DNA from: Methylovulum sp.
GTDB taxonomy: Bacteria; Pseudomonadota; Gammaproteobacteria; Methylococcales; Methylomonadaceae
NCBI GenBank assembly: GCA_030653435.1
Contig: JAURZI010000023.1
Coordinates: forward strand, 1 to 64,000
DNA: 64,000 nt
Reading direction: 5' to 3'
Part shown: in pieces, positions 1-64,000 of the stretch
How the letters are laid out: each line of letters begins with the position of its first letter
Numbering within the stretch: position 1 is the first letter of the stretch
Program-made: the position numbers and the translations under genes
Notes under the pieces: model-generated
Database searches by the model: none
What the model was told of the DNA's origin: nothing
Seen by the model: the letters and a program-made list of their open reading frames with translations, nothing else

Positions 1-141
1 AACTTGATAGAAATTCTATGGCGCAAGATAAAATACGAATGGATGCCCTTTTCGGCTTATGAATCCTTTTCGTCACTCAAGCAAAGCTTGTTTGATATCC
101 TCGCCAATATTGGCGGAACTTACCGCATCCAGTTCAATTGA
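1..141 (+). CDS. IS630-family transposase, C-terminal fragment cut by the window edge
   Basis: The first 46 codons are open from base 1 and end at a TGA at 139-141. The peptide begins NLIEILWRKIKYEW, which matches the last part of the DDE domain of IS630/Tc1-like transposases, where the final catalytic glutamate lies in an N-x-I-E-x-x-W motif. It continues as a short helical tail ending in RIQFN. The rest of the gene lies left of the window, so I cannot tell whether the element is intact. It sits directly upstream of a broken ratA copy, which suggests that this insertion damaged that gene. No terminal inverted repeat was recognised just after the stop. Confidence 0.7.
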   Translation, partial: NLIEILWRKIKYEWMPFSAYESFSSLKQSLFDILANIGGTYRIQFN

Positions 142-165
142 TTTTTGTTAAATAACTTTTGAACA

Positions 166-527
166 GTTACTTATATTCACGCATACCCAAAATTCATACC
201 ATTATATGTTTCATCTAAAATTCTCGAAGAACACGATAATAAATCAAGACCCGCCATGAAGATTGCCAAGGGTAAATTAGGCTTTGAATTTATCACGGTT
301 AATACTATGGAAAAAAGCCGTTCCATTTCAATAAATCTGGAAAATGGCTCCTTAAAGGCGTTTGGCGTTTTACCCCGCTAGAAACCCATGATTGCATTAT
401 TTCGCTACATTTTGACTTCGAATTTCCCAATAAATTACTGGAGGTCGCTCTAGGCGGTTTATTCAAACAGCTTTGCGAATCAATGGTCGGAGCATTCCGC
501 AAACAGGCGGTAGTCCGCTATGGCTAG
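166..527 (+). pseudogene. ratA: ratA-like (COQ10/START family) remnant, 5'-truncated and frameshifted
   Basis: In one frame from about 181 the translation reads AYPKFIPLYVSSKILEEHDN and continues to LENGSLKA near 360. The reading then has to shift frame to continue as GVWRFTPLETHDC and HFDFEFPNKLLEVALG, ending with AFRKQAVVRYG and a TAG at 525-527. Together these pieces cover most of a RatA/COQ10-like protein, a small START-fold family also annotated as ubiquinone-binding or as the RatA ribosome-association toxin. The N-terminal 20-30 residues are missing and the original frame hits a stop at 379-381. The lesion and the adjacent transposase end indicate a dead gene. Bounds at the left edge are approximate. 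Confidence 0.7.
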
Positions 528-615
528 TGAAACCGTGTGAGTTATTGAGTCGTTAAACCTTACAAATAGCTAAAAACCACTATGTGAATAACGGCTTATT
601 CTTATGGAAATATCT

Positions 616-1341
616 TTAAATGTGTTGGTGTTGGGTTCCGGGTTTATCGAGTCTTTCAGTCTCGTTCACTTGCTGTTCGCGGATTATTTCAGACATCACT
701 TGTATTTCTGCCAACACCAGGACTTTTTTGCCGGTCGGGATCATCAATCTGGCTAATTGACGGTTTTTAACCCAGACTAAAACGCGAAAACCCAGTAATA
801 TAAAGATCATCACCAAGTAAAAAAATGGCTCCGCCATATTACCTTTGAGTTGCCAGTAATAATGAATAATGGCTGCCCCCGCTGCTAAATATATAAATCG
901 GTGAAGTTTTTTCCAGTTTTTACCCATGCGCTTTTTGGACCATTTTGGCGATGTCAGCGCTAATGAAAAAATAATGGTGTAAGCCAGCACCCCAAACCAA
1001 ATATATTGACTTTCAATGATATCAACACCAATAACAGACCACACCAAAGCATGATCAACTAGCAAATAGGCCAGTACATGTAAAGTCGCATAAAAAAAAG
1101 CGTATAACCCTAACATTTGCCGGTATTCTGTCATGCCACGCCATTTTGTAACCGTTTGAAGGGGCGTAATAGCCAGCGTCAGCCATAAAAAACGTAATGA
1201 CCAATCACCGAGGCGAATATGCAGGGCTTGAATAGGGTTAGGTCCTAAATTGTCGAAAGCGATATCAATAAGCAACCCTAACAAAGGCATTAAACAAACA
1301 GCCAGAGTTAAGGAATACAAATTGTTGAATCGAAAAGTCAT
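616..1341 (-). CDS. msrQ: MsrQ, haem-binding membrane subunit of the MsrPQ methionine-sulfoxide reductase
   Basis: The 241-residue protein is strongly hydrophobic with about six membrane segments and belongs to the ferric-reductase-like YedZ/MsrQ family. Histidines in membrane segments (HVLAYLLVDH, KLHRFIYLAAG, IIHYYWQ) fit the known b-haem ligands. MsrQ takes electrons from the quinone pool or flavin reductase and passes them to periplasmic MsrP, which repairs oxidised methionine in envelope proteins. Its ATG overlaps the stop codon of msrP by one base (TAATG), so the two are translationally coupled. Length is normal for the family. Identification is firm. Confidence 0.93.
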   Translation of the reverse strand: MTFRFNNLYSLTLAVCLMPLLGLLIDIAFDNLGPNPIQALHIRLGDWSLRFLWLTLAITPLQTVTKWRGMTEYRQMLGLYAFFYATLHVLAYLLVDHALVWSVIGVDIIESQYIWFGVLAYTIIFSLALTSPKWSKKRMGKNWKKLHRFIYLAAGAAIIHYYWQLKGNMAEPFFYLVMIFILLGFRVLVWVKNRQLARLMIPTGKKVLVLAEIQVMSEIIREQQVNETERLDKPGTQHQHI

Positions 1342-2300
1342 TAGAAAAAATGCCTCAAGTCCATACCACTATACAAAGACGCTACTTGATTACCGTAGCC
1401 ATTAAATAATTCAGTTTGTCGGCGTGGGGTAAAAAAACTGCTGCCTAATTGGCGCTCACTGTATTGACTCCAGCGTGGGTGGGCAACCGCTGGATTCACA
1501 TTAGAATAAAAACCATAGTCATTGGGTGCAAATTTATTCCAAGTTGTAATCGGCGCCTTTTTTATCAACTCGATTTTTACAATCGCCTTAATGCTTTTAA
1601 AACCATATTTCCAAGGTACAACCAAGCGTAACGGTGCGCCATTTTGCTTTGGCAGACTCTCTCCATACATACCAACGGCCAGTATGGTCAGGGGATGCAT
1701 GGCTTCATCAATGCGCAAACCCTCAACATAAGGCCATTTCAACATTTCATTAGCAAGTTGTTTGGGCATGGTTTGTGGTTGATAAACAGCGGTAAATTTT
1801 ACAAAACGGGCAGTCGATAATGGTTTAACCATTTTTAATAAGCTGGCCAGCGGAAAACCCACCCAAGGTATAACCATGGACCATGCCTCGACACAACGAA
1901 GGCGATAGACATATTCTTGAAGGGTCTGCTGACCTAGGATGTCTTCCAAATGATAACTACCCGGCTTTTCCACCTCACCGCTGATCTCTACAGACCAAGG
2001 ATCGGTAACCAGATTTTGAGCAAAGCTGGTTGCTTCTTTTTTATTAAACGAGAACTCGTAATAGTTCGTATGGTTTTTGGTGATTTCAGATGGCGTAACA
2101 GTTAAAGAATCATTTGATAGGGGGCTTTGGGGCAAATTAGCCCAAACCGGTAGAGTGCTGTTGGCAAGTGTCGACCAATTAGCCCCACCGGTCAGCATAA
2201 CCGCCAACGTAGTCTTAATGATTTGACGACGGTTCTTGAAAACCGAAGGGTCGGTAATCTCACTGGCGGGAATATCTTTTTTTGTTTTTATTATTATCAT
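1341..2300 (-). CDS. msrP: MsrP, periplasmic molybdoprotein methionine-sulfoxide reductase
   Basis: The 319-residue product matches YedY/MsrP of the sulfite-oxidase fold. A twin-arginine export signal starts at R24-R25 (NRRQIIKTT) and is followed by a hydrophobic stretch, as expected for a cofactor-loaded periplasmic enzyme. The molybdenum-ligating cysteine is in RLRCVEAWSM, at about residue 136, and the later WKYGFKSIK and GFYSNVNP stretches are family hallmarks. It reduces methionine sulfoxide in oxidatively damaged periplasmic proteins using electrons from MsrQ, encoded directly downstream. The two genes form a bicistronic unit with no other obvious member. Confidence 0.93.
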   Translation of the reverse strand: MIIIKTKKDIPASEITDPSVFKNRRQIIKTTLAVMLTGGANWSTLANSTLPVWANLPQSPLSNDSLTVTPSEITKNHTNYYEFSFNKKEATSFAQNLVTDPWSVEISGEVEKPGSYHLEDILGQQTLQEYVYRLRCVEAWSMVIPWVGFPLASLLKMVKPLSTARFVKFTAVYQPQTMPKQLANEMLKWPYVEGLRIDEAMHPLTILAVGMYGESLPKQNGAPLRLVVPWKYGFKSIKAIVKIELIKKAPITTWNKFAPNDYGFYSNVNPAVAHPRWSQYSERQLGSSFFTPRRQTELFNGYGNQVASLYSGMDLRHFF

Positions 2301-2358
2301 TGTGTTAGTTACCCGAAAGTTAAGCGATGGGGGGGGAACTAGGACAGGCTATCTATTA

Positions 2359-3174
2359 TCATTTTCCTCTAGGAATCATTGACCATATTTTTTTGAATTT
2401 AGTTTGGGTAATAAAGGCCAATGAGAACAGTTGTATAAAATTCCCCGCTTCAATTAAATCAAGGCCGATATGTTCAGGGACCAGTTCTTTGCGGGTTCCA
2501 AACAGGCGATCCCAGACAGAAAAAACAATGCCGTAGTTACTGTCATGTTCGGCACGCAAGGTTGAATGATGGGTGCGATGCAATGCTGGCGTAATAAATA
2601 CTTGCGAAATGGTCTCTTCGTTGGGAACCCGAATATTGGCATGGTGAAAAAATATGAAAAATAACTCAACAACTTCTATAGCAAGCACCAGATACGCATT
2701 TACACCAATAACGACAACGAAAACACCTTTATAAAGAAGTTCCAGTAGCAAATCGAAGATGTGAAAGCGAAATCCGGTAGAAACATTAAAGCCCTTGTCG
2801 CTGTGATGTATTTTATGAAAGCGCCAAAGGAAGTCGTTATGGTGGCTGGCATAGTGCCAAAAGTAGATGGACAGATCAAAAAAAGCAAAAGCCAGCAGCC
2901 ATTTCACCGGGCCATTAGCCAAACCGCTCAACAAGCCAAAGGAGGCAAACTCTTGTGCGACAAAAAATAAGGATGAGGCCCTTATAACGGACAAAATCAG
3001 GTTGTTGACCAAAAATGCCGTCGTGTTGGTAAAAAATGATTCTTTGTAAACTTTTTGGGGAAATTGACGATAGGGATGACGCTTCTCGATAATTAACAGT
3101 GCGATAAATGCGAGTAGCGCAACACCAAATAAACCTTGAATAAAAACCATGTCACCATCACTACTTACATTCAT
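2359..3174 (-). CDS. Sterol desaturase / fatty acid hydroxylase family membrane enzyme
   Basis: The 271-residue protein has several hydrophobic segments and the three histidine clusters of this di-iron superfamily: HYASHH at residues 107-112, HKIHH at 120-124 and HRTHH at 199-203, with an additional HH at 177-178. Such enzymes hydroxylate or desaturate lipids in the membrane, for example sterols, carotenoids or fatty acids. The substrate cannot be read from the sequence. The gene ends about 60 bases from msrP and is preceded by a MITE-like element that separates it from the LOV gene. No partner lipid-biosynthesis gene is nearby. Confidence 0.85.
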   Translation of the reverse strand: MNVSSDGDMVFIQGLFGVALLAFIALLIIEKRHPYRQFPQKVYKESFFTNTTAFLVNNLILSVIRASSLFFVAQEFASFGLLSGLANGPVKWLLAFAFFDLSIYFWHYASHHNDFLWRFHKIHHSDKGFNVSTGFRFHIFDLLLELLYKGVFVVVIGVNAYLVLAIEVVELFFIFFHHANIRVPNEETISQVFITPALHRTHHSTLRAEHDSNYGIVFSVWDRLFGTRKELVPEHIGLDLIEAGNFIQLFSLAFITQTKFKKIWSMIPRGK

Positions 3175-3216
3175 AAACTAACCTTCTGTTTTGCATTATT
3201 TTTAATAAACCTTCGG

Positions 3217-3339
3217 TTTTATTTGGCTACGTCACCGTTAATTGTGGAAGCCTTAAATGGCGCGGGCGATATCTTAAATAAGGCTTTGCGCCGAAAATAA
3301 AAAATTTTTAAAAATTAACGGTGACATAGCCTTTTATTT
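3217..3339. mobile_element. MITE-like element with 19-bp terminal inverted repeats and 8-bp target duplication
   Basis: GGCTACGTCACCGTTAATT at 3225-3243 is the inverted complement of AATTAACGGTGACATAGCC at 3313-3331 with one mismatch. The 107-bp unit is flanked by identical TTTTATTT octamers at 3217-3224 and 3332-3339, which look like a target-site duplication. The 69-bp interior has no coding potential, so this fits a non-autonomous miniature transposable element. The right-hand octamer contains the stop codon of the LOV gene (3334-3336), so the insertion landed exactly at that gene's end. The parent insertion-sequence family is not identified; 8-bp duplications occur in several families. 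Confidence 0.65.
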
Positions 3340-3786
3340 GGGCATTGCATTTAATAAATCATTTAACTCTTTAATTTCATTGCTGGCGTTAACCTTGTCA
3401 GTGATATCGTACTGCACACCCAGGTAATAGATGACGCGTTGCTTTCTGTCGAACAAGGGCGTTATTTTCAATCGATTAACAAATGGCGTTCCGTCTTTTT
3501 TATAATTCCGCAAGGTGACTTCAATTGCCTCATGATTTTCCATTGCTTTTTGAATTTCATAACGGGCAGGCTGATCTCTGTCTTCACCCTGAAGAAAACG
3601 GCAATTGTGGCCGATGATATCTTCCTGGGTATAACCCGTTAAACGTTCAAAGGCTTTATTGGCATATATGATGGGCGCATCTTCCATATCCGGGTCAGCT
3701 AAAGTTACACCGTTAACGCACTCGTCTAAAATAGAGGACAGGACTTGCGGAATAAGTCCGCTATCTTTTTCAACAATAAAAGGCAT
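3334..3786 (-). CDS. Short LOV (PAS) blue-light photoreceptor protein
   Basis: This 150-residue protein is almost entirely one PAS domain of the LOV class. It carries the motif GHNCRFLQG at about 59-67, with the photoactive cysteine at residue 62 that forms the flavin adduct in known LOV proteins. FMN-contacting residues are also present: N94, N104 in DGTPFVN, and Q125 in YLGVQYDIT. A helix of about 20 residues follows the core. There is no fused kinase, GGDEF or DNA-binding domain, so it resembles stand-alone 'short LOV' proteins that signal through dimer rearrangement. An SRPBCC gene lies 44 bases upstream in the same direction. Photochemistry is inferred from the motif only. Confidence 0.88.
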   Translation of the reverse strand: MPFIVEKDSGLIPQVLSSILDECVNGVTLADPDMEDAPIIYANKAFERLTGYTQEDIIGHNCRFLQGEDRDQPARYEIQKAMENHEAIEVTLRNYKKDGTPFVNRLKITPLFDRKQRVIYYLGVQYDITDKVNASNEIKELNDLLNAMPK

Positions 3787-3830
3787 ATTTAAATTCCAAT
3801 TCTTTTAATAATTTACAAAGCGACCAGATA

Positions 3831-4313
3831 TTAGCTGGGGTTAGCAACGATTAAATTTTTAATATTTTCAACCGTGTTTTCTGCACCGTCCTCAATGGCA
3901 GTTCGTATGAGTTTTTGAAAGGGCCGCATAAAAACCTCTATTTCTGTCAACTCAAAACAAAAGGTCAACCGTGTTGATTTATTTTCATCGTCACTTTCCA
4001 GCAGATAACTGTGTACATAGGGCTCCGTCAGGCCTTTAAAAGTAAGCATCATTGCAGGTTGGTAATGGGTTATTTCAAAAACAGATTCTACTTTCGCCCC
4101 TTGGTCTTGACGAACTTGCCTTGCTTTGGCCCCTACAAAAACCTTTTTACCATCCAGAGGCTCTAATTTAATCACTTCAACCGCCCATTTTGGGTAGTTT
4201 TCATAAAAATGCTCGCCGATATAAGCAAAAACATCGCGTATCGGTTTGTCAATCTCAATGCTCGCTTCACCTACAACTGGCTTGGTTGAATCAAACGAAA
4301 ATTTAATTTGCAC
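3831..4313 (-). CDS. SRPBCC-family (START/Bet v1-like) protein
   Basis: The 160-residue protein has the pattern of the polyketide cyclase/START-like SRPBCC superfamily: an N-terminal strand followed by SIEIDKPIRDVFAYIGEHF, a beta-rich centre, and a long C-terminal helix (MRPFQKLIRTAIEDGAENT). These folds have a deep hydrophobic pocket and bind or modify lipids and other small ligands. The start appears to be GTG at 4311-4313 with AGGAG about ten bases upstream. It is probably co-transcribed with the LOV gene 44 bases downstream. No specific ligand or reaction can be assigned. Confidence 0.75.
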   Translation of the reverse strand: MQIKFSFDSTKPVVGEASIEIDKPIRDVFAYIGEHFYENYPKWAVEVIKLEPLDGKKVFVGAKARQVRQDQGAKVESVFEITHYQPAMMLTFKGLTEPYVHSYLLESDDENKSTRLTFCFELTEIEVFMRPFQKLIRTAIEDGAENTVENIKNLIVANPS

Positions 4314-4686
4314 GGTAATACTACTCCTGTTCGGAAACGTATATCAACTAACATACTGTTTTTATGTGGTTATCCGTGGCAATAACATTATTACTAAGGC
4401 CACTCTAAAAAATCGCCGGGCTTTAAACCAATCGTTCACTTGCGTTTTTATTATCTATTTTGTTTGATCCGAGATATTTGACCACGCCATTTTTAAGCGT
4501 GGCAAACCTCGCTTAAAAAATACCTAGCCATTAAGTACATATAACGGCAATCTGGTTTAAAAGCAAATCGCTGGATTGATTTGATTTAACAACATAGACA
4601 CGGCTGATTAATGTAACGTCTGGTCAGGAAATGACTAAACAACCACCAGAGCACGGTGGGTTTAAATAAACGACTGAAAGTCGGGA

Positions 4687-4710
4687 GACACGTCGACTTT
4701 ACGACGTGTC
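4687..4710. repeat. Perfect 9-bp inverted repeat (hairpin)
   Basis: GACACGTCG at 4687-4695 pairs perfectly with CGACGTGTC at 4702-4710 around a six-base loop. No T-run follows on either strand, so it is not a standard intrinsic terminator. It may be a protein-binding palindrome or part of mobile-element debris. Confidence 0.5.
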
Positions 4711-4907
4711 TAAGGTTCTACTGATGTGGCTACACTAAACCGGACACCGAATTAAAACAGCCCCGAAGAAACGGACACCATCGCCAGTGACCTTGAAGCC
4801 AGCCAGTCCGAAAGCATGCAAAAGACAAGAAAAACATGGAAAAGGAACGTAGTGTGTGACAAGAACGGCGAAGACTGCAAAACAACATACAACGAATAAA
4901 ACAACCT

Positions 4908-4993
4908 CGCATAATTGACGTTATGCAAAAAAAGCCCGGTGATCTACGATTTTACACCGGACGTTTTCTACATAACGTCGGCTACATTATGCG
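4908..4993. repeat. Nested palindrome with a XerCD/dif-like core
   Basis: Three inverted pairs nest here: CGCATAA 4908-4914 with TTATGCG 4987-4993, GACGTTATG 4917-4925 with CATAACGTC 4971-4979, and CCGGTG 4936-4941 with CACCGG 4955-4960. The left edge, CGCATAA-TTGACG-TTATG (4908-4925), has the two half-sites and six-base spacer of a XerC/XerD dif-type site. A partner CGCATAA half-site faces it on the other strand. This arrangement suggests a tyrosine-recombinase site or folded attachment site, but no recombinase gene is present in the window. Confidence 0.4.
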
Positions 4994-5103
4994 AAATATT
5001 ATAAAATTACTCACTTTTGCACGCAAAACGCTATTTACAGAAGCCACCCAGAAAAACCAAGCTTCTATAATCTGTGTTGGAATTTCGCTAAGGTGTTGGA
5101 GGC

Positions 5104-6597
5104 TTATTGCCTATCAATCGGTATTGGCAAAAACTGTGACCATTTAACTTCGCCGCCAATCTTGTCGTTGGCCGGTAACGCGTTGGCATTCCAGCCGCCG
5201 CCCAAAGCTTTAACGAGCTGGACCGCTGCGACCAAACGCTGGCCTTGTAAGGCTGTTGCGGCTTCTTCATTACTAAGGGCCGCCGCCTGTGCGGTTACGA
5301 CATTTAAATAGCTGACCGTACCCGCCAAGTATTGGTTGGTCATCAGCTCAACAGCCTTGCGTGCGGATGCCGCCGCTTTGTTCTGGACATCGGTTTCCTG
5401 TTCCAGCAAGCGCAACGCTAGCAAATAATCTTCAACCTCCTGAAAACCGGCCAGTACAGCCTGACGGTAAGCTGCTGCGCTGGCATCGTAGTTACTCATC
5501 GCGGCAGCCATTTGGGCGCTGCGGGCGCCGCCGTCAAAGAGCGGCAATGCCAAAGCCGCAGGCCCCAGCGCCCAATAACTGGCTGCGGTGGTGAACAGGT
5601 TGGATAAGGTGTTGGCCTGGGTGCCGCGCGCCGCCCCCAGATTAAGACTAGGAAAATATGCCGCTTTGGCGACGCCTATTTGGGCATTCGCTGCGGCGAC
5701 CATACGTTCGGCGGCGGCAATATCCGGCCTGCGTTCCAGTAATTGCGACGGGAGCTCGACCGGAATCGGCGGCACTACGGTATTCAGCGGCGCAACGGCT
5801 ATATTGAGTTCAGCCGGTGTTTTGCCTGCCAACAAGGCTATGGCGTGTTCCAGCTGTGCGCGTTGAATTTCGGTGGCAATGGCTTGCGCCTGTGCCGATT
5901 CCAGCTGTGTTTCAGCCTGCATGACATCGGCCTTGGATATGACGCCGGCGTTGTAACGGTTTCGGTTGATTTTCAAGGTTTTTTCGTAACTGGTCACGGC
6001 ATCTTGCAACAAGGCTTGTTGTGCGTCCAAGGCCCGTAATTGAAAATAATCTTGCGCTAACGCAGCCTGCGTGGACAGCCGCAATGCCTGCAAGTTTGCG
6101 GCGCTGGCTTGTGCATTGGCGGCACTCGCTTCGACCTGCCTGCGTACACTGCCCCACAAGTCCGGCTCCCAAGCTACGCTTAATACGCCGCCGAACAAAT
6201 TCCTGACGCCGGAAACCACCACATTCTGCCCGCTGGCGGCACGAAAACGGTTGGTGCTGAGGGTTGTGGTCAGCGTCGGGGAATAAGCCGCCGTGGCATT
6301 TTGGACTAAAGCCTGAGCCTGACGAAATTGCGCCTCAGCCTGTGCAATGCTCTGGTTGGCGCCATTAGCCTGTTGCTCCAGGCTATTTAGGTACGGATCA
6401 TTAAACAGTTCCCACCATCTACCGGGCAATTCATGGTCGCGAGGCTGCGCTTGCGTCCAGCCCTTCAGCTCTTTATAGGCATTCGGAACCGTGCTGCTTG
6501 GGCGGCGATAATCGGGACCGACGGTGCAGGCTGAAAGTAACAAGCACAAGCATGGGATTACAGCTAATAGACGTGCGGTTATCAAGTGATTTTTCAC
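5104..6597 (-). CDS. RND efflux outer-membrane factor lipoprotein (NodT/OprM family)
   Basis: The 497-residue protein begins with a lipoprotein signal ending in LLLSAC, with acylated cysteine 24, followed by TVGPDYRRP, the standard start of NodT/OprM-type channels. Two alanine-rich long-helix repeats follow (for example ASAANAQASAANLQALRLST and later QAETQLESAQAQA), as in TolC-like barrels with periplasmic tunnels. It should form the exit duct of the pump encoded just upstream. Its GTG start overlaps the TGA of the second permease by four bases, so it is translationally coupled as the last gene of the operon. Confidence 0.92.
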   Translation of the reverse strand: MKNHLITARLLAVIPCLCLLLSACTVGPDYRRPSSTVPNAYKELKGWTQAQPRDHELPGRWWELFNDPYLNSLEQQANGANQSIAQAEAQFRQAQALVQNATAAYSPTLTTTLSTNRFRAASGQNVVVSGVRNLFGGVLSVAWEPDLWGSVRRQVEASAANAQASAANLQALRLSTQAALAQDYFQLRALDAQQALLQDAVTSYEKTLKINRNRYNAGVISKADVMQAETQLESAQAQAIATEIQRAQLEHAIALLAGKTPAELNIAVAPLNTVVPPIPVELPSQLLERRPDIAAAERMVAAANAQIGVAKAAYFPSLNLGAARGTQANTLSNLFTTAASYWALGPAALALPLFDGGARSAQMAAAMSNYDASAAAYRQAVLAGFQEVEDYLLALRLLEQETDVQNKAAASARKAVELMTNQYLAGTVSYLNVVTAQAAALSNEEAATALQGQRLVAAVQLVKALGGGWNANALPANDKIGGEVKWSQFLPIPIDRQ

Positions 6598-9500
6598 AGC
6601 GGTTCTAGTGGTTTGGGGTGTATCGGACTATGACTGATACGATTGCCGCACCACGTTTGCAAGCGATCCAGATACAAATAAATGACCGGCGTTGTATACA
6701 AAGTCAACAGCTGGCTGAATAGCAGGCCGCCAATAATTGTTATCCCTAACGGGCGTAGCAATTCGGAACCGTAACCGCTGCCAAAAGCCAGCGGCACGGC
6801 AGCCAGCAATGCCCCGCAAGTGGTCATCAGTATCGGCCGGAACCGCAGATGGCAGGCTTTGCGGATGGCTTGTTCAGGGCTAAGCCCGCCCGTGCGTTCG
6901 GCGGCGATGGCAAAGTCGATCATCATGATGGCGTTTTTTTTGACGATGCCTATCAACAGGATAACGCCGATTAGCGCAATAATGCTGAATTCGGTATTAA
7001 AGGCCAATAACGCAAGGATGGCCCCTACCCCCGCCGACGGCAAAGTTGAGATAATCGTCAACGGATGGATATAACTCTCGTAGAGCATGCCTAGTACGAT
7101 ATAAATGGCCAGCAAGGCCGACAGGATCAGCCACGGCTGGTTTTCTAGCGATTTCTCGAATGCCCTGGCCGAACCTTGGAAGCTGCCGCGAATGGCAGCC
7201 GGTGTGCCCAGATTGTTCAGCGCGTTATTGATCGCCAGTCTGGCTGCGGACAAGGAGATACCGGTAGCCAGATTGAACGAAATGGTGGAGGTCGGAAATT
7301 GGTCTTGATGGTTTACCGATAACGCCCTGTTGGTCTGCTGATAGCTGCTGAATGCGGACAAAGGCACTTTTGCCCCGTTCGGTAGCCCATTGCCGGCCGG
7401 TACGCTCAGATAAATGTTATGCAAGGCTTCGGCATTGCGGGCATATTCAGGCGCCACTTCCATCACGACATGATATTGGTTTAGCGGCTCATAAATCACC
7501 GACACCTGGCGTTGTCCGAACGCATCATTCAGCGTCGAATCGATCAGCGCCTGAGTAACGCCCAACCTGGACGCGGCGCTACGGTCGATGTGCAGGGAAA
7601 TCTGCTGGCCTTTATCCTGTTGGTCGGTGTTGACATCAGTCAATTCGGGCAATTGCTTTAACGCGCTAACAATCAGCGGCGTCCACACTTTAAGGTCGCT
7701 GAGTTGATCGGCTTGCAGCGCATATTCGTAATTCGCCGGTGACGGTCTGGCGCCGATACGCAGTTCCTGGGCCGGTCTCAGAAACACGCTGACCCCTGTC
7801 AATTCGGCAAACTGCTTACGGAACTTGGTCATCAGCCCGTCAGCCCTTAACTGGCGTTCCGCCAAGGGCTTGAGCATCACATACAAGCGTCCGTTGTTCG
7901 CGCTATCGCCTTCTGTGTTGCCGGCCACCGTATCGACATCAGGATCTTGCTTGATGGTCTTGACCAGCGTTGCCAACTTGTCCTGCATGGCCCGCGAGGA
8001 AATCGACTGCTCTCCGATGATGCCGCCCAGCAAGCGCCCCGTGTCCTGGTCGGGGAAAAAACCTTTGGGAATGACCGCATAAAGGTAAATATTCATGCCG
8101 ATGATAAATCCCAATAGCAGCAGCACCGCGGCGCTATGTTGCAACGCCCAGGACAAGGTGTGGTCATAAGCCGCCAGCAAACGCTTAAACCAGGCTGCGC
8201 TGGACTGATGAACTCGCCCGTGTTGTGCATGGGCGGCGGACTTTAGCCAAAACGCACACAGCATAGGCGTGGTAGTAAACGATAATAGCAAGGACACCAG
8301 GACGGCGGCGGATAAGGTCAGGCCGAATTCCTGAAACAATCGTCCGACGATGCCCCCCATCAGCAAAATGGGGATGAATACGGCAATCAGGGAAAGGCTC
8401 ATTGTCAACACGGTAAAACCGACTTCCTTAATCGCCAGCAACGCCGCTTGTTTTGGCGGCATACCTTGTTCAATGTGCCGGTTGGCATTTTCTATGACCA
8501 CGATGGCGTCATCAACGACAAAACCTGTGGACACCGTCAACGCCATCAACGACAAAATATTCAGGCTGAAATGACATAAGTGCATGATACCGAACGTACC
8601 GATTAGCGCGACAGGGACGGTAATAACCGGTACCATCGCCGCCCGCCAGTCGCGTAAAAAGGCAAACACCACCAAAATAACCAGCACGACGGCTATCACC
8701 AGACTGAGTTCGACCTCGTCCAGCGCGGCACGGATATAGATTGATCGGTCCATGGCGACCGACAAATCCACCGAATGGGGGATGGATGCCTGGATATGCG
8801 GCAGCAAGGCTTTAACCCTGTCCACCGTCGCGATGACATTGCCGCGATCCTGTTTATACAACGCCAGCATCACCGCAGGCTTGCCGTTTAAAAATCCTGA
8901 TAAACCCAGGTTTTCGGCGGAATCGACAGCAGTTCCTATATCCGACAAGTGCACCGGCGACCCGTTGCGGTAACTGACTATCAGCGGCAAATAATCACTG
9001 GCGGCCTTGGCCTGATCGTTGACCATAATCTGCCAATGGCGGCTATCATCTTCGATAGCCCCTTTGGGACGATTGACATTACTGGCCGTAATCGCCGCCC
9101 GCACATCGGCAAAACTGACGGCGTATTTAGCCAAGGCGGCCGGGTTAAGTTCCACCCTGACTGCGGGCAAGGAACTGCCCCGTATGCTAACCTGGCCCAT
9201 GCCTTCAACCTGCGAGACTTTCTGGGCGACTATCGTTGAGGCGACATCGAACAATTGGTCGCGCAACAGCACATCCGAGGTCAGGGCCAATATCATCAAC
9301 GGCGTATCGCTAGGGTTATTGCGTCGATAACTGGGGCGGGACGGCATGTTGCGGGGCAACAGGCTGCTGGCGGCATTTATGGCGGCTTGCACATCGCGGG
9401 AAGCACCGTCGAAATCGCGCGATAATTCAAATTGCAGGCTAATCTGGGTCGTGCCGAAACCGCTGGACGAGGTCATTTCGGTAATGCCTGCGATGTGCCC

Positions 9501-9713
9501 CAAAGTACGTTCCAAGGGTGTCGCGACGCTTGCTGCCATTGTTTCGGGACTGGCACCCGGTAAGGATGCACGTACTGAAATGGATGGAAAATCCACTTGC
9601 GGCAAGGCCGCTATCGGCAATTGGCTGTAGGCCAGCAAACCTGCCAAGGCGATGCCCAGCGTAAGCAAGGTCGTGGCGACGGGACGGGTAATAAAATAGC
9701 CGGAAAATGACAT
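6594..9713 (-). CDS. RND efflux inner-membrane pump, MdtC-like
   Basis: At 1039 residues this is a full-length HAE-1 family resistance-nodulation-division transporter. It has the N-terminal segment SFSGYFITRPVATTLLTLGI, the proton-relay helix with [19 protein letters not shown] before the second periplasmic domain, and the C-terminal [14 protein letters not shown] motif. It uses the proton gradient to export drugs or other amphiphiles through the tripartite channel. It lies two bases downstream of a second, different RND pump gene. The pair resembles MdtB/MdtC, which act together as a hetero-oligomer in enterobacteria. Substrate is unknown. Confidence 0.9.
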   Translation of the reverse strand: MSFSGYFITRPVATTLLTLGIALAGLLAYSQLPIAALPQVDFPSISVRASLPGASPETMAASVATPLERTLGHIAGITEMTSSSGFGTTQISLQFELSRDFDGASRDVQAAINAASSLLPRNMPSRPSYRRNNPSDTPLMILALTSDVLLRDQLFDVASTIVAQKVSQVEGMGQVSIRGSSLPAVRVELNPAALAKYAVSFADVRAAITASNVNRPKGAIEDDSRHWQIMVNDQAKAASDYLPLIVSYRNGSPVHLSDIGTAVDSAENLGLSGFLNGKPAVMLALYKQDRGNVIATVDRVKALLPHIQASIPHSVDLSVAMDRSIYIRAALDEVELSLVIAVVLVILVVFAFLRDWRAAMVPVITVPVALIGTFGIMHLCHFSLNILSLMALTVSTGFVVDDAIVVIENANRHIEQGMPPKQAALLAIKEVGFTVLTMSLSLIAVFIPILLMGGIVGRLFQEFGLTLSAAVLVSLLLSFTTTPMLCAFWLKSAAHAQHGRVHQSSAAWFKRLLAAYDHTLSWALQHSAAVLLLLGFIIGMNIYLYAVIPKGFFPDQDTGRLLGGIIGEQSISSRAMQDKLATLVKTIKQDPDVDTVAGNTEGDSANNGRLYVMLKPLAERQLRADGLMTKFRKQFAELTGVSVFLRPAQELRIGARPSPANYEYALQADQLSDLKVWTPLIVSALKQLPELTDVNTDQQDKGQQISLHIDRSAASRLGVTQALIDSTLNDAFGQRQVSVIYEPLNQYHVVMEVAPEYARNAEALHNIYLSVPAGNGLPNGAKVPLSAFSSYQQTNRALSVNHQDQFPTSTISFNLATGISLSAARLAINNALNNLGTPAAIRGSFQGSARAFEKSLENQPWLILSALLAIYIVLGMLYESYIHPLTIISTLPSAGVGAILALLAFNTEFSIIALIGVILLIGIVKKNAIMMIDFAIAAERTGGLSPEQAIRKACHLRFRPILMTTCGALLAAVPLAFGSGYGSELLRPLGITIIGGLLFSQLLTLYTTPVIYLYLDRLQTWCGNRISHSPIHPKPLEPL

Positions 9714-9715
9714 CG

Positions 9716-12700
9716 TTAATCCTGGTCGGCATCAAGGGCTAACGGTAAAGGCTCTGGATGGTTTTTAAAGCGCCGACTCAAACGGTCGAATGCCAGATAA
9801 ATGACCGGCGTCGTAAACAGCGTCAATATCTGGCTGAAAACCAAACCGCCCACCATCGTAATACCCAGCGGGTGGCGCAATTCCGAACCGACGCCGCTGC
9901 CCAGCATCAACGGCAAGGCACTCAGCAAGGCCGCCATCGTCGTCATCATAATCGGCCTGAAACGCAGCAAACAGGCTTGGTAAATGGCATCAAACGCCGG
10001 TTTGCCTTCTTTGCGCTCGGCTTCCAGCGCGAAATCTATCATCATGATGGCGTTTTTCTTGACGATGCCGATCAGCAGAATGATGCCGATGATGCCGATG
10101 ATGCCCAGGTCGTTGCCAGACAGCATCAAGGCCAGCAACGCGCCGACACCCGCCGACGGCAAAGTTGACAAAATCGTGACTGGATGGATATAGCTTTCAT
10201 AAAGTACGCCCAGCACAATATAAACCGTCACGATAGCGGCGATAATCAACCATACGGTATTGGACAGCGACGCGCTAAATGCCTGGGTCGCGCCCTGAAA
10301 ATCGGTTTCCACGCTCAGCGGCAAGGCAATGTCCAGTTTGGCCTGCTCTATCGCGTTGATGGCATCGCTCAGGAACGCGCCCGGCGCCAGGTTAAATGAA
10401 ACTGTCGCGGCCGGAAATTGCGCCAGATGATTGATGACCAAGGGCGCAAATCGTTCTGAAATAGTCGCTATCTGAGAGAGCGGAACTTGCCCGCCGTTAC
10501 TGGATTGCACCCGAATGGCATGGATGGCGGCAATGCTGTCACGAAACTCAGGCTTTACTTCAAGCACCACGCGATACTGGTTCGACTGTGTAAATAGCGT
10601 GGACACCTGGCGCTGTCCGAACGCGTTATATAGCGTATTGTCTATCGTCGCCATCGAAACCCCCAAGCGGCTGGCATTGCTGCGGTCGACGGCAACAAAA
10701 ACCTGCAAGCCCTGATCCTGGACATCGCTGGCGACATCGGCAAATTCGGGCAAGGCGGCTAGCCGGTCTACCAATAAGCCTGTCCAGCGGCTAAGCTCGC
10801 GCTGGTCCGCCGCCCCCAGCGTAAATTGATACTGCGTACGGCTGATGCGGTTTTCAATCGTCAGATCCTGCACAGGCTGCAAATACACGGTAATGCCCTG
10901 CACTTGCCCAAGTTTTGCTTGCAGCCTTTGGATCACATCTATCGAGCGGATGTTACGTTCAACCCAAGGCTTTAAATTAATCTGCAAACGTCCGGTGTTC
11001 AGCGTCGGGTTAATGCCGTCGACGCCGATTAACGACGTAACCCCCGCTACCGCCGGGTCTTGCAGAATGGCGGCGGTCACCGCTTGTTGCCGTTCTGCCA
11101 TGGCTTGAAAGGAAATGCTCTGCGGCGCTTCGGTAACGCCCTGGATAACCCCGGTGTCCTGAAGCGGAAAAAAGCCTTTGGGTATCATGATATACAAGAC
11201 TACGGTAAGCACCAGCGTGGCTGCCGCAACGACCAGCGTGCCGGTTTGATGCCGCAAAACCACCCGCAGCAAACTGCCGTAAGCATCGGTCATGTTATTA
11301 AGAAACCGTCCGCTGGCACGATAAAACCACCCTGCCCTCTCTTCGTCAACATGCTTCAACATTTTCGCGCACATCATCGGCGTCAGCGTTAGTGAAATCA
11401 CCGCCGAAATCAGGATCGCGACGGCTAAGGTAACGGCAAACTCGCGAAACAAGCGCCCGACGACATCGCCCATAAACAACAATGGAATCAGCACGGCAAC
11501 CAATGAGAAGGTTAGCGAGATAATCGTGAAGCCGATTTGCGCCGAGCCTTTCAACGCCGCTTGCAACGGCGTCTCTCCTTCTTCCAGGTAACGGGAAATG
11601 TTTTCGATGACGACAATGGCATCATCGACGACAAAACCGGCGGCAATGGTCAAGGCCATCAACGTTAAATTATTGATGCTGAAATCCGCCAAATACAAAA
11701 CAGCAAACGTGCCTATCAACGATAAGGGCACGACAACGCTGGGTATCGCGGTTGCGGACAGGTTCCGCAAAAACAGGAAGATCACCAGAATGACTAACGC
11801 CAAGGCCAGCAGCAGTTCGGTGTGCACATCGGCTACCGAAGCCCGTATCGTCGTCGTGCGGTCGCTCATGACCGTGACGTCCAGGCCGTTAGGCAGAGCG
11901 TCCTGGATATGCGGCAGCAGTTCTTTAATCCTGTCCACGACATCAATGACGTTGCTGCCCGGCTGGCGCTGAATATTGACGATCACCGCCGCCGTTTTGT
12001 TGGCCCATGCCGCCAAGCGCACGTTTTCCGCATCGTCCTTGATTGTTGCGACATCGGCCAGTAGCACCGGCCTGCCCTCGCGGTAAGCGATAAACAACGC
12101 TTCATAATCGGCCAGCGATTTTAACTGGTCGTTGGCATCTATGGTCGCCGAGCGGCTTAGCCCGTCAAACATGCCTTTCGGCTGGCTGACATTGGCGCTG
12201 GCTATAGCCAGACGCAAATCTTCCAGGCTCAGGTTATAAGCCGACAAGGCCGTAGGGTTTGCCTGGATGCGTACTGCCGGACGCTGTCCGCCGCTGATGC
12301 TGACCAGACCGACGCCCGACAACTGCGACAACTTTTGCGCTAACAGCGTATCGACCAGATCTTCAACTTTGGTCAAGGGCAAAGTGCTGGAACTGACCGC
12401 CAGCGTCATGATTGGCGCATCGGCGGGGTTGACTTTGCTATAGACGGGCGGCATCGGCAAATCGTCGGGCAACAAGCTGGATGCTTCGTTAATGGCGGCC
12501 TGCACCTGTTGTTCGGCAATATCGATATTCAGGTTCAGCGTGAACTGGAGAACGACAACCGATGCGCCGGAAGAGCTGGTGGATGACACCTGGGTCAGTC
12601 CAGGCAACTGGCCTAACTGGCGTTCCAGCGGAGCCGTGACCAGCGACGACATGACATCCTGGCTGGCGCCGGGATATAGCGTGACCACTTGTATGGTCGG

Positions 12701-12826
12701 GTATTCAACCTGCGGCAGCGCTGAAATAGGCAGTTCCCGGTAAGCGAGGATACCGACCAGCAGCAAGGCCAACATCATTAATGACGTGGCGACCGGACGT
12801 AAAATGAATAGGCGTGAGGGGTTCAT
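9716..12826 (-). CDS. RND efflux inner-membrane pump, MdtB-like
   Basis: This 1036-residue HAE-1 transporter has the same architecture as its downstream neighbour: N-terminal [20 protein letters not shown], relay motif [32 protein letters not shown], and [19 protein letters not shown]. The two proteins are clearly homologous but not near-identical, so they are old paralogues. Order in the operon is adaptor, this pump, the second pump, then outer-membrane factor, as in mdtABC with a dedicated outer-membrane channel. Both pumps keep the paired aspartates, so both may be proton-driven. Confidence 0.9.
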
Positions 12827-12939
12827 GCGTTAAATATGGGGCTCAGCACCGGAAAATCATTAGCTATTATCATGTTGGATGTGGGTGTTTATTTGTCAGC
12901 TGTTAACAATATACCGAGGCTTGACGCGCGCAACACGCC

Positions 12940-14145
12940 CTACTTGCCGTCCTGCTCAGACTTCGTGCGGTCAATCAACTTGACTTTTGCGTCTTCACGC
13001 AATTTGTCCGCCCCTTCAACGACAACCCGTTCACCGGCCTGCACGCCTGCCAACACCGCGACCTGTTCGCCATAGACCGCGCCTAGCTTGACAGCACGCA
13101 TGGCAACCGTCTGGTCATCTTTGACCACATACACGAAGGTGCCTTCATTACCGGTTTGTACGGCGGCGCCGGGAATGATCAGGGCGTCGTGCAAAGTGTC
13201 TATTTTCATTTTGATGTTGACGAACTGGTTGGCAAACAATGCCGTGTCGTTATTGGCAAACTGGCTTTTTAACTTGACGGTGCCTGTGCTCAGGTCGATT
13301 TGGTTGTCAACCGCCAGTAATTGCCCTTGTGCGAGCAGGTTATTACCGCTACGGTCGTAAGCATCAATACCCAGCGTTTTGCCTGCATGCAGTTGTTTCA
13401 TCACCGCCGGGATGTGGTCTTCCGGCAGCGTAAAGATGACGGCTATCGGTTGGGTTTGCGTGATGACGACTATCCCATTGGCATCAGACGCCTTGACGAC
13501 ATTGCCTTGATCCACGATACGCAAGCCCACGCGACCGCTGATAGGCGCGGTGATCTTGGCGTAATCCAATTGCAGCTTGGCGTTGGCCAGCACAGCCCGG
13601 TCTGTCGTGACAACCCCTTGATATTGCTTGACCAGCGCGGCTTGGGTGGCGGCTTGCTGAGCGGCTATCGAGTCTTGTTCCAGCAAAGTCCGGTAACGTT
13701 CCAGGTCAATTTGGGCATTATTCAGTAGCGCTTCGTCGCGCATCAGTTGCCCTTCCGCCTGCATCAACTGCACCTGGAACGGGCGCGGGTCGATTTCGGC
13801 GAGGACATCGCCCGCTGTGACCTGCGCCCCTTCTTTAAAGGCCACCTGCACTAATTCGCCATCGACGCGTGGTTTTACCGTCACCGTGCGTAATCCGGTC
13901 ACGGTGCCCAAAGCGCTCAGGTAAACGGGCAAATCACCTTGCCTGACCGCTTCGGCGACAACGGCGGTGATGTTATCCGGTTTTACATTGCGCGCATCCG
14001 GTTGCGGAGCCGCATTAAAAAGCTGGACGGCATAAAAAACAGCTATGCTCAGCGGGATTAAACCGATCAGCATCAGCCAAGGAAACAGCCTTCGAGAGTT
14101 TTGCTGATCATTATGCCTAGGGTACGGTGGGGGTTCTCGCTTCAT
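12940..14145 (-). CDS. RND efflux periplasmic adaptor (membrane fusion protein), MdtA-like
   Basis: The 401-residue protein has an N-terminal membrane anchor (FPWLMLIGLIPLSIAVFYAV), then a barrel-sandwich/lipoyl half (VYLSALGTVTGLRTVTVKPR, VDGELVQVAFKEGAQVTAGD), a helical hairpin rich in Q and A, and the matching lipoyl half and beta-barrel (APISGRVGLRIVDQGNVV). This is the AcrA/MdtA family layout. It links the two inner-membrane pumps to the outer-membrane channel encoded downstream. It is the first gene of the operon; the gap of about 110 bases to the first pump holds nothing obvious. Confidence 0.92.
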   Translation of the reverse strand: MKREPPPYPRHNDQQNSRRLFPWLMLIGLIPLSIAVFYAVQLFNAAPQPDARNVKPDNITAVVAEAVRQGDLPVYLSALGTVTGLRTVTVKPRVDGELVQVAFKEGAQVTAGDVLAEIDPRPFQVQLMQAEGQLMRDEALLNNAQIDLERYRTLLEQDSIAAQQAATQAALVKQYQGVVTTDRAVLANAKLQLDYAKITAPISGRVGLRIVDQGNVVKASDANGIVVITQTQPIAVIFTLPEDHIPAVMKQLHAGKTLGIDAYDRSGNNLLAQGQLLAVDNQIDLSTGTVKLKSQFANNDTALFANQFVNIKMKIDTLHDALIIPGAAVQTGNEGTFVYVVKDDQTVAMRAVKLGAVYGEQVAVLAGVQAGERVVVEGADKLREDAKVKLIDRTKSEQDGK

Positions 14146-14215
14146 GGGTGTTTTTAAAGGCGGGTGTTATCTATCGTAATAAGGGCGTGCCAGGCACGCT
14201 TTTCTGATGCTTGCG

Positions 14216-14273
14216 TATTAATTGTCCCATAAGTTCCAGCGCCCGCCGTTAATCCGTAGGGAACTTCGGGCGC
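14216..14273. repeat. Single-arm copy of the TATTAATTGTCCCATAAGTT repeat with a hairpin
   Basis: TATTAATTGTCCCATAAGTT at 14216-14235 is identical to the arms of the palindrome at 24606-24680. Here only one outer arm is present. It is followed by its own hairpin, GCGCCCG 14239-14245 with CGGGCGC 14267-14273, so this looks like a partial or rearranged member of the same repeat family. It lies between the PepSY gene and the efflux operon and could affect the expression of either. Confidence 0.6.
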
Positions 14274-14293
14274 GGGTACGATGGAAGCCGGTA

Positions 14294-15910
14294 TTAACCA
14301 GCCGATTCTTCAATGGCGGGCTTATTCGGGTATCTGGCCTTACGGCTTGAGGTTTTCTTAACTGCGAATGTCAGTTTAAGGCGTTTCCAACCGATCACTC
14401 CCGAACTGACGCTTAACACCAGGCCGAACAACACCCATGTTACCATCCAAACATCCCAGAGCGGACGATACTTGAGCCAGCCGAAATCCCAGTGGTGCAA
14501 TGCGGAATAAGCCCAACGCAATATCCGGGCACTGCGATCCACTTTGGCCAGCAGTTTGCCATCTTGCGGATCGACATAAACGCGCGTGCCCGCAGCGTCT
14601 GCCAACGTCACCACTAACACCGGCAAAGGTTTTTCCACTAAACCTTGGTCTGGTCTGGCATAGTAATAGCTGTCATAGTCGTGTAAAAGCACTTGGCTAG
14701 CCACGGCGGTTTTGCCGGCAATACGTCCGACTGCCGCCAACAGTGACGGTGCATCGAAACCGGCGTTAGCGCCCTCCACAGCTTGCGGCAGACGTTGCCC
14801 GTCACGCGTGTGGGCCAGCAATACAGCCTGGTTTTCCAACCGCTTCCAGCTGAGTTCGACCACATCGGCGCCATCGACCGCCGCGGCCAGTTCTAGCGGC
14901 AACACGGGCTGCCAATCGCGCATCGCAACAGGCAAACCGTTACCTATATAAAGATTGATGTCCTGGCGGTTCGGATTGGTCTGGGAAAATATTTTGCCTG
15001 GATTGGTGTCCAGAAAACCGCTGAAGGCCCAAAACAACATCACGGTTCCACCGAGCAGGCCGCTCCAGAAATGCCATTTATACCAGAATTCACGGTAAGG
15101 TTGGGTTCGGCCTTGGGAATACGTCGCCCTGCCGCCGAAACCTGGCCGCCAGCGCAACCAGCCGATAATCAGTCCGGTCATGGTCGCAAGCGTTGCAGAC
15201 AAGCCCGAGTACATTTGTACCTCCGTGCGGATATGCCCTAAGCCTACAGCCTCCAGAGGTTTGAACAAATGCAGCCAATTGCCCGCCCAGTAGAATGCGC
15301 GGCCTATACGGGTGGATGCGTGCAACACTTCGCCTGTACGTGACGAAATCAATAACTGTTCGCCATCATGACCCACACCAATCTGATAGAAGGGTGCCAG
15401 GGCATCCTGATTACGCAACATAATGGTTTTGTCTATCGTAGCCAGATGACTGGCTTGGACGATGTCGCCGCCGGTACTGGCTTCATGCCAATGTTCGGCA
15501 ATTTTCAAAGCTTGGTCAACCGAAGTGTTATGAAGCAAGCCATCCAGCGCGGACAAAGCATAGCGTTGGCCTTTACTATCTTCTATTAACCATAGCGGTT
15601 CATCCGCACTGCGGACCAACCGCGCATCCATAATGCTGGTTGCCACATCATCGTCTTTAGCCTCTTTGGCTTTAGGTTTTGCCAAGGCCTTGCGTTGTTC
15701 GGCGCTACGTTCCCATGCAGCCCCTAAACTTAACCAGCTCATTGCGGGGGCCAAGGTTTCGGCATGGGCAAGTTGTTGGGTACGGGTTTGCGTGATGGTG
15801 GGCGCATACATAATCATCAAACCGGAAAAAAACCACATCAACATAAAGGCTGCCAAAGCAATGCCCACCCAACGATGGACTTCAAACAGCAGGCGTTTTA
15901 ACTTTTTCAT
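14294..15910 (-). CDS. PepSY-associated transmembrane protein
   Basis: The product is 538 residues from the ATG at 15908-15910, which has AAGG eight bases upstream; a GTG six codons earlier is the alternative. It has four membrane segments: VGIALAAFMLMWFFSGLMIM, LSATLATMTGLIIGWLRW, FWSGLLGGTVMLFWAFSGF and WMVTWVLFGLVLSVSSGVIG. PepSY-like regions lie in the periplasmic parts (for example RTGEVLHASTRIGRAFYWAG and VDPQDGKLLAKVDRSARI). Members of this family often accompany TonB-dependent receptors and are proposed to be flavin- or haem-linked inner-membrane reductases. That role is known for only a few members and is only inferred here. Confidence 0.82.
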   Translation of the reverse strand: MKKLKRLLFEVHRWVGIALAAFMLMWFFSGLMIMYAPTITQTRTQQLAHAETLAPAMSWLSLGAAWERSAEQRKALAKPKAKEAKDDDVATSIMDARLVRSADEPLWLIEDSKGQRYALSALDGLLHNTSVDQALKIAEHWHEASTGGDIVQASHLATIDKTIMLRNQDALAPFYQIGVGHDGEQLLISSRTGEVLHASTRIGRAFYWAGNWLHLFKPLEAVGLGHIRTEVQMYSGLSATLATMTGLIIGWLRWRPGFGGRATYSQGRTQPYREFWYKWHFWSGLLGGTVMLFWAFSGFLDTNPGKIFSQTNPNRQDINLYIGNGLPVAMRDWQPVLPLELAAAVDGADVVELSWKRLENQAVLLAHTRDGQRLPQAVEGANAGFDAPSLLAAVGRIAGKTAVASQVLLHDYDSYYYARPDQGLVEKPLPVLVVTLADAAGTRVYVDPQDGKLLAKVDRSARILRWAYSALHHWDFGWLKYRPLWDVWMVTWVLFGLVLSVSSGVIGWKRLKLTFAVKKTSSRKARYPNKPAIEESAG

Positions 15911-16020
15911 TGGCATGTCCTTAACCACAAATAAACTAAAAATGTACGTTAATTATTCAATTTATAAACTTCCATCTCTTACCCGATAACCGGTTCACCT
16001 CAACCAACGGGTTAATTTAA

Positions 16021-16740
16021 CTACAATCCGGAAAGATAATTGACCAGTTCGTCGATTTCTTCATCAGTCAATAACTTGGCAATTTTGTTCATTACCCCAT
16101 CGGGGCTATTGGTGCGGGCTCCCAGTTGCCAATTAACCAGTTGGACGCGCAAATAAACCCTGTTCTGCCCGCCGATCAACGGGTACGTCACATTATTGGC
16201 GATTTTGCCTTTGCCATTAACACCGTGACAATGGCTACAAGCTTCAATAGACCGGCCACTATCACCAGTAAAAAATAAGCGTGTTGCAAGCGGATATTCC
16301 CCTACGGGCGAACCTTGCATGGGTGTTTGGCTGGCGAAATAAGCGGCAATATCAGCGATGGCCGTTTCGGTTAAATCTTCCGCCATGATAGTCATCACTT
16401 CGTGCTGACGTGCTCCAGACTGAAAATCACGCAGTTGTTTTATGAGATAGCTTGCATACTGGCCTGCGTGTTTGGGAATTCGGGTATCCGTGCTGTTGCC
16501 GTCTTCACCATGACATTCCTGACAGCGTTCGGATTCTGATAAAACCTTACCTGCAATCGGATTGCCGTTACCCAAACGCTTTACGCTGTCTTGGCTTCCA
16601 TCATCTGCCGGCACTGGTTTTACCGAAAACAACAGCACGGACAGACAGAAAAAAATGAAGCGTCCCTGCTTCCAGGAGATGTCACAACGAGAATACCGAA
16701 ACAAGACAACCCGGCAGATAAACAGGATTTGACAACGCAT
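16021..16740 (-). CDS. Di-haem cytochrome c (c4-like)
   Basis: A 239-residue exported protein with a hydrophobic signal (RFIFFCLSVLLFSVKPVPA) and two class I cytochrome domains. The first haem site is CQECH at 73-77 and the second CSHCH at 168-172. Each is followed by G-x-x-G, and downstream methionines (for example EVMTIMAEDL and DGVMNKIAKLL) may be axial ligands. This is the cytochrome c4 layout, which shuttles electrons in the periplasm between membrane donors and oxidases or peroxidases. A much longer reading frame exists upstream but it overlaps the peroxiredoxin gene, so I chose the ATG at 16738-16740; no strong ribosome site is visible. Confidence 0.85.
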   Translation of the reverse strand: MRCQILFICRVVLFRYSRCDISWKQGRFIFFCLSVLLFSVKPVPADDGSQDSVKRLGNGNPIAGKVLSESERCQECHGEDGNSTDTRIPKHAGQYASYLIKQLRDFQSGARQHEVMTIMAEDLTETAIADIAAYFASQTPMQGSPVGEYPLATRLFFTGDSGRSIEACSHCHGVNGKGKIANNVTYPLIGGQNRVYLRVQLVNWQLGARTNSPDGVMNKIAKLLTDEEIDELVNYLSGL

Positions 16741-16783
16741 TTTAGGTAAAGCAAGCAAGGGCACTACGCTCCCATCAGCTTGT

Positions 16784-17359
16784 TTAATGATGGCCTGCAA
16801 GGTGCTGGATAACTTCCAGGGCTTTATCAACATTTTCCTTGGCTTTAAGGCCACCGATAGTGGCGGCGATTTTGCCATCGGGGGTGATGATAAAAGTGGT
16901 ACGTTCGGCAAAACCGTGATTGATGTCATTGCCACGCGTGTCTTTTTTGCCGGGAGCCGCTTCGCGCACAGCCAATTGGTAGGCTTTGCTGATGCTGCCG
17001 TCCGCATCGGAAGCGACCGGAAACTTGCCTGCACAAAACTCAGGGTCGGCAGAAAATTCATTAAGCCGGGCAATATTGTCCAAAGACACGCCAACAATGC
17101 TAGCTCCGGCTGCGGCGAATTGCTCATGATTTACCGCAAAACTGTGCGCCTGCAAATTGCAGCCGTTGGTGTAAGCAGACGGATAAAAATAAAGCACCAC
17201 CGGCCCCTTCTTCAACGCCTCTTTCAGTGAATAAGCCGAAGCTTTGCCGGCTTGCGAGGCTTGGGTGTTAATGTCAGGTGCAGTATCGCCTTCTTTCAAA
17301 GCCGCATTAGCGGATAATGTTGCGCCCATTAACAGGCAAGCCAGTAAAAATCGTTTCAT
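16784..17359 (-). CDS. Exported thiol peroxidase (peroxiredoxin, AhpC/TSA-BCP type)
   Basis: Starting at 17357-17359, with AGGA about eight bases upstream, the protein has 191 residues and a classic signal peptide (MKRFLLACLLMGATLSANA). It then has a thioredoxin fold with YFYPSAYTNGC, which fits the P-x3-T-x2-C peroxidatic motif. The second cysteine usual in BCP proteins at +5 is replaced by histidine (CNLQAH), so it may be a 1-Cys or atypical enzyme; one other cysteine occurs in EFCAGKF. It should reduce peroxides in the periplasm. It is clustered with cytochromes and lies 44 bases upstream of the di-haem cytochrome. Confidence 0.87.
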   Translation of the reverse strand: MKRFLLACLLMGATLSANAALKEGDTAPDINTQASQAGKASAYSLKEALKKGPVVLYFYPSAYTNGCNLQAHSFAVNHEQFAAAGASIVGVSLDNIARLNEFSADPEFCAGKFPVASDADGSISKAYQLAVREAAPGKKDTRGNDINHGFAERTTFIITPDGKIAATIGGLKAKENVDKALEVIQHLAGHH

Positions 17360-17369
17360 GTCGGTTCCT

Positions 17370-17756
17370 TTACAGCGGTTTATAGGTGTCGTGGCAAGCG
17401 GTATCGCAAGCCTTGGAAATTTCGATGGCTTTATTTGATGCGGCATCAAAGTTACTGGCTTCGACAAATTTGATTATCTCAGCCGCCATATCCTCGTAGC
17501 GTTTGGCATCAGTGACGGCATCGTCGGCATTACCGCGATGTTCAAAGTAGCCTTCAACCAGCTTGAACGAGTTTTGCATCTCTTTGGCCAGGGTGATCGA
17601 ACCACTGGCATCTTTATTGGCGATATTGTCCTGGAGATTATGGGAATTATTGTCGATAGCCTCCATCAACTCTTCGAAATCAAATTCCGCTTCGGCATAC
17701 ACAATGCCGGTTGTCAGCAAGAAAACAATCCCGCCAAGCTTAATCGTCTTACGCAT
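17370..17756 (-). CDS. Small exported helical protein with a C-terminal CX3CH haem-like motif
   Basis: The 128-residue protein has a signal peptide (GGIVFLLTTGIVYAEA) and a predicted helical body resembling cytochrome c'/b562-type four-helix bundles. The C-terminus is CDTACHDTYKPL, residues 117-128. The motif is C-x3-C-H rather than C-x2-C-H, and the following D-T-Y-K matches the position of the aromatic/basic residues after the haem site in cytochrome c'. The ATG at 17754-17756 has AAGGA nine bases upstream. It precedes the peroxiredoxin gene by 10 bases. Haem attachment is an inference; CX3CH sites are rare but known in c-type cytochromes. Confidence 0.7.
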   Translation of the reverse strand: MRKTIKLGGIVFLLTTGIVYAEAEFDFEELMEAIDNNSHNLQDNIANKDASGSITLAKEMQNSFKLVEGYFEHRGNADDAVTDAKRYEDMAAEIIKFVEASNFDAASNKAIEISKACDTACHDTYKPL

Positions 17757-17811
17757 GTGTTATATTCCTTTAAAAACGGTTTCCAAGCCGTCATTAATAT
17801 TCTGTTTTCCT

Positions 17812-17991
17812 GTTCCCAAGCTCCAGCCTTAATAATGTTGTAGGAGCAGGCCATGCCTGCGAAAAACAGCCAAGGCGTTCGATGGAATACCCGTTGTTCG
17901 CGGGCACGGCCCGCTCCTACAGCGCTTAACTTAACGATATTGTCCTCGAAGCTAAAGCTTCTAAGACCAGGGTTCCCCGGAGCTTGGGAAC
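17812..17991. repeat. Nested inverted repeats, REP-like
   Basis: The 322-base gap 17757-18078 contains an outer pair GTTCCCAAGCTCC (17812-17824) and GGAGCTTGGGAAC (17979-17991). An inner imperfect pair has TGTAGGAGCAGGCC at its left end (17839-17863) and GGCCCGCTCCTACA at its right end (17897-17921). A small hairpin, GAAGCTAAAGCTTC, lies at 17948-17961. The TGTAGGAGC...GCTCCTACA pattern resembles repetitive extragenic palindromes common in Pseudomonas and other gammaproteobacteria. It probably separates the DUF1501 gene from the downstream cytochrome genes. Confidence 0.6.
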
Positions 17992-18078
17992 AACCGGTGC
18001 CGACACAATAACATTGGCGCAGAGGGTTTCGCGGTGCTTGAGCATCAGTTGCTGAATTCCCGCCTGCGTGCATCACTA

Positions 18079-19530
18079 TCAAGCAATCAACTCTTTAATG
18101 ACCTTGCCATAAACAACCGTAGGACGTTCCGAACGGCCTTGATATTTATAGACCAATTTCAAGTGATCCAAGCCCATTTGGTTGAGCACCGTCGCATGCA
18201 GGTCATAGGTGTCAACAGCCTTGGTCTTATCCGCCACTTGCAAGCCGATTTCGTCAGTTTCGCCATAAGTGGTACCGGCTTTAACACCGCCGCCCGCCAG
18301 CCACTGGGTGTAGCCCCAGGCATTATGGTCACGACCGGTGCCGCTTTCACCCCAAGAGGTACGACCGAATTCAGATGTCCAGACCACCATCGTTGAATCC
18401 AGCAGTCCCAGTGCTTTCAAGTCCGTGAGCAAGCCAGCGATAGGTTTATCAACGATACGCGCATGTTTGCCGTGGTTTTCTTCCAGTTTGGTATGGGCAT
18501 CCCAATTCCTTTCGTCACCGTCTACATCCACCGGGCCGCTGACCACTTGGATAAAACGCACACCCCGCTCCACCAGGCGACGGGCGCGTAACAGGTTAGT
18601 ACCGTATTCTTTAGTGGTTTCATCATTCAAGCCGTAAAGCGCTTTCGTCGCGTCTGATTCTTTGCTCAAATCAACCGCTTCCGGTGCTGAAGTTTGCATG
18701 CGTTCAGCCAATTCGTAAGAGCGAACACGGGCTTGCAGCTCAGAATCTTGGGGATAGGCTTGATCTTTCAGTTCGTTTAATTGCTTTAATAAACCCAGAT
18801 TTTCATGTTGCTGTGATGCGGCAATCAATTCAGGACGTTCTAAATGCAGGATAGGTGATTTACCCGAACGGAATGCCGTGCCTTGGTAAACCGCAGGCAA
18901 AAAACCTGCGCTCCAGTTGACGGAGCCGCCGGTGGGTTCTTTCTTGCCGTTATACAAAACAACATAAGCGGGCAAATCAGGGTTGGCGGAACCTAACGCA
19001 TATTGGATCCATGCGCCTAAGGTCGGACGGCCCGGGTTCAAACCACCTGAATTCAGCTTAAGGATTGAAATGTCATGGGTCGCGCCCACCGTCACGCTGG
19101 ATTTGATAAAAGCAATGTTATCGGCATGTTGCGCCAGATTCGGCAACAAATCGGAAAACCACGCGCCACTTTGACCGTATTGTTTCCAAGTACGGTTAGA
19201 GGCGAACAATTTGCCCAATCCCCCTTGGGTACTGGTTTTGATGCCTTTTAGGAAAGAAGCGGGCACGTCCTGGCCTGCAAGCTTAACCAGCTCCGGTTTG
19301 TAATCATACAAATCAAGAGTGCTGGGGGCACCGTGCTGATGTAGCCAAATAACGGATTTAACTTTACCAGGAAAATGCGGTTGTTTAGGTGCTAACGGGT
19401 CAAGCAAATCGGCCGCTAAAGCACTGGAAATGAATCCGTTGCCAACCCCAGGCACTAAGCCGCTCAGTGTCAACCCGCCCAGACCATAGCCTGTTTTCAG
19501 TAAAAAATTCCTACGCGATTGATTGTTCAT
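18079..19530 (-). CDS. DUF1501 protein (sulfatase-like/alkaline-phosphatase fold), Tat-exported
   Basis: The 483-residue protein starts MNNQSRRNFLLKTGYGLGG, a twin-arginine signal, and shows DUF1501 landmarks: VIWLHQHGAPSTLDLYDYKP, SGPVDVDGDERNWDAHTKLEENH, VVWTSEFGRT, and DHNAWGYTQWLAGGGVKAGT. The family has an alkaline-phosphatase/sulfatase-like fold with unknown substrate and is almost always encoded beside DUF1549/DUF1553 proteins, as here, 31 bases downstream. GAGGAAAC lies in front of the ATG. It should act in the periplasm. Confidence 0.9.
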   Translation of the reverse strand: MNNQSRRNFLLKTGYGLGGLTLSGLVPGVGNGFISSALAADLLDPLAPKQPHFPGKVKSVIWLHQHGAPSTLDLYDYKPELVKLAGQDVPASFLKGIKTSTQGGLGKLFASNRTWKQYGQSGAWFSDLLPNLAQHADNIAFIKSSVTVGATHDISILKLNSGGLNPGRPTLGAWIQYALGSANPDLPAYVVLYNGKKEPTGGSVNWSAGFLPAVYQGTAFRSGKSPILHLERPELIAASQQHENLGLLKQLNELKDQAYPQDSELQARVRSYELAERMQTSAPEAVDLSKESDATKALYGLNDETTKEYGTNLLRARRLVERGVRFIQVVSGPVDVDGDERNWDAHTKLEENHGKHARIVDKPIAGLLTDLKALGLLDSTMVVWTSEFGRTSWGESGTGRDHNAWGYTQWLAGGGVKAGTTYGETDEIGLQVADKTKAVDTYDLHATVLNQMGLDHLKLVYKYQGRSERPTVVYGKVIKELIA

Positions 19531-19561
19531 GTCAGTTTCCTCTTGGAAAGTAATATCTATG

Positions 19562-22024
19562 TTAGAAGCGGTAAATAAATTCGTTGGAATTCGCCACCGT
19601 GTGCACCAAATCTACAAAAGCGGCGGCACGGATGGGATCAATTTTTTGATTGTCCTTCAAACCCGTTGGTATGCTGACCGCAAACTTACCTTCCGAGGTT
19701 TTTTCCCTGACGGTTTTTTCGTGATTGTCCAAAAATTTCTGCAACAAGGCTTTTTCGGAGTCGCTCGCTGTACGGGCAAACAAGATTTGATACAACCTAT
19801 CCAATTGCGCGGCTTCATCTTTGCCCGCCTCGTTAATCACCCTGCCCGCCAATGCTTGCGACCAAGCAAACACCACATCGCTATTGAACAAAGCCAATGA
19901 TTGCAACGGTGACGTGGTTACATCACGCTTGCTGTGCGCTTCCTGTGCGGAGGCCATATTGAAGGTTTCCAGCAAGGGGTACGGCACACTGCGCCGCGTG
20001 AAGATATACAAGCTACGGCGGTTTTGGTCTTGAGCATCTTTAGAGACTTGCCACAGATTGCCGGCACCTAAATTGGCGGGGACGGGCGGGAATACACTGG
20101 GGCCGCCAATCTTGTCTTCAAGCTTTCCTGCAGCAGCCAATAAGGAATCGCGGATCTGTTCAGCCTCCAAACGTTTTCTAGGGAAAACGCCTAGCCATTT
20201 ATTTTCAGGGTCGGCTTTGGCGATGTCTTCACGATAAGCCGATGCTTGGCGGTAAACGCTGGACAGCAAAATATCGCGGTGCAATTTCTTAATGCTCCAA
20301 CCCTGCTTGATAAAATTGTCTGCCAGATAGTCGAGCAATTCCGGGTTACTGGGTTTTTGCCCCGCCTTACCAAAATCACTGACAGTTTCCACGATGCCGC
20401 GACCGAAATACTCTTCCCAAACCCGGTTGACGAACACCCGTGCCGTCAAAGGATTTTTATCGCTGGCTATCCAATTGGCCAGCGCAGCACGACGACCGGA
20501 GGAAAAGGGCGTGGGTTTGATGTCCGGTTGCTCGTCGGTAATCGCTTCCGGGAATGCAGGTTTTACCTCTTCCAAAGGTTTTTCATGGTCGCCGCCAAAA
20601 AACACATAACTGGGCGGTGCATCGGCATGGCCCAGTTCGGTCATCGCAGATATTTCAGTCGAACCGGATTTGGGCTTAAGGTCGTTAAACTTCTTCAGTT
20701 CCTCAGTCAGCTTGTCATATTGCGCCCATTTTTCGACGATTTCCTTAGTATAATTTTTGTCATTACCTTTGCTGTCTGCGGTATCTCTTAGGAATGCCGC
20801 CAGACTTTGTTCGTCGGTAACCAATGCCAAACGGTGATTCACCCAACGGTCTTGGGCATTCCATTGATCCTTAGGTTTGAAAATCGCTTCCCGACTGTCG
20901 GTCAAATAACGTTCTTTATGGTGCTGGATTGCTTTATCCCTAACGGTATCGAGAATCGCTTTTTGTTTGGCGCGAATGTCTTTGGTCGCCTCTTCCCACT
21001 TGGCTAAAGCCGTTTCGTAATTAAGTTCAATCTCCCCTTTCTTGGCGGCAGGGATGTTATCGACAGCGCTCAGATTGGCAAAAAACGATTGTAGCGAGTA
21101 ATAATCTTTTTGGCTGATCTTATCGAATTTGTGGTTATGGCAACGTGCACACTCCACGGTCTGCGCCAAAAACACCTTGCCAACGGTATCGGTGATGTCG
21201 GTGGTGATCTGATACTTTCTTTGGATCAAGTCACGAGAATTATGGTTATCCGGAAAGTTCGCCATATAACCGGTAGCGATCAATGCGTCCTGGTTGTCAG
21301 GCCAAAGCTCGTCGCCCGCCAATTGCTCTTGGATAAATCGCGAATACGGCTTGTCTTGGTTAAACGAATTAATCACATAATCCCGGTAACGCCATAAATT
21401 AGGCCGGGTATCATCGTTCTGGAAACCGGTGCTATCGGCATAGCGGGCCAAATCCAGCCAGCGCCGCGCTTGACGCTCACCGTATTTAGGCGATGACAAC
21501 AAGCGGTCAGCCAGCTTTTCGTAAGCATTCGGCGCGGTATCTTCAACGAAATCCTTAACCTGCTCTGGCGTAGGAATAATGCCCCATGCGTCTAAGGTTG
21601 CGCGACGGATGAACGAAGCACGGTCGGCATCAGGGGAAGGCTTCAAGCCTTTGGCTTCCAATTTTGCCAAGACAAACGCATCAATCGGATTACGCACCCA
21701 GCTTTTATCGTTAACCGCCGGTTCTGATGGACGGTTTACGGGTTTATAAGACCAATGGTTGGATTTCGGCGTTTGAGCGGGTTTAACATTGGCTACGGCA
21801 ACCGCTGGTTTATCAGCCGATTGTTCTAGCACTTTTTCCTCGGCTGGTTGCGTTGTTGATTGATGGCCAATAACACCAACGGGATTGTTAAACAAATCCG
21901 GCTGATTTACTTTTATGCCTATTGCCCCTACCGGATTGTTGAACAAATCGACTGCCGCACCTGAATCTAAAGCCGCCGAACCGGAAAGAGCCCACAACAT
22001 AGCGAGAGATAATTTCTTTTTCAT
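19562..22024 (-). CDS. DUF1549/DUF1553 protein (planctomycete-type, PSD1 family) with one CXXCH
   Basis: Taking the ATG at 22022-22024 the protein has 820 residues: signal peptide (KKKLSLAMLWALSGSAALD), a short linker, DUF1549 (NHWSYKPVNRP to about residue 330), and DUF1553 in the C-terminal half (RRAALANWIASDKNPLTARV, TTSPLQSLALFNSD). A single c-type haem motif CARCH lies at about 292-296, followed by NHKFDKISQKDYY, a stretch typical of DUF1549. The separate N-terminal cytochrome domain of many planctomycete homologues is absent; instead the segment LFNNPVG occurs twice near residues 27-50. Function is unknown; a redox role with the DUF1501 partner is inferred. Confidence 0.88.
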   Translation of the reverse strand: MKKKLSLAMLWALSGSAALDSGAAVDLFNNPVGAIGIKVNQPDLFNNPVGVIGHQSTTQPAEEKVLEQSADKPAVAVANVKPAQTPKSNHWSYKPVNRPSEPAVNDKSWVRNPIDAFVLAKLEAKGLKPSPDADRASFIRRATLDAWGIIPTPEQVKDFVEDTAPNAYEKLADRLLSSPKYGERQARRWLDLARYADSTGFQNDDTRPNLWRYRDYVINSFNQDKPYSRFIQEQLAGDELWPDNQDALIATGYMANFPDNHNSRDLIQRKYQITTDITDTVGKVFLAQTVECARCHNHKFDKISQKDYYSLQSFFANLSAVDNIPAAKKGEIELNYETALAKWEEATKDIRAKQKAILDTVRDKAIQHHKERYLTDSREAIFKPKDQWNAQDRWVNHRLALVTDEQSLAAFLRDTADSKGNDKNYTKEIVEKWAQYDKLTEELKKFNDLKPKSGSTEISAMTELGHADAPPSYVFFGGDHEKPLEEVKPAFPEAITDEQPDIKPTPFSSGRRAALANWIASDKNPLTARVFVNRVWEEYFGRGIVETVSDFGKAGQKPSNPELLDYLADNFIKQGWSIKKLHRDILLSSVYRQASAYREDIAKADPENKWLGVFPRKRLEAEQIRDSLLAAAGKLEDKIGGPSVFPPVPANLGAGNLWQVSKDAQDQNRRSLYIFTRRSVPYPLLETFNMASAQEAHSKRDVTTSPLQSLALFNSDVVFAWSQALAGRVINEAGKDEAAQLDRLYQILFARTASDSEKALLQKFLDNHEKTVREKTSEGKFAVSIPTGLKDNQKIDPIRAAAFVDLVHTVANSNEFIYRF

Positions 22025-22067
22025 AACATGCCCCAAAAATTAAAGCGTTAGATTTTGTATAAAAGTG

Positions 22068-22553
22068 TTACTTGGTTTTTGTGGCGGCCTTGGGCGCAGG
22101 CGGAATAATTTTGCTTAACGTACCGCCTTCTTCTTCGTAGTTTTGCGCCCCTACCGCCCCGGCGACATGAAAACCATTATCGGCTAACAAATCCGCCGCT
22201 TTACCCGCGCGTCCGGCGTGATTGGATACGGTAATAACCGTCCTATCTTTAGGGATAAATGCCGTATATTTTTCCAGTTCATTAACCTGGATATTCAGAT
22301 AGGCAGGAAAGCCGCCAATTGCGGATATTTCATCGGGTCGGCGCACATCAATAATCGTCAGTTGCTCAGGTTTCGCTAATAAAGCATCCAACTGGGCACG
22401 ATTGAGTTTTGGTGATTTGGCGGTGTAAGGCCGGGTAGTGTTAGCTGCTGCGGGTGTTTTTACCGCTGGAGTGGCGTGATCGTTGGCAGAAAAAGCAGTC
22501 GATGTGGCAACTATCAATAATGTTGTCAATAGCAGTTTGGGTGAATTTCTCAT
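22068..22553 (-). CDS. Exported rhodanese-like protein lacking the catalytic cysteine
   Basis: From the ATG at 22551-22553 the protein has 161 residues with a signal peptide (LLLTTLLIVATSTAFSA) and one rhodanese domain (LDALLAKPEQLTIIDVRRPD to AADLLADNGFHVAGAVGA). In active rhodaneses the loop is C-x-x-G-x-R. Here it is SNHAGR, with serine at position 110 in place of the sulfur-carrying cysteine, so sulfurtransferase activity is unlikely. It may bind a partner or ligand. It is the first gene of the unit with the DUF1549/DUF1553 and DUF1501 genes, 43 bases upstream of the former, and follows a strong terminator. Confidence 0.82.
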   Translation of the reverse strand: MRNSPKLLLTTLLIVATSTAFSANDHATPAVKTPAAANTTRPYTAKSPKLNRAQLDALLAKPEQLTIIDVRRPDEISAIGGFPAYLNIQVNELEKYTAFIPKDRTVITVSNHAGRAGKAADLLADNGFHVAGAVGAQNYEEEGGTLSKIIPPAPKAATKTK

Positions 22554-22833
22554 GGTTCTTTGTTTCCTTGATAATGACTGTCTGGGATGCGCGTGTGTTG
22601 GTATCACTGCTCTCATGAGTAATAAAGCAGCTATCGTGCCAGTATCATAAATCTAAAACTTTAATTAAATTAAATTATAACTGATTGATTTATATAAATT
22701 ATATTTTTATGTCCTATTGATAACTGAAGTATTCCCTTTACTTGTCGAAAAAAGCCGGTTTTACGCTGTTGATATTCATATACTCCAGCAACAGTTAGGT
22801 TAAAAAATAAGCAGATAGCGTGTGTGACGCAAA

Positions 22834-22879
22834 AAAAACGCCGTCATCCAGCATGGTTAGCCAGAATGACGGCGTTTTT
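22834..22879 (-). terminator. Intrinsic terminator after the metallo-hydrolase gene
   Basis: AAAAACGCCGTCAT at 22834-22847 is the exact complement of ATGACGGCGTTTTT at 22866-22879. On the minus strand the G+C-rich stem ends in a run of eight T, 44 bases past the stop of the gene at 22923. The stem plus A/T tails would also work in the other direction. The rest of the 22554-22922 gap is AT-rich, especially 22640-22720, and probably holds the promoter of the rhodanese/DUF1549/DUF1501 unit. Confidence 0.85.
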
Positions 22880-22922
22880 GTTAATAGGTGAGATTTATAT
22901 AACGACAGATTAATCGTTCTCC

Positions 22923-24389
22923 CTAACGAGAGACGCTTGTCAAGCCAATCGCCGCACGAAGATCAGCCAACGTCACCACCCGCGGCCCGTGCAGACCGGC
23001 AATTTTGTCCACATCCAAGCCTAGTTTTTGAATGTTTTCATACAGGTTTACCGTGTAGGGATTAACTGATGCAGGCGGTGGCACATTAGCGGCAGTAGGC
23101 GTATAAGCATCGGCTTCTATCAGGATTTTCTCGGCAGGCAGATAAACCAGCGCAAAGGCATCGTTATGTCCGTTACCGGCAATGGCATGGATTTCAATTG
23201 AGCGTTTGCCGTCAGACAACACCTGTTTGTCTAAGAACGTTTCAAAATTGGCCGCTTTGCTTGACCTTGCCAAACGGTCAGGGTTGATCGTCCGTGCCCC
23301 CGCCCAGGCTTGCGCGTAATAAGGCTGGTTTTGCTGGGCTGTAACAATGGTCGCGCCTTGATCAACATAAGTACGCAAACCGCCGGAGTGGTCGAAATGC
23401 GCGTGGGTGTTCACCAAATATTTGATGGGTTTGTTAGGAATGATGTCCTTAATTTTGGCAATCACCGCCAAGGAACGCTCTTCATTCAGCGGAGCTTCAA
23501 CCACCACCACATGATCTTGCTGCTCGATAGCGACGCTATGATGCGTGCCGCCAGTCAAATAAAATACGCCATCAGCGAGTAAAGAGACTTTGACTGGCGG
23601 GGCTTTAAAGTTTTTGACAGCGCTAGGCACAGATAAAGCTACCGTAGGATTTAACTTTACGTCCGCGACATGCAAATCCAACACCGGATAGCCACCTTGG
23701 CTACGTTCGATATGGGATGGGAACTGCACACCGCCAAAATCCTGATAACTGGAAAATCTCGTTTCCACCAAGGTATCGCCCAAAATTGGATTATCAATCC
23801 ACGTCTGTACCCGCTCTACTTGATTCTTCCCGTTGATCGTACCGACATAATGGTATTTGCCACCCACGGTAAAAGCCACTTCCGTACCCTCGTTGGTTGC
23901 TTGGGAAGTGGCTTGATTGGCAACTGCCGCTTTCAAAAAGCCTTGTGGCGTCGCCCAGATTTCGGCAGCACGCTCTTCAACGGCCGCAGGCTGGGCCGTC
24001 GCCACGGGCACACCATGTGGCGCGTTCGCCGGCGGCGCGAGATTCCACGCATACAGACCGTTCACATACTGATCAGGCTTTTGCTCAACCGGAGCAGGAC
24101 GCAACCGCCCTGCTTCAATTGTCTGCTTGCGGATAATCTGCACACGCGCACTAGGTATTTCATAATTGATGTCAGCGGTATAACGGCTGACATCAAATTG
24201 CGGCCATGGCGAACTAGGGTTGGGCGCCTGTCCAAATTGGAACCAACGTCCCGTACCTGAAAACTCAATGGATTTAATTTTTGCAATGTCCAGCGCGGCA
24301 GCGGCGGATTGCAAAGGTTGCTGCTGCAAGCTGGCGCAACCAGTCAACGCAACAGCAAAGCCAACAACAGGAAACAAAAATTTACGCAT
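22923..24389 (-). CDS. Metallo-beta-lactamase-fold lipoprotein hydrolase
   Basis: The 488-residue protein starts with a lipoprotein signal ending in ALTGC, lipid-anchored at cysteine 18. It has a beta-rich N-terminal half of about 260 residues and then a metallo-beta-lactamase domain. The zinc motif is NTHAHFDHSGG, with further candidate ligands in GNGHNDAF and EADAYTP, and LHGPR near the end. It is likely a periplasm-facing hydrolase of esters, lactones or similar bonds; the substrate is not evident. AGAGG lies before the ATG and a strong terminator follows the gene. It sits next to the interrupted superoxide dismutase gene. Confidence 0.85.
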   Translation of the reverse strand: MRKFLFPVVGFAVALTGCASLQQQPLQSAAAALDIAKIKSIEFSGTGRWFQFGQAPNPSSPWPQFDVSRYTADINYEIPSARVQIIRKQTIEAGRLRPAPVEQKPDQYVNGLYAWNLAPPANAPHGVPVATAQPAAVEERAAEIWATPQGFLKAAVANQATSQATNEGTEVAFTVGGKYHYVGTINGKNQVERVQTWIDNPILGDTLVETRFSSYQDFGGVQFPSHIERSQGGYPVLDLHVADVKLNPTVALSVPSAVKNFKAPPVKVSLLADGVFYLTGGTHHSVAIEQQDHVVVVEAPLNEERSLAVIAKIKDIIPNKPIKYLVNTHAHFDHSGGLRTYVDQGATIVTAQQNQPYYAQAWAGARTINPDRLARSSKAANFETFLDKQVLSDGKRSIEIHAIAGNGHNDAFALVYLPAEKILIEADAYTPTAANVPPPASVNPYTVNLYENIQKLGLDVDKIAGLHGPRVVTLADLRAAIGLTSVSR

Positions 24390-24439
24390 GGAAAACCTCT
24401 AAGCGATGTTGATTCGAAAATATTTAATTGACTAAAAAT

Positions 24440-24524
24440 CTAGAGCAGCTGTATTTTTTGGGCAATATCCAGTCTTGCTGCGGCGACATCCCACTGGATA
24501 TTGCGGAAAAACGCGTCTATTAAT
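24440..24524 (-). pseudogene. Detached C-terminal coding remnant of the superoxide dismutase gene
   Basis: On the minus strand the bases just past the second palindrome translate as LIDAFFRNIQW followed by DVAAARLDIAQKIQLL and a TAG at 24440-24442. D-A-F-F-x-N-I-x-W is the conserved C-terminal helix of iron/manganese superoxide dismutases, which the gene at 24662-25339 lacks. If the two palindromes are removed and one ATTAAT is kept, the frame joins exactly as AYVLIDAFF. This stretch is therefore the original end of that gene, now separated from it. Confidence 0.8.
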
Positions 24525-24591
24525 TGTTTCATAAGTAATCGCACCCTAATTTTCAGAATTGTTCCTGCGATTACTTATGAAACAATTAATA
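24518..24591. repeat. Palindromic repeat element B inside the superoxide dismutase gene
   Basis: The 25-base arm at 24518-24542 (beginning TATTAATTGTTTCATAAGT) is perfectly complementary to 24567-24591, with a 24-base centre. Its outer sequence matches element A at 24606 except for two C-to-T differences near the start of the arm, while the inner part differs. The element begins and ends with ATTAATTGT / ACAATTAAT, so the insertion target appears to be ATTAAT or TTAAT. Confidence 0.75.
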
Positions 24592-24605
24592 ACTTATTGA
24601 TTGGA

Positions 24606-24680
24606 TGTATTAATTGTCCCATAAGTTAGCGCACAATAGGATGAGGTTACAGTGCGCTAACTTATGGGACAATTAATACA
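24606..24680. repeat. Palindromic repeat element A, supplying the stop codon of the superoxide dismutase
   Basis: A perfect 29-base inverted repeat has arms at 24606-24634 and 24652-24680 around a 17-base loop. The arms contain TATTAATTGTCCCATAAGTT, which also occurs once at 14216-14235. The right arm overlaps the last codons of the superoxide dismutase, which read V-L-I-V-P and then TAA at 24662-24664. The RNA hairpin would be very stable and may also act on transcription. Sixteen bases separate it from element B. Confidence 0.8.
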
Positions 24681-25339
24681 TAAGCCGTGGCCGACGCGCC
24701 GTAATCCATTTGGTAAGCATGTTCATACATGTCCATTACTAACACCGGCAAGGTCGCGGCGGGCGCATGCAGGTGGTCGGACAGCCAATAATTCTCCAGC
24801 AAACCCGTGTGCAGGTTATAACCCAAAACCACCCAGCCGGAGCCACCGCCGAGTCCGGCGCCGATACGGCGAAATTCTTTTTCCCAAATAGCGTAGCTAC
24901 CAAATGCGTCGCCCAACGCCTTTCGCAGTGTTTCGCCCGCTTTACCGGAACCGCCCAGATTGTGGAAATATAATTCATGCCAAACGACTGATCCGGTGCG
25001 TGTCAAATGTTCGCGCTTAAGATCGTTATAGACGAAAGGCGGTATATCGACCTCTTCCAAGGCCGTGACCAGCCGTTTTTTTACCGTATTTAGCGCGTTG
25101 ACTGCGCCGCTATAATTATTTTCCCAATGCGAAAGGATTAGTTTTTCAGAGATGCCATCCAGTTTCGCAGGATTGAACGGCAGCGGTTTGGGTGTTTGTA
25201 GAGTTGTCAAAGCGGAGCTTAGCGCCGGTATTGCGGGCGTTGGTTCTACAGCAAGGCTATCTGATGCCAACGCAACCAGCGCGGCGCCTGCGGAGGCATT
25301 AACTAAAAATTCACGGCGCGTATAAGGATAAGGGGGCAT
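24662..25339 (-). CDS. Superoxide dismutase (Fe/Mn family), Tat-exported, C-terminally truncated by a repeat
   Basis: From the ATG at 25337-25339, with AAGGAG seven bases upstream, the product has 225 residues. It has a twin-arginine signal (TRREFLVNASAGAALVALA) and an Fe/Mn superoxide dismutase domain. Metal ligands are recognisable: H71 in SHWENNY, H121 in VVWHELYFHN, D203 and H207 in VMDMYEHAY. The normal C-terminal helix after MDYGASATAY is missing; instead four repeat-derived residues (LIVP) precede the stop. The lost tail is still encoded at 24440-24524. The ligands are intact, but loss of about 26 residues could weaken folding or dimerisation. It would remove superoxide in the periplasm next to the cytochromes. 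Confidence 0.85.
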   Translation of the reverse strand: MPPYPYTRREFLVNASAGAALVALASDSLAVEPTPAIPALSSALTTLQTPKPLPFNPAKLDGISEKLILSHWENNYSGAVNALNTVKKRLVTALEEVDIPPFVYNDLKREHLTRTGSVVWHELYFHNLGGSGKAGETLRKALGDAFGSYAIWEKEFRRIGAGLGGGSGWVVLGYNLHTGLLENYWLSDHLHAPAATLPVLVMDMYEHAYQMDYGASATAYVLIVP

Positions 25340-25378
25340 AGCATAGCTCCTTAAAAACTGAGGCTTATAGGTAATGGG

Positions 25379-25403
25379 CTGACAGGTTTTCAATACCTGT
25401 CAG
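25379..25403. repeat. Perfect 9-bp hairpin between the cytochrome c' and superoxide dismutase genes
   Basis: CTGACAGGT at 25379-25387 pairs with ACCTGTCAG at 25395-25403. It lies 13 bases past the stop of the cytochrome gene and about 40 bases before the dismutase start. There is no T-run on the minus strand, so it may be a weak terminator, an attenuator or an mRNA-stability hairpin rather than a full stop. Confidence 0.5.
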
Positions 25404-25415
25404 CCTTCTTAGGCT

Positions 25416-25877
25416 TTATTCCTTGATCCGTATCAAGTCATGGCAACCTTTGCAGGTTTCGCCAAGTTTGCCAAACTGGGTCTTAATCGCGTTAATGTCG
25501 CCGGTTGCCGCCACCTTCGCCAGTTCGTTAGCGGCCTCGTTAAAGGCGTTGGCTACTGTCGTAACCTCATCTTTTTTCTGAAAAAATTCAGGCTTGAGAC
25601 GGCTGGCCTTCCAGCCTATGCCTTGGTCGGTGCCGACCCCGTAAAGCTCGCCCAGGCCGGAATTGGCGGTGGCGGCGATGGCATTGGCGGCAGCCGCCAC
25701 ATAATCTTTATTAAACGTTTCCGGATGATCGACGACTTGTTTTTTAATTTTGCCGGTGTTCCAGCCCAAAAACGAGTAAGCCGATTGGCGGAATCTTATT
25801 TGTTCTTCTATCGGGCCGGCGAGAGCCGCTGAAGTCGCTGTTGCAAGCATAACGGCCAGGGCAAGTTTGGTTTTCAT
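25416..25877 (-). CDS. Cytochrome c' (class II cytochrome c)
   Basis: The 153-residue protein has a signal peptide (LALAVMLATATSAALAG), four predicted helices (for example IRFRQSAYSFLGWNTGKIKK) and a C-terminal haem site CKGCH at residues 142-146. A C-terminal site in a helical bundle is the hallmark of class II cytochromes, which bind small gases such as NO or transfer electrons. In several bacteria cytochrome c' is encoded next to a cytochrome b561, as here, 34 bases downstream of one. GAGGA precedes the ATG. Confidence 0.88.
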   Translation of the reverse strand: MKTKLALAVMLATATSAALAGPIEEQIRFRQSAYSFLGWNTGKIKKQVVDHPETFNKDYVAAAANAIAATANSGLGELYGVGTDQGIGWKASRLKPEFFQKKDEVTTVANAFNEAANELAKVAATGDINAIKTQFGKLGETCKGCHDLIRIKE

Positions 25878-25911
25878 GGTGTAGTCCTCAATGGTTAAAA
25901 ATAGTAGTGCT

Positions 25912-26616
25912 TTAAAAACTGGGCGTGGTCAACGTTGCCGGAGCGCTGGCAACGGGCTTGATAATCTCCACGCCCCCCCAAACGCTCCAGACCACCACGC
26001 CGGAAACAATCACGGCGGTAATACAACGTAATGGGCCGCCGCCTGTCACGGTTGCCGCCAATGCTTTAGGAACTGTTTTGTTGCCCGTTAACATCGGCAC
26101 TAGCAAGTTGTTTTTTTTAATCACGCCGTAAAAGGCAATAGCGCTGATATGCAGCAACACCAGCACCAATAACAAATTGAACGCTTGTGCGTGCAGGCCG
26201 CTTAATTTATCGTTCAGGGCGTCATCATCCACCAGCTTGTGCAATGGCCCGGTAAAAGCAATGTCATCGCTGGCAAACAAGCCCGTCCCGACCAGAACCG
26301 ACAAGTCAGCCAGCAATGCCAATACCGCCAGCGCGCCCAGCGGGTTATGACCGATGCCGTGCCAGCGGCCTTGCAGATAAGCCAACAGCTTCGGCGGCGT
26401 AGGAAAAAAATGTCCCAAACGGGCAGGACTGCTGCCGATAACCCCCCAGATCAGCCGAAAAACCAGCAAACCCAGAATGAATGCGCCTATGCGCCCATGC
26501 CAGTCCATCAGATTGCCGCCTAGCGTAGCCGTGATATAAGCCGCCGCCACGGCGAGCACCAGCGACCAGTGAAATAGCCTGATGGGTAAGTCCCAAATAC
26601 GAATCGTCACTTTCAT
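25912..26616 (-). CDS. Cytochrome b561-family di-haem membrane protein
   Basis: The 234-residue protein begins IRIWDLPIRLFHWSLVLAVA, the standard start of bacterial cytochrome b561 / Ni-Fe hydrogenase b-type subunits. It has four to five membrane segments with histidines placed for two b haems (FHW, MDWHGRIGAF, LHAQAFNLL, LHISAIAFYG). It should take electrons from quinol and hand them to a periplasmic acceptor, most simply the cytochrome c' encoded directly downstream. It follows the dienelactone hydrolase gene by about 24 bases and is part of the same unit. Confidence 0.88.
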   Translation of the reverse strand: MKVTIRIWDLPIRLFHWSLVLAVAAAYITATLGGNLMDWHGRIGAFILGLLVFRLIWGVIGSSPARLGHFFPTPPKLLAYLQGRWHGIGHNPLGALAVLALLADLSVLVGTGLFASDDIAFTGPLHKLVDDDALNDKLSGLHAQAFNLLLVLVLLHISAIAFYGVIKKNNLLVPMLTGNKTVPKALAATVTGGGPLRCITAVIVSGVVVWSVWGGVEIIKPVASAPATLTTPSF

Positions 26617-26640
26617 ATGGATTAACGCCTTATCAATCGT

Positions 26641-27540
26641 TTAAAAAATGCTGCCGCGCAAGTGCTTGTTAAAGAATGCGATGGTGCGTCCCCAGGCCAG
26701 CTTGGCTGCCGCCTCATCGAAACGCGGCGTGGTGTCGTTGTTAAAGCCATGTTGCACACCGGGGTAAATAAAAGCTTCATAATTGACGTTTGCCGCTTTC
26801 AAGGCAGACTCGTAAGCTGGCCAACCCGCATTAATGCGTTCGTCAATACCGGCATAATGGATCAACAACGGCGCTTTGATTTTTGCAGTCTCTTCAGCAG
26901 TCGGCTGGCTGCCGTAAAAAGGCACCGCTGCGGCCAAGTCCGGGATGCGTGTCGCCAGGAAATTGGCAATGCCGCCGCCATAGCAAAAACCGACTACGCC
27001 AACTTTGCCGTTAGCTTCGGGCAATTTTTTCAAGATCTCTGCGGCCTTGATAAAATCGGCCTGTAATTTGGCTTTATCCAGTTTTTGGAACAACTCACGG
27101 GCTTTGTCTTCATCGCCTGGATAGCCGCCTACAGAAGCCAGGCCGTCTGGCGCAAACGCGATAAAATTATCCAGCGCTATACGCCGGGCGATATCTTCGA
27201 TATGCGGATTCAGGCCCCGGTTTTCATGGATCACCAATACCCCTGGCAGGTAGCCTACCGCTTTGGCGGGTTTTACCAGATAACCCCGCAACGTGCCGTT
27301 GCCTTCCGGCGAATCATATTCAACGTATTTCGCTACGATGCGTGGGTCATTGACGGCAATCTGTTGCGCCTCTGCGAAATGCGGGTTTAGCGTGTCCAGT
27401 AACGCCTCTGCTGTCAGTCCCAGCACGGCATATTTGGCGGCGGCGCTTAAAAAGCCCCGCCGCGACAAATCACCGTGCACATATTTATCAAAAAGCTGTA
27501 ACACTCCAGGATCAAAATCATGAGCTGTTTTACGGGTCAT
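26641..27540 (-). CDS. Dienelactone hydrolase family protein, YghX-like, with N-terminal export signal
   Basis: The 299-residue alpha/beta hydrolase has an N-terminal extension with a twin-arginine-like segment (DLSRRGFLSAAAKYAVLG), as in YghX-type proteins, so it is probably exported. The catalytic triad is visible: nucleophile Cys in GFCYGGG, Asp in HYAGIDERINAGWP, and His in GVQHGFNND. The VHENRGLNPHIEDIARR segment is typical of the dienelactone hydrolase family. Family members hydrolyse lactones or esters; the substrate here is unknown. GGAGG lies before the ATG. It is encoded between the SMP-30 and cytochrome b561 genes. Confidence 0.88.
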   Translation of the reverse strand: MTRKTAHDFDPGVLQLFDKYVHGDLSRRGFLSAAAKYAVLGLTAEALLDTLNPHFAEAQQIAVNDPRIVAKYVEYDSPEGNGTLRGYLVKPAKAVGYLPGVLVIHENRGLNPHIEDIARRIALDNFIAFAPDGLASVGGYPGDEDKARELFQKLDKAKLQADFIKAAEILKKLPEANGKVGVVGFCYGGGIANFLATRIPDLAAAVPFYGSQPTAEETAKIKAPLLIHYAGIDERINAGWPAYESALKAANVNYEAFIYPGVQHGFNNDTTPRFDEAAAKLAWGRTIAFFNKHLRGSIF

Positions 27541-27656
27541 ATAACTCCTCCGCTGTTTTGTAAATTATCTGCATAGGACGCGACGTGCGCGTCTTTTACG
27601 CCATGCACATTAAGGCGCGCACGGCGCGCCCTACGGCTAATTAATACGCGCCGCCG

Positions 27657-28649
27657 TTATTTTGCCCGGCCTTCAAACCCAGGCGTCAATACGGCAATCT
27701 TATAAGCAGCACCGCGCCCAACGGCATAAAGCGTTTTCTTGTCCTTACCTGCAAACGCCAGGTTTTGCGGTTTTTTAGGTAGCGGGATAACGCCTAAGGC
27801 ATCTCCCTTATCGCTGAATACTTCTATGCCGGCGCTGGACGCCACATAAAGCCGGTTCTTCGCGTCAACGGCAAGGCCGTCCGCACCACTGGCAAGATCG
27901 CCCGTTTCGGTTTTGCCCCAACCCGCCAGTTTGGCGAAATTTCTTTTCGTGCCGACCGCCCCATCCGCCAGGATGTCGTAGGCAAGAATATATTCCCCAT
28001 CGGTATTGGCGACATAGAGCACTTTGTCGTCGATACTGAGCTGAATGCCGTTAGGGCGTTTGATGTCGTTGGCGATACGTTTTACTGCGCCATCGGGAGA
28101 AAGGTAATAAACGCCTGGAGTCGATGCAGGCGGGTTAGGATTTTCTTTGGATGGGCGGGTGCCGCTATCGGTAAAGTAGATGCCGCCGTTTTTAGCCAGC
28201 ACCAAATCATTTGGGCGCTGGTAAGCCGTGCCTTCAAAATTTTCGCTCAGTGTTTTCTCTTTGCCTGGCGGGTAAATGATGCCAACCTTGGTTTTCAGCG
28301 TTTGTACGGCAAACAGTTCTCCAGTGCCGTTAAACGCCAGTCCGTTAGCGCCATTCGTATTTTCCAGAAACGTCGATATTGCACCGTCAGGCGCGATGCG
28401 GGTGATGCGGTTGGCTTTGGTTTCGGTGAACAGCACACTGCCGCTGCCATCTGGCGCTGCAATCGGTCCTTCGGTGCCGTCGAACCCGTCTTTGATGAAA
28501 TGGATAGGGGTTCCGCCTGCGCTGACACCGGCAATGGCTGGCGTGAACGTGTCTTCGGGAATCTCGCCTTCGGCATAGGCTTGCAGTGAGGCCAGCAAGA
28601 CGAAGGGGCTAATGAACGGCAACAGCCGCTTAACGCTAGAATTAAACAT
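27657..28649 (-). CDS. SMP-30/gluconolactonase/LRE-family protein, exported
   Basis: The 330-residue protein has a signal peptide (LLPFISPFVLLASLQAYAEG) followed by a six-bladed propeller of the SMP-30/gluconolactonase family. Typical motifs include FDGTEGPIAAPDGSGSVLFT, NGANGLAFNGTGEL, YQRPNDLVLAKNGGIYFTDS and RPNGIQLSIDDKVLYVANTD. Acidic and asparagine residues in these loops (E in TEGP, N in RPNDL, N in RPNG, D in SGADGL) match metal ligands of calcium-dependent lactonases. A periplasmic lactonase or sugar-acid hydrolase role is inferred. It is the first gene after the receptor terminator and has GGAGA in front of the ATG. Confidence 0.87.
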   Translation of the reverse strand: MFNSSVKRLLPFISPFVLLASLQAYAEGEIPEDTFTPAIAGVSAGGTPIHFIKDGFDGTEGPIAAPDGSGSVLFTETKANRITRIAPDGAISTFLENTNGANGLAFNGTGELFAVQTLKTKVGIIYPPGKEKTLSENFEGTAYQRPNDLVLAKNGGIYFTDSGTRPSKENPNPPASTPGVYYLSPDGAVKRIANDIKRPNGIQLSIDDKVLYVANTDGEYILAYDILADGAVGTKRNFAKLAGWGKTETGDLASGADGLAVDAKNRLYVASSAGIEVFSDKGDALGVIPLPKKPQNLAFAGKDKKTLYAVGRGAAYKIAVLTPGFEGRAK

Positions 28650-28699
28650 GGTATGTCTCCTGATAAGTGAGATGGGTTCTTTTTTTTAAAAAAGGTTTG

Positions 28700-28729
28700 A
28701 AAAAAAGCCGCCTGTTTGTTTCAGGCGGC
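28700..28729 (-). terminator. Intrinsic terminator after the TonB-dependent receptor
   Basis: GCCGCCTG at 28707-28714 pairs with CAGGCGGC at 28722-28729 around a seven-base loop. On the minus strand the stem runs directly into seven T (28706-28700). It lies 14 bases past the receptor stop codon and separates the uptake genes from the downstream enzyme genes. Confidence 0.9.
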
Positions 28730-28742
28730 AAAAGGCTCACCA

Positions 28743-31490
28743 TTAAAAAGTTGAACGGAAATGCACACCGAAGTAACGGGCATCGCCATAGGTGCCTGAA
28801 GGGGCGGCGGAACTTGAGAAGCTGCCGGCATTAGTCAAATAAATCGTATCGAAGATATTGCGGCCGACCAGATCCAGGTTGTATTGGCCGTTTTTAGTGC
28901 TGATACCTATACCGCCATCAGTAACATGATAAGCATCTTGCACGCCCGATGAGCTGAGGCTGGCATTGTAATTGGCCCTGGATTTGTAACTGTTGACGAG
29001 GAACGCATGCCATTGCAAGCCCATATCATTCCACATGCCTAAGCCAAACGGCAGCCGATAATCGGCGCCGAAGTTAGCCGTAAATTCGGGGGCGTTAGGT
29101 ATCCGGTAGCCCGTTTGGTCACATGCCGCCGAACTGTTCAATTCTGACGGGCAAGGCGCGTTCTTAAAGTCGGTATAAACGGCATCGTTATAAGAACCGT
29201 TCAGGAACAGGCTTAAACCCGCCCTCGCCTGCCAAACCGTTTCCAACTCAATACCTTGCAACTGGATACCATCGATGTTACCCAGCGTGGTGCGGTACCC
29301 GGATGCTTGCGAAGAATCGGGCACGGTAAGCTGCGATTGGAAGCCCTCCACATTGGTTCGGTATAAATTGGCATTAACAGCCAGTTTGCGGTTGAACCAC
29401 GAGCTCTTGACACCCAATTCGTAATCCATCACGTCTTCAGGGTTTACGTTTTCGATACTGCCATCGTTGGAGAATTGTGCTGCACCCGATTTTTGGCCGC
29501 CCGCCACGGAGAAATAAACCATCAGGTCTTTGTTAATCTTATAACTGGGATTGACCAGCCAGTTCTGTGCATCCTGCTCGAAACCTTGCCGGTCTGCCGT
29601 CCAGATATTACCTATCGCGGCTGACCTTGTCGCTTGTGCGGCAGCGATTTGTTCCGCCGTAGCGCCGGCATATTGGGTCAGGTCAACTCCGCCGATATAG
29701 CCGGCATTGCCACGGTTATCGCGATGTTCCCAGGTTTCACGCAGGCCTAAAGTCAAGGTCGCCTTATCGGTAATATGCCAGTTCGCCTGCCCATAAGCGG
29801 CAAGACTGGTCACTTGCGGGTTTAAATAACCGGTTTGCAGGACATTATTCAACGAATCGCTCATCAGCTGGCGACCAAAAGGGTCTGCGCTTAACAGGGC
29901 ATAATTTTTGTTGCTGGCATAAAATGCGCCCGCATCGGAACCAAAATAGCGCTGGTTATTGGTTTCCGCCGAAGTACGCATACCAAACAAACCCACCTGG
30001 TAATCGACCGGGCCGGGCGTCTGGGAAGCCAGCCGCAACTCTTGAGTCCATTGTTTGTTTTGTACCGTCCAGCCGGAAATATGCTGAATATCGGCGGTGG
30101 TGCTGTCTCCGTCATGGTGCGGCTCAAACAATGAGTCACGGTAAGCGGAAATGGATGTCAACTTATGCGAACCCAGATCCCAACTGATTTCACCCGAAAC
30201 TCCTTCCTGGTCGCCACGGGAAACCTGCCGATCATTCTGGGCGATTTTTCGCGGATCGCCGGTTACCGTTAACGGTTGTCCAGAGTTACGAAGATTATCA
30301 AACCAGTCGCGGTTTAAACGCGTGGTAAATGATGTGGTCCGTAGCGTGCCGTCGGCGAATGTTGCCGGATCGTCCTGTAGCGGGTTTATGCTCATGGTCT
30401 GGGTAGTCGATGAGCGGTCGGCGATAATCCGTGCCGATACGGTATCGCTAGGCGTCAGCAGGAACTGGATGCGTCCGCCTAAGGCATTGGTTTCCTGAGC
30501 ATCGCCTTGAGTCACCGGTGTGTCCAGGTTACGGACAAAGCCATCGCGCTTATCGACGAAAATAGCGGCCCGATAGGCCAGTAAACCCGGTAGAACCGTG
30601 CCGGTCGCAGAGGCTTTGCCTTGCAAGGCATCACGGTTACCGGCAAAACCATCGACATAAAAACCGGATTTGAACGAAGGCAGTTTGGTATTGACGTTAA
30701 TCAGGCCCAAATTGCTGTTCTTGCCTTGCAAAGTGCCTTGCGGCCCGCGCAGGACTTCGACATGGTCGAGATCCACATAATTGGTCCAGGTGGAACCGAC
30801 CCAGGAAGACCAGACATTGTCCACCATCACGCCGACGCTGGATTCCATGGACTCGTTACCGCTGTTCTTGCCTAAGCCCCGTAACGCGATGCTGGTTTGC
30901 CTGACGTTGGTGCTGGTGACGCCCAGGTTAGGGACGCGTCTGGCGACATCTTCCATCCTGACGATATTGTCCCGCCTTAAGGTTTCTCCCGTGACGACGG
31001 CAATAGGGATAGGCACGTCCTGTAGCTTTTCTTCTTTCCGGCGCGATGTCACGACAACCTCGGAAAGGTTTTTGGGTTCTTCGACAAAATCTTTGTTTTT
31101 TACCTCAGCTGTGGCAAAAGCCGGTTCAGCGGCCGCTGGTGGCGGCGTTGTAACCGTTTCTGTTGCAACGGGTTGGCTAGCCGCAGCATTGCCGGATTCG
31201 GCCAGTGCCTTTTTAAGGCGTTCGCGTTCTTTATTGGCTTCCAGCAATTCCTGTTTCAAGCGATTGTTCTCATATTCCAGTTCGTAATTCACCGGCTTTT
31301 CTTCCGCGAGAACATAGTCCGGCGCCAGTAGCGAGACTCCGGCGATAATGGCCGCCACGCTACCCAGCTTGACTGTTCTTGCGGCATGGCTGCATAAGTT
31401 AGCGGCGTTTGACGCCGGTTGCCCATCCGCAGTCGGCAAAGCTGTTGCGGTAGGGTTGTCTGGTTGCTGCCCGATAGTTTCATTACTCAT
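28743..31490 (-). CDS. TonB-dependent outer-membrane receptor with extended N-terminus
   Basis: From the ATG at 31488-31490 (AAGGA seven bases upstream) the protein has 915 residues. A hydrophilic leader of about 40 residues precedes a hydrophobic signal (VAAIIAGVSLLAPDYVLAEE). A charged coiled-coil (ENNRLKQELLEANKERERLK), a Pro/Ala linker, a TonB-box-like NLSEVVVTSRRKEEKLQDVP, the plug domain and a 22-strand barrel ending in FGVHFRSTF follow. Plug motifs include RVPNLGVTST and VEVLRGPQGTLQGKNS. It should import a ligand using the TonB-ExbB-ExbD system encoded just upstream. The iron-complex receptor class is likely, but the ligand is unknown. Confidence 0.92.
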   Translation of the reverse strand: MSNETIGQQPDNPTATALPTADGQPASNAANLCSHAARTVKLGSVAAIIAGVSLLAPDYVLAEEKPVNYELEYENNRLKQELLEANKERERLKKALAESGNAAASQPVATETVTTPPPAAAEPAFATAEVKNKDFVEEPKNLSEVVVTSRRKEEKLQDVPIPIAVVTGETLRRDNIVRMEDVARRVPNLGVTSTNVRQTSIALRGLGKNSGNESMESSVGVMVDNVWSSWVGSTWTNYVDLDHVEVLRGPQGTLQGKNSNLGLINVNTKLPSFKSGFYVDGFAGNRDALQGKASATGTVLPGLLAYRAAIFVDKRDGFVRNLDTPVTQGDAQETNALGGRIQFLLTPSDTVSARIIADRSSTTQTMSINPLQDDPATFADGTLRTTSFTTRLNRDWFDNLRNSGQPLTVTGDPRKIAQNDRQVSRGDQEGVSGEISWDLGSHKLTSISAYRDSLFEPHHDGDSTTADIQHISGWTVQNKQWTQELRLASQTPGPVDYQVGLFGMRTSAETNNQRYFGSDAGAFYASNKNYALLSADPFGRQLMSDSLNNVLQTGYLNPQVTSLAAYGQANWHITDKATLTLGLRETWEHRDNRGNAGYIGGVDLTQYAGATAEQIAAAQATRSAAIGNIWTADRQGFEQDAQNWLVNPSYKINKDLMVYFSVAGGQKSGAAQFSNDGSIENVNPEDVMDYELGVKSSWFNRKLAVNANLYRTNVEGFQSQLTVPDSSQASGYRTTLGNIDGIQLQGIELETVWQARAGLSLFLNGSYNDAVYTDFKNAPCPSELNSSAACDQTGYRIPNAPEFTANFGADYRLPFGLGMWNDMGLQWHAFLVNSYKSRANYNASLSSSGVQDAYHVTDGGIGISTKNGQYNLDLVGRNIFDTIYLTNAGSFSSSAAPSGTYGDARYFGVHFRSTF

Positions 31491-31579
31491 CACACATTCC
31501 TTAATAAGGTTAAATAATTGTTCAACACCAACCACCAACGCAGGGTTGTTTTCAATAACTCAAGGCAAAGCAATCCTGT

Positions 31580-31597
31580 GCGGCTTAAAAAAGCCGC
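31580..31597 (-). terminator. Possible weak terminator or attenuator between exbD and the receptor gene
   Basis: GCGGCTT and AAGCCGC form a seven-base stem at 31580-31597 with a four-base A/T loop. It lies 24 bases past the exbD stop and 90 bases before the receptor start. The stem is not followed by a T-run, so partial termination or RNA processing is more likely than full termination. The palindrome is clear; the function is inferred. Confidence 0.45.
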
Positions 31598-31620
31598 TAA
31601 TAATTGCAGTTAGTTTGGGT

Positions 31621-32028
31621 TTATTGGGCGATAGTCAGAACCGATAGTTTGCTGATACCGGACCGCTCTATGGATGACATGACTTTGGCGACTATGCCGT
31701 ATTGCACGCCGTCATCCGCGTTTAAATTGAGCGCCAGTTCAGGATCGGCGGCTTTGCGTGTTTTCAGTTCATTTTCAAAAGCCGCCAGCGGAATCTCGAC
31801 CTTGTCGATGAAAATTTTTCCTGTCGCATCGACGCTGACATAGACCGGATCTTTTTCTTCTGGCGGTGCCGTTTCGGCGGTTTTCGGGAGATTGACATGG
31901 ATGGCATTGGTCAATAGCGGCGCCGTTACGATAAACACGACCAACAACACCAGCATGACATCAACCAACGGCGTCACATTAATTTCGCCCATGACATCAT
32001 CGCCGTCGTCCTGCGTTTTAAAGGCCAT
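31621..32028 (-). CDS. exbD: ExbD/TolR family proton-channel subunit
   Basis: The 135-residue protein has one N-terminal membrane helix (VTPLVDVMLVLLVVFIVTAP) with the conserved aspartate in PLVDVMLVL that carries protons, and a periplasmic domain. With ExbB it uses the proton gradient to energise TonB. Its ATG overlaps the exbB stop codon (TGATG), so it is coupled to it. Length and motif are typical. It is encoded between exbB and the receptor gene. Confidence 0.93.
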   Translation of the reverse strand: MAFKTQDDGDDVMGEINVTPLVDVMLVLLVVFIVTAPLLTNAIHVNLPKTAETAPPEEKDPVYVSVDATGKIFIDKVEIPLAAFENELKTRKAADPELALNLNADDGVQYGIVAKVMSSIERSGISKLSVLTIAQ

Positions 32029-32777
32029 CAGGCTTGCGCTCCCGTCGCTTGCAGTTCTTCACCATGTTTAGCGCCCAGCGCGTCGCCGGTTCGTGACGTA
32101 GCGGCAAATTTGGGCGCAGGCCGCTTGATAATAAACGAGGTTTTCAGGGCCAAATGGACAAAGTCGATAGCAAAATCATCGAGAAACGCCCAAACCACCT
32201 TGTTTCTGCGGATAAAAAAGTTATAGGCAATCACCGCAGGAACGGCGACGGCGATACCGACCGCCGTCGCAACCAGCGCTTCGCCTATCGGCCCTGCCAC
32301 TACATCCAGGCTGGCCGAGCCGCTTTTACTGATGCTGGTCAATGCCCCCATAATCCCCCACACGGTACCGAACAAGCCCACGAATGGCGAAACACTGCCG
32401 ATGGTGGCCAGGATAGCCAGGCCGCTTTCCACAGCTCCACGTTCTTTCTGCATTTGCTGGCGCAAGCGGCGATCCAGCAATTCCTGGCGATCACCGGTAT
32501 GCTCAAGATCATGGGTCGTCGTTCCCGTGTCCGTCTCAACCAGGGTGATAAAGCCCGTTTGCGCGACCCTGGCGACCGGCCCCTGGAATACTTTCAACTC
32601 TGAAGCGGCCTGTAGGTCGGGCGCGCTCCAAAATTGCTTGTTAAAAATACGGTTATAATGGGCAATACGCAGATGCTGTATGCCTTTGATAAGTATCAAT
32701 GACCAAGTGACTACCGAAAACCCGATCAAAATCCAGAGTGTGCCATTGACAATGGCTGTTGATGCAATATCCGACAT
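32028..32777 (-). CDS. exbB: ExbB / MotA-TolQ-ExbB proton-channel protein
   Basis: From the ATG at 32775-32777, with GAGG eight bases upstream, the protein has 249 residues. It has an N-terminal helix (GTLWILIGFSVVTWSLILIK), a cytoplasmic loop, and two further helices with the family signature: LAILATIGSVSPFVGLFGTV, then GPIGEALVATAVGIAVAVPA. A longer start eleven codons upstream would overlap the tonB stop and is less likely. It forms the pentameric stator around ExbD and energises TonB. Confidence 0.93.
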   Translation of the reverse strand: MSDIASTAIVNGTLWILIGFSVVTWSLILIKGIQHLRIAHYNRIFNKQFWSAPDLQAASELKVFQGPVARVAQTGFITLVETDTGTTTHDLEHTGDRQELLDRRLRQQMQKERGAVESGLAILATIGSVSPFVGLFGTVWGIMGALTSISKSGSASLDVVAGPIGEALVATAVGIAVAVPAVIAYNFFIRRNKVVWAFLDDFAIDFVHLALKTSFIIKRPAPKFAATSRTGDALGAKHGEELQATGAQA

Positions 32778-32787
32778 GTTAAGAACC

Positions 32788-33636
32788 TCAGTTTTGTAAA
32801 TTAAAAGCAATCGGCACGGTCACCCAGCCAGCGATAGGAGTTTTACCGCGCATTGCTGGCACAAAAGACCATTGTTTGACGGTCCTGACGGCGGCGTCAT
32901 CCAGTATCGTATGGCCGCTGGATTTAGTGACCGTCACCGTATCGGGCTTACCGCTAGGCTGCACATGCACCTTCATCAGCACCTTCCCTTCCAAGCCCCT
33001 GTCCATAGCGGCTTCAGGATATTCCGGGGATGGGTTGTGCAAATAATTAGCGCCAGCCTGAGGCTCGGTCACTTTTTCTACAACGGGCGGGGGCGGTGCC
33101 GGTTGTGCGACGGGCGGTGCCTGCATTACTGGCGCTTTCGACTCGATTACCGGAACAGATTGCTGAACGGGTGGCGGTTCAACACGCTTCACAACGGGCT
33201 TGGGCTTGCGCTGCTTGGGCGGTTGCTTAAGAGGGACTGCTTTCGGTGGCGGCGGCGGTGGCGGCTGGATGACCGGCTTCGGTTTGGGTGGTTGCGGCCT
33301 AAGTAAATTAATCTGCACCTTAGGTTGAACCTTGGCAGGCTCAACCATTTCTTCGATAGCCGTGCGTGCTTGTTGAAAGTAATCGGCTACGAGGCCATGT
33401 ATGACGACTGACAGCACACCGATAATTAAATAATCAAACCATTTTTTATCGCTTTGTCCAGTGCCGGCTTGGAAATGGCCTAGAGTAACGTCGCTTGCGG
33501 TAGCCAACGGTGAGGCAGCCGGTAACGCCTCGCCATGGCCTGCGGGTTTAAACGGAAACACTTTCGCCGTATTGCTTTTTCTAGGCGAGATAATGTCAGC
33601 CTCAAGTTGCTGAAAATTTAATAAGGGACTATTCAT
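32788..33636 (-). CDS. tonB: Energy transducer TonB
   Basis: The 282-residue protein has an N-terminal cytoplasmic part of about 70 residues, a membrane helix (WFDYLIIGVLSVVIHGLVAD), a long proline/lysine-rich rod (PQPPKPKPVIQPPPPPPPKA, KQRKPKPVVKRVEPPP) and the C-terminal TonB domain. That domain has NPSPEYPEAAMDRGLEGKVL and the closing VKQWSFVPAMRGKTPIAGW. The cytoplasmic extension is longer than in E. coli TonB, where the helix is near the N-terminus. It heads the tonB-exbB-exbD-receptor unit. Confidence 0.93.
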   Translation of the reverse strand: MNSPLLNFQQLEADIISPRKSNTAKVFPFKPAGHGEALPAASPLATASDVTLGHFQAGTGQSDKKWFDYLIIGVLSVVIHGLVADYFQQARTAIEEMVEPAKVQPKVQINLLRPQPPKPKPVIQPPPPPPPKAVPLKQPPKQRKPKPVVKRVEPPPVQQSVPVIESKAPVMQAPPVAQPAPPPPVVEKVTEPQAGANYLHNPSPEYPEAAMDRGLEGKVLMKVHVQPSGKPDTVTVTKSSGHTILDDAAVRTVKQWSFVPAMRGKTPIAGWVTVPIAFNLQN

Positions 33637-34248
33637 AGGACCACCCGATTCCTTAATGATATTGGCTGAAAGCGGCTAGACACGCCGCATGCAGGCTGTT
33701 CTTTATCGACGACAAACAAGATAAAGCATGATGCGTGCCATACTATAAACACCCGTCCTTTAAAACAAATAACCCTTTAAATACAATTAATTGAAAATAT
33801 ATAACAACGATTCGCCCGGTTAACGCAGGCTCTTGACAACTGCGCTTTTTGCAGCACGTTGTTTGTTGGCTGCTTATTCAGGGACACCAGGGTCATTGAC
33901 AATTCAATGACATACAAGGGGACTACTGGAGGGATGGTTATCTATTATGCGTAACTACATAAAAACCGGGTGTTACCGTTAAGGCTATAATCAAAATAAA
34001 CGGGGGGAAGCGGAAGGGTAGCCAGCAAATAGAAAATCCGGCTGTTAGAATGCAGCCGAATCTCTTCATACACTAGCGGTATAGCTTAGCTGCAAGAATC
34101 ATCTCAGTCCGATTCAAACACCTAACTTTCATACTCTGGTAACAAACCCTAGCTAGTATCGGCGCGCACTCAATAGTCATCATGAGCGCTACCGCTCGGA
34201 TTATGTCCGGGTCCGTTTTAAGCTAATCACAAGAGGGGAATTACTGGT
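33637..34248. other. Divergent intergenic region between tonB and the phytase-like gene
   Basis: No gene is visible in these 612 bases. The region is AT-rich near 33760-33800, has a TTGACA-like hexamer at 33833-33838 without a convincing -10 at the right distance, and contains the operator-like palindrome at 33892-33911. It should hold the promoters of the two divergent units. No clear Fur box was recognised. Confidence 0.5.
33892..33911. promoter_or_regulatory. Operator-like inverted repeat between divergent genes
   Basis: GTCATTGA at 33892-33899 and TCAATGAC at 33904-33911 form a perfect 8-bp inverted repeat with a four-base centre, the size expected for a dimeric regulator. It is about 255 bases from tonB and 340 bases from the phytase-like gene. 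The cognate regulator is unknown and none is encoded nearby. Confidence 0.4.
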
Positions 34249-35613
34249 ATGAACACAAAACGTTTAAAAAAACCTTTGTTCTTAATGACTGCGCTCAGCG
34301 CGGCTATTTTTGCAGTATCGGCTAATGCTGCCGAATTAACGGCGTTTGCATTAATGCCGGCCAATACCTTTGCGGTAGGCCCGACTTCCGGTCAATTTGC
34401 CGGCACCGGCGCAGGCGGCAACAGCTTGCCGTTAATCAAAAAACAACCGGTACAAGGCGTTTCTGCAATCCTGCACGGCCCAACGCATAATTCTTACTAC
34501 ATCATGCAAGACAACGGCTTCGGCGCTAAAACCAATTCTGCCGATACCATCTTACGCGTCTTTGCGGTAAGACCGGACTTCAAAACCTGGGACGGCAGCA
34601 ATGTCGTCGGCAGCGGCGAAATTAGCCCGGTTAATTTCCTGACCGGTGACGTGTTGCCGTCTTTCACGAAAGAAAGCTTTATCAGCCTACGCGATCCAAA
34701 CCATAAATTAGGCTTTACGACGGTTGCGGACGCCGACAATTACCCAAACGGTAATAACGACATTCCGGTAGCGGCAAGCATAAAAGCGCGTCATTTTTTA
34801 ACCGGCGCAGATTTAGATATCGAAGCGGTTCGTAAAGATAAAAGAAACCACTTTTGGTTTGGCGATGAATTCGGGCCGTTTTTAGTTGAAACGGATCGTA
34901 CCGGTAAAGTGTTACACGCTGAAGTCAGCGCGCCTAACTATATTCCGGCCGGTTCGACGGCCACCGGCGATACCGTAATGTCACCGCAAAACCCGTATTT
35001 AGGCACGGCGGCTGCAAATTTAGGCCAATCACGCGGCTTTGAAGGCATGGCGGTCAACCCGATCGGCGATAAATTGTATCCGTTGTTTGAAGGCACCGTG
35101 ACCGGCGACGATGCTATTAACGGCACGGCGGGAAAAAATCTGCGTATTTATGAATTTAATCTCAAAAACCGCAGCTATACCGGCAAAAACTGGGTTTATC
35201 AATTGGAAACTGACGGCACTAACATCGGTGATATGACGGCGATTAACGATCATCAATTCTTAGTGCTGGAGCGTAACGGCGTAACGGCAACCAGCACTTC
35301 AGGCACTCCGTTTAAGAAAGTGTTCTTAATCGACATCGCGGGCGTTGAGTCAGGTTCGTTCGTCACTAAAACCGAATTAGCAAATTTGATGAACATTGCC
35401 GACCCGCATGATTTAAACGGCGACAGCAGCACAAGGTTCACCTTCCCGTTCGTCACTATCGAAAGCGTATTACCGCTTGACTCAACGACTCTTTTGATCA
35501 CCAATGATAACAACTATCCCGGTGCCGGCGGCAGAGATTTGAATTCAGACAACAATGAATTCATCAAAATCAAATTAGACACTGCGTTGGATTTAGCGAC
35601 TTTTGCTAACTAA
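34249..35613 (+). CDS. Secreted esterase-like/phytase-like beta-propeller protein
   Basis: The 454-residue protein has a signal peptide (KPLFLMTALSAAIFAVSANA) and the 'esterase-like activity of phytase' domain: HGPTHNSYYIMQDNGFGAKT, DLDIEAVRKDKRNHFWFGDE, GFEGMAVNPIGDKLYPLFEG and LITNDNNYPGAGGRDLNSDN. These acidic loops suggest a calcium-binding propeller acting outside the cytoplasm on phosphate esters or other esters. The real substrate is not certain from this family. GAGGGGA is placed before the ATG. It is one of the few plus-strand genes and ends in a clear terminator. Confidence 0.85.
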   Translation: MNTKRLKKPLFLMTALSAAIFAVSANAAELTAFALMPANTFAVGPTSGQFAGTGAGGNSLPLIKKQPVQGVSAILHGPTHNSYYIMQDNGFGAKTNSADTILRVFAVRPDFKTWDGSNVVGSGEISPVNFLTGDVLPSFTKESFISLRDPNHKLGFTTVADADNYPNGNNDIPVAASIKARHFLTGADLDIEAVRKDKRNHFWFGDEFGPFLVETDRTGKVLHAEVSAPNYIPAGSTATGDTVMSPQNPYLGTAAANLGQSRGFEGMAVNPIGDKLYPLFEGTVTGDDAINGTAGKNLRIYEFNLKNRSYTGKNWVYQLETDGTNIGDMTAINDHQFLVLERNGVTATSTSGTPFKKVFLIDIAGVESGSFVTKTELANLMNIADPHDLNGDSSTRFTFPFVTIESVLPLDSTTLLITNDNNYPGAGGRDLNSDNNEFIKIKLDTALDLATFAN

Positions 35614-35669
35614 AAACAGCTTGGCGCTAAGCTAAGCGGCCAAGATCACGCAATCATTTTGCATCCAAG

Positions 35670-35708
35670 CCAGGCGGCCGTCTAAGAGTTAGACGACCGT
35701 CTGGTTTT
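35670..35708 (+). terminator. Intrinsic terminator after the phytase-like gene
   Basis: CCAGGCGGCCGTCTAA (35670-35685) pairs with TTAGACGACCGTCTGG (35689-35704) around a three-base loop, with two G-T wobble pairs in one register, followed by TTTT. It lies 57 bases past the stop codon. The remainder of the gap to 35930 shows nothing clear. Confidence 0.75.
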
Positions 35709-35930
35709 CTAATTTCAAACCACACAAAAGTAAGATGAACTCATGCAAAACGCATAAAATTCATGCGGTTAGCAGGATCCGGTGCGTTGGTGGCATCGTT
35801 ACCTGCTAGTTTTGCCAAATGGGAACCCGAAAACGTTACCGTTTAGAGTATATAAGGCCGGGCAACCGCTTTTCGTTGTCCGACATTCGAAGCATGGAAG
35901 TGTCGGGTATAAACAACCTGCCCGACTGTT

Positions 35931-38801
35931 TCAAATAACGACAAAGTCGGCATTCGTTAAGGTCAAGCTCACACCCAAGGTAGCGATTTTTACCGCCAGG
36001 CCGGCATCACTCCCGTCGGCATCATAAAATAACGTGCCGGTGGCTTTGTGGTAAATCAGATAATCATTACTATCAACGGCCGCTGCAGCAATGACAAGGT
36101 TATCGGGGCTTAACACGCCGGTGGTGCTTAAACGGGTAAAAATACTGTTTTGTAATTGAAGGGTGTCATTAATTGGATTGAAGTCGGTGATGTGTTCGAT
36201 ATTTGCCATAAGCGGGCTGTTAAATCTAAAGGTGTCTCTACCAGAGCCGCCGGTTAATACGTCATTGCCTGCACCGCCTATTAATACGTCATGGCCCGTA
36301 CCGCCGGTTAACACATCATCGCCAGTACTGCCTCTCAAGACATCGCTGCCATTGCCGCCGGACAAGCTGTCATTGCCCACGCCGCCATACAAGCCATCAT
36401 TGCCACCGTTCCCCGACAGATGGTCATCGCCTGCGAGTCCTCTGATGACATCATGGCCTGTAGTGCCGACGAGTATGTCATTACCCGCTGATTCTGTGCT
36501 GCCGTTTTGTGTGATGTTGATGACCAGGGGGGTGCTGTCACTCAGTAAGCCATCCGATACCGTCATGGTAAAGCTGATTGTTTTATCTGCGCTTAATCGC
36601 TCGATAGCGTGATCGTTAGGGGTAAAGTGGTAAGCCCCGGTTGCCTGGGTGACCGTCAGTGTGCCATAAGCACCAATCTTGCTGATCGTGCCATCGCCAT
36701 TGTCTTTACCACCTTTAATGTCATAGCTTAATGAGTCGTTCTCTGCATCGCTTGCGGACAATGTGCCGGTTGCTGTTGAAAAACTGTCATCGAAAGCGGT
36801 GTCGATATAGTGGATAGCGGCGGGCGCGGAAAGTGTCGGCGCGTCATTGATTGGATAGATGTTGACAGTGGTTGAACCTAAAGCCGTTAATGCACCGCCT
36901 GTGCCTTGCGCGCCGGTATTGCCGTCGTTGAAGAGCCAGTCGATTTGTACCGAAGCGGGCGGTTTGTCGGAGCTGTTACTGTAGGCTAAGGACGATAAGA
37001 CGGCATCAACTCGCTCTTGCGTGGCGTTGCTGTTAAACATGATCTTTAGGGTGCCGTTGCCATTGTTGACGGCACCGATGGTTACGCCCGATAACAGCGC
37101 ATGGCCGCCACTAATCGTTAAGTCGCCACGGCCGGAAAACACATCCTGGCTGTTTGCGCCGCCGTGGCGTAATAGGGTAATGGATGCTCCCTGGTAATGG
37201 CCTTGGACTGACAATTCAGCGTCGTAAATTTGTACCTTATAGTCTAACGCCACTACTGCGCCGCTTTCAATGTAATCAACTGAACTATCGAGGGTGTTGA
37301 TACCACCAAAAGTTTTGTCCAAACTACCGTCAGGATTGTAACGTACCAAGGCAAAGTTCCAATCATTATTTATGGAACCAAAGCCTGCCACAAGAATTTT
37401 GCCATCGGCTTGTGCGCTAACGGAGGAACCATAACCACCATTGGTGCTAGTAGTAACCTTGCCGTCATCAGAAAAGCTGGTGTCCAGAGAACCGTCGGTG
37501 TTGTAACGCGCCAAGGCAAAGTTATACCCAGTATTTGAGTTATTGCTCTGGCCTGCCACGAGAATCTTGCCATCGGCTTGTACGGTAACGAAGTAACCTT
37601 CATCAGAGAAAGTAGGATCGAAATCAGTCGTGACTTTGCCATCGCCATCAAAGCCGGTATCAAGGGAGCCATCTGGGTTGTAACGCACCAAGCTAAAGTT
37701 CACATTATTGCCGTCATCGTAGCTCGAGCCGGTCACGAGGATTTTGCCATCGACTTGCAAGGTAACGGATTGACCCCAATCAAGATCGCCAAGATCGGTG
37801 GTGACTTTGCCGTCGCCATCAAAACTGGTATCTAAAGAACCGTTGGGATTGTAACGCACTAAGGCTAAATCACCGACGGTACCATGAATGCCACCGTTAT
37901 TCCAGCTAGTGCCTGCCACGAGAATTTTGCCATCGGCTTGCATGGTCACGGAGCTACCACCAGAAGGATTACCGAAGTCAGTCGTGACCTTGCCATCGCC
38001 ATCAAAACTGGAGTCTAAAGAGCCATTGGCGTTGTAACGCACCAAGGCAAAATTACCAGTACCAACACTGTTCCAGCTTGTGCCTGCCACGAGAATTTTG
38101 CCATCAGCCTGCACAGTAACAGACCCTCCTACGCTATCAGAATCGATATTAGTGACGACCTTGCCATCGCCATCAAAGCCGGTATCCAAGGAACCATCGG
38201 AGTTGTAACGCGCCAAGGCAAAGTAAGCATGTGCGTCATCCTTGCTAGTGCCTGCCACGAGAATTTTACCATCGTCTTGCACGGTAACAGATTGACTATA
38301 ATCATAAAAACCGAAGTCAGTAATGACTTTGCCATCGCCATTAAAGCCGGTGTCCAAAGAGCCGTTGAGGTTGTAACGCACCAAGGCAAAGTCCAGGTTA
38401 AAAGCGCCGACGTTGCTATAGCTATAGCCAGCCACGAGGATTTTGCCATCGGCTTGCACGGTCACGGACTGACCATAATCATTAGAGGAATCGAAGTCAG
38501 TCATGGCTATGCCGCCCGCTACAAAAGTAGGCGCAGAATTAACAGACGCAACCATTAGATTGAAAGGAGCGTTCACACTGGCGCTCGCGTTGTCAGTGGC
38601 TGTAACTTTAAGCGTTAACACTTCCCCATCGACCGCACCAACAATTGAACTTGCTGTATAACTCAAGTTGCCAATATTAATGAAACGATCAGCCGAGTTG
38701 GTGTGACTAAGGGCGCTGTTTTTGCCAGCTGTTTGAGAAAAATCCACGGCGGTAGCGAGCTTGCCTTTGACTGAAAATCCAGATGCGGTAGTGATAGACA
38801 T
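35931..38801 (-). CDS. Large RTX protein with delta-60 propeller repeats, probably type I secreted
   Basis: This 956-residue acidic protein has no N-terminal signal peptide. Order of parts: a short N-terminal segment of cadherin/VCBS flavour, seven delta-60 type repeats (RYNPDGSLDTGFDGDGKVTT then SVTVQADGKILVAGTS), a region with cadherin-like repeats (NDAPTLSAPAAIHYIDTAFD, LSASDAENDSLSYDIKGGKD), about eight RTX nonapeptides (GGAGNDVLTGGSGRDTF) and a terminal domain. Calcium-binding RTX repeats before a C-terminal signal indicate type I secretion, but no ABC/HlyD secretion genes are in the window. It is probably a surface or extracellular adhesin-like or enzyme-associated protein. Confidence 0.85.
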   Translation of the reverse strand: MSITTASGFSVKGKLATAVDFSQTAGKNSALSHTNSADRFINIGNLSYTASSIVGAVDGEVLTLKVTATDNASASVNAPFNLMVASVNSAPTFVAGGIAMTDFDSSNDYGQSVTVQADGKILVAGYSYSNVGAFNLDFALVRYNLNGSLDTGFNGDGKVITDFGFYDYSQSVTVQDDGKILVAGTSKDDAHAYFALARYNSDGSLDTGFDGDGKVVTNIDSDSVGGSVTVQADGKILVAGTSWNSVGTGNFALVRYNANGSLDSSFDGDGKVTTDFGNPSGGSSVTMQADGKILVAGTSWNNGGIHGTVGDLALVRYNPNGSLDTSFDGDGKVTTDLGDLDWGQSVTLQVDGKILVTGSSYDDGNNVNFSLVRYNPDGSLDTGFDGDGKVTTDFDPTFSDEGYFVTVQADGKILVAGQSNNSNTGYNFALARYNTDGSLDTSFSDDGKVTTSTNGGYGSSVSAQADGKILVAGFGSINNDWNFALVRYNPDGSLDKTFGGINTLDSSVDYIESGAVVALDYKVQIYDAELSVQGHYQGASITLLRHGGANSQDVFSGRGDLTISGGHALLSGVTIGAVNNGNGTLKIMFNSNATQERVDAVLSSLAYSNSSDKPPASVQIDWLFNDGNTGAQGTGGALTALGSTTVNIYPINDAPTLSAPAAIHYIDTAFDDSFSTATGTLSASDAENDSLSYDIKGGKDNGDGTISKIGAYGTLTVTQATGAYHFTPNDHAIERLSADKTISFTMTVSDGLLSDSTPLVINITQNGSTESAGNDILVGTTGHDVIRGLAGDDHLSGNGGNDGLYGGVGNDSLSGGNGSDVLRGSTGDDVLTGGTGHDVLIGGAGNDVLTGGSGRDTFRFNSPLMANIEHITDFNPINDTLQLQNSIFTRLSTTGVLSPDNLVIAAAAVDSNDYLIYHKATGTLFYDADGSDAGLAVKIATLGVSLTLTNADFVVI
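37310..38470. repeat. Tandem coding repeats (delta-60 units) in the RTX gene
   Basis: Seven imperfect units of roughly 160-180 bases each encode R-Y-N-x-x-G-S-L-D followed by V-T-x-Q-x-D-G-K-I-L-V. At DNA level, stretches such as GTTGTAACGCACCAAGGC and GCCTGCCACGAGAATTTTGC recur. The array could recombine and vary in copy number. It is a protein-coding repeat, not a CRISPR array. Confidence 0.8.
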
Positions 38802-39149
38802 AAAAACCTCGGCATATTAAGAGAATGAATTTAACAACCAAACTGCGCCGCCTTTGTAGCACAAACAAAGCGTTTTATATAGCGCTATCTTCACGTTCAG
38901 AAGTCATATCAACCAATTGATTATAAAGTTAAACAGGCAATAGGTATTATGGTCTTCGGCGGTCGGTAACCCGCAAGGTGTATGGATGTAAGGTGGATTC
39001 GCGCTAGCAATCCACCATTTCGGAGTCTCAGTGTTACATTGGGCATGGCGTTTTGTTATCGCGGACCCTCCGTCAACGCACGAAGTGAAAACACCCTACG
39101 CTTATCGCTGATTTATCTATTGATGCGGAGATTTTTAATGAATACAGCG
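38802..39149. other. Intergenic region with a short hairpin
   Basis: No gene is visible in 348 bases. GGTGGATT at 38992-38999 and AATCCACC at 39009-39016 form an 8-bp hairpin, and the area around 39000-39100 looks like common interspersed-repeat debris. The stretch just right of 38801 should carry the RTX gene promoter; GAGG is visible before its ATG. Confidence 0.45.
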
Positions 39150-40589
39150 TTATTGCGGTAATTGCCGGCCTAGGCTTGAGAGCAGCGTTTTTGCCAAACT
39201 TTCAGCCTGTTCGCGGATTTCCGGCACGGCGATTGTTTCCCATAAGCTGCCCTTTTGTGGCGGCCCTAAGGTAAATAAACCAGTGGAGACGCCGCCGCTG
39301 GAATTAACCAGGGCGCCGTCGGCTTTAACTTCAAGGCCGAGTGTCAAAGGGTCGGGGTTGATTAGTCCCTGTTCCAGCAAATCATTGACTAGCGGGCTAC
39401 CGAGCTTCCGGTAGTCGCTTTCAGGGCCGGAACAATTCACGACAGCTTCGACGCTCAACGTCTCCACTTGAGATTGGCCACGTCGGCGGACCAAGACATC
39501 AACACCCTGCCCTGTTTGCTTATAATCAAGAATACGAGCGGTGTGCCTAAACAATTGCGCGGATGCCAGCAATTCAGCCAGACGCTCGGCGACGGCTGGA
39601 GCCAACCGGTGTCTATGGCTATCCCAATAGATGCGGACATGGCGTAAAAAACGACGACGTTCTGATAGCGGGAGGTTCGCCCATAATTGCGGAGTATGCG
39701 CTCTGAGCGCATCCATCACGGTGCGCCAATCGCAACCTGTGACACCAATATAATCGCGAATATTATGTAGCCACGTGCGTACCGAGGGCGGCGCAGCTTG
39801 CGGATCGATATTAAAAGCTGCCGGCGCATGCGGGCTATGAGCTTGCGGCAACAAACCGCGCCGCGACACCGTGTGGATAGTTCCGCGATAACCCGCGTGG
39901 TTTAGCGTGACCGCCCAATCAATCATGGTTAGGCCGCTGCCTATCAGCAGGCACGATTTTGTTTTGAGCAAAGCTTGTAATACGCCGGGTTTCCAGGGAT
40001 TACTGTAATAACGTGGGCTTTGGTAAAAACTCGGATTATCAATAACCGGGTCGCAGGGCGGAAAATTACCTATTGCCAGCACAGCTTTTTGGACCTGTAA
40101 ACGTTCCCCGCCGAGTAAAGTTACCGTTATACCCTGGTCATCAATGCTTAGGCCTATCACTTGGTCAATTTTCTTGTCCAGATGGACACCGGCAGCAGCA
40201 GCGCGTTCGGCTTTATCTAACACTTCAAATAAGTATTCGCCATAGGCACGCCTGGGCAAAAAAGTGTTGCCGGTAAAATCAGTGACCCAAGGCGCATTCA
40301 GCAAGTTTTTCTCTCTCGTCCTGGCCCATCTTAGAAAATGCCCAGGATCATCGGGAAAGGCGCTCATATTCGCCGCAGGCACATTTAAAAGATGGCAATC
40401 GCTATCTGTGCTATAGGCGACCCCGCGCGCGAATTGCCTGGAGTTTGCTTCGATAAGGTAAACCGTGAGCGCTATTTCAGCATGCCGTAATAGCTGCACG
40501 GCAACCATCGTGCCGCTAAATCCTGAGCCTATCACCGCAATGCTATGGCTGTTAACTGCCGGTATCTGATATTCCTGAAATGTATTCAT
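39150..40589 (-). CDS. FAD/NAD(P)-binding oxidoreductase
   Basis: Taking the ATG at 40587-40589 gives 479 residues; in-frame upstream starts would add up to 23. A Rossmann motif (IAVIGSGFSGTMVAVQLL) lies near the N-terminus, followed by YSTDSDCHLLNVPAANMSAF and a second nucleotide-binding stretch (SCLLIGSGLTMIDWAVTL). This is the FAD-NAD(P)-binding family that includes uncharacterised HI0933/YdhS-like proteins. It should be a cytoplasmic flavoprotein oxidoreductase. No signal peptide is seen. It stands alone between the RTX gene and the phoD gene, so its substrate cannot be inferred. Confidence 0.8.
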   Translation of the reverse strand: MNTFQEYQIPAVNSHSIAVIGSGFSGTMVAVQLLRHAEIALTVYLIEANSRQFARGVAYSTDSDCHLLNVPAANMSAFPDDPGHFLRWARTREKNLLNAPWVTDFTGNTFLPRRAYGEYLFEVLDKAERAAAAGVHLDKKIDQVIGLSIDDQGITVTLLGGERLQVQKAVLAIGNFPPCDPVIDNPSFYQSPRYYSNPWKPGVLQALLKTKSCLLIGSGLTMIDWAVTLNHAGYRGTIHTVSRRGLLPQAHSPHAPAAFNIDPQAAPPSVRTWLHNIRDYIGVTGCDWRTVMDALRAHTPQLWANLPLSERRRFLRHVRIYWDSHRHRLAPAVAERLAELLASAQLFRHTARILDYKQTGQGVDVLVRRRGQSQVETLSVEAVVNCSGPESDYRKLGSPLVNDLLEQGLINPDPLTLGLEVKADGALVNSSGGVSTGLFTLGPPQKGSLWETIAVPEIREQAESLAKTLLSSLGRQLPQ

Positions 40590-41017
40590 GGTGGCCTGGG
40601 TGTGTTGGCAAAACGGCATCAGTTCAGCGGCCGTGACCTTAAGACCCAAGCAAAACATATACCATCTCTGGTTTTAATTCACAGAGGGATGGGTATCCCA
40701 TAGCTCAGCATGCCCTGTCCCGGTTACAATGCTGTAGCGCAAGCATGGGTATAATGCGCTTATGCTGCCCACATAGCAGCAGTTGATGGGGGTGTGCTGA
40801 TGGGTAAGCAAAACTTCTGATTTTTTCGGGTCGTTCCGTGGGGCGTATAGATGGCAAACAGCCGGTTTGTCACAGTGGAATGAATGAGGCTGGGCAGTTT
40901 GGTGTGCTATCCTGGCCTGACTTGTGTGGAATGTCCAACCTTAAGTTGTTGGCCGTTAACATAAAACGTCAACAAAACCTTAAGGTTGGCATTAGCTTAT
41001 ATCAGTGCCGATACCGC
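40590..41017. other. Intergenic region with a large inverted repeat
   Basis: No gene is supported in these 428 bases. The main feature is a pair CCAACCTTAAG (40935-40945) and CTTAAGGTTGG (40979-40989), 29 bases past the phoD stop. Weaker internal pairing, TTGTT...AACAA, extends the stem. There is no T-run, so it is not a typical terminator; it may block RNA decay or be a small repeat element. Confidence 0.5.
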
Positions 41018-42586
41018 TTATTCTGCGCTTAAGGTCTTGCTGAAGACAGCATCACCATTGATGTCTTTTAAATCCACCGTCATCGCTTGACTTGCCTTAT
41101 CTATATTGACTTCCCCAAAGAATTGCAAGCCCGCATAAGGCGACAAGTTGGACTGACCGGCAGGGGGGGCTTTATAGAAAACGACTTGTGGGCCAAAAGT
41201 GCCGTCGGTCGTATTGGGTCCGAAAGATCCGGCATTTAACGGGCCTGAAACAAATTCCCAAAAACCATTGAAGTCCTTGGAACTGGCTTTAGACGGATCG
41301 TAATAATGGGCGGCGGCATAATGCACGTCAGCCGTCAGCCAGACGATGTTTTTGATGTTGTCTTTCTTGATGTTGCTTAAAAGACCGGCTATTTCAAGTT
41401 CACGGCCTGCTGCTACGCCATCATTGCCATTGGCGACGGCTTCCCAGCGTTGCGGCGGGTTATTGACAAAATCATCACTGATGTTGAGCCCGATAGGCAT
41501 ATCAGCCGCGATAACTTTCCATACCGCTTTGGAGCTTTTTAAACCATCCTGCAACCAAGCGACTTGCGCGTCGCCTAAAAACGCGGTTTCCGCGCTGGGG
41601 ATAGTTTGCAAGTTGGCGGTATTAGGTCCGCGGTAGCTACGCATATCGAGAACGAACACATCCAAGAGCGGGCCGTAAGAGATTTTCCGGTAAATGCGCT
41701 CGGCTTCTTCGGCGCCATGCGGGCGTTGCGCGCTGTATTCGTTGAACGCAGTGGCCGCCCTGGCAACCAGCAACGGCACATCTTTAACGGTGTAACGGGT
41801 ATCTGTACTCAGGTCTTTGGAGTCTGACCAGTTGTTGACGACTTCATGGTCATCCCATTGCCAGATTTGCGGGACTTCCGCATTAAAAGCCCGGACATGG
41901 GCATCCAGCAAATTGTATTTGTAGCGGCCGCGGAACTCAGCCTGCGTTTCGGCAACTTTGGAGACTTCAGGCGTAACGATGTTAGTCCAGATCAGGCCGT
42001 TTTCAACCGTTTTTGACTCTGGAATCACGCCATCGGCATAAATATTATCACCGCTGTGAATAAAAAATTGCGGCTCCACTTGGCGCATGGCTTCGTATAT
42101 TTTCATGCCACCGAAGGCTTCGTTGATACCGAAGCCTTGTCCGGCAGTATCGCCGCCCCAGACAAATCGGATATTGTCGCGGGCGCTAATGGTGTGAAAA
42201 TGACCGGTTACCGGCTTGCTTTTATTACGCGCATTGGTCAGGTCTTCAAACCAGACCCGGACATAGATATCCTTACCCAGCGGGAGATTAGCCAGTTCCT
42301 GCTTGGCAGTATGGTCAGAGATGCCCAACGCGTAAGGGCCGCGGATAATTTTTGAATCTGTAAACTGGTCGTTAAGCGCATACTCGACCATCATTCGTGC
42401 GTCTTTGTTAGAACGGCTCCATACCATCACGCTGCCGTGGTTGAGGTCGCCAAATTGTATGCCTTGCTCCATCAACGGCGGTCTGACTTTATTTGCAGCC
42501 ACCGATGCAGCGGAATTGACCAGCAGCGTACCTGCCAGCATTAATGGAAAAGCGAACAGCAGATTACCGAGTTTTTTATTTTTCAT
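41018..42586 (-). CDS. PhoD-family alkaline phosphatase/phosphodiesterase
   Basis: From the ATG at 42584-42586, with GAGAGAAG upstream, the protein has 522 residues. A Sec-type signal (LLFAFPLMLAGTLLVNSAAS) replaces the twin-arginine signal found in many PhoD proteins. PhoD metal-site motifs are clear: WGGDTAGQGFG, FIHSGDNIYADG, QWDDHEVVNNW, FVLDMRSYRG, IAADMPIGL and WLTADVHYAAAHYYDP. The enzyme should release phosphate from monoesters or diesters in the periplasm, using Ca/Fe as known for the family. Together with the phytase-like gene it hints at organic-phosphate use. No pho box was identified. Confidence 0.87.
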   Translation of the reverse strand: MKNKKLGNLLFAFPLMLAGTLLVNSAASVAANKVRPPLMEQGIQFGDLNHGSVMVWSRSNKDARMMVEYALNDQFTDSKIIRGPYALGISDHTAKQELANLPLGKDIYVRVWFEDLTNARNKSKPVTGHFHTISARDNIRFVWGGDTAGQGFGINEAFGGMKIYEAMRQVEPQFFIHSGDNIYADGVIPESKTVENGLIWTNIVTPEVSKVAETQAEFRGRYKYNLLDAHVRAFNAEVPQIWQWDDHEVVNNWSDSKDLSTDTRYTVKDVPLLVARAATAFNEYSAQRPHGAEEAERIYRKISYGPLLDVFVLDMRSYRGPNTANLQTIPSAETAFLGDAQVAWLQDGLKSSKAVWKVIAADMPIGLNISDDFVNNPPQRWEAVANGNDGVAAGRELEIAGLLSNIKKDNIKNIVWLTADVHYAAAHYYDPSKASSKDFNGFWEFVSGPLNAGSFGPNTTDGTFGPQVVFYKAPPAGQSNLSPYAGLQFFGEVNIDKASQAMTVDLKDINGDAVFSKTLSAE

Positions 42587-42657
42587 AGTTCTTCTCTCAA
42601 GTGTTTGGGAAGAGCATATGTAACGGTAATGTGTGACCACGTGATTAAAGTTAGATG

Positions 42658-43266
42658 TCAATTTAATGACTGTGCGGGTGCCAAGGCTTGTAAGGCTTGC
42701 GACAATTCCTGGCTAAAGTCGCTAAGCACCTGACTTAGGGCGCTTACCGCCTCGGGATAGGCTTCCCCAGAGATGCCCCTCGTAATCCCTGATTGCCCAT
42801 TAGTGACGATAGTATGGGATTTTTCGTCCATCACCGCCCATCTGGCCTCAAGATTTGCCGATTTGCCCGGCTGGGCATCGAACCGGACGACGTCGATAAT
42901 CAGGCGATAATTGACCGCGCCGTAAGCGCTCCACGGATAAGTCCTGAAAATATCGCCGGGTTGCAACCTGGACATATTTTGCGTTAACACCTCCGCCACA
43001 TTGTCTTTTATCGGTTCGGCCCATTGATGAAACTCGGCTATCTGCACACTGTTGCCTTCAGCCCGCGTGACGATTTGTTTGCGTTCCAGCAAGGCAGGCA
43101 TCGTGATCGGCCCGATGCCGATCTGGCGTTTTTTTGCCGTATCGATCTGTGTCGCCGCCGGGCTTAACGCTTCCAGTACATAAAAGTGGGTCGGGGGCGT
43201 TCCGGCACAGGCCGACACCAACACCACCCCTATGGTCACCGCAGCTTGGGTTATTTTGTTTAACAT
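42658..43266 (-). CDS. pqiC: PqiC-like outer-membrane lipoprotein of an MCE lipid-transport system
   Basis: The 202-residue protein has a lipoprotein signal (VTIGVVLVSAC, Cys 20) and the ABC-type transport auxiliary (PqiC/YmbA) domain: THFYVLEALSPAATQ, IGIGPITMPALLERKQIVTR, FHQWAEPIKDNVAEVLTQNM. PqiC forms an outer-membrane ring that docks the PqiB tube. Its start lies two bases past the pqiB stop, so it is in the same operon. Confidence 0.87.
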   Translation of the reverse strand: MLNKITQAAVTIGVVLVSACAGTPPTHFYVLEALSPAATQIDTAKKRQIGIGPITMPALLERKQIVTRAEGNSVQIAEFHQWAEPIKDNVAEVLTQNMSRLQPGDIFRTYPWSAYGAVNYRLIIDVVRFDAQPGKSANLEARWAVMDEKSHTIVTNGQSGITRGISGEAYPEAVSALSQVLSDFSQELSQALQALAPAQSLN

Positions 43267-43268
43267 GG

Positions 43269-44852
43269 CTAGTCTTCTTTTTTACCGCGTATCAGCGTAT
43301 CAGGGTGTTGTTGCAAATAATCGGTCAGTTGTTTGACAGAACTTGCCGTTTGGCTCAGCTCCTGCAACAACTTGTCCAGTTCGTAATGCGTCGTGGAACC
43401 GGGCTCCAGTGAATTTAACACCTGATGCGCAGAAGCCATGGTCTTGTCGGCACTGCCTAGCGTCGTATTGGCGGTTGCCAGCATGGTGTTGGCGGTTTTC
43501 GATGTGGATTGCAGCGTTAACAGGGTTTGGTTAATTTCGGCGCTCATCTCGTCCAGCGGCAGTTTGGCAATTTTATCCATGATGGTTTGTGCAGAATGGG
43601 TGAATTGGTCCAGCGAGCTTGCGGTGGTTGGAAATTCAGGATAAACACTGGTATTGATGTTCAGCGTAATTTTGCTTTTGGGATGAAAATCAAGGTCAAC
43701 CAGCAATTGTCCGGTAATCAGACTGCCGGTTTGCAATTGCGCGCGCAAGCCTTTTTTGATCAGCTGTTCCATCACGTCTTTATCACTGACACCGGGCAGA
43801 TTATTGACGATGCTGATACGTTGCGGCTCCAGCTCAACCATTACAGGAATGCGTATGTCCGCCGTTTTTTTGTCCAGCTCCAGACTGATACCTGTCACCT
43901 TGCCTATCGGAATGCCGCGTAACTGCACGGGAGCGCCTTCGGTAAGACCGCGCACCGAGCCATTAAAATACATGACATATTTTAATGTGTTGCTATAAAA
44001 AACCTGGGTCGATTGCTCGTATGTATCGTATAACGGAAACAAGCTGTTTTCAGCCATCACAGCTTCTGCCGCATCTTCAACCGAGGCGCGGAAAGCAATG
44101 CCGCCGCTCAGCAGGGAAATCAGCGGCCCGGTCCTGACCTTAAAACCATCGGCGCTGGCCGACAAATCGACACCGCTATCTATCCAGAACCGGGTGTTTT
44201 TTCTGACGAACTGGTCATACGGCTTGTTGATAAACACTTTCAGCTTGATGGCATCGGCGGTCGGCGACAACTCATGGCTAAGCACTTCGCCGACAATGAT
44301 GCCATGAAAATTAATCGGTGTACCGGGCTGCATGGAGCCCAGGTTATTGGTTTCCAATATGAACTGCTTGCCTTCAGCATTGTTTTTCAGCAACGGCGGT
44401 GACGTCAGCCCGGTAAAACGGGTTTGCCAGGAACCGCCGCCCGGCTTGATACCGATATAAGGGCCGGACAGCAAGGTGCCTAGCCCCGAAACGCCGCCCA
44501 AACCCACATGCGGGCGCACCACCCAAAAAAGGGTCTGCTGTTTCAAATAAGCTTCGGAACCGCTATTCATCTGCGCGCTTACGCGTATGCTTTTCAAATC
44601 CTCGCTGATGTTGATCGCGGTGACTTTGCCCACTTCCACATCCAGATATTTGATTTTGGTCTTATCGACTTCCAGGCCTTCGGCATTAGGAAAGCTGATC
44701 GTAACAACCGGGCCTTTTTCCGAAACGGCTTTATAGATCAACCAGCCGCTGACGATTAATGCAATTAACGGCAAAAACCATACCAGCGGCAAGCTTGATT
44801 TACTATTGATGCTGACATCTTCGGCATCATAAGGGTCGGTAAAATTATTCAT
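43269..44852 (-). CDS. pqiB: PqiB-like MCE protein, intermembrane lipid-transport tube
   Basis: The 527-residue protein has an N-terminal membrane anchor (LPLVWFLPLIALIVSGWLIY) and three MCE domains (starting near KGPVVTISFPNAEGLEVDK, LETNNLGSMQPGTPINFHGI, and YVMYFNGSVRGLTEGAPVQL), followed by a long helical region. This is the PqiB plan, where stacked MCE rings and a helical needle form a channel through the periplasm for lipids. Its ATG overlaps the stop of the second pqiA by four bases. Confidence 0.9.
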   Translation of the reverse strand: MNNFTDPYDAEDVSINSKSSLPLVWFLPLIALIVSGWLIYKAVSEKGPVVTISFPNAEGLEVDKTKIKYLDVEVGKVTAINISEDLKSIRVSAQMNSGSEAYLKQQTLFWVVRPHVGLGGVSGLGTLLSGPYIGIKPGGGSWQTRFTGLTSPPLLKNNAEGKQFILETNNLGSMQPGTPINFHGIIVGEVLSHELSPTADAIKLKVFINKPYDQFVRKNTRFWIDSGVDLSASADGFKVRTGPLISLLSGGIAFRASVEDAAEAVMAENSLFPLYDTYEQSTQVFYSNTLKYVMYFNGSVRGLTEGAPVQLRGIPIGKVTGISLELDKKTADIRIPVMVELEPQRISIVNNLPGVSDKDVMEQLIKKGLRAQLQTGSLITGQLLVDLDFHPKSKITLNINTSVYPEFPTTASSLDQFTHSAQTIMDKIAKLPLDEMSAEINQTLLTLQSTSKTANTMLATANTTLGSADKTMASAHQVLNSLEPGSTTHYELDKLLQELSQTASSVKQLTDYLQQHPDTLIRGKKED

Positions 44853-45481
44853 AAACGGCGTCGGTTATTGTTCAATTGGTTATCCCAGATCAGGCGTGGA
44901 TCAAAACTTTTAGCGGCGAACATCGTCAACACGACAACAGCGGCAAACGCTGTTGATGCGGGGCCTGCAATCACTTGGGAGATGCCGCCCAGATCGACTA
45001 CCGCAACTAAAATTGAAATCATGAAAATATCCAGCATCGACCAGCGTCCGACCAGGGCAATCAAGCGATATAGTCTAGTCCATAAATAGGCGTTGCTTTG
45101 CCAGCGGTAATGGATATTCAGCAATAACAGGCTAATTCCCAGTAATTTCAGCAACGGCACCAGTATGCTGGCGACCAGCACCAGGATCGCAATCGGCATC
45201 ATATCCTTGTCGATAAGCGCCATGATGCCGCCCAAAATGGTATGCCGCTCGGTGACGCCCAATTGCGTGATTGTCATAATCGGAAAAATATTGGCTGGGA
45301 TATACAGGGCATAACTGCTTAATAACAAGGCCGTTGTACGTTGAACACTATGCGGGATGCGGGCATGCAACAAGCCGCCGCAAACGGGGCAATGGCGATG
45401 CTGCCGGGTGTGCTTGCTTAAATGCCCGCAATCATGGCAACGCATAAGGCCTTGTGATAGCGCGGTGGCTTTATGCTTCAT
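44849..45481 (-). CDS. pqiA: PqiA-family inner-membrane protein, second copy
   Basis: The 210-residue protein has an N-terminal zinc-ribbon (RCHDCGHLSKHTRQHRHCPV and a second CPVCGG pair) and four membrane helices with the PqiA signature (YALYIPANIFPIMTITQLGV). PqiA works with PqiB and PqiC in envelope lipid homeostasis and was first found as paraquat-inducible. E. coli PqiA is one protein with two such halves; here the halves are separate genes. Its start overlaps the upstream pqiA by 11 bases. Confidence 0.88.
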   Translation of the reverse strand: MKHKATALSQGLMRCHDCGHLSKHTRQHRHCPVCGGLLHARIPHSVQRTTALLLSSYALYIPANIFPIMTITQLGVTERHTILGGIMALIDKDMMPIAILVLVASILVPLLKLLGISLLLLNIHYRWQSNAYLWTRLYRLIALVGRWSMLDIFMISILVAVVDLGGISQVIAGPASTAFAAVVVLTMFAAKSFDPRLIWDNQLNNNRRRL

Positions 45482-46091
45482 CGCGGCGCAATCGTGCTAT
45501 GCGTTGCCAGAACAAATAGGTGTCCAGACTGCTGGCCAGCATTGCCGTGATAACCAGCAACACCACAAAGGCATAAAGTCCTAGCCCCAACTTTAAATCG
45601 GCTGTTGACGCCAGCTTTACGCAGGCGACAATAATGCCCAACGTGTAAACTTCCAGCATGGCCCACTCATCCAGATGCTGTAACCAGCGCATCCAGCGAC
45701 CTAGATGCCGGTTTGGCTTGTTAAAATGCAAATGCGCGCTGATGAGTAATGACAAGATGATATTAATAAGCGGAAATAAGATGCTGGACATAAACACTAG
45801 CGCCGCCACTGCCCACATGCCTTCTGCAAACAGGCCAATGACCCCCGACCATAAGGTGCCATCATGGCTGTTGCCTAATAATTTTATGCCTATCAACGGC
45901 AATAACGTGGCCGGAAAAATAACAATAAGCCCGGCGATAGACAGCGCAAACGTGCGCTCTATGCTTTGTTTGCGGGGTCTGTACAGCAAATAGCCGCAAC
46001 GTGGGCACACGGCTTTTTCACCGCTTTCAGGCAAAATCTGCCTGAGCAATAAATCACATTCGGGGCAAGCGTCGAGTTTTATCTGTTCCAT
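45471..46091 (-). CDS. pqiA: PqiA-family inner-membrane protein, first copy
   Basis: The 206-residue protein has a zinc-ribbon pair (CPECDLLL and CPRCGYLLY) and four membrane helices. It has the conserved IVIFPATLLPLIGIKLLG segment, equivalent to the pattern in its downstream neighbour. It heads the pqiA-pqiA-pqiB-pqiC operon, in which all junctions overlap or nearly overlap. Split halves of PqiA are common outside enterobacteria. Confidence 0.88.
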   Translation of the reverse strand: MEQIKLDACPECDLLLRQILPESGEKAVCPRCGYLLYRPRKQSIERTFALSIAGLIVIFPATLLPLIGIKLLGNSHDGTLWSGVIGLFAEGMWAVAALVFMSSILFPLINIILSLLISAHLHFNKPNRHLGRWMRWLQHLDEWAMLEVYTLGIIVACVKLASTADLKLGLGLYAFVVLLVITAMLASSLDTYLFWQRIARLRRDEA

Positions 46092-46368
46092 GGTCCAATA
46101 CTGGGTTCTAACCGGCAGTCACCCGTGAGCGGCTTCAGCTGTTGTTTGAGCCGTCATTTTACAGAAATGAACTTATTGCGCCATAAAAACACGGGCATCG
46201 GTACATACCAGAGCAAGGGCACCATGATTGTTAGGCCTTTTGCAACGCAAATCGGTAGGCCATCATAATGACTGGAATATTCTGCAATTTAGATTGCCCC
46301 CCTCTACCATTCGCGGGAAGCCGACGACGACCGGCACTAACGGCCAAATAGCCAGATCATGGCGCGGA

Positions 46369-46746
46369 TTACTTTTTGTTGCCCAACAAAGCCTTAAGAT
46401 CCGCAAAGGGGTTATGCGTGGCAACAACTGCGCCTGATTTTACCGATACACTGCTAAAACGCGTTTCTTCGTAACGGGAGTGTTCATTGTCGTGGCAATA
46501 AAGGCACAGCAATTCCCAATTGCTGCCATCCGAAGGATTGTCATCGTGATCGTGGTTTTTGTGATGCACGGTCAACTCAGCCAGATTTTTGTGGGTAAAT
46601 TCACGCGCACAACGTCCACATACCCAAGGGTAGAGCTTGAGCGCCTGCCCTCGGTATGATTGCTCCCTCAATTCCTGGTTGCGGCGTGCCTCAGTAACAA
46701 TCTGGTTTAACTTATCTTTATCGGGTTGGGGCTTTTTTTGTGGCAT
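46369..46746 (-). CDS. yajD: YajD-like HNH nuclease
   Basis: The 125-residue basic protein has an HNH motif region: CGRCAREFTHKNLAELTVHH, then KNHDHDDNPSDGSNWELLCL and YCHDNEHSR. Two CxxC pairs bind structural zinc and the HH and N-H pair form the nuclease site. It matches the YajD family, whose biological role is unclear. The N-terminus is lysine-rich (PQKKPQPDKDKLNQ). It appears to be monocistronic; a divergent transporter gene lies to the right. Confidence 0.85.
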   Translation of the reverse strand: MPQKKPQPDKDKLNQIVTEARRNQELREQSYRGQALKLYPWVCGRCAREFTHKNLAELTVHHKNHDHDDNPSDGSNWELLCLYCHDNEHSRYEETRFSSVSVKSGAVVATHNPFADLKALLGNKK

Positions 46747-47021
46747 AAAACACCTAGCGGGATGTTATTGGAGAAGATTATCTGACAAGAATAGCCGATT
46801 TTAGCAGTAATATCCCGCCCAACACTATCCAGCTCTATAATGCGCCATGAATAACGGTTTTATCTGCCGTGTTTTGGCATTAAGCGGCATTGCTTATTAC
46901 CTATTATCTGTCAGCATAATGCCGATGTTAAACATCAAGCAAAGAGGTCTAGTTTATGGTTTGCAGCGTACTTGTATGAAGAAATGTAATCGCATCGAAA
47001 ATTCCCAACCATTTTAGCTTG

Positions 47022-47915
47022 ATGCACATCTATCTGGCGTATATCAGCATCATCTTGCTGTGGGCCACCACCCCGCTGGCTATCAAGTGGAGTGGTGAAG
47101 AGAACGGTTTTTTGTTTGGCGTTACGCTACGCATGGCAATAGGCACACTGTGCCTGTTATTGATACTGGGCTTCATGCGCCAAGGCTTAGTGTGGCATCG
47201 TAAAGCGCTTACGACCTACCTGGCGGTGGCCGTGCAAATCTACGGCGCTATGCTGGCGGTTTATTGGGCGGCGCAATTCATCCCTTCCGGCTGGATTTCG
47301 GTTATTTCTGGATTGTCGCCATTGATGACCGCTATGTTGGCTGCAATTTGGCTAAAAGAACGTAGCCTTACCCCTGGTAAATTACTATCCTACGGTTTCG
47401 GTATGGGTGGCTTGATGGTGATGTTTGGTACCGCACTACAATTCGGGCACAATGCCGCCCTAGGTATCGTCGGTGTGCTGGTGTCAACGTTATTGCAGGC
47501 CAGCAGTTCGGTTTGGGTAAAACGCATCAACGGCAAAGTGCCTGCCTTGGCGCAGGTGACGGGCGGACTGCTGCTTTCCTTGCCCGCTTATCTGCTGACC
47601 TGGGGAAGTATCGACGGCCATTGGCCTGCGGTTGTGCCGCCTAACAGTCTGGCCGCCATCATCTATCTGGGCGTTATCGCCACTCCGGTGGGTTTTACAC
47701 TCTATTACTACTTGCTTCTCCATCAACCGGCGACACGGGTCGCCCTAGTCACCTTGGCTTCACCTGTACTTGCTTTGCTGTTAGGCCATGCCATTAACAA
47801 CGAACCGTTAACATTCAAAATAATAAGCGGCACCTTATTGATTCTTGCCGCGTTGATCGCCCATCAGTTTTTTGACCGACTAATCGCCTCTAAAGCTCAT
47901 AAGCATCCGCGCTAG
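47022..47915 (+). CDS. DMT-superfamily (EamA) transporter
   Basis: The 297-residue protein has about ten membrane segments in two EamA repeats, starting MHIYLAYISIILLWATTPLA and GIVGVLVSTLLQASSSVWVK. The W-A-T-T-P-L-A motif in the first helix and YWAAQFIPSGWISVISGLSP are typical of RhaT/EamA exporters of metabolites or amino acids. I chose the ATG at 47022 over a TTG just before it. It is an isolated plus-strand gene, so no substrate is suggested. Confidence 0.85.
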   Translation: MHIYLAYISIILLWATTPLAIKWSGEENGFLFGVTLRMAIGTLCLLLILGFMRQGLVWHRKALTTYLAVAVQIYGAMLAVYWAAQFIPSGWISVISGLSPLMTAMLAAIWLKERSLTPGKLLSYGFGMGGLMVMFGTALQFGHNAALGIVGVLVSTLLQASSSVWVKRINGKVPALAQVTGGLLLSLPAYLLTWGSIDGHWPAVVPPNSLAAIIYLGVIATPVGFTLYYYLLLHQPATRVALVTLASPVLALLLGHAINNEPLTFKIISGTLLILAALIAHQFFDRLIASKAHKHPR

Positions 47916-48157
47916 CCGGTTTCTTGCAAAGCGGCAAATCCATCAGAAGCATAACAATTCTGCTGTCTGGATTTCGAGGGCCACTTATAGCTGATGGTTT
48001 AACCCTGTTTCCAGGACTCATGGTGTTCAGTTTTCAGCATGATTCGCTGGCTGATCAAAGCTATCAAGGTAAGTTATGAACTACCGCATTGAGTCTGCTA
48101 GGGTATTCCTTGCGTTTATTTATTGCCACATCAATCTACCCAACATAAGCTGGCCGG

Positions 48158-48739
48158 TCATTGGATTTGCCGCAATGTTTCGGCAATGTCTTGCCCCAGT
48201 TTGCCCAGGCATTGGCTTTGCGCCTTGACCATCAGGCCGTAATCGGTGGTTGAGGCCGGAATCTGATAAGCCGCACGTTTATCAATGATCGTTTGGTCTT
48301 TGTGCCTGATAAACCACTGTGCGGTCAAGCGGCTTTGCCCGTTGGCATCGACATGAAATTCCAGTATATCAATGCCTATCTGGTAGTCGATGACCTGCCG
48401 CAGAGGCCAGGGATAACGCACAATCCGGTTCGTGCCCAGTTGGCCGGGCAACGCTTTGAACAAGGCCAGGGAGATATTTTGATCCAGTCCTTCAGCCCAA
48501 CGGTGATGTTCGGCCAGTTTAAACTGGTTTTCGGTGACGCCGATCATCATTTGCGGACGCTTAAGATATTCGGGGATATGTATCGGACCCAAACCGATTA
48601 GGCCATCTGGAATACGGCCTGGAAGCTGTGTGCTGAGGCCCGCATCCGCAGTGAGCCGATAAAACTGGACGGGCTTGGCCTCGTGGTGCATGCAAGCGCT
48701 TAAAAACAGCGACAATGCCAACAGCAGACATTTCATCAT
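48158..48739 (-). CDS. PqiC/YmbA-like auxiliary lipoprotein of the second MCE system
   Basis: The 193-residue protein has a lipoprotein signal ending LFLSAC (Cys 16) and the ABC-transport auxiliary domain: PVQFYRLTADAGLSTQ, LIGLGPIHIPEYLKRPQMMI, AEHHRWAEGLDQNISLALFK. It is a paralogue of the lipoprotein at 42658-43266. It ends an operon of permease, ATPase, MCE protein and lipoprotein, and its start follows the MCE gene stop by three bases. It likely forms the outer-membrane end of that transporter. Confidence 0.85.
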   Translation of the reverse strand: MMKCLLLALSLFLSACMHHEAKPVQFYRLTADAGLSTQLPGRIPDGLIGLGPIHIPEYLKRPQMMIGVTENQFKLAEHHRWAEGLDQNISLALFKALPGQLGTNRIVRYPWPLRQVIDYQIGIDILEFHVDANGQSRLTAQWFIRHKDQTIIDKRAAYQIPASTTDYGLMVKAQSQCLGKLGQDIAETLRQIQ

Positions 48740-48742
48740 CTT

Positions 48743-49741
48743 TTATTCCTTTCCATACACTATCGAATCAGGGTGGCGTTGGAGATAATCAGTCAATTCT
48801 CGGGTGGATTGTGCCGCTTCACGCAAGGCTTCCAGGGATTGCCATAAAGGCGCATCGGGTGCGGCCAGGGTTTCGATGGAACCTAACGAATTTTTGGATT
48901 CCTGCAAGACGCTGTTCGCAGCATCCAGGGTTTTTTCGGTGGCAACCAACACGGGCTTAATGTCACGGGAAAATTGCCGCACCAGCGTTTGGGTGTCCGT
49001 CACCGTGGCGTTCATATTGCCCAGCATGGGCGCGAGGTTACGGTTCATCGTGGTCATGAGTTTTTCGGTTTCAGCCAATGTTTTCGTCAGGGCGACACGG
49101 TTGTTCTTGAGCTCATCCGAAGTGGCAATGTCACGCACGGCTTTTAACGTCGCGCCAAGGTCTTTGATCATGTCTTCCAATGGTAGCTGTTTGATTTTGT
49201 TTAAAATATCATCAGCCGTGCTTCTGATTTGATCTTCCGTGGTCGGCACAGCCGGCAATTCCACCAAGTCTTTGTAGTGCAGACCGGTCAATTTAAGCGG
49301 GTCGTCATGATGAAAATTGAATTCCACATACAACAACCCCGTGAGTAAACTTTGAGTTTGCAACTGGGCTTTCAACCCTGCATCGATCAAGCGCTTGGCG
49401 TTTTGCTGCTGTTCTTTCAACGTGGTAGCTGCTTGAAAGGGCTGTCCGTCGGCATCCAAAACCATTTCTGAGTTGAGTTCAATCACTACCGGTTTAATGA
49501 TGCGCGCGGCATTTTGAACAAGCTCCAGCGATATTTCTTTAACCGTTCCGACCTGCACGCCTTGCAAGGTGACTGGCGCGCCGATATTAAGGCCGTTTAA
49601 CGCGGAGTCGAAATAAATAACATACTCGGTTTTTTTCTTGAGCATCTGCCCGCCGCCAAAAATCATGACTGCTGCAATCAGCAAGATTAATGCGCCAACC
49701 ATAAACAGTCCGATGGTATAAGGATTAACAGGTTTGCTCAT
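48743..49741 (-). CDS. MlaD-family MCE protein, substrate-binding part of an ABC lipid transporter
   Basis: The 332-residue protein has an N-terminal anchor (YTIGLFMVGALILLIAAVMI), one MCE domain (YVIYFDSALNGLNIGAPVTL to about residue 150) and a long helical tail of about 180 residues. The tail is longer than in E. coli MlaD and may extend the hydrophobic tube towards the outer membrane. The gene follows the ATPase gene by three bases. Direction of lipid movement is not predictable. Confidence 0.87.
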   Translation of the reverse strand: MSKPVNPYTIGLFMVGALILLIAAVMIFGGGQMLKKKTEYVIYFDSALNGLNIGAPVTLQGVQVGTVKEISLELVQNAARIIKPVVIELNSEMVLDADGQPFQAATTLKEQQQNAKRLIDAGLKAQLQTQSLLTGLLYVEFNFHHDDPLKLTGLHYKDLVELPAVPTTEDQIRSTADDILNKIKQLPLEDMIKDLGATLKAVRDIATSDELKNNRVALTKTLAETEKLMTTMNRNLAPMLGNMNATVTDTQTLVRQFSRDIKPVLVATEKTLDAANSVLQESKNSLGSIETLAAPDAPLWQSLEALREAAQSTRELTDYLQRHPDSIVYGKE

Positions 49742-49744
49742 AAG

Positions 49745-50533
49745 TCACGCCGCTCCTGGATGGAGGTTGTCTGTTTGCCGATTATCAGTTTCGCCTCGGG
49801 TCAAAAAGCGGATGATTTTCGGGTCGTTGGATTCGGTTAATAATTGTTTGGGCGAGCCTGTAGCGATCATGGTTTTGGTTTCGGTGTCAAGGAACACTCC
49901 GTTGCTGCCGATAGCGAAAATACTGGCCAATTCATGCGTGACCATGACGATGGTTGCGCCTAGATGATCGCGCAGGCTACGGATCAAATCATCCATCAAC
50001 TTGGCACTGACCGGGTCCAGTCCCGCCGACGGCTCATCAAAAAATAAAATTTCAGGATCGAGAGCCATAGCCCGCGCTAGCCCTGCCCGTTTTTGCATGC
50101 CTCCGCTAAGCTCAGCCGGATAAAAATCTGCAAATCCTGACAAGCCCACCAAAGCCAACTTGTAATCTACCAGTAGACGGATGCGCTGGGCGCTCAATCG
50201 CGTATGTTCGGTCAGCGGCAGGGCGATATTCTCGAACAGGGTCATGGAGCTTAATAACGCCCCGCTTTGGAACAGCACCCCGGTACGCTGCAAAATCCGT
50301 TGCCTGGCCTGCTGACCAGCTTGCCACAAGCTTTCTTCGCCATAGAACACATCACCTTTGGCCGGTTGCATTAAGCCGATAAGATGCATCAATAACGTGC
50401 TTTTGCCGCAGCCGCTGCTGCCCATGATGACAAAAATATCGCCTTGATTGATCGTGAAATTCAGGTCATGCTGAATAATAAAATCAGGATATGCCAGGGT
50501 CATGTCTTTAATCGTCAGGCAAGGCGAGGCCAT
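49745..50533 (-). CDS. MlaF-like ABC-transporter ATPase
   Basis: From the ATG at 50531-50533, with AGGA eight bases upstream, the protein has 262 residues. It has Walker A (GSSGCGKSTL), a Q-loop region, the ABC signature LSGGMQKRAG, Walker B (ILFFDEPSAGLD) and the H-loop (MVTHELAS). The LSGGM-Q-K-R-A and AGLDPVSA stretches are typical of MCE-associated ATPases (MlaF/Mkl). It powers the lipid transporter with the MlaE-type permease immediately upstream; a TTG start two codons earlier would overlap the permease stop. Confidence 0.92.
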   Translation of the reverse strand: MASPCLTIKDMTLAYPDFIIQHDLNFTINQGDIFVIMGSSGCGKSTLLMHLIGLMQPAKGDVFYGEESLWQAGQQARQRILQRTGVLFQSGALLSSMTLFENIALPLTEHTRLSAQRIRLLVDYKLALVGLSGFADFYPAELSGGMQKRAGLARAMALDPEILFFDEPSAGLDPVSAKLMDDLIRSLRDHLGATIVMVTHELASIFAIGSNGVFLDTETKTMIATGSPKQLLTESNDPKIIRFLTRGETDNRQTDNLHPGAA

Positions 50534-50535
50534 CG

Positions 50536-51672
50536 TCAAATTCCTAAACGGTTGCAGATCATCGTCATCAAGGCATCCGAGATGACAATAAACACAATGC
50601 CCGTCACTACGGCCGAAGTGGTGGCATCACCTACCGCCGAAGCACTGCGACCGCATTGCATGCCGCGCAGGCAACCGGCCAGTGCAATCAACACGCCGTA
50701 AACCGCACATTTGGTTACACCCATAGCAAAATCTTTAAGATGTACCGCTGATGCCGTGCGATCCAGGTATTGCGTTAAAGAGACATCAAAAAAATTCACC
50801 GTCACCCATGCGCCGCCGATAATGCCCATCAAATCGGCATACAGGCACAGCAACGGCATAATGCAAATCAATGCCAGCAAACGCGGCAATACCAGAAACG
50901 ACATGGGCTCAAAACCCATTGTTTTTAGCGCGTCAATCTCGCTATTGGCCTGCATGGTGCCAAGCTGTGCGGCGAACGTTGCGCCCGTGCGGCCGGTCAT
51001 GATGACCGCCGCCATCAAGCCGCCCATATCCCGCGTCATGCCCAAACCCACCATATCCGCGATATACATTTCCGCGCCGAATAATGCCAATTGCACCGCA
51101 CCCACAAACGCCAGAATCAGGCCGACCAGGAGGCTGATCAAGGTAATGATCGGTAACGCCGAAGGACCGCATTCCTGGATATTTAGCCAGAAATCCACTG
51201 GCCGCAGGCGAGATTTGCCCCTAAGCAACATGGTCATGCTGATGGCCAGTTCGCCGATAAATGCGATGAGTGCCTGGGTATCTTGGTATAGCTGCAAACC
51301 CGCATTGCCCAAAACCGCCAGCCATTGGGACGAGGCCGGTTTACGCCGTGCCCCGGTCGGTTCGGGGACGGCATAAACCAGACTTAACAAGCCTTGAATG
51401 CCTTCAGGCAAGGTGGTGGTATCAACATCAATACCTTGCTTTTTACCGGCATCAATCAAGCGGATGAGATCGGTCATCAGCAAACTGTCCCAACTGCCCA
51501 GCCCTTTCGTCGAGAAAATCAGGCGGTTGATGCCCTTGCCTTGGTCCAGTTGCGTTAACAACGGATCGAGTGCCGGGATTTCGGCAGATAGCAGCCAATC
51601 ACCTGAAAATGTCGCTTCTAGGGTCGTTCCTTGTTGGCTGGCATGGAAGGCGCAGGCGATTTTATCTGTCAT
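50536..51672 (-). CDS. MlaE-family ABC permease with N-terminal STAS domain
   Basis: The 378-residue protein fuses a STAS-like domain of about 110 residues (STKGLGSWDSLLMTDLIRLI) to a MlaE permease domain with five helices. Permease motifs are LALFGAEMYIADMVGLGMTR, MTGRTGATFAAQLGTMQANS and EIDALKTMGFEPMSFLVLPR. In E. coli the STAS protein MlaB is separate; here it is fused to the permease, as in several other groups. It is the first gene of the operon ending with the auxiliary lipoprotein. Confidence 0.9.
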   Translation of the reverse strand: MTDKIACAFHASQQGTTLEATFSGDWLLSAEIPALDPLLTQLDQGKGINRLIFSTKGLGSWDSLLMTDLIRLIDAGKKQGIDVDTTTLPEGIQGLLSLVYAVPEPTGARRKPASSQWLAVLGNAGLQLYQDTQALIAFIGELAISMTMLLRGKSRLRPVDFWLNIQECGPSALPIITLISLLVGLILAFVGAVQLALFGAEMYIADMVGLGMTRDMGGLMAAVIMTGRTGATFAAQLGTMQANSEIDALKTMGFEPMSFLVLPRLLALICIMPLLCLYADLMGIIGGAWVTVNFFDVSLTQYLDRTASAVHLKDFAMGVTKCAVYGVLIALAGCLRGMQCGRSASAVGDATTSAVVTGIVFIVISDALMTMICNRLGI

Positions 51673-51762
51673 GACTTTGTTTTACTGTCTGAACTACGCA
51701 TAACGAATGTCCACGCCCCATAGGGCGCGAGTGTAACTTGACGCTATAAGTGTGCATAAGAT

Positions 51763-52257
51763 TTATTGCACCAGATTCCATTTGCCGGTTTGGGCTACCA
51801 AACAGGCGCGACGGTTTTCCCGAACGCTCTTTCCGTTTTTCAAATGCAGGGTTTCCACTAAATCACGGCAGGCTTGCCGGGTTTTCGGGTTGATACTTTG
51901 TTGGCCGACAGGGGTGAGCATAATAACACTGCCCGTTTGTGGATTGGTCCATTGCTGCGGTTGATTAACCGCTCCGGCTTGCAGCAGCTGCCCAAACTGC
52001 TGCAAACGGAAATTTTGGTCGGTAGGCGTAAGCTGCGAGCCGATCTGTCCATTTAAGACGCTGCCTGCCATGCTCTGGATTACGGCGGCCAGAACGGCGC
52101 CGCCAATGCCGGTCGTGGAATTATTGGCTCCGGTATTGGCGCCGTATGATCCATTATTGCCAAACATCCCGCCTCCATAACCGCTTGCACATCCAGTAAT
52201 AGCCATTATTGCTGCACAACATGCCAGCCCTCTACAGGTGAAGAATTTATTAATCAT
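51763..52257 (-). CDS. 17 kDa surface-antigen-like lipoprotein
   Basis: The 164-residue protein has a lipoprotein signal (AAIMAITGC), a Gly/Asn-rich segment (YGGGMFGNNGSYGANTGANN), a glycine-zipper-like hydrophobic stretch (GIGGAVLAAVIQSMAGSVLN) and a C-terminal domain. That domain has CRDLVETLHLKNGKSVRENR and ACLVAQTGKWNLV, resembling the end of the Rickettsia 17 kDa antigen / RT0821 family. It is likely anchored in the outer membrane. AAGGA precedes the ATG. Function is unknown. Confidence 0.7.
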   Translation of the reverse strand: MINKFFTCRGLACCAAIMAITGCASGYGGGMFGNNGSYGANTGANNSTTGIGGAVLAAVIQSMAGSVLNGQIGSQLTPTDQNFRLQQFGQLLQAGAVNQPQQWTNPQTGSVIMLTPVGQQSINPKTRQACRDLVETLHLKNGKSVRENRRACLVAQTGKWNLVQ

Positions 52258-52311
52258 GAGTAATCCTTAATTAAGTTTAAATCGGATGGATATTGGCCGC
52301 AGTTGTACCGT

Positions 52312-54393
52312 TCACTTCGGCCTTGTTTTCGGTGGGACCTTTTTGCGTAAAGTCTTGCCCAGTGCCGGCACTACGGGCTTGACGCGTGCATCGGCCAAAA
52401 GCTTGGCGCAATCGCTGTTTTCTCCAGGTCCGGCATTGATTAAAGGGAGCATGGCCGCAACCGGCGCCAAAGCGACCGGTGCCAATACAGCCAGTGCAAT
52501 CGCGCCGCCCGCTTTCATTGCCAATATGCCCTTATCGACACTGACGTCAGGCTGTTTGAAGCTACCTAACACACTGAGCGGCGTTCTTAGCGAAAGCACG
52601 CGCAAGCCTTTGCTATTCGTGTTGATGGTCAAATCCAGTTGTTCACTGGCCAAATTGATGCGGCCGCTGACATTAATAATGGCATCGTCGGTATCCATAA
52701 TGACAGTACGTGATTGCATCAAACCTTGGGTCACGCCAAAATCGGCCGCCATGCAATTGAGCTTGACTTGTTTATCGCCAACTAATTTGGTTAGTATCAC
52801 ACTGCCAATATTTAAACCCATTTCTTCAAGTAAAAGTCCGCTGATCGTGCCTTGATTGATTAAGAACTTGATTTCACCATTACTCGCACCCAGCAAACTG
52901 GCGACAGAGTTACCGATAGCTGACAAGGCCGTATCACCATTGATTTCACCAGCGCTCGCCTGCAACGGTTGCAAAGTTGGGAATAACTGTTTCAACTTTA
53001 AATGCCGGGCTGTCATTTTCATGGTCGCCCTGATCGCACTCTTGCCGGTTTTTCCGCCGCTATCGAGCGTAATAGCTGAGCTCAGGCTTCCTCCCGCCAA
53101 GTTAAAATTGAGCGGCAACAAAGACAGCACGCCATCTTGCAGATGCAAGTTCGTCGTCAGTTGATTGATTGGCAACTCTTTTTCGCGAATGATTTTTTCG
53201 GCCCTATATTGAATGTCGGCATCGATACTCGTCCAACGTTCCGTTTTGAAGGGCTCTACCGGTAATACTTTGTCCGTCGGTTGATCGGCTGGAGCACCAC
53301 GCATGACCTTCTCGGCATTCGAGTCCGCACCGATCAAGGGCGCCAAATCGGAAAAATGCAGCAACTTCGACACAACCGTCCCGGATAACAGGGCTCGCGG
53401 CTGCTTCGACTGATAAGCGAGACTGCCGCTAATGTCACTGGAACCCACCTTACCGCTGAATTTTTCGTAAAGCCAACGGTTGCCCTGTGCGGACAGTGTG
53501 CCATATAAATGACCTTCCGTGACAAATGGCGGCGTCTCCGGCAAGACGATGCCGCTTAGCGCATACAGCCGTCCCATGCTAACACCGGATATTTTCAAGC
53601 GCAGGTCAAGTGCAACCAGATCAGTCGGCTTGGTGAGCGTACCCGCAATAGCGATTACGGTTTGCCCCATGTGTAAATTGGCCATGATCGGGTAGGGTGA
53701 AGTTTGGTGTTGTAGCGCTAACATCGCCCCCGCCTTACCCATACCTGTGACGGTTTCGCCATTGACCTTGCCATGTAATTGCCAAGCCACGCCATAGCCC
53801 TGATCCATGTTGATCGTATTGATATCGGCTGTGACATCGGCATGCTTAATGGCATCGCCCAGGTGGACGCTAGCTTTGGTAAAAATGATCTGCTGCACTT
53901 CCAGCTGCCAAGGCGATGGTTTATCGTCGGCTTTAAAACTCCAGTTGTTCTTGCCGTCGGCATCGCGCAACAAGTTGACAACCGGCGATTCGAAATGCAG
54001 CACAGGAACCGTAAGCCTTTTTTTCAACAATGCGAAGGGATTCAGCGAAAAAGCGAACTGTTTGACGCTTGCCATCTCGGTTGGCCTAAGCACTGCCAAG
54101 TCAGAAGGATTACCGATATGAACATCTTGCGCCACCAAATGCGGCCACGGCATCATGTCCGCCCAATCTGCATCTTGCCCGGTTGGCGAATCGGCTTGCT
54201 TTTCCCAAGTCAGCGAGAGGTCGCCCATGATCGAAAACGGACGGCCCAACATTTCACTTGCACGAACATTGAGCCACGGCTTAGCCCGGTTCCAGTCGAA
54301 ATGAAGCAGCATAACCAACGCGACCCCAAGAGCGGCGATCAGACCGGTTGCAACGGCAAGCGCTATTTTTTTGTGCTGTTGCTTATTCATCAT
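52312..54393 (-). CDS. AsmA-family envelope protein
   Basis: From the ATG at 54391-54393 the product has 693 residues; a TTG nine codons upstream is an alternative. It has an N-terminal membrane anchor (IALAVATGLIAALGVALVML) followed by AsmA repeats. These include LNVRASEMLGRPFSIMGDLS and DVHIGNPSDL near the N-terminus, and the C-terminal AsmA_2 stretch (LLEEMGLNIGSVILTKLVGD, INVSGRINLASEQLDLTINT). AsmA-like proteins are thought to form bridge-like lipid conduits between the membranes. It stands close to the MCE operon, which fits a lipid-transport theme. Confidence 0.87.
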   Translation of the reverse strand: MMNKQQHKKIALAVATGLIAALGVALVMLLHFDWNRAKPWLNVRASEMLGRPFSIMGDLSLTWEKQADSPTGQDADWADMMPWPHLVAQDVHIGNPSDLAVLRPTEMASVKQFAFSLNPFALLKKRLTVPVLHFESPVVNLLRDADGKNNWSFKADDKPSPWQLEVQQIIFTKASVHLGDAIKHADVTADINTINMDQGYGVAWQLHGKVNGETVTGMGKAGAMLALQHQTSPYPIMANLHMGQTVIAIAGTLTKPTDLVALDLRLKISGVSMGRLYALSGIVLPETPPFVTEGHLYGTLSAQGNRWLYEKFSGKVGSSDISGSLAYQSKQPRALLSGTVVSKLLHFSDLAPLIGADSNAEKVMRGAPADQPTDKVLPVEPFKTERWTSIDADIQYRAEKIIREKELPINQLTTNLHLQDGVLSLLPLNFNLAGGSLSSAITLDSGGKTGKSAIRATMKMTARHLKLKQLFPTLQPLQASAGEINGDTALSAIGNSVASLLGASNGEIKFLINQGTISGLLLEEMGLNIGSVILTKLVGDKQVKLNCMAADFGVTQGLMQSRTVIMDTDDAIINVSGRINLASEQLDLTINTNSKGLRVLSLRTPLSVLGSFKQPDVSVDKGILAMKAGGAIALAVLAPVALAPVAAMLPLINAGPGENSDCAKLLADARVKPVVPALGKTLRKKVPPKTRPK

Positions 54394-54631
54394 GGCAAAA
54401 AAAGAAAAAATTGAACCCAAGAACCTGGGTTAAGAGGCTGGTAGTTATAGCCATCTGTTTTTCCGTGTCAGGATTGCTGCGTGACACGATCGTTCACTTA
54501 GGCGATTTCCGACGCAGAATATACCCCGTCTAGTGTCGCCATAAGACCTGGAATCTTGTGGGAAGTAACAGAGGCTAATGAACATCTGGGGAAAATGACA
54601 GGATCCGTTCTACGACTGAATTCCTGGAAGC

Positions 54632-55189
54632 TCACTCAGCCACAATCTTTTTTTCCATCAAATCTGCCAGCAATTTGAGTTGTTCTTTCTGGATGACCAA
54701 GAGCTCCTCCCACTGGCGCTCCCTCAACAAATCCATTTTATCGTGCAGCATCATGATTTCTAGTTCGGCCTTTAGATTGACTTCATAATCGTGTTCCGCA
54801 TTGAGCCGGTCTTTTTCTGCCTGCCTGTTTTGCGACATCAGGATGATGGGTGCTTGAATGGCGGCTAACATTGAGAGAAAGAGGTTGAGTAAAATATAAG
54901 GGTAGGGATCAAAAATATTTCCGTACTTGACAAGGATGAACGAATTCAAGCCTACCCAGACAACCAGGATTACGGCAAACAGCGTTATAAACGTCCAGGA
55001 TCCTCCGAAAGCCGCCACCGCATCTGCTGCCCGCTGACCAAAAGTTGTTTTTGTGTCCAGTTCTTTTGCAGTGTTTCTTGCAATATGCTTTCGTTCAGCA
55101 ATATGGCGGGCAACTTTTTTGGTAAGCTCATCTAAAGAGTCAAAAGGCACGCCAAAAAGTTTTTCTGCAAAATCAACAGGCTTTTTCAT
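54632..55189 (-). CDS. DUF1003 membrane protein
   Basis: The 185-residue protein has two membrane helices (WTFITLFAVILVVWVGLNSF and YILLNLFLSMLAAIQAPIIL) and the DUF1003 hallmark SQNRQAEKDRLNAEHDYEVN, followed by a charged helical tail. The function of the family is not established. A strong hairpin lies in its upstream region at 55219-55255. It is probably monocistronic. Confidence 0.85.
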   Translation of the reverse strand: MKKPVDFAEKLFGVPFDSLDELTKKVARHIAERKHIARNTAKELDTKTTFGQRAADAVAAFGGSWTFITLFAVILVVWVGLNSFILVKYGNIFDPYPYILLNLFLSMLAAIQAPIILMSQNRQAEKDRLNAEHDYEVNLKAELEIMMLHDKMDLLRERQWEELLVIQKEQLKLLADLMEKKIVAE

Positions 55190-55218
55190 TAGTTCTCAAA
55201 GTGGTTATACGGGATAGC

Positions 55219-55255
55219 GCATCCCTTATGATCATCTTCTGACCATAAGGGATGC
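55219..55255. repeat. Perfect 12-bp hairpin between two minus-strand genes
   Basis: GCATCCCTTATG at 55219-55230 pairs perfectly with CATAAGGGATGC at 55244-55255 around a 13-base loop. It lies about 75 bases past the stop of the 55329 gene and 30 bases before the DUF1003 start. It may be a terminator lacking a T-run or a regulatory 5' hairpin of the DUF1003 mRNA. Confidence 0.55.
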
Positions 55256-55328
55256 GGCAACGAACAGATACGGATTTAAGAGGTTTAGGCGTTGTATTCC
55301 GGGACAACTTCCTAATACTCCCAATCCC

Positions 55329-55874
55329 TCAACAAAGCACTACAAGCAAGATCAGACCCGGGATGATTCCCAGAATCAAACCGATCACGATGGCAATAGT
55401 CTCGCCCGTTGAGTAACTGCAACTCCCACCGCCGCCGCTTACCTTGGCTACGCTGTCATTATCAAGCCCCGCCAGCATCATGCCATCGAATTCATCGGCG
55501 ACTTGTTCTTGGGAAGATGCTACTAATATACGGGAGCGGGCATCACTGAGACGAGTTTCAGCCGAACGCAGGTCATCACTGAAAGGCATTATGCTACGGG
55601 CATTCTTCAGTGCGCCAATGGCATCGTCAGTAGGTGCCAGCGCTAGGGTACGCGCCTGTATGACAGTATCAGCAGCGTTGATTTCGCTCTTTATTTGGCT
55701 TAGTTCCTGGTATTGCTCTGGACCGGATCGACAGGTGGATTGAATCAATTCCATAGAGCTTGCAGCTGACCAAGTATTCGCGGCGGCTGATTGCGACAGG
55801 GAAACGAAGAAAATCGATGTGAGTGACGTAATAATAAACATGATTAAAACGGATTTATTTTTTTTGTTGGACAT
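55329..55874 (-). CDS. Small exported protein with C-terminal hydrophobic tail, unknown function
   Basis: I do not recognise this 181-residue protein. It has a signal-like N-terminal helix (VLIMFIITSLTSIFFVSLSQ, then SAAA), a helical middle rich in Ala/Ser/Asp (EINAADTVIQARTLALAPTD), a short GGGGSCSYSTGE linker and a very hydrophobic C-terminal segment (AIVIGLILGIIPGLILLVVL) ending in Cys. The layout, with an exported body, a Gly linker and a C-terminal helix, resembles tail-anchored or sorted envelope proteins. AGGAG lies before the ATG, so it is probably expressed. Confidence 0.6.
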   Translation of the reverse strand: MSNKKNKSVLIMFIITSLTSIFFVSLSQSAAANTWSAASSMELIQSTCRSGPEQYQELSQIKSEINAADTVIQARTLALAPTDDAIGALKNARSIMPFSDDLRSAETRLSDARSRILVASSQEQVADEFDGMMLAGLDNDSVAKVSGGGGSCSYSTGETIAIVIGLILGIIPGLILLVVLC

Positions 55875-56521
55875 GATGCTTCTCCTAAATAATTACTTGT
55901 AGATAAAAAATACGCTGTAGCATGGCTTAAAAAGCTCTTAATAGTTGCTTTAACTTTGAGCTTTAGGGGTACGTCATGGCAAATTTTTAATTTCCTGCCG
56001 ATAACTTCTTTGGTTTTCCTTTCGGCTTATTCAACCCGCCCTTTTATTTGATCTGCCATGGGTATCCTGATGTGTTAGCCCATACCAAACCTGGAACTAT
56101 TCCCATTGCTTAGGACAAAACAGTACATGCAAAACCGAATACAGTCGGTGCGGTAACACACATACGGATACTGCCGAAAAAAATGTCCTGATCGCTTAAT
56201 CCCGTTTGCCTTGAAATGATCTTGCTCCTGTCTAACGGATACTTGGCTAAGTACGATACCGTACAGACTACGCTTGGTTTTATCGTTAGAGTCCGTATCA
56301 GTTTCAGGCGCGTTACGGCTTGACATAGAGAGCTTTTTTCTTCCCTGAGGTTTTTCCCTAACCGGAGTGCCATTAATGTCACCGGGGTTACTATCCGCTC
56401 AAGGTTATGGGCATCACATGACAAAAAAATGCGTACCGCATCAGGTTTTAACCGCAAGGGCAACGCCGCCTAAGTGGACGCAACTTTTTGCTATTTATTA
56501 AATAATGAGGAGTTACAACGT
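55875..56521. other. Intergenic region with no supported gene
   Basis: About 650 bases separate the divergent genes at 55874 and 56522. Minus-strand open frames at 56075-56463 have no recognisable motif, weak starts and poor composition, so I do not call them. The region should contain promoters for both flanking genes. GAGGAG at 56506-56511 is the ribosome site of the plus-strand gene. Confidence 0.45.
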
Positions 56522-57688
56522 ATGCAGCCAAATCAAAAAATCTCCTGGAAGCTGAGGGTGTTGGTCATTGCATTGGCCATGCAGATTCTGCCGGCTTATG
56601 CACAAACCAATCTTGATGCAGCCGGAATAGAAACTTCCACCGAACTAGGCGACATCAATGCAAGCACCGATAACAAAGAGAACGCTGATGCTACGCTACA
56701 AGAAACTACCGCGGTTTTTTTAGAGCGGTCGTCCGAGGCTATAAGAGGGAACGACAGTAATCAGGCCGTGATATTTTCGGCTGCCATGGTGGCTGGAAAA
56801 ATACACATTTCTTACCTGCTCAACGATAAAGAATTTCTGTTTGTTTACGATTCGATCAGCTTCAACAAAAAGCAACTTAACAGCATTCAACTGATCCCAT
56901 ATTTAGTTGGGCAAGACCAAAAAACCATTGACGACACTGCCAGCTTGAGCCTGCTTTATAACGAGCTGGACAAGGATCTCAACCGATTGGCCCCCTTGGA
57001 AGCCGGCATCCTGTCGAGTTTGGATTTACTGATAAACATGGTTCCTAATAATACGCCCTTCGACAGGATTGATCTGCAAGCAGCAAAAGAAAACAGTCTT
57101 ATTACGTCCAAAGCATTTACCAATATATGCAGTCAGCGCGGGAAGCGTCGGTCGGCTACCTACGACAGTTTATTGGGCTCCAATTACACCACTAAACGAA
57201 TTGTCGGGAGCCCGGCGTCTGATTGCATGGGGCGATGTGGTACCGGATGTACTCAGCCCCTGCAAGAAAAGAAACGGCAATATACCGGTGCCTGTTTCGT
57301 TCATGACCTATGTACGCTTAAGTTTGGTGACAATCCATTGGGTGATTGTGCAGATGAATTTGTCGATGCCGCAGATGGATACCTCAATGCACCTAATTGC
57401 TCGTTCTATGTTATCGGCCGGTGGAAAACTCAATATAACTGGCTATGTAAAGGCACTACCCATACAACAACGGTTACCCACTACTCGGACCATCGTTTTA
57501 TGGACTCCCACGGTCTTGGCGGCACGTGGCAATTAACAGCGAACAAGATTACCCGCACTTACGATAGCGGGGCAAAATATGCGGGAAACATAGACGCCAC
57601 AAACATGACGACGACAGGTACTATGGTTTCTTCCGCCGGCGTTAAGGGTTGCTTTACGGAAGCTTATTTAACAACCAAAACCCCTTGA
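56522..57688 (+). CDS. Secreted phospholipase-A2-like protein
   Basis: From the ATG at 56522, with GAGGAG nine bases upstream, the protein has 388 residues. It starts with a signal peptide (LRVLVIALAMQILPAYA) and a helical N-terminal part of about 200 residues. A cysteine-rich module follows with GRCGTGC at 237-243 and CFVHDLC at 258-264. The second motif matches the C-x-x-H-D-x-C active site of secreted phospholipases A2 (H261, D262), and the first resembles their calcium loop. DNPLGDCADEFVDAAD follows in the position of the second catalytic helix. Lipase activity is inferred from motifs; the rest of the protein is unfamiliar. Confidence 0.65.
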   Translation: MQPNQKISWKLRVLVIALAMQILPAYAQTNLDAAGIETSTELGDINASTDNKENADATLQETTAVFLERSSEAIRGNDSNQAVIFSAAMVAGKIHISYLLNDKEFLFVYDSISFNKKQLNSIQLIPYLVGQDQKTIDDTASLSLLYNELDKDLNRLAPLEAGILSSLDLLINMVPNNTPFDRIDLQAAKENSLITSKAFTNICSQRGKRRSATYDSLLGSNYTTKRIVGSPASDCMGRCGTGCTQPLQEKKRQYTGACFVHDLCTLKFGDNPLGDCADEFVDAADGYLNAPNCSFYVIGRWKTQYNWLCKGTTHTTTVTHYSDHRFMDSHGLGGTWQLTANKITRTYDSGAKYAGNIDATNMTTTGTMVSSAGVKGCFTEAYLTTKTP

Positions 57689-57920
57689 GGTTTTTACGCA
57701 TCCCAAGACTATGAAGTAACTCATGCGGTCTGGTTTTGGGAGTTTTCTATGTAGCGGCACTAAAGGCCAACTCAATACGGAATAGGCTAAACACCCGGCA
57801 CTTTGGAAATACTTGAAGCCTGCCGGTTGTAAGCTATAGCAGACAAGCTTTTTGGTAGGAATTCCGGCTTCGTTATGTCTGCTCGATTTTGGGCAGTTAC
57901 TATGGGCCAATCCTTAGCCA

Positions 57921-60503
57921 TTAAGCAAACAAGAAATTGCCAAGGGTCAGCGACGTGGTATCGTCAATAAAAGCGAGCGCCAATAGCTTTAATTCGCCGT
58001 TGCTGACAATCGCATCAGTATTTGTCGAAGTGAATAAATAAACCCCGGTGCTGGAAGTTAGGTCATTTTTAATGGCGAATATCCGTTGATCGCCGACGCC
58101 ATAAGCCGAGGTTGCGTTACCCAGCCATCCATCTACATCATGAATATCATAGCTAGTTGGCGACTTAAAAATCACCAGCTCGGCTGAACTGGCAAAACCA
58201 CCGCTCGCCGTTCTGATGATGCCGCCTTCGACAATCGTGTCCCCATCACCGATATTGCCAAGTTCACTTTGCCGTAACTGGATTTTGTCATCGCCGACCG
58301 AAAAATCTTGAAAATTATCATAAGCACTATTTTTATTTTCCAGTACGAAAGTATCGTTGCCTTCGTCCCCGAAAAGGGAGTCATGTCCGGCCCCTCCATT
58401 CAGTGTGTCATTGCCTGCGTTACCGGAAAGGGTGTCCTCTCCAGCACCGCCATTCAGCATGTCATTACCGCTTAATCCCAACAACGCGTTGTCCAGGTTA
58501 TTCCCAGTCAACTTGTCATTGCCGGAACCGCCGTCTAGCCGTTCAATATTCTCAAAGGAATCTGTGCCCGCAGACTGCGTATTTTGTGCTCCAATCAATG
58601 AGAGGTTAATCGTTAAATTACCTGTGGTCAGACTGAAATCAGCAATATCGAAACCCTCTCCGCCATCCAGTGTGTCATTGCCTGCGCCACCTCTCAATAT
58701 GTCGCTACCTGTTCCACCATTCAATAGATCATTGCCGGCACCGCCGTTGAGGATATCATCGCCATCATTACCCTTTAAGGTGTTGTTAAAATGATTGCCT
58801 GTAAGGCTGTTGCCTAAACTATTGCCATCAAGATTCAGTGCAGTTGATACGCTCATCAATGAAGCATCTTCTATTTTGTCCCACAGCGTATTTAGGGAAA
58901 TAGCGCTGATGACCGTGTCTTTATTACTGGCAGCTTGATTGCTGGCAGCTTCTGTTTCGGTAACCACATCGTTAATGCTATCGACAATATAGGTATCGTC
59001 ACCGGCACCGCCTCGCATACTGTCATTGCCACTACCACCGTTTAAAAGATCATTGCCATCTGATCCGATCAATGTGTCGTCACCCGCCCCACCATTGAGC
59101 ATGGCGGTTCCATAAGCCAGTTTCCCAAGAAAACCATTAATATTAGTAACGGGCTCAAGAATTGTTATTGAACCATTGGGTGTATTGAATACAGGCTGAT
59201 CAATACCTATTATGGCGCCACCGATATTGATTTCAGTTGCATCTGTACGGATGATGGTCGCTGTTGAATCGCCTACAGAATGCCCCGTACTGACAACAGC
59301 TTTTGCTGATGCGACAGGAGCAGGTTGCGGAAAATGATAATAACCACTACTAAGCGTCAGCGTGTTATTCAAGGCATTTCCAGTTAGCGTCAGCGTGCCG
59401 GCATAGCTTGTGGCTGTGGCGCCATAAATATCTCTATAATTTGACAAGATTAATCCACCGAAAGACCAACTCAAAGTCAGATTTTCAATGCCGGCACCGA
59501 GGGTGTAGTTGGTCACACCGTCAGTAAAAACAGTATCATTACTGCTATTACCCGAATCAGTGACCACATCCAGTACGTTATCAACCCGATAAGTATCATT
59601 GCCCGCTCCGCCATCCATTGTGTCGGCACCTAAACCGCCGACCAATTCATTGCGTTGCGTATTTCCAGTCAATACGTCATTGCCTTTTGAACCGAAAACA
59701 GTTTCAAAATTAATTGCTGTGCCCGCGTTGACACCTGCCACTGTGACAGCGCCAGTCGTTAAGTTGGCGTTAACCGCCACACCCGTATCGCTGACGACCA
59801 GATCAAAAAATCTCAGGGCGTCGACACCTGCGCCGCCATTCAGCCTGTTAACCCCTGTTCCGCCATTAATATAATCATGGCCGGCACCGCCATAAATCTT
59901 ATCGTTACCGGCGTTGCCGCCAAGCCAGTTCGAACCGCTATTGCCGATGAGTGTATCGTTGCCGCTACCTGCCCAAATATGTTCCAGATTGCTCAGTTTA
60001 TCGGTATGGGCGAGATTGCTGCCCTGAGCCGAAATGGTTGCCGTTCCTAATGCCAGGTTGACACTGCTATTGCCCGTCTCCAGACGATAGTCGATAACAT
60101 CCTCATCCGTACCACCATTGATGGTGTTGTTACCGGAGCCGGCCACTAAAATATCAAAGCCGTTGCTGCCAGTGATGGTATCCTCGCCATTCAGCAAAGC
60201 CCATAACGTAGGAAAACCGTCCGTGGTAAAACTCCAGGCAGTGTCCAAACTAATCAAGGTGGTGCTATTGCCTTGGGAATCAAAAAATTCCACTTGAGTC
60301 GCCGTGCCGCTGTTAATCCATTCCGAACCGTCATAACTGAAATTACTGCCCGTCCAGACTTGTTCGGAATGGTTATAGTAACCATAGCTAAAGTCACCGA
60401 TCACCCATGATGTAGGGGTTGCCAAAACAGTTTGGCTGTCGGTTAGATTGAACAGAGCATTCATATCATGCCAGTATGTAGAGCTGATCGTTATTGTCGC
60501 CAT
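57921..60503 (-). CDS. RTX calcium-binding protein, probably type I secreted
   Basis: This 860-residue acidic protein has no signal peptide and contains many RTX nonapeptides in at least four blocks, for example NGGSGNDSMRGGAGDDTYIV, GGAGNDLLNGGTGSDILRGG and GGAGHDSLFGDEGNDTFVLE. Between them are beta-rich stretches (LTGNALNNTLTLSSG, NGTAMLNG-like spacers). The N-terminal 120 residues are not repeat-like and begin with ITISSTYWHDMNALFNL. A C-terminal non-repeat region of about 110 residues may hold the type I secretion signal. No secretion machinery is in the window. AAGGTG precedes the ATG. Confidence 0.85.
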   Translation of the reverse strand: MATITISSTYWHDMNALFNLTDSQTVLATPTSWVIGDFSYGYYNHSEQVWTGSNFSYDGSEWINSGTATQVEFFDSQGNSTTLISLDTAWSFTTDGFPTLWALLNGEDTITGSNGFDILVAGSGNNTINGGTDEDVIDYRLETGNSSVNLALGTATISAQGSNLAHTDKLSNLEHIWAGSGNDTLIGNSGSNWLGGNAGNDKIYGGAGHDYINGGTGVNRLNGGAGVDALRFFDLVVSDTGVAVNANLTTGAVTVAGVNAGTAINFETVFGSKGNDVLTGNTQRNELVGGLGADTMDGGAGNDTYRVDNVLDVVTDSGNSSNDTVFTDGVTNYTLGAGIENLTLSWSFGGLILSNYRDIYGATATSYAGTLTLTGNALNNTLTLSSGYYHFPQPAPVASAKAVVSTGHSVGDSTATIIRTDATEINIGGAIIGIDQPVFNTPNGSITILEPVTNINGFLGKLAYGTAMLNGGAGDDTLIGSDGNDLLNGGSGNDSMRGGAGDDTYIVDSINDVVTETEAASNQAASNKDTVISAISLNTLWDKIEDASLMSVSTALNLDGNSLGNSLTGNHFNNTLKGNDGDDILNGGAGNDLLNGGTGSDILRGGAGNDTLDGGEGFDIADFSLTTGNLTINLSLIGAQNTQSAGTDSFENIERLDGGSGNDKLTGNNLDNALLGLSGNDMLNGGAGEDTLSGNAGNDTLNGGAGHDSLFGDEGNDTFVLENKNSAYDNFQDFSVGDDKIQLRQSELGNIGDGDTIVEGGIIRTASGGFASSAELVIFKSPTSYDIHDVDGWLGNATSAYGVGDQRIFAIKNDLTSSTGVYLFTSTNTDAIVSNGELKLLALAFIDDTTSLTLGNFLFA

Positions 60504-60942
60504 GTGTCACCTTCAAAAAAATAAAAAAGTTTTGCGAAGTCCGAACGCCGCTGCGAAGCAGGGGGATTGAAGGTTGTTAGTAGTCCCAAGGGCAGCCCCC
60601 TTAATGCTGTTGACTTAGCAAGAAAAAATACATAACTCGTTGATAAATAATACAATATTTAAATCTTAAAGACTGCCGCTTAGCAAACAAACCATGACAG
60701 ATGCAACAAGCCTGGCACAAACCCTGCCGTAAAAACTCATGCTACGTTCGGGAATGTTGCCAGTGAGACGAGAACACTGGAAGCCATTATTTCGCCGCGA
60801 TCTTGCGATTTATAACATCGGGCAAAACTGCTAATTCTTCAACATAGCCGCCCTACCCTGTGCGCGATCAAATATTTATTAACGGGACAAAGCGGCAATG
60901 TTTTTGATCCGCATCATGACTGGAACGTAGTGGGAATCGTCA
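60504..60942. other. Intergenic region with no recognised feature
   Basis: This gap of about 440 bases, between the RTX gene start and the end of the GGDEF-EAL gene, shows no convincing gene, hairpin or repeat. The AT-rich stretch at 60620-60670 is the best place for the RTX promoter. There is no clear terminator for the GGDEF-EAL gene. Confidence 0.4.
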
Positions 60943-63783
60943 CTAGCCGTTATTGCCGGCATACTGCTGGGCTAAAGGTTCATCTACCGGTTTGCCAATA
61001 TGATAGCCTTGTGCGTAATCAATTTTGAATTCTTTGAGGATAGTTAAAATGGCTTCGTTCTCGACAAATTCGGCGACTATTTTTTTGCCGAAGGCCTGCG
61101 CCACCTCAGACAAGGCCTTTACGAAGATTTTGTCGTCATCGCTTTTATGGATCTGACGAATAAACGAGCCGTCAATTTTGACGTAATCAACCGGAAAGTG
61201 TTTTAAATAATGGAATGAAGAAAACCCTACACCGAAATCGTCCAGCGCCAGCAAACAACCTAGTTCTTTGATTTGGCCGATCAATATCTCTGCGGCGGCA
61301 AAGTTGGATACTGCCGCAGTCTCGGTTATTTCGAAAATAATGTTGCCGGGGTTAACTTCCGGTACATTGACAAGCCTGGAAATGTCCTTAAAGATGGTGG
61401 TGTCGTTGAATGAGCATCCCGACAGGTTGACGGTCAGCTTATAATCCAGGCCCTGGTTTTTAAATTCAATATGCTTTTGTACGGCTTTTTTTAGAACCAG
61501 GCGGTCAATTTTGCCGATCAAACCCAGCTCTTCGGCATGACCGATAAAATCATTAGGCGGAATAATCTGACCATTATCCTGCCGCAGCCGAATCAGGCAT
61601 TCAAAGTGGCTGATCCTATTACTGTTGATGTTAAGGATAGGCTGATAATAAAGGACAAACTTGTCATGGGCAATCGCATCTTCAATGATTTCCTGCCAAT
61701 ACAGCGAGCGTTTTAATTTTTCCTGATAATCAACATCAGCAGAATAAATATGATACTGCCCGCGGCCCGATGCTTTGGCCTGATACATCGCGAGCTCGGC
61801 ATTGGCCAATAACTCATGGACCGTCAAACCATGCTCGGGAAAAATGGCCAGGCCGATGCTGGCGCTGATTTTGTAGGGCTTGTCGGCAAAACTGAATAAG
61901 TTGGAGATCAATGTTTGGTTGATTTTTTCGGCAATGCCGCTGACATCGTTTAATTCGGCATGAGGCAGAATCAGCGTGAATTCATCACCGCCTATCCGGC
62001 ATAAGGTGTCGGTTGTGCGTATGGTTTCCTTCAGGGTATTGGCAACCTGCACCAACAACATGTCCCCGGTCTCATGACCGTCATTGTCATTGACAATTTT
62101 GAACTGGTCCAGATCCAGATAAAACAAGGCAACCTGATAAGCATAGCGCTTGGCCGAAGCTAACTCATCGGCAAATTTTTCCTGAAACCGTCTGCGGTTA
62201 ATGAGTCCGGTCAAACTGTCATAAGTAGTCATTTTGAAAATCTTATCTTCAAAATTTTTGCGCTCACTGATATCGACGCCCAAGGTCAGGATAATCGTTT
62301 TATCGTGATGATCCACAGCTTTAAAACAGGTATGCAGCCACGTTATATCCCGCTGTTTTCCGGTTTCCGTCACTAACACCCCATCAACCTGCAACAGTCC
62401 CGCATACTGGCCTTTCCTTAACTGATGCAGTTTTTTCAAATGCTCATTGTCGGATGCCGGTAGAAAAATATCGAAAGATTTGCCAATCACTGAAAAATCC
62501 ATGACATCAAAACCATCCAACCCGGCTTGGTTAATTGAAATAATGGTGCCGTTTAAGGTTTGAGTGATGACAATAATCGGCGCAACCTCGATCAATTGCT
62601 GGCTAAAATCACGCTCTTTTGCCAGCTCCCGGCTTTTTTCCAGCAACATCAAGGTATTACTATGATCTTTCTGTTCCAGTTGTTGCAGTTGGTCGGCCAG
62701 GGTCAAGGCTGTCTGGTTGAGCCCGTAGAGCTCGTCGTAGCCAAAAGGCAATCCGCTCTTCACAGTGATCCGTTGCCGGAACTGGTCATACCTATGCCTG
62801 GACAGCAACGGCAACGCTTCGGACAATCTGGCGATATGCCGTAATGACAGATGCAGCAAGAAAACCAGCAACAGCAATGAAGCAAGCAGGCTGATAATAC
62901 CGTATAGCCATACTTGTTCCAGGATGGTGTTCAGGTTTCTGGTGCTCAAGGTAATGTCATCCATTAACAGGAAAAAAGGCGGGGCTGAGCGGCCGGCATT
63001 GACAGGAATTACCCTGATGTCGAAAACATCATTATTAAATGTTATGGTTTGGTTGCTTGCCAATAGTTTAGCCACTGTGTGGCGTGCTGACACGTAGTCG
63101 AACAGCAAGCTGTTTTTTTCCGGCAAGGTTATGCCGGACGGTTTATAAGCCCATCGGTGTGCCTTTGCTGTATCGCCATCGTCAACGGCAACCAAGAGCG
63201 CCATATCTGAACGGGTCGTCTGCTTGTATTTAACAAGAACATTGGCAAATGAACGGCTAAGGCTGAGGGTGCCTATGGTTTTCGATGGCCCCATGACCGG
63301 GACGATGACTTGCTGAAAACAGTCGTCCGGGCAAATGATCTGATGATCTGGTTCTTCACTGCCCAAGACCCGCGTAATCGCAGAGGGTTCGATATTGATC
63401 GGTTTGCCCCAGGATTTAATGGGGGATCCGTTTTGATTAAACAGCGTAATGTTCTCTATGCCCCAACTGAGTTGCCACCGCGACCAATTTTCATCCAGTG
63501 CCGATAGTGGCATCTGGGCCTGTGATGAAAAACTATCAATGGAAGAGAGCAATTCCGCGAATTGCTCCAAATCTAAAAAGGCGTTCTCCGTTAACGTCCG
63601 GGCGATATTAATATGGCTGTCCTGAATCTGTTCACGATGCAAGGCAAAATTATCGACGGCATGTAAATACGACAAATAGGAAAAAATACTGTGCAAGATA
63701 AGAAAAACACCGCCGAACAGAAACGCGAGTTTCCATTTTAAGCTCAAGAAAAAACGCGGCTTATTGGAAGGGATGCGTAACAT
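60943..63783 (-). CDS. Membrane sensor with PAS, GGDEF and EAL domains (c-di-GMP turnover)
   Basis: The 946-residue protein has an N-terminal helix (KWKLAFLFGGVFLILHSIFS), a periplasmic sensor of about 240 residues, a second helix (GIISLLASLLLLVFLLHLSL), a PAS domain (VAPIIVITQTLNGTIISINQ), GGDEF and EAL. The GGDEF motif is intact (RIGGDEFTLI). The EAL domain keeps key residues: FECLIRL in place of EAL-L-R, VNLSG, EITETA, DDFGVGFSSF, KIDGSF, and the closing YAQGYHIGKP. It may therefore both make and degrade cyclic di-GMP; EAL-only activity is common in such fusions. It starts five bases past the upstream outer-membrane gene and is probably co-transcribed with it. Confidence 0.9.
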   Translation of the reverse strand: MLRIPSNKPRFFLSLKWKLAFLFGGVFLILHSIFSYLSYLHAVDNFALHREQIQDSHINIARTLTENAFLDLEQFAELLSSIDSFSSQAQMPLSALDENWSRWQLSWGIENITLFNQNGSPIKSWGKPINIEPSAITRVLGSEEPDHQIICPDDCFQQVIVPVMGPSKTIGTLSLSRSFANVLVKYKQTTRSDMALLVAVDDGDTAKAHRWAYKPSGITLPEKNSLLFDYVSARHTVAKLLASNQTITFNNDVFDIRVIPVNAGRSAPPFFLLMDDITLSTRNLNTILEQVWLYGIISLLASLLLLVFLLHLSLRHIARLSEALPLLSRHRYDQFRQRITVKSGLPFGYDELYGLNQTALTLADQLQQLEQKDHSNTLMLLEKSRELAKERDFSQQLIEVAPIIVITQTLNGTIISINQAGLDGFDVMDFSVIGKSFDIFLPASDNEHLKKLHQLRKGQYAGLLQVDGVLVTETGKQRDITWLHTCFKAVDHHDKTIILTLGVDISERKNFEDKIFKMTTYDSLTGLINRRRFQEKFADELASAKRYAYQVALFYLDLDQFKIVNDNDGHETGDMLLVQVANTLKETIRTTDTLCRIGGDEFTLILPHAELNDVSGIAEKINQTLISNLFSFADKPYKISASIGLAIFPEHGLTVHELLANAELAMYQAKASGRGQYHIYSADVDYQEKLKRSLYWQEIIEDAIAHDKFVLYYQPILNINSNRISHFECLIRLRQDNGQIIPPNDFIGHAEELGLIGKIDRLVLKKAVQKHIEFKNQGLDYKLTVNLSGCSFNDTTIFKDISRLVNVPEVNPGNIIFEITETAAVSNFAAAEILIGQIKELGCLLALDDFGVGFSSFHYLKHFPVDYVKIDGSFIRQIHKSDDDKIFVKALSEVAQAFGKKIVAEFVENEAILTILKEFKIDYAQGYHIGKPVDEPLAQQYAGNNG

Positions 63784-63788
63784 GGCTA

Positions 63789-64000
63789 TTAAAATTTAAA
63801 TGACACTTGCAGGCCATATAAATCCCAGTCCTGAACGGTCTGTTGCCGATCCGGGTTGTCCGCCTGGGATAGCCAGGCGGTTCCATGCACGCGGTGATAA
63901 TCGGCTCTTAACATCCATGATGTCGTGATGTCATAGCGCAAACCGAAAGTCCAGTCATCGGCATAGGCAATATGGCTGGGCAAACCGCGCGCTGCCGCTT
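63789..64000 (-). CDS. C-terminal end of an outer-membrane beta-barrel protein, cut by the window edge
   Basis: The last 69 residues of an open frame enter from the right edge and end in VQDWDLYGLQVSFKF. Alternating strands such as WTFGLRYDITTSWMLRADY and a C-terminal phenylalanine are the signature of an outer-membrane barrel recognised by the BAM machinery. The stop codon lies five bases before the GGDEF-EAL start, so the pair is likely one operon. The N-terminal part is outside the window, and the family cannot be named. Confidence 0.65.
   Translation of the reverse strand, partial: AAARGLPSHIAYADDWTFGLRYDITTSWMLRADYHRVHGTAWLSQADNPDRQQTVQDWDLYGLQVSFKF

Follow-up and report, generated by a model that had tools for sequence, protein, structure and literature searches.

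ERIC elements are small MITEs with TA ends that lie largely between genes, and we know of no two-hairpin layout in them or in the Correia/NEMIS elements. RUP of Streptococcus pneumoniae, an IS630-Spn1-associated MITE, is described as small, directed to TA targets, bounded by IS630-like ends and furnished with stop codons in all frames, and Correia/NEMIS elements are described as small, largely intergenic MITEs with TA at their ends (PMC2229807). REPINs are proposed to replicate as a palindrome doublet with its spacer; single palindromes are treated as remnants, and compensatory changes are reported (PMC3116915). Here we describe an insert, found in a stretch of 64,000 nt of Methylovulum sp. 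DNA (contig JAURZI010000023.1, positions 1 to 64,000; hereafter the window), that combines features of these systems. We consider it highly probable that it is a composite, non-autonomous two-hairpin MITE of the IS630 family that truncated a superoxide dismutase gene.

An insert within a superoxide dismutase gene

The insert is a pair of hairpins, A and B (Table 1). The arms of hairpin A (24518-24543 and 24566-24591) are 100% complementary, as are those of hairpin B (24605-24634 and 24652-24681), whose outermost three bases are supplied on the left by the spacer and on the right by the dismutase flank. The original prediction, based on inspection of the window alone, described palindromes of 29 and 25 bp; both are perfect, and slightly longer, with arms of 30 and 26 nt. 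As single-stranded DNA the hairpin pair folds at -57.9 kcal/mol (shuffle mean -11.5, z -17.9), and the arm pattern with up to three mismatches matches four times within the window, where 0 matches are expected. The unit is short, has no transposase gene, and leaves no frame open through it: entered from the B end, translation meets a stop after 1, 4 or 6 codons, depending on the frame, and from the A end after 1, 4 or 36 codons, the last of these stops lying inside B. The hairpin feet read TATTAATTG/CAATTAATA, in which we saw by eye no GTAG or CGTC tag. An Rfam scan of the window at gathering cut-offs returned 0 matches, a comparison with plasmids gave no match to the element, and its exact pattern was not found in viral contigs.

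Table 1. Features of the insert, the interrupted gene and a related remnant in the window
Feature	Position	Strand	Basis
Truncated Fe/Mn superoxide dismutase, 225 aa	24662..25339	-	ORF, Pfam domain; VLIVP-stop end inside hairpin B
Remnant that codes for the missing C-terminal DAFFRNIQWDVAAARLDIAQKIQLL plus stop	24440..24519	-	Reading frame still open
Double-hairpin element, 159 bp including one TA	24520..24678	+ (A to B)	Hairpin search, doublet alignment, orthologue comparison
Left target-site copy, TA	24518..24519	.	Empty dismutase sites
Right target-site copy, TA	24677..24678	.	Orthologue comparison
Hairpin A, arms of 26 nt (TATTAATTGTTTCATAAGTAATCGCA) separated by 22 nt	24518..24591	.	Pairing, covariation, folding
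Hairpin B, arms of 30 nt separated by 17 nt	24605..24681	.	Pairing, covariation, folding
16-nt spacer between hairpins	24592..24607	.	Similar in copies at other loci
Solo B-type end remnant (TATTAATTGTCCCATAAGTTC)	14215..14242	.	Sequence match; apparently decayed, same family

To define the empty site, we searched the truncated protein against 61 genomes, its own included, and aligned the 11 relatives of at least 64% identity at their C-termini. All 11 are uninterrupted, with zero extra residues at the junction, which reads Y-[VI]-[DEGN] throughout; the claim that a repeat had entered a coding dismutase gene is thereby borne out, and no repeat-free relative with the same short C-terminus occurs among the 11, so the claim is not refuted on that count either. 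The ancestral site is GCT TAT G/TA/GAC GCG, that is A-Y-V-D-A, and because this reading requires exactly one TA, the ancestral target is TA and the insert measures 159 bp; the empty site has one TA, and the filled site has a TA on each side. The target had been proposed as ATTAAT/TTAAT, which the 11 orthologue junctions replace with TA. Excision leaving one ATTAAT does keep the frame, as had been pointed out, but an ATTAAT duplication is rejected, since it would leave two residues (Y-V-L-I-D, containing V-L-I-D) that are found in 0/11 orthologues.

The minus-strand dismutase ORF has the C-terminal end YGASATAYVLIVP followed by a stop, four codons into the B end and within the inserted element, in agreement with the predicted VLIVP-stop inside a palindrome. 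Its product matches Pfam Sod_Fe_C at 56.2 bits (profile positions 4-87 of 102), its best solved relatives are superoxide dismutases, and its N-terminus carries a twin-arginine-like leader, judged by eye. Past the element the minus strand continues as LIDAFFRNIQWDVAAARLDIAQKIQLL and a stop, a translation homologous to dismutase C-termini in a frame that is still open, just as the original prediction held; a "recent" insertion would fit this open frame. The truncated protein retains the Asp and His of DMYEH, which we take to be metal ligands. Two further dismutase-like frames lie elsewhere in the same genome (contigs C127 and C153).

The truncation has likely abolished or reduced dismutase function, to judge from the sequence comparison. 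It had been suggested that a shortened enzyme might still be made, an outcome compatible with the MITE explanation; we think it unlikely that the protein is kept in a functional state. Private amino-acid/synonymous changes over 219 codons number 12/31 in the window lineage, not clearly apart from the 1/8, 4/24, 6/15 and 9/32 of four relatives (those usable out of eight sought), and these ratios do not show clear pseudogene decay. Against a retained enzyme, the 26 C-terminal residues that it would lack are present in 11/11 orthologues, its Sod_Fe_C score lies below the 78.9 and 81.4 bits of two orthologues, and, among the five lineages compared, private amino-acid changes are most numerous in that of the window.

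Recurrence, targets and palindromy of the unit

From the loci fetched we collected a sample of 42 deduplicated full doublets in six genomes; in every one of these doublets A, spacer and B follow in that order. The query matches 7 of the 61 genomes, own included, and its own genome has 10 distinct matching places. Four of them are full doublets and three are single A hairpins; the others are an A/B fusion, a single B and a half B, the last being the remnant at 14215-14242 of the window. Some single hairpins read as doublet deletions (L013 and L015). The sequence of a second subfamily matches 14 of the 237 genomes of the taxonomic family, own included, the match in five of the 14 covering only 24-31 bases at one end. 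In the GTDB collection an exact 25-base pattern hit 29 stretches, which belong to M. miyakonense HT12 and to three metagenome genomes, two of Methylovulum and one of Methylococcaceae. Arm counts are highest, at 78, in genome G006 among the four genomes examined.

At four other doublet loci, element-free relatives mostly show a single TA at the empty site, with two TG reads and, at one locus, small indels. The doublet of L042 (G019:C1:134583-134745) lies inside what by eye is an integrase-like gene, a fragment with no Pfam match, in the genome that we read as M. miyakonense HT12, and its empty sites read TA in G018 (95.8% identity) and G008 and TG in G017. At L002/L009 (G000:C49:128921-129080, in the window's own genome) the junction of a histidine kinase and a response regulator is split, with TA in G010, G024 and G023 and TG in an own-genome paralogue; here the element supplies the kinase with an LIVP-stop ending, as in the dismutase, and the start codon ATG of the regulator borrows its A from the TA beside the element. 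L142 (G006:C43:38000-38167) sits in codon four of a gene that by eye looks Uma2-like; its own left dinucleotide is CA, and its empty sites are TA in G018 and G015, two of three relatives tried, G007 not being alignable across the junction. At L045, beside an aldehyde-dehydrogenase-family and a cytidylyltransferase-like gene that we read as proA and nadD, 12 of the 14 relatives compared could be aligned and have no element, some with small indels. Because the element ends are stop-rich, gene truncation and new stop codons at gene junctions result.

The left ends of the 42 doublets are TA in 34 cases, TG, CA or AA in seven, and ambiguous in one of different end form (L052). L142, the one non-TA doublet for which element-free relatives are at hand, has TA in those relatives, and on this basis the non-TA left ends look like later change. 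The right TA may be a duplication made by the transposase or a TA carried by the element; the sequence fits either.

The arms are paired in 90.5% of cells in an alignment of 41 doublets (L216, with an internal deletion, was omitted from the 42). Two-sided changes affect 29 of 53 arm pairs, a count as high in 0/500 shuffles, and 169 cells are changed on both sides as against 59.5 in shuffles (again 0/500); none of five covariation measures was reached by any of the 500 shuffles, with two subfamilies, one with AATCGC and one with GCTTGC arms, contributing much of the signal, so that independent events are fewer than cells. Several B pairs also change on their own. The alternative of pairing the whole unit, A-left with B-right, we reject: 4 of 26 pairs have two-sided changes (216/500 shuffles are as high), although its cell count and covariation score exceed all 500 shuffles, suggesting some correlation between the A and B hairpins. 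The TTAAY form is present at 40 of 41 A-left, 22 A-right, 15 B-left and 26 B-right ends, a bias to the outer ends that fits movement from them, B-right being the weaker case. Both orientations of the B loop are present, in eight and six of 14 copies of one subfamily, and in five and eight of 27 copies of the other, with 14 unclear. Other sequences have taken the place of inner ends, and in some copies these too form palindromes. Because of these compensated arm pairs, both loop orientations and restored inner palindromes, one can entertain the tentative and rather doubtful idea that an active process, whether folding-dependent transposition or template-switch correction of quasi-palindromes, keeps the hairpins palindromic beyond selection on terminal repeats alone. 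If true, such upkeep would mean that an IS630-derived element had converged on a REPIN-like lifestyle.

IS630 ends and candidate mobilisers

A relaxed pattern made from the ends of the unit (19 fixed bases, up to two mismatches) matches in 85 of the 237 family genomes, and a reversed-pattern control in 33 of 237. Among the matches listed are three inward-facing pairs with a spacing of about 1.09 kb (G095, G124 and G137), which bound the elements L311, L328 and L335 of 1093, 1094 and 1095 bp. L311 and L328 each have an intact 337-aa ORF that scores 221.5 and 218.2 bits, respectively, as NCBIfam IS630 family transposase (cut-off 100) and also matches Pfam DDE_3; in L335 the transposase match comes in two overlapping pieces, maybe frameshifted. 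The TA-bounded 26-bp ends of the three elements agree with the outer ends of the window unit at 20-23 of 26 positions and with those of a G006 copy (L035) at 20-24, an identity partly built in, since the elements were found by a pattern from these ends; the controls reach 11-13 (IS630 of G019) and 7-9 (L151 and L149, each scored on its best TA-anchored repeats). Against the A end, the 3,207 plus-strand 26-mers of the window that start with TA outside the element give one best value of 19, as expected of the remnant at 14215, and otherwise at most 16. What is not built into the search is that, between two such ends facing each other, there lies a transposase of the class expected, specific for TA. 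The 1.09-kb IS630-family elements of two sister genera are a likely source of the unit, as far as sequence comparison can tell. A shortened copy of the autonomous element with transposase residues 1-49 and 261-333 (L336/L331, G130:C5:1077-1555) is a possible intermediate on the route to MITEs.

The same end pattern is most abundant in G221 (genus g3), with 98 matches in a 3.1-Mb genome, the most among the 237, which is apparently a separate expansion. In genus g35, L294 and L295 have similar facing ends at distances of about 270 and 140 bases; their interiors differ from each other, and they are not double hairpins.

A helper was sought in G000, G006, G010 and G019, where DDE_3 (PF13358) is found at 4, 0, 10 and 25 places; we fetched 30 of these 39 (16 of the 25 in G019, all in the others). 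A cognate transposase in the host would be expected for an IS630-family MITE but does not define one. The 30 loci of these four draft assemblies yielded no close relative of the sister-genus transposase, the only match being 39% identical (L149); a profile search placed the element at 0/30, and a 9-base core, without the full arm, occurs at three (L149, L163 and L167). Elsewhere, IS630 copies are cut at contig ends (L307 and L324). G006 has no DDE_3 match despite its 78 arms, an abundance that makes it a candidate case of trans-mobilisation or of an extinct helper. Candidate parents that we rejected are the M. miyakonense 1.09-kb IS630, whose ends (TAAGTAATTTGAC...) agree at only 11-13 of 26; the own-genome IS630 at contig C119 (L151) and that of G010 (L149), at 7-9 of 26; and L148, which shows no candidate ends. 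This distinct 1.09-kb IS630, with ends TAAGTAATTTGAC, is present in G019 in 12 or more nearly identical copies (L147, L150, L153 and others).

In the MITE reading, each hairpin would consist of a short loop flanked by two 26-bp terminal inverted repeats of IS630 type; an A arm has just the length of one such end, for which reason the unit can be regarded as a composite of two minimal MITEs. Both hairpins and the spacer would move together from the outer ends of A and B, and an IS630-type transposase acting in trans would insert the unit at the TA of the dismutase codon GTA, leaving TA on both sides. The dismutase frame enters the B end, which offers stops in all three frames within seven codons, so that the protein now ends in VLIVP with its C-terminal segment detached. 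Counting against this reading are the partly built-in similarity of the ends, the reversed-pattern matches in 33 genomes, the lack of a close transposase relative at the 30 loci of the four assemblies, the variable right outer end (TTAAY in 26/41), the TG, CA or AA left ends of 7/42 doublets, and a single B-type hairpin near one Y1 fragment (L243).

This last observation belongs to a REPIN-like alternative, in which a Y1/RAYT transposase would move a palindrome doublet in single-stranded form and duplicate no target. A palindrome doublet does recur as the unit here, and its compensatory changes resemble those of REPINs (PMC3116915); the left dinucleotide is more variable than the right, and Y1 matches occur in all four searched genomes, at 25 loci. 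Of these loci, however, 24 have no element match at E 1e-4, and an exact search for the 9-base core added one partial match (L228), so that a Y1/RAYT gene flanked by the same repeats is not what was found. The one neighbouring hairpin (L243:836-921, G006:C51, about 600 bases from the Y1 fragment) is unsurprising in a genome with 78 arms. As the hairpin foot also has no GTAG tag by eye, and similar TA-bounded ends sit on IS630 elements of sister genera, we regard a REPIN-like origin as distinctly improbable.

The original prediction saw two independent, adjacent hairpin insertions. Each hairpin alone does have the form of a MITE, and single A or B hairpins are present in this genome, but the recurrence of A-spacer-B as a single unit at unrelated loci in six genomes, together with singles that read as deleted doublets, makes this very improbable. 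An assembly artefact joining hairpin-rich contigs, conceivable for a draft genome of 161 contigs, is scarcely credible: both flanks belong to one gene and stay in frame across a single TA, and unlinked loci carry the same unit.

Relation to known elements

The IS630-MITE class is known; in the open-licence literature we found no description of a two-hairpin IS630-derived form or of its link to an IS of sister genera. For the composite MITE that we favor, the locus offers a bacterial MITE caught in a coding gene whose orthologues preserve the empty site, and sister genera have a likely autonomous source for it. REPINs are linked to a different transposase class, and the present unit suggests that an IS630-type (DDE) MITE can adopt the REPIN doublet layout.

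Among plasmid elements of the IS630 family, IS885 and ISAzo32 encode transposases to which that of the sister genera is 43-44% identical, and their best TA-anchored terminal repeats are also 26 bp, at similar positions; their terminal sequence differs, however (TACTAAC... as against TATTAAT... here). The unit resembles RUP in being small, in its TA targets and IS630-like ends, and in its stops in all frames; RUP is 107 bp, whereas here two hairpins form one unit of 159 bp, and an IS with matching ends has come to light in sister genera only. Correia/NEMIS and ERIC elements occur in different hosts, and we liken them to the unit by description rather than by sequence. Unlike the Rickettsia palindromic element, which is in frame and leaves its gene open, the unit stops the dismutase frame. 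With REPINs it shares a doublet with spacer, singles as remnants and compensatory changes; unlike them, it has an inconsistent RAYT association (1 of 25 Y1 loci), no GTAG tag, and IS630-like ends bounded by TA.
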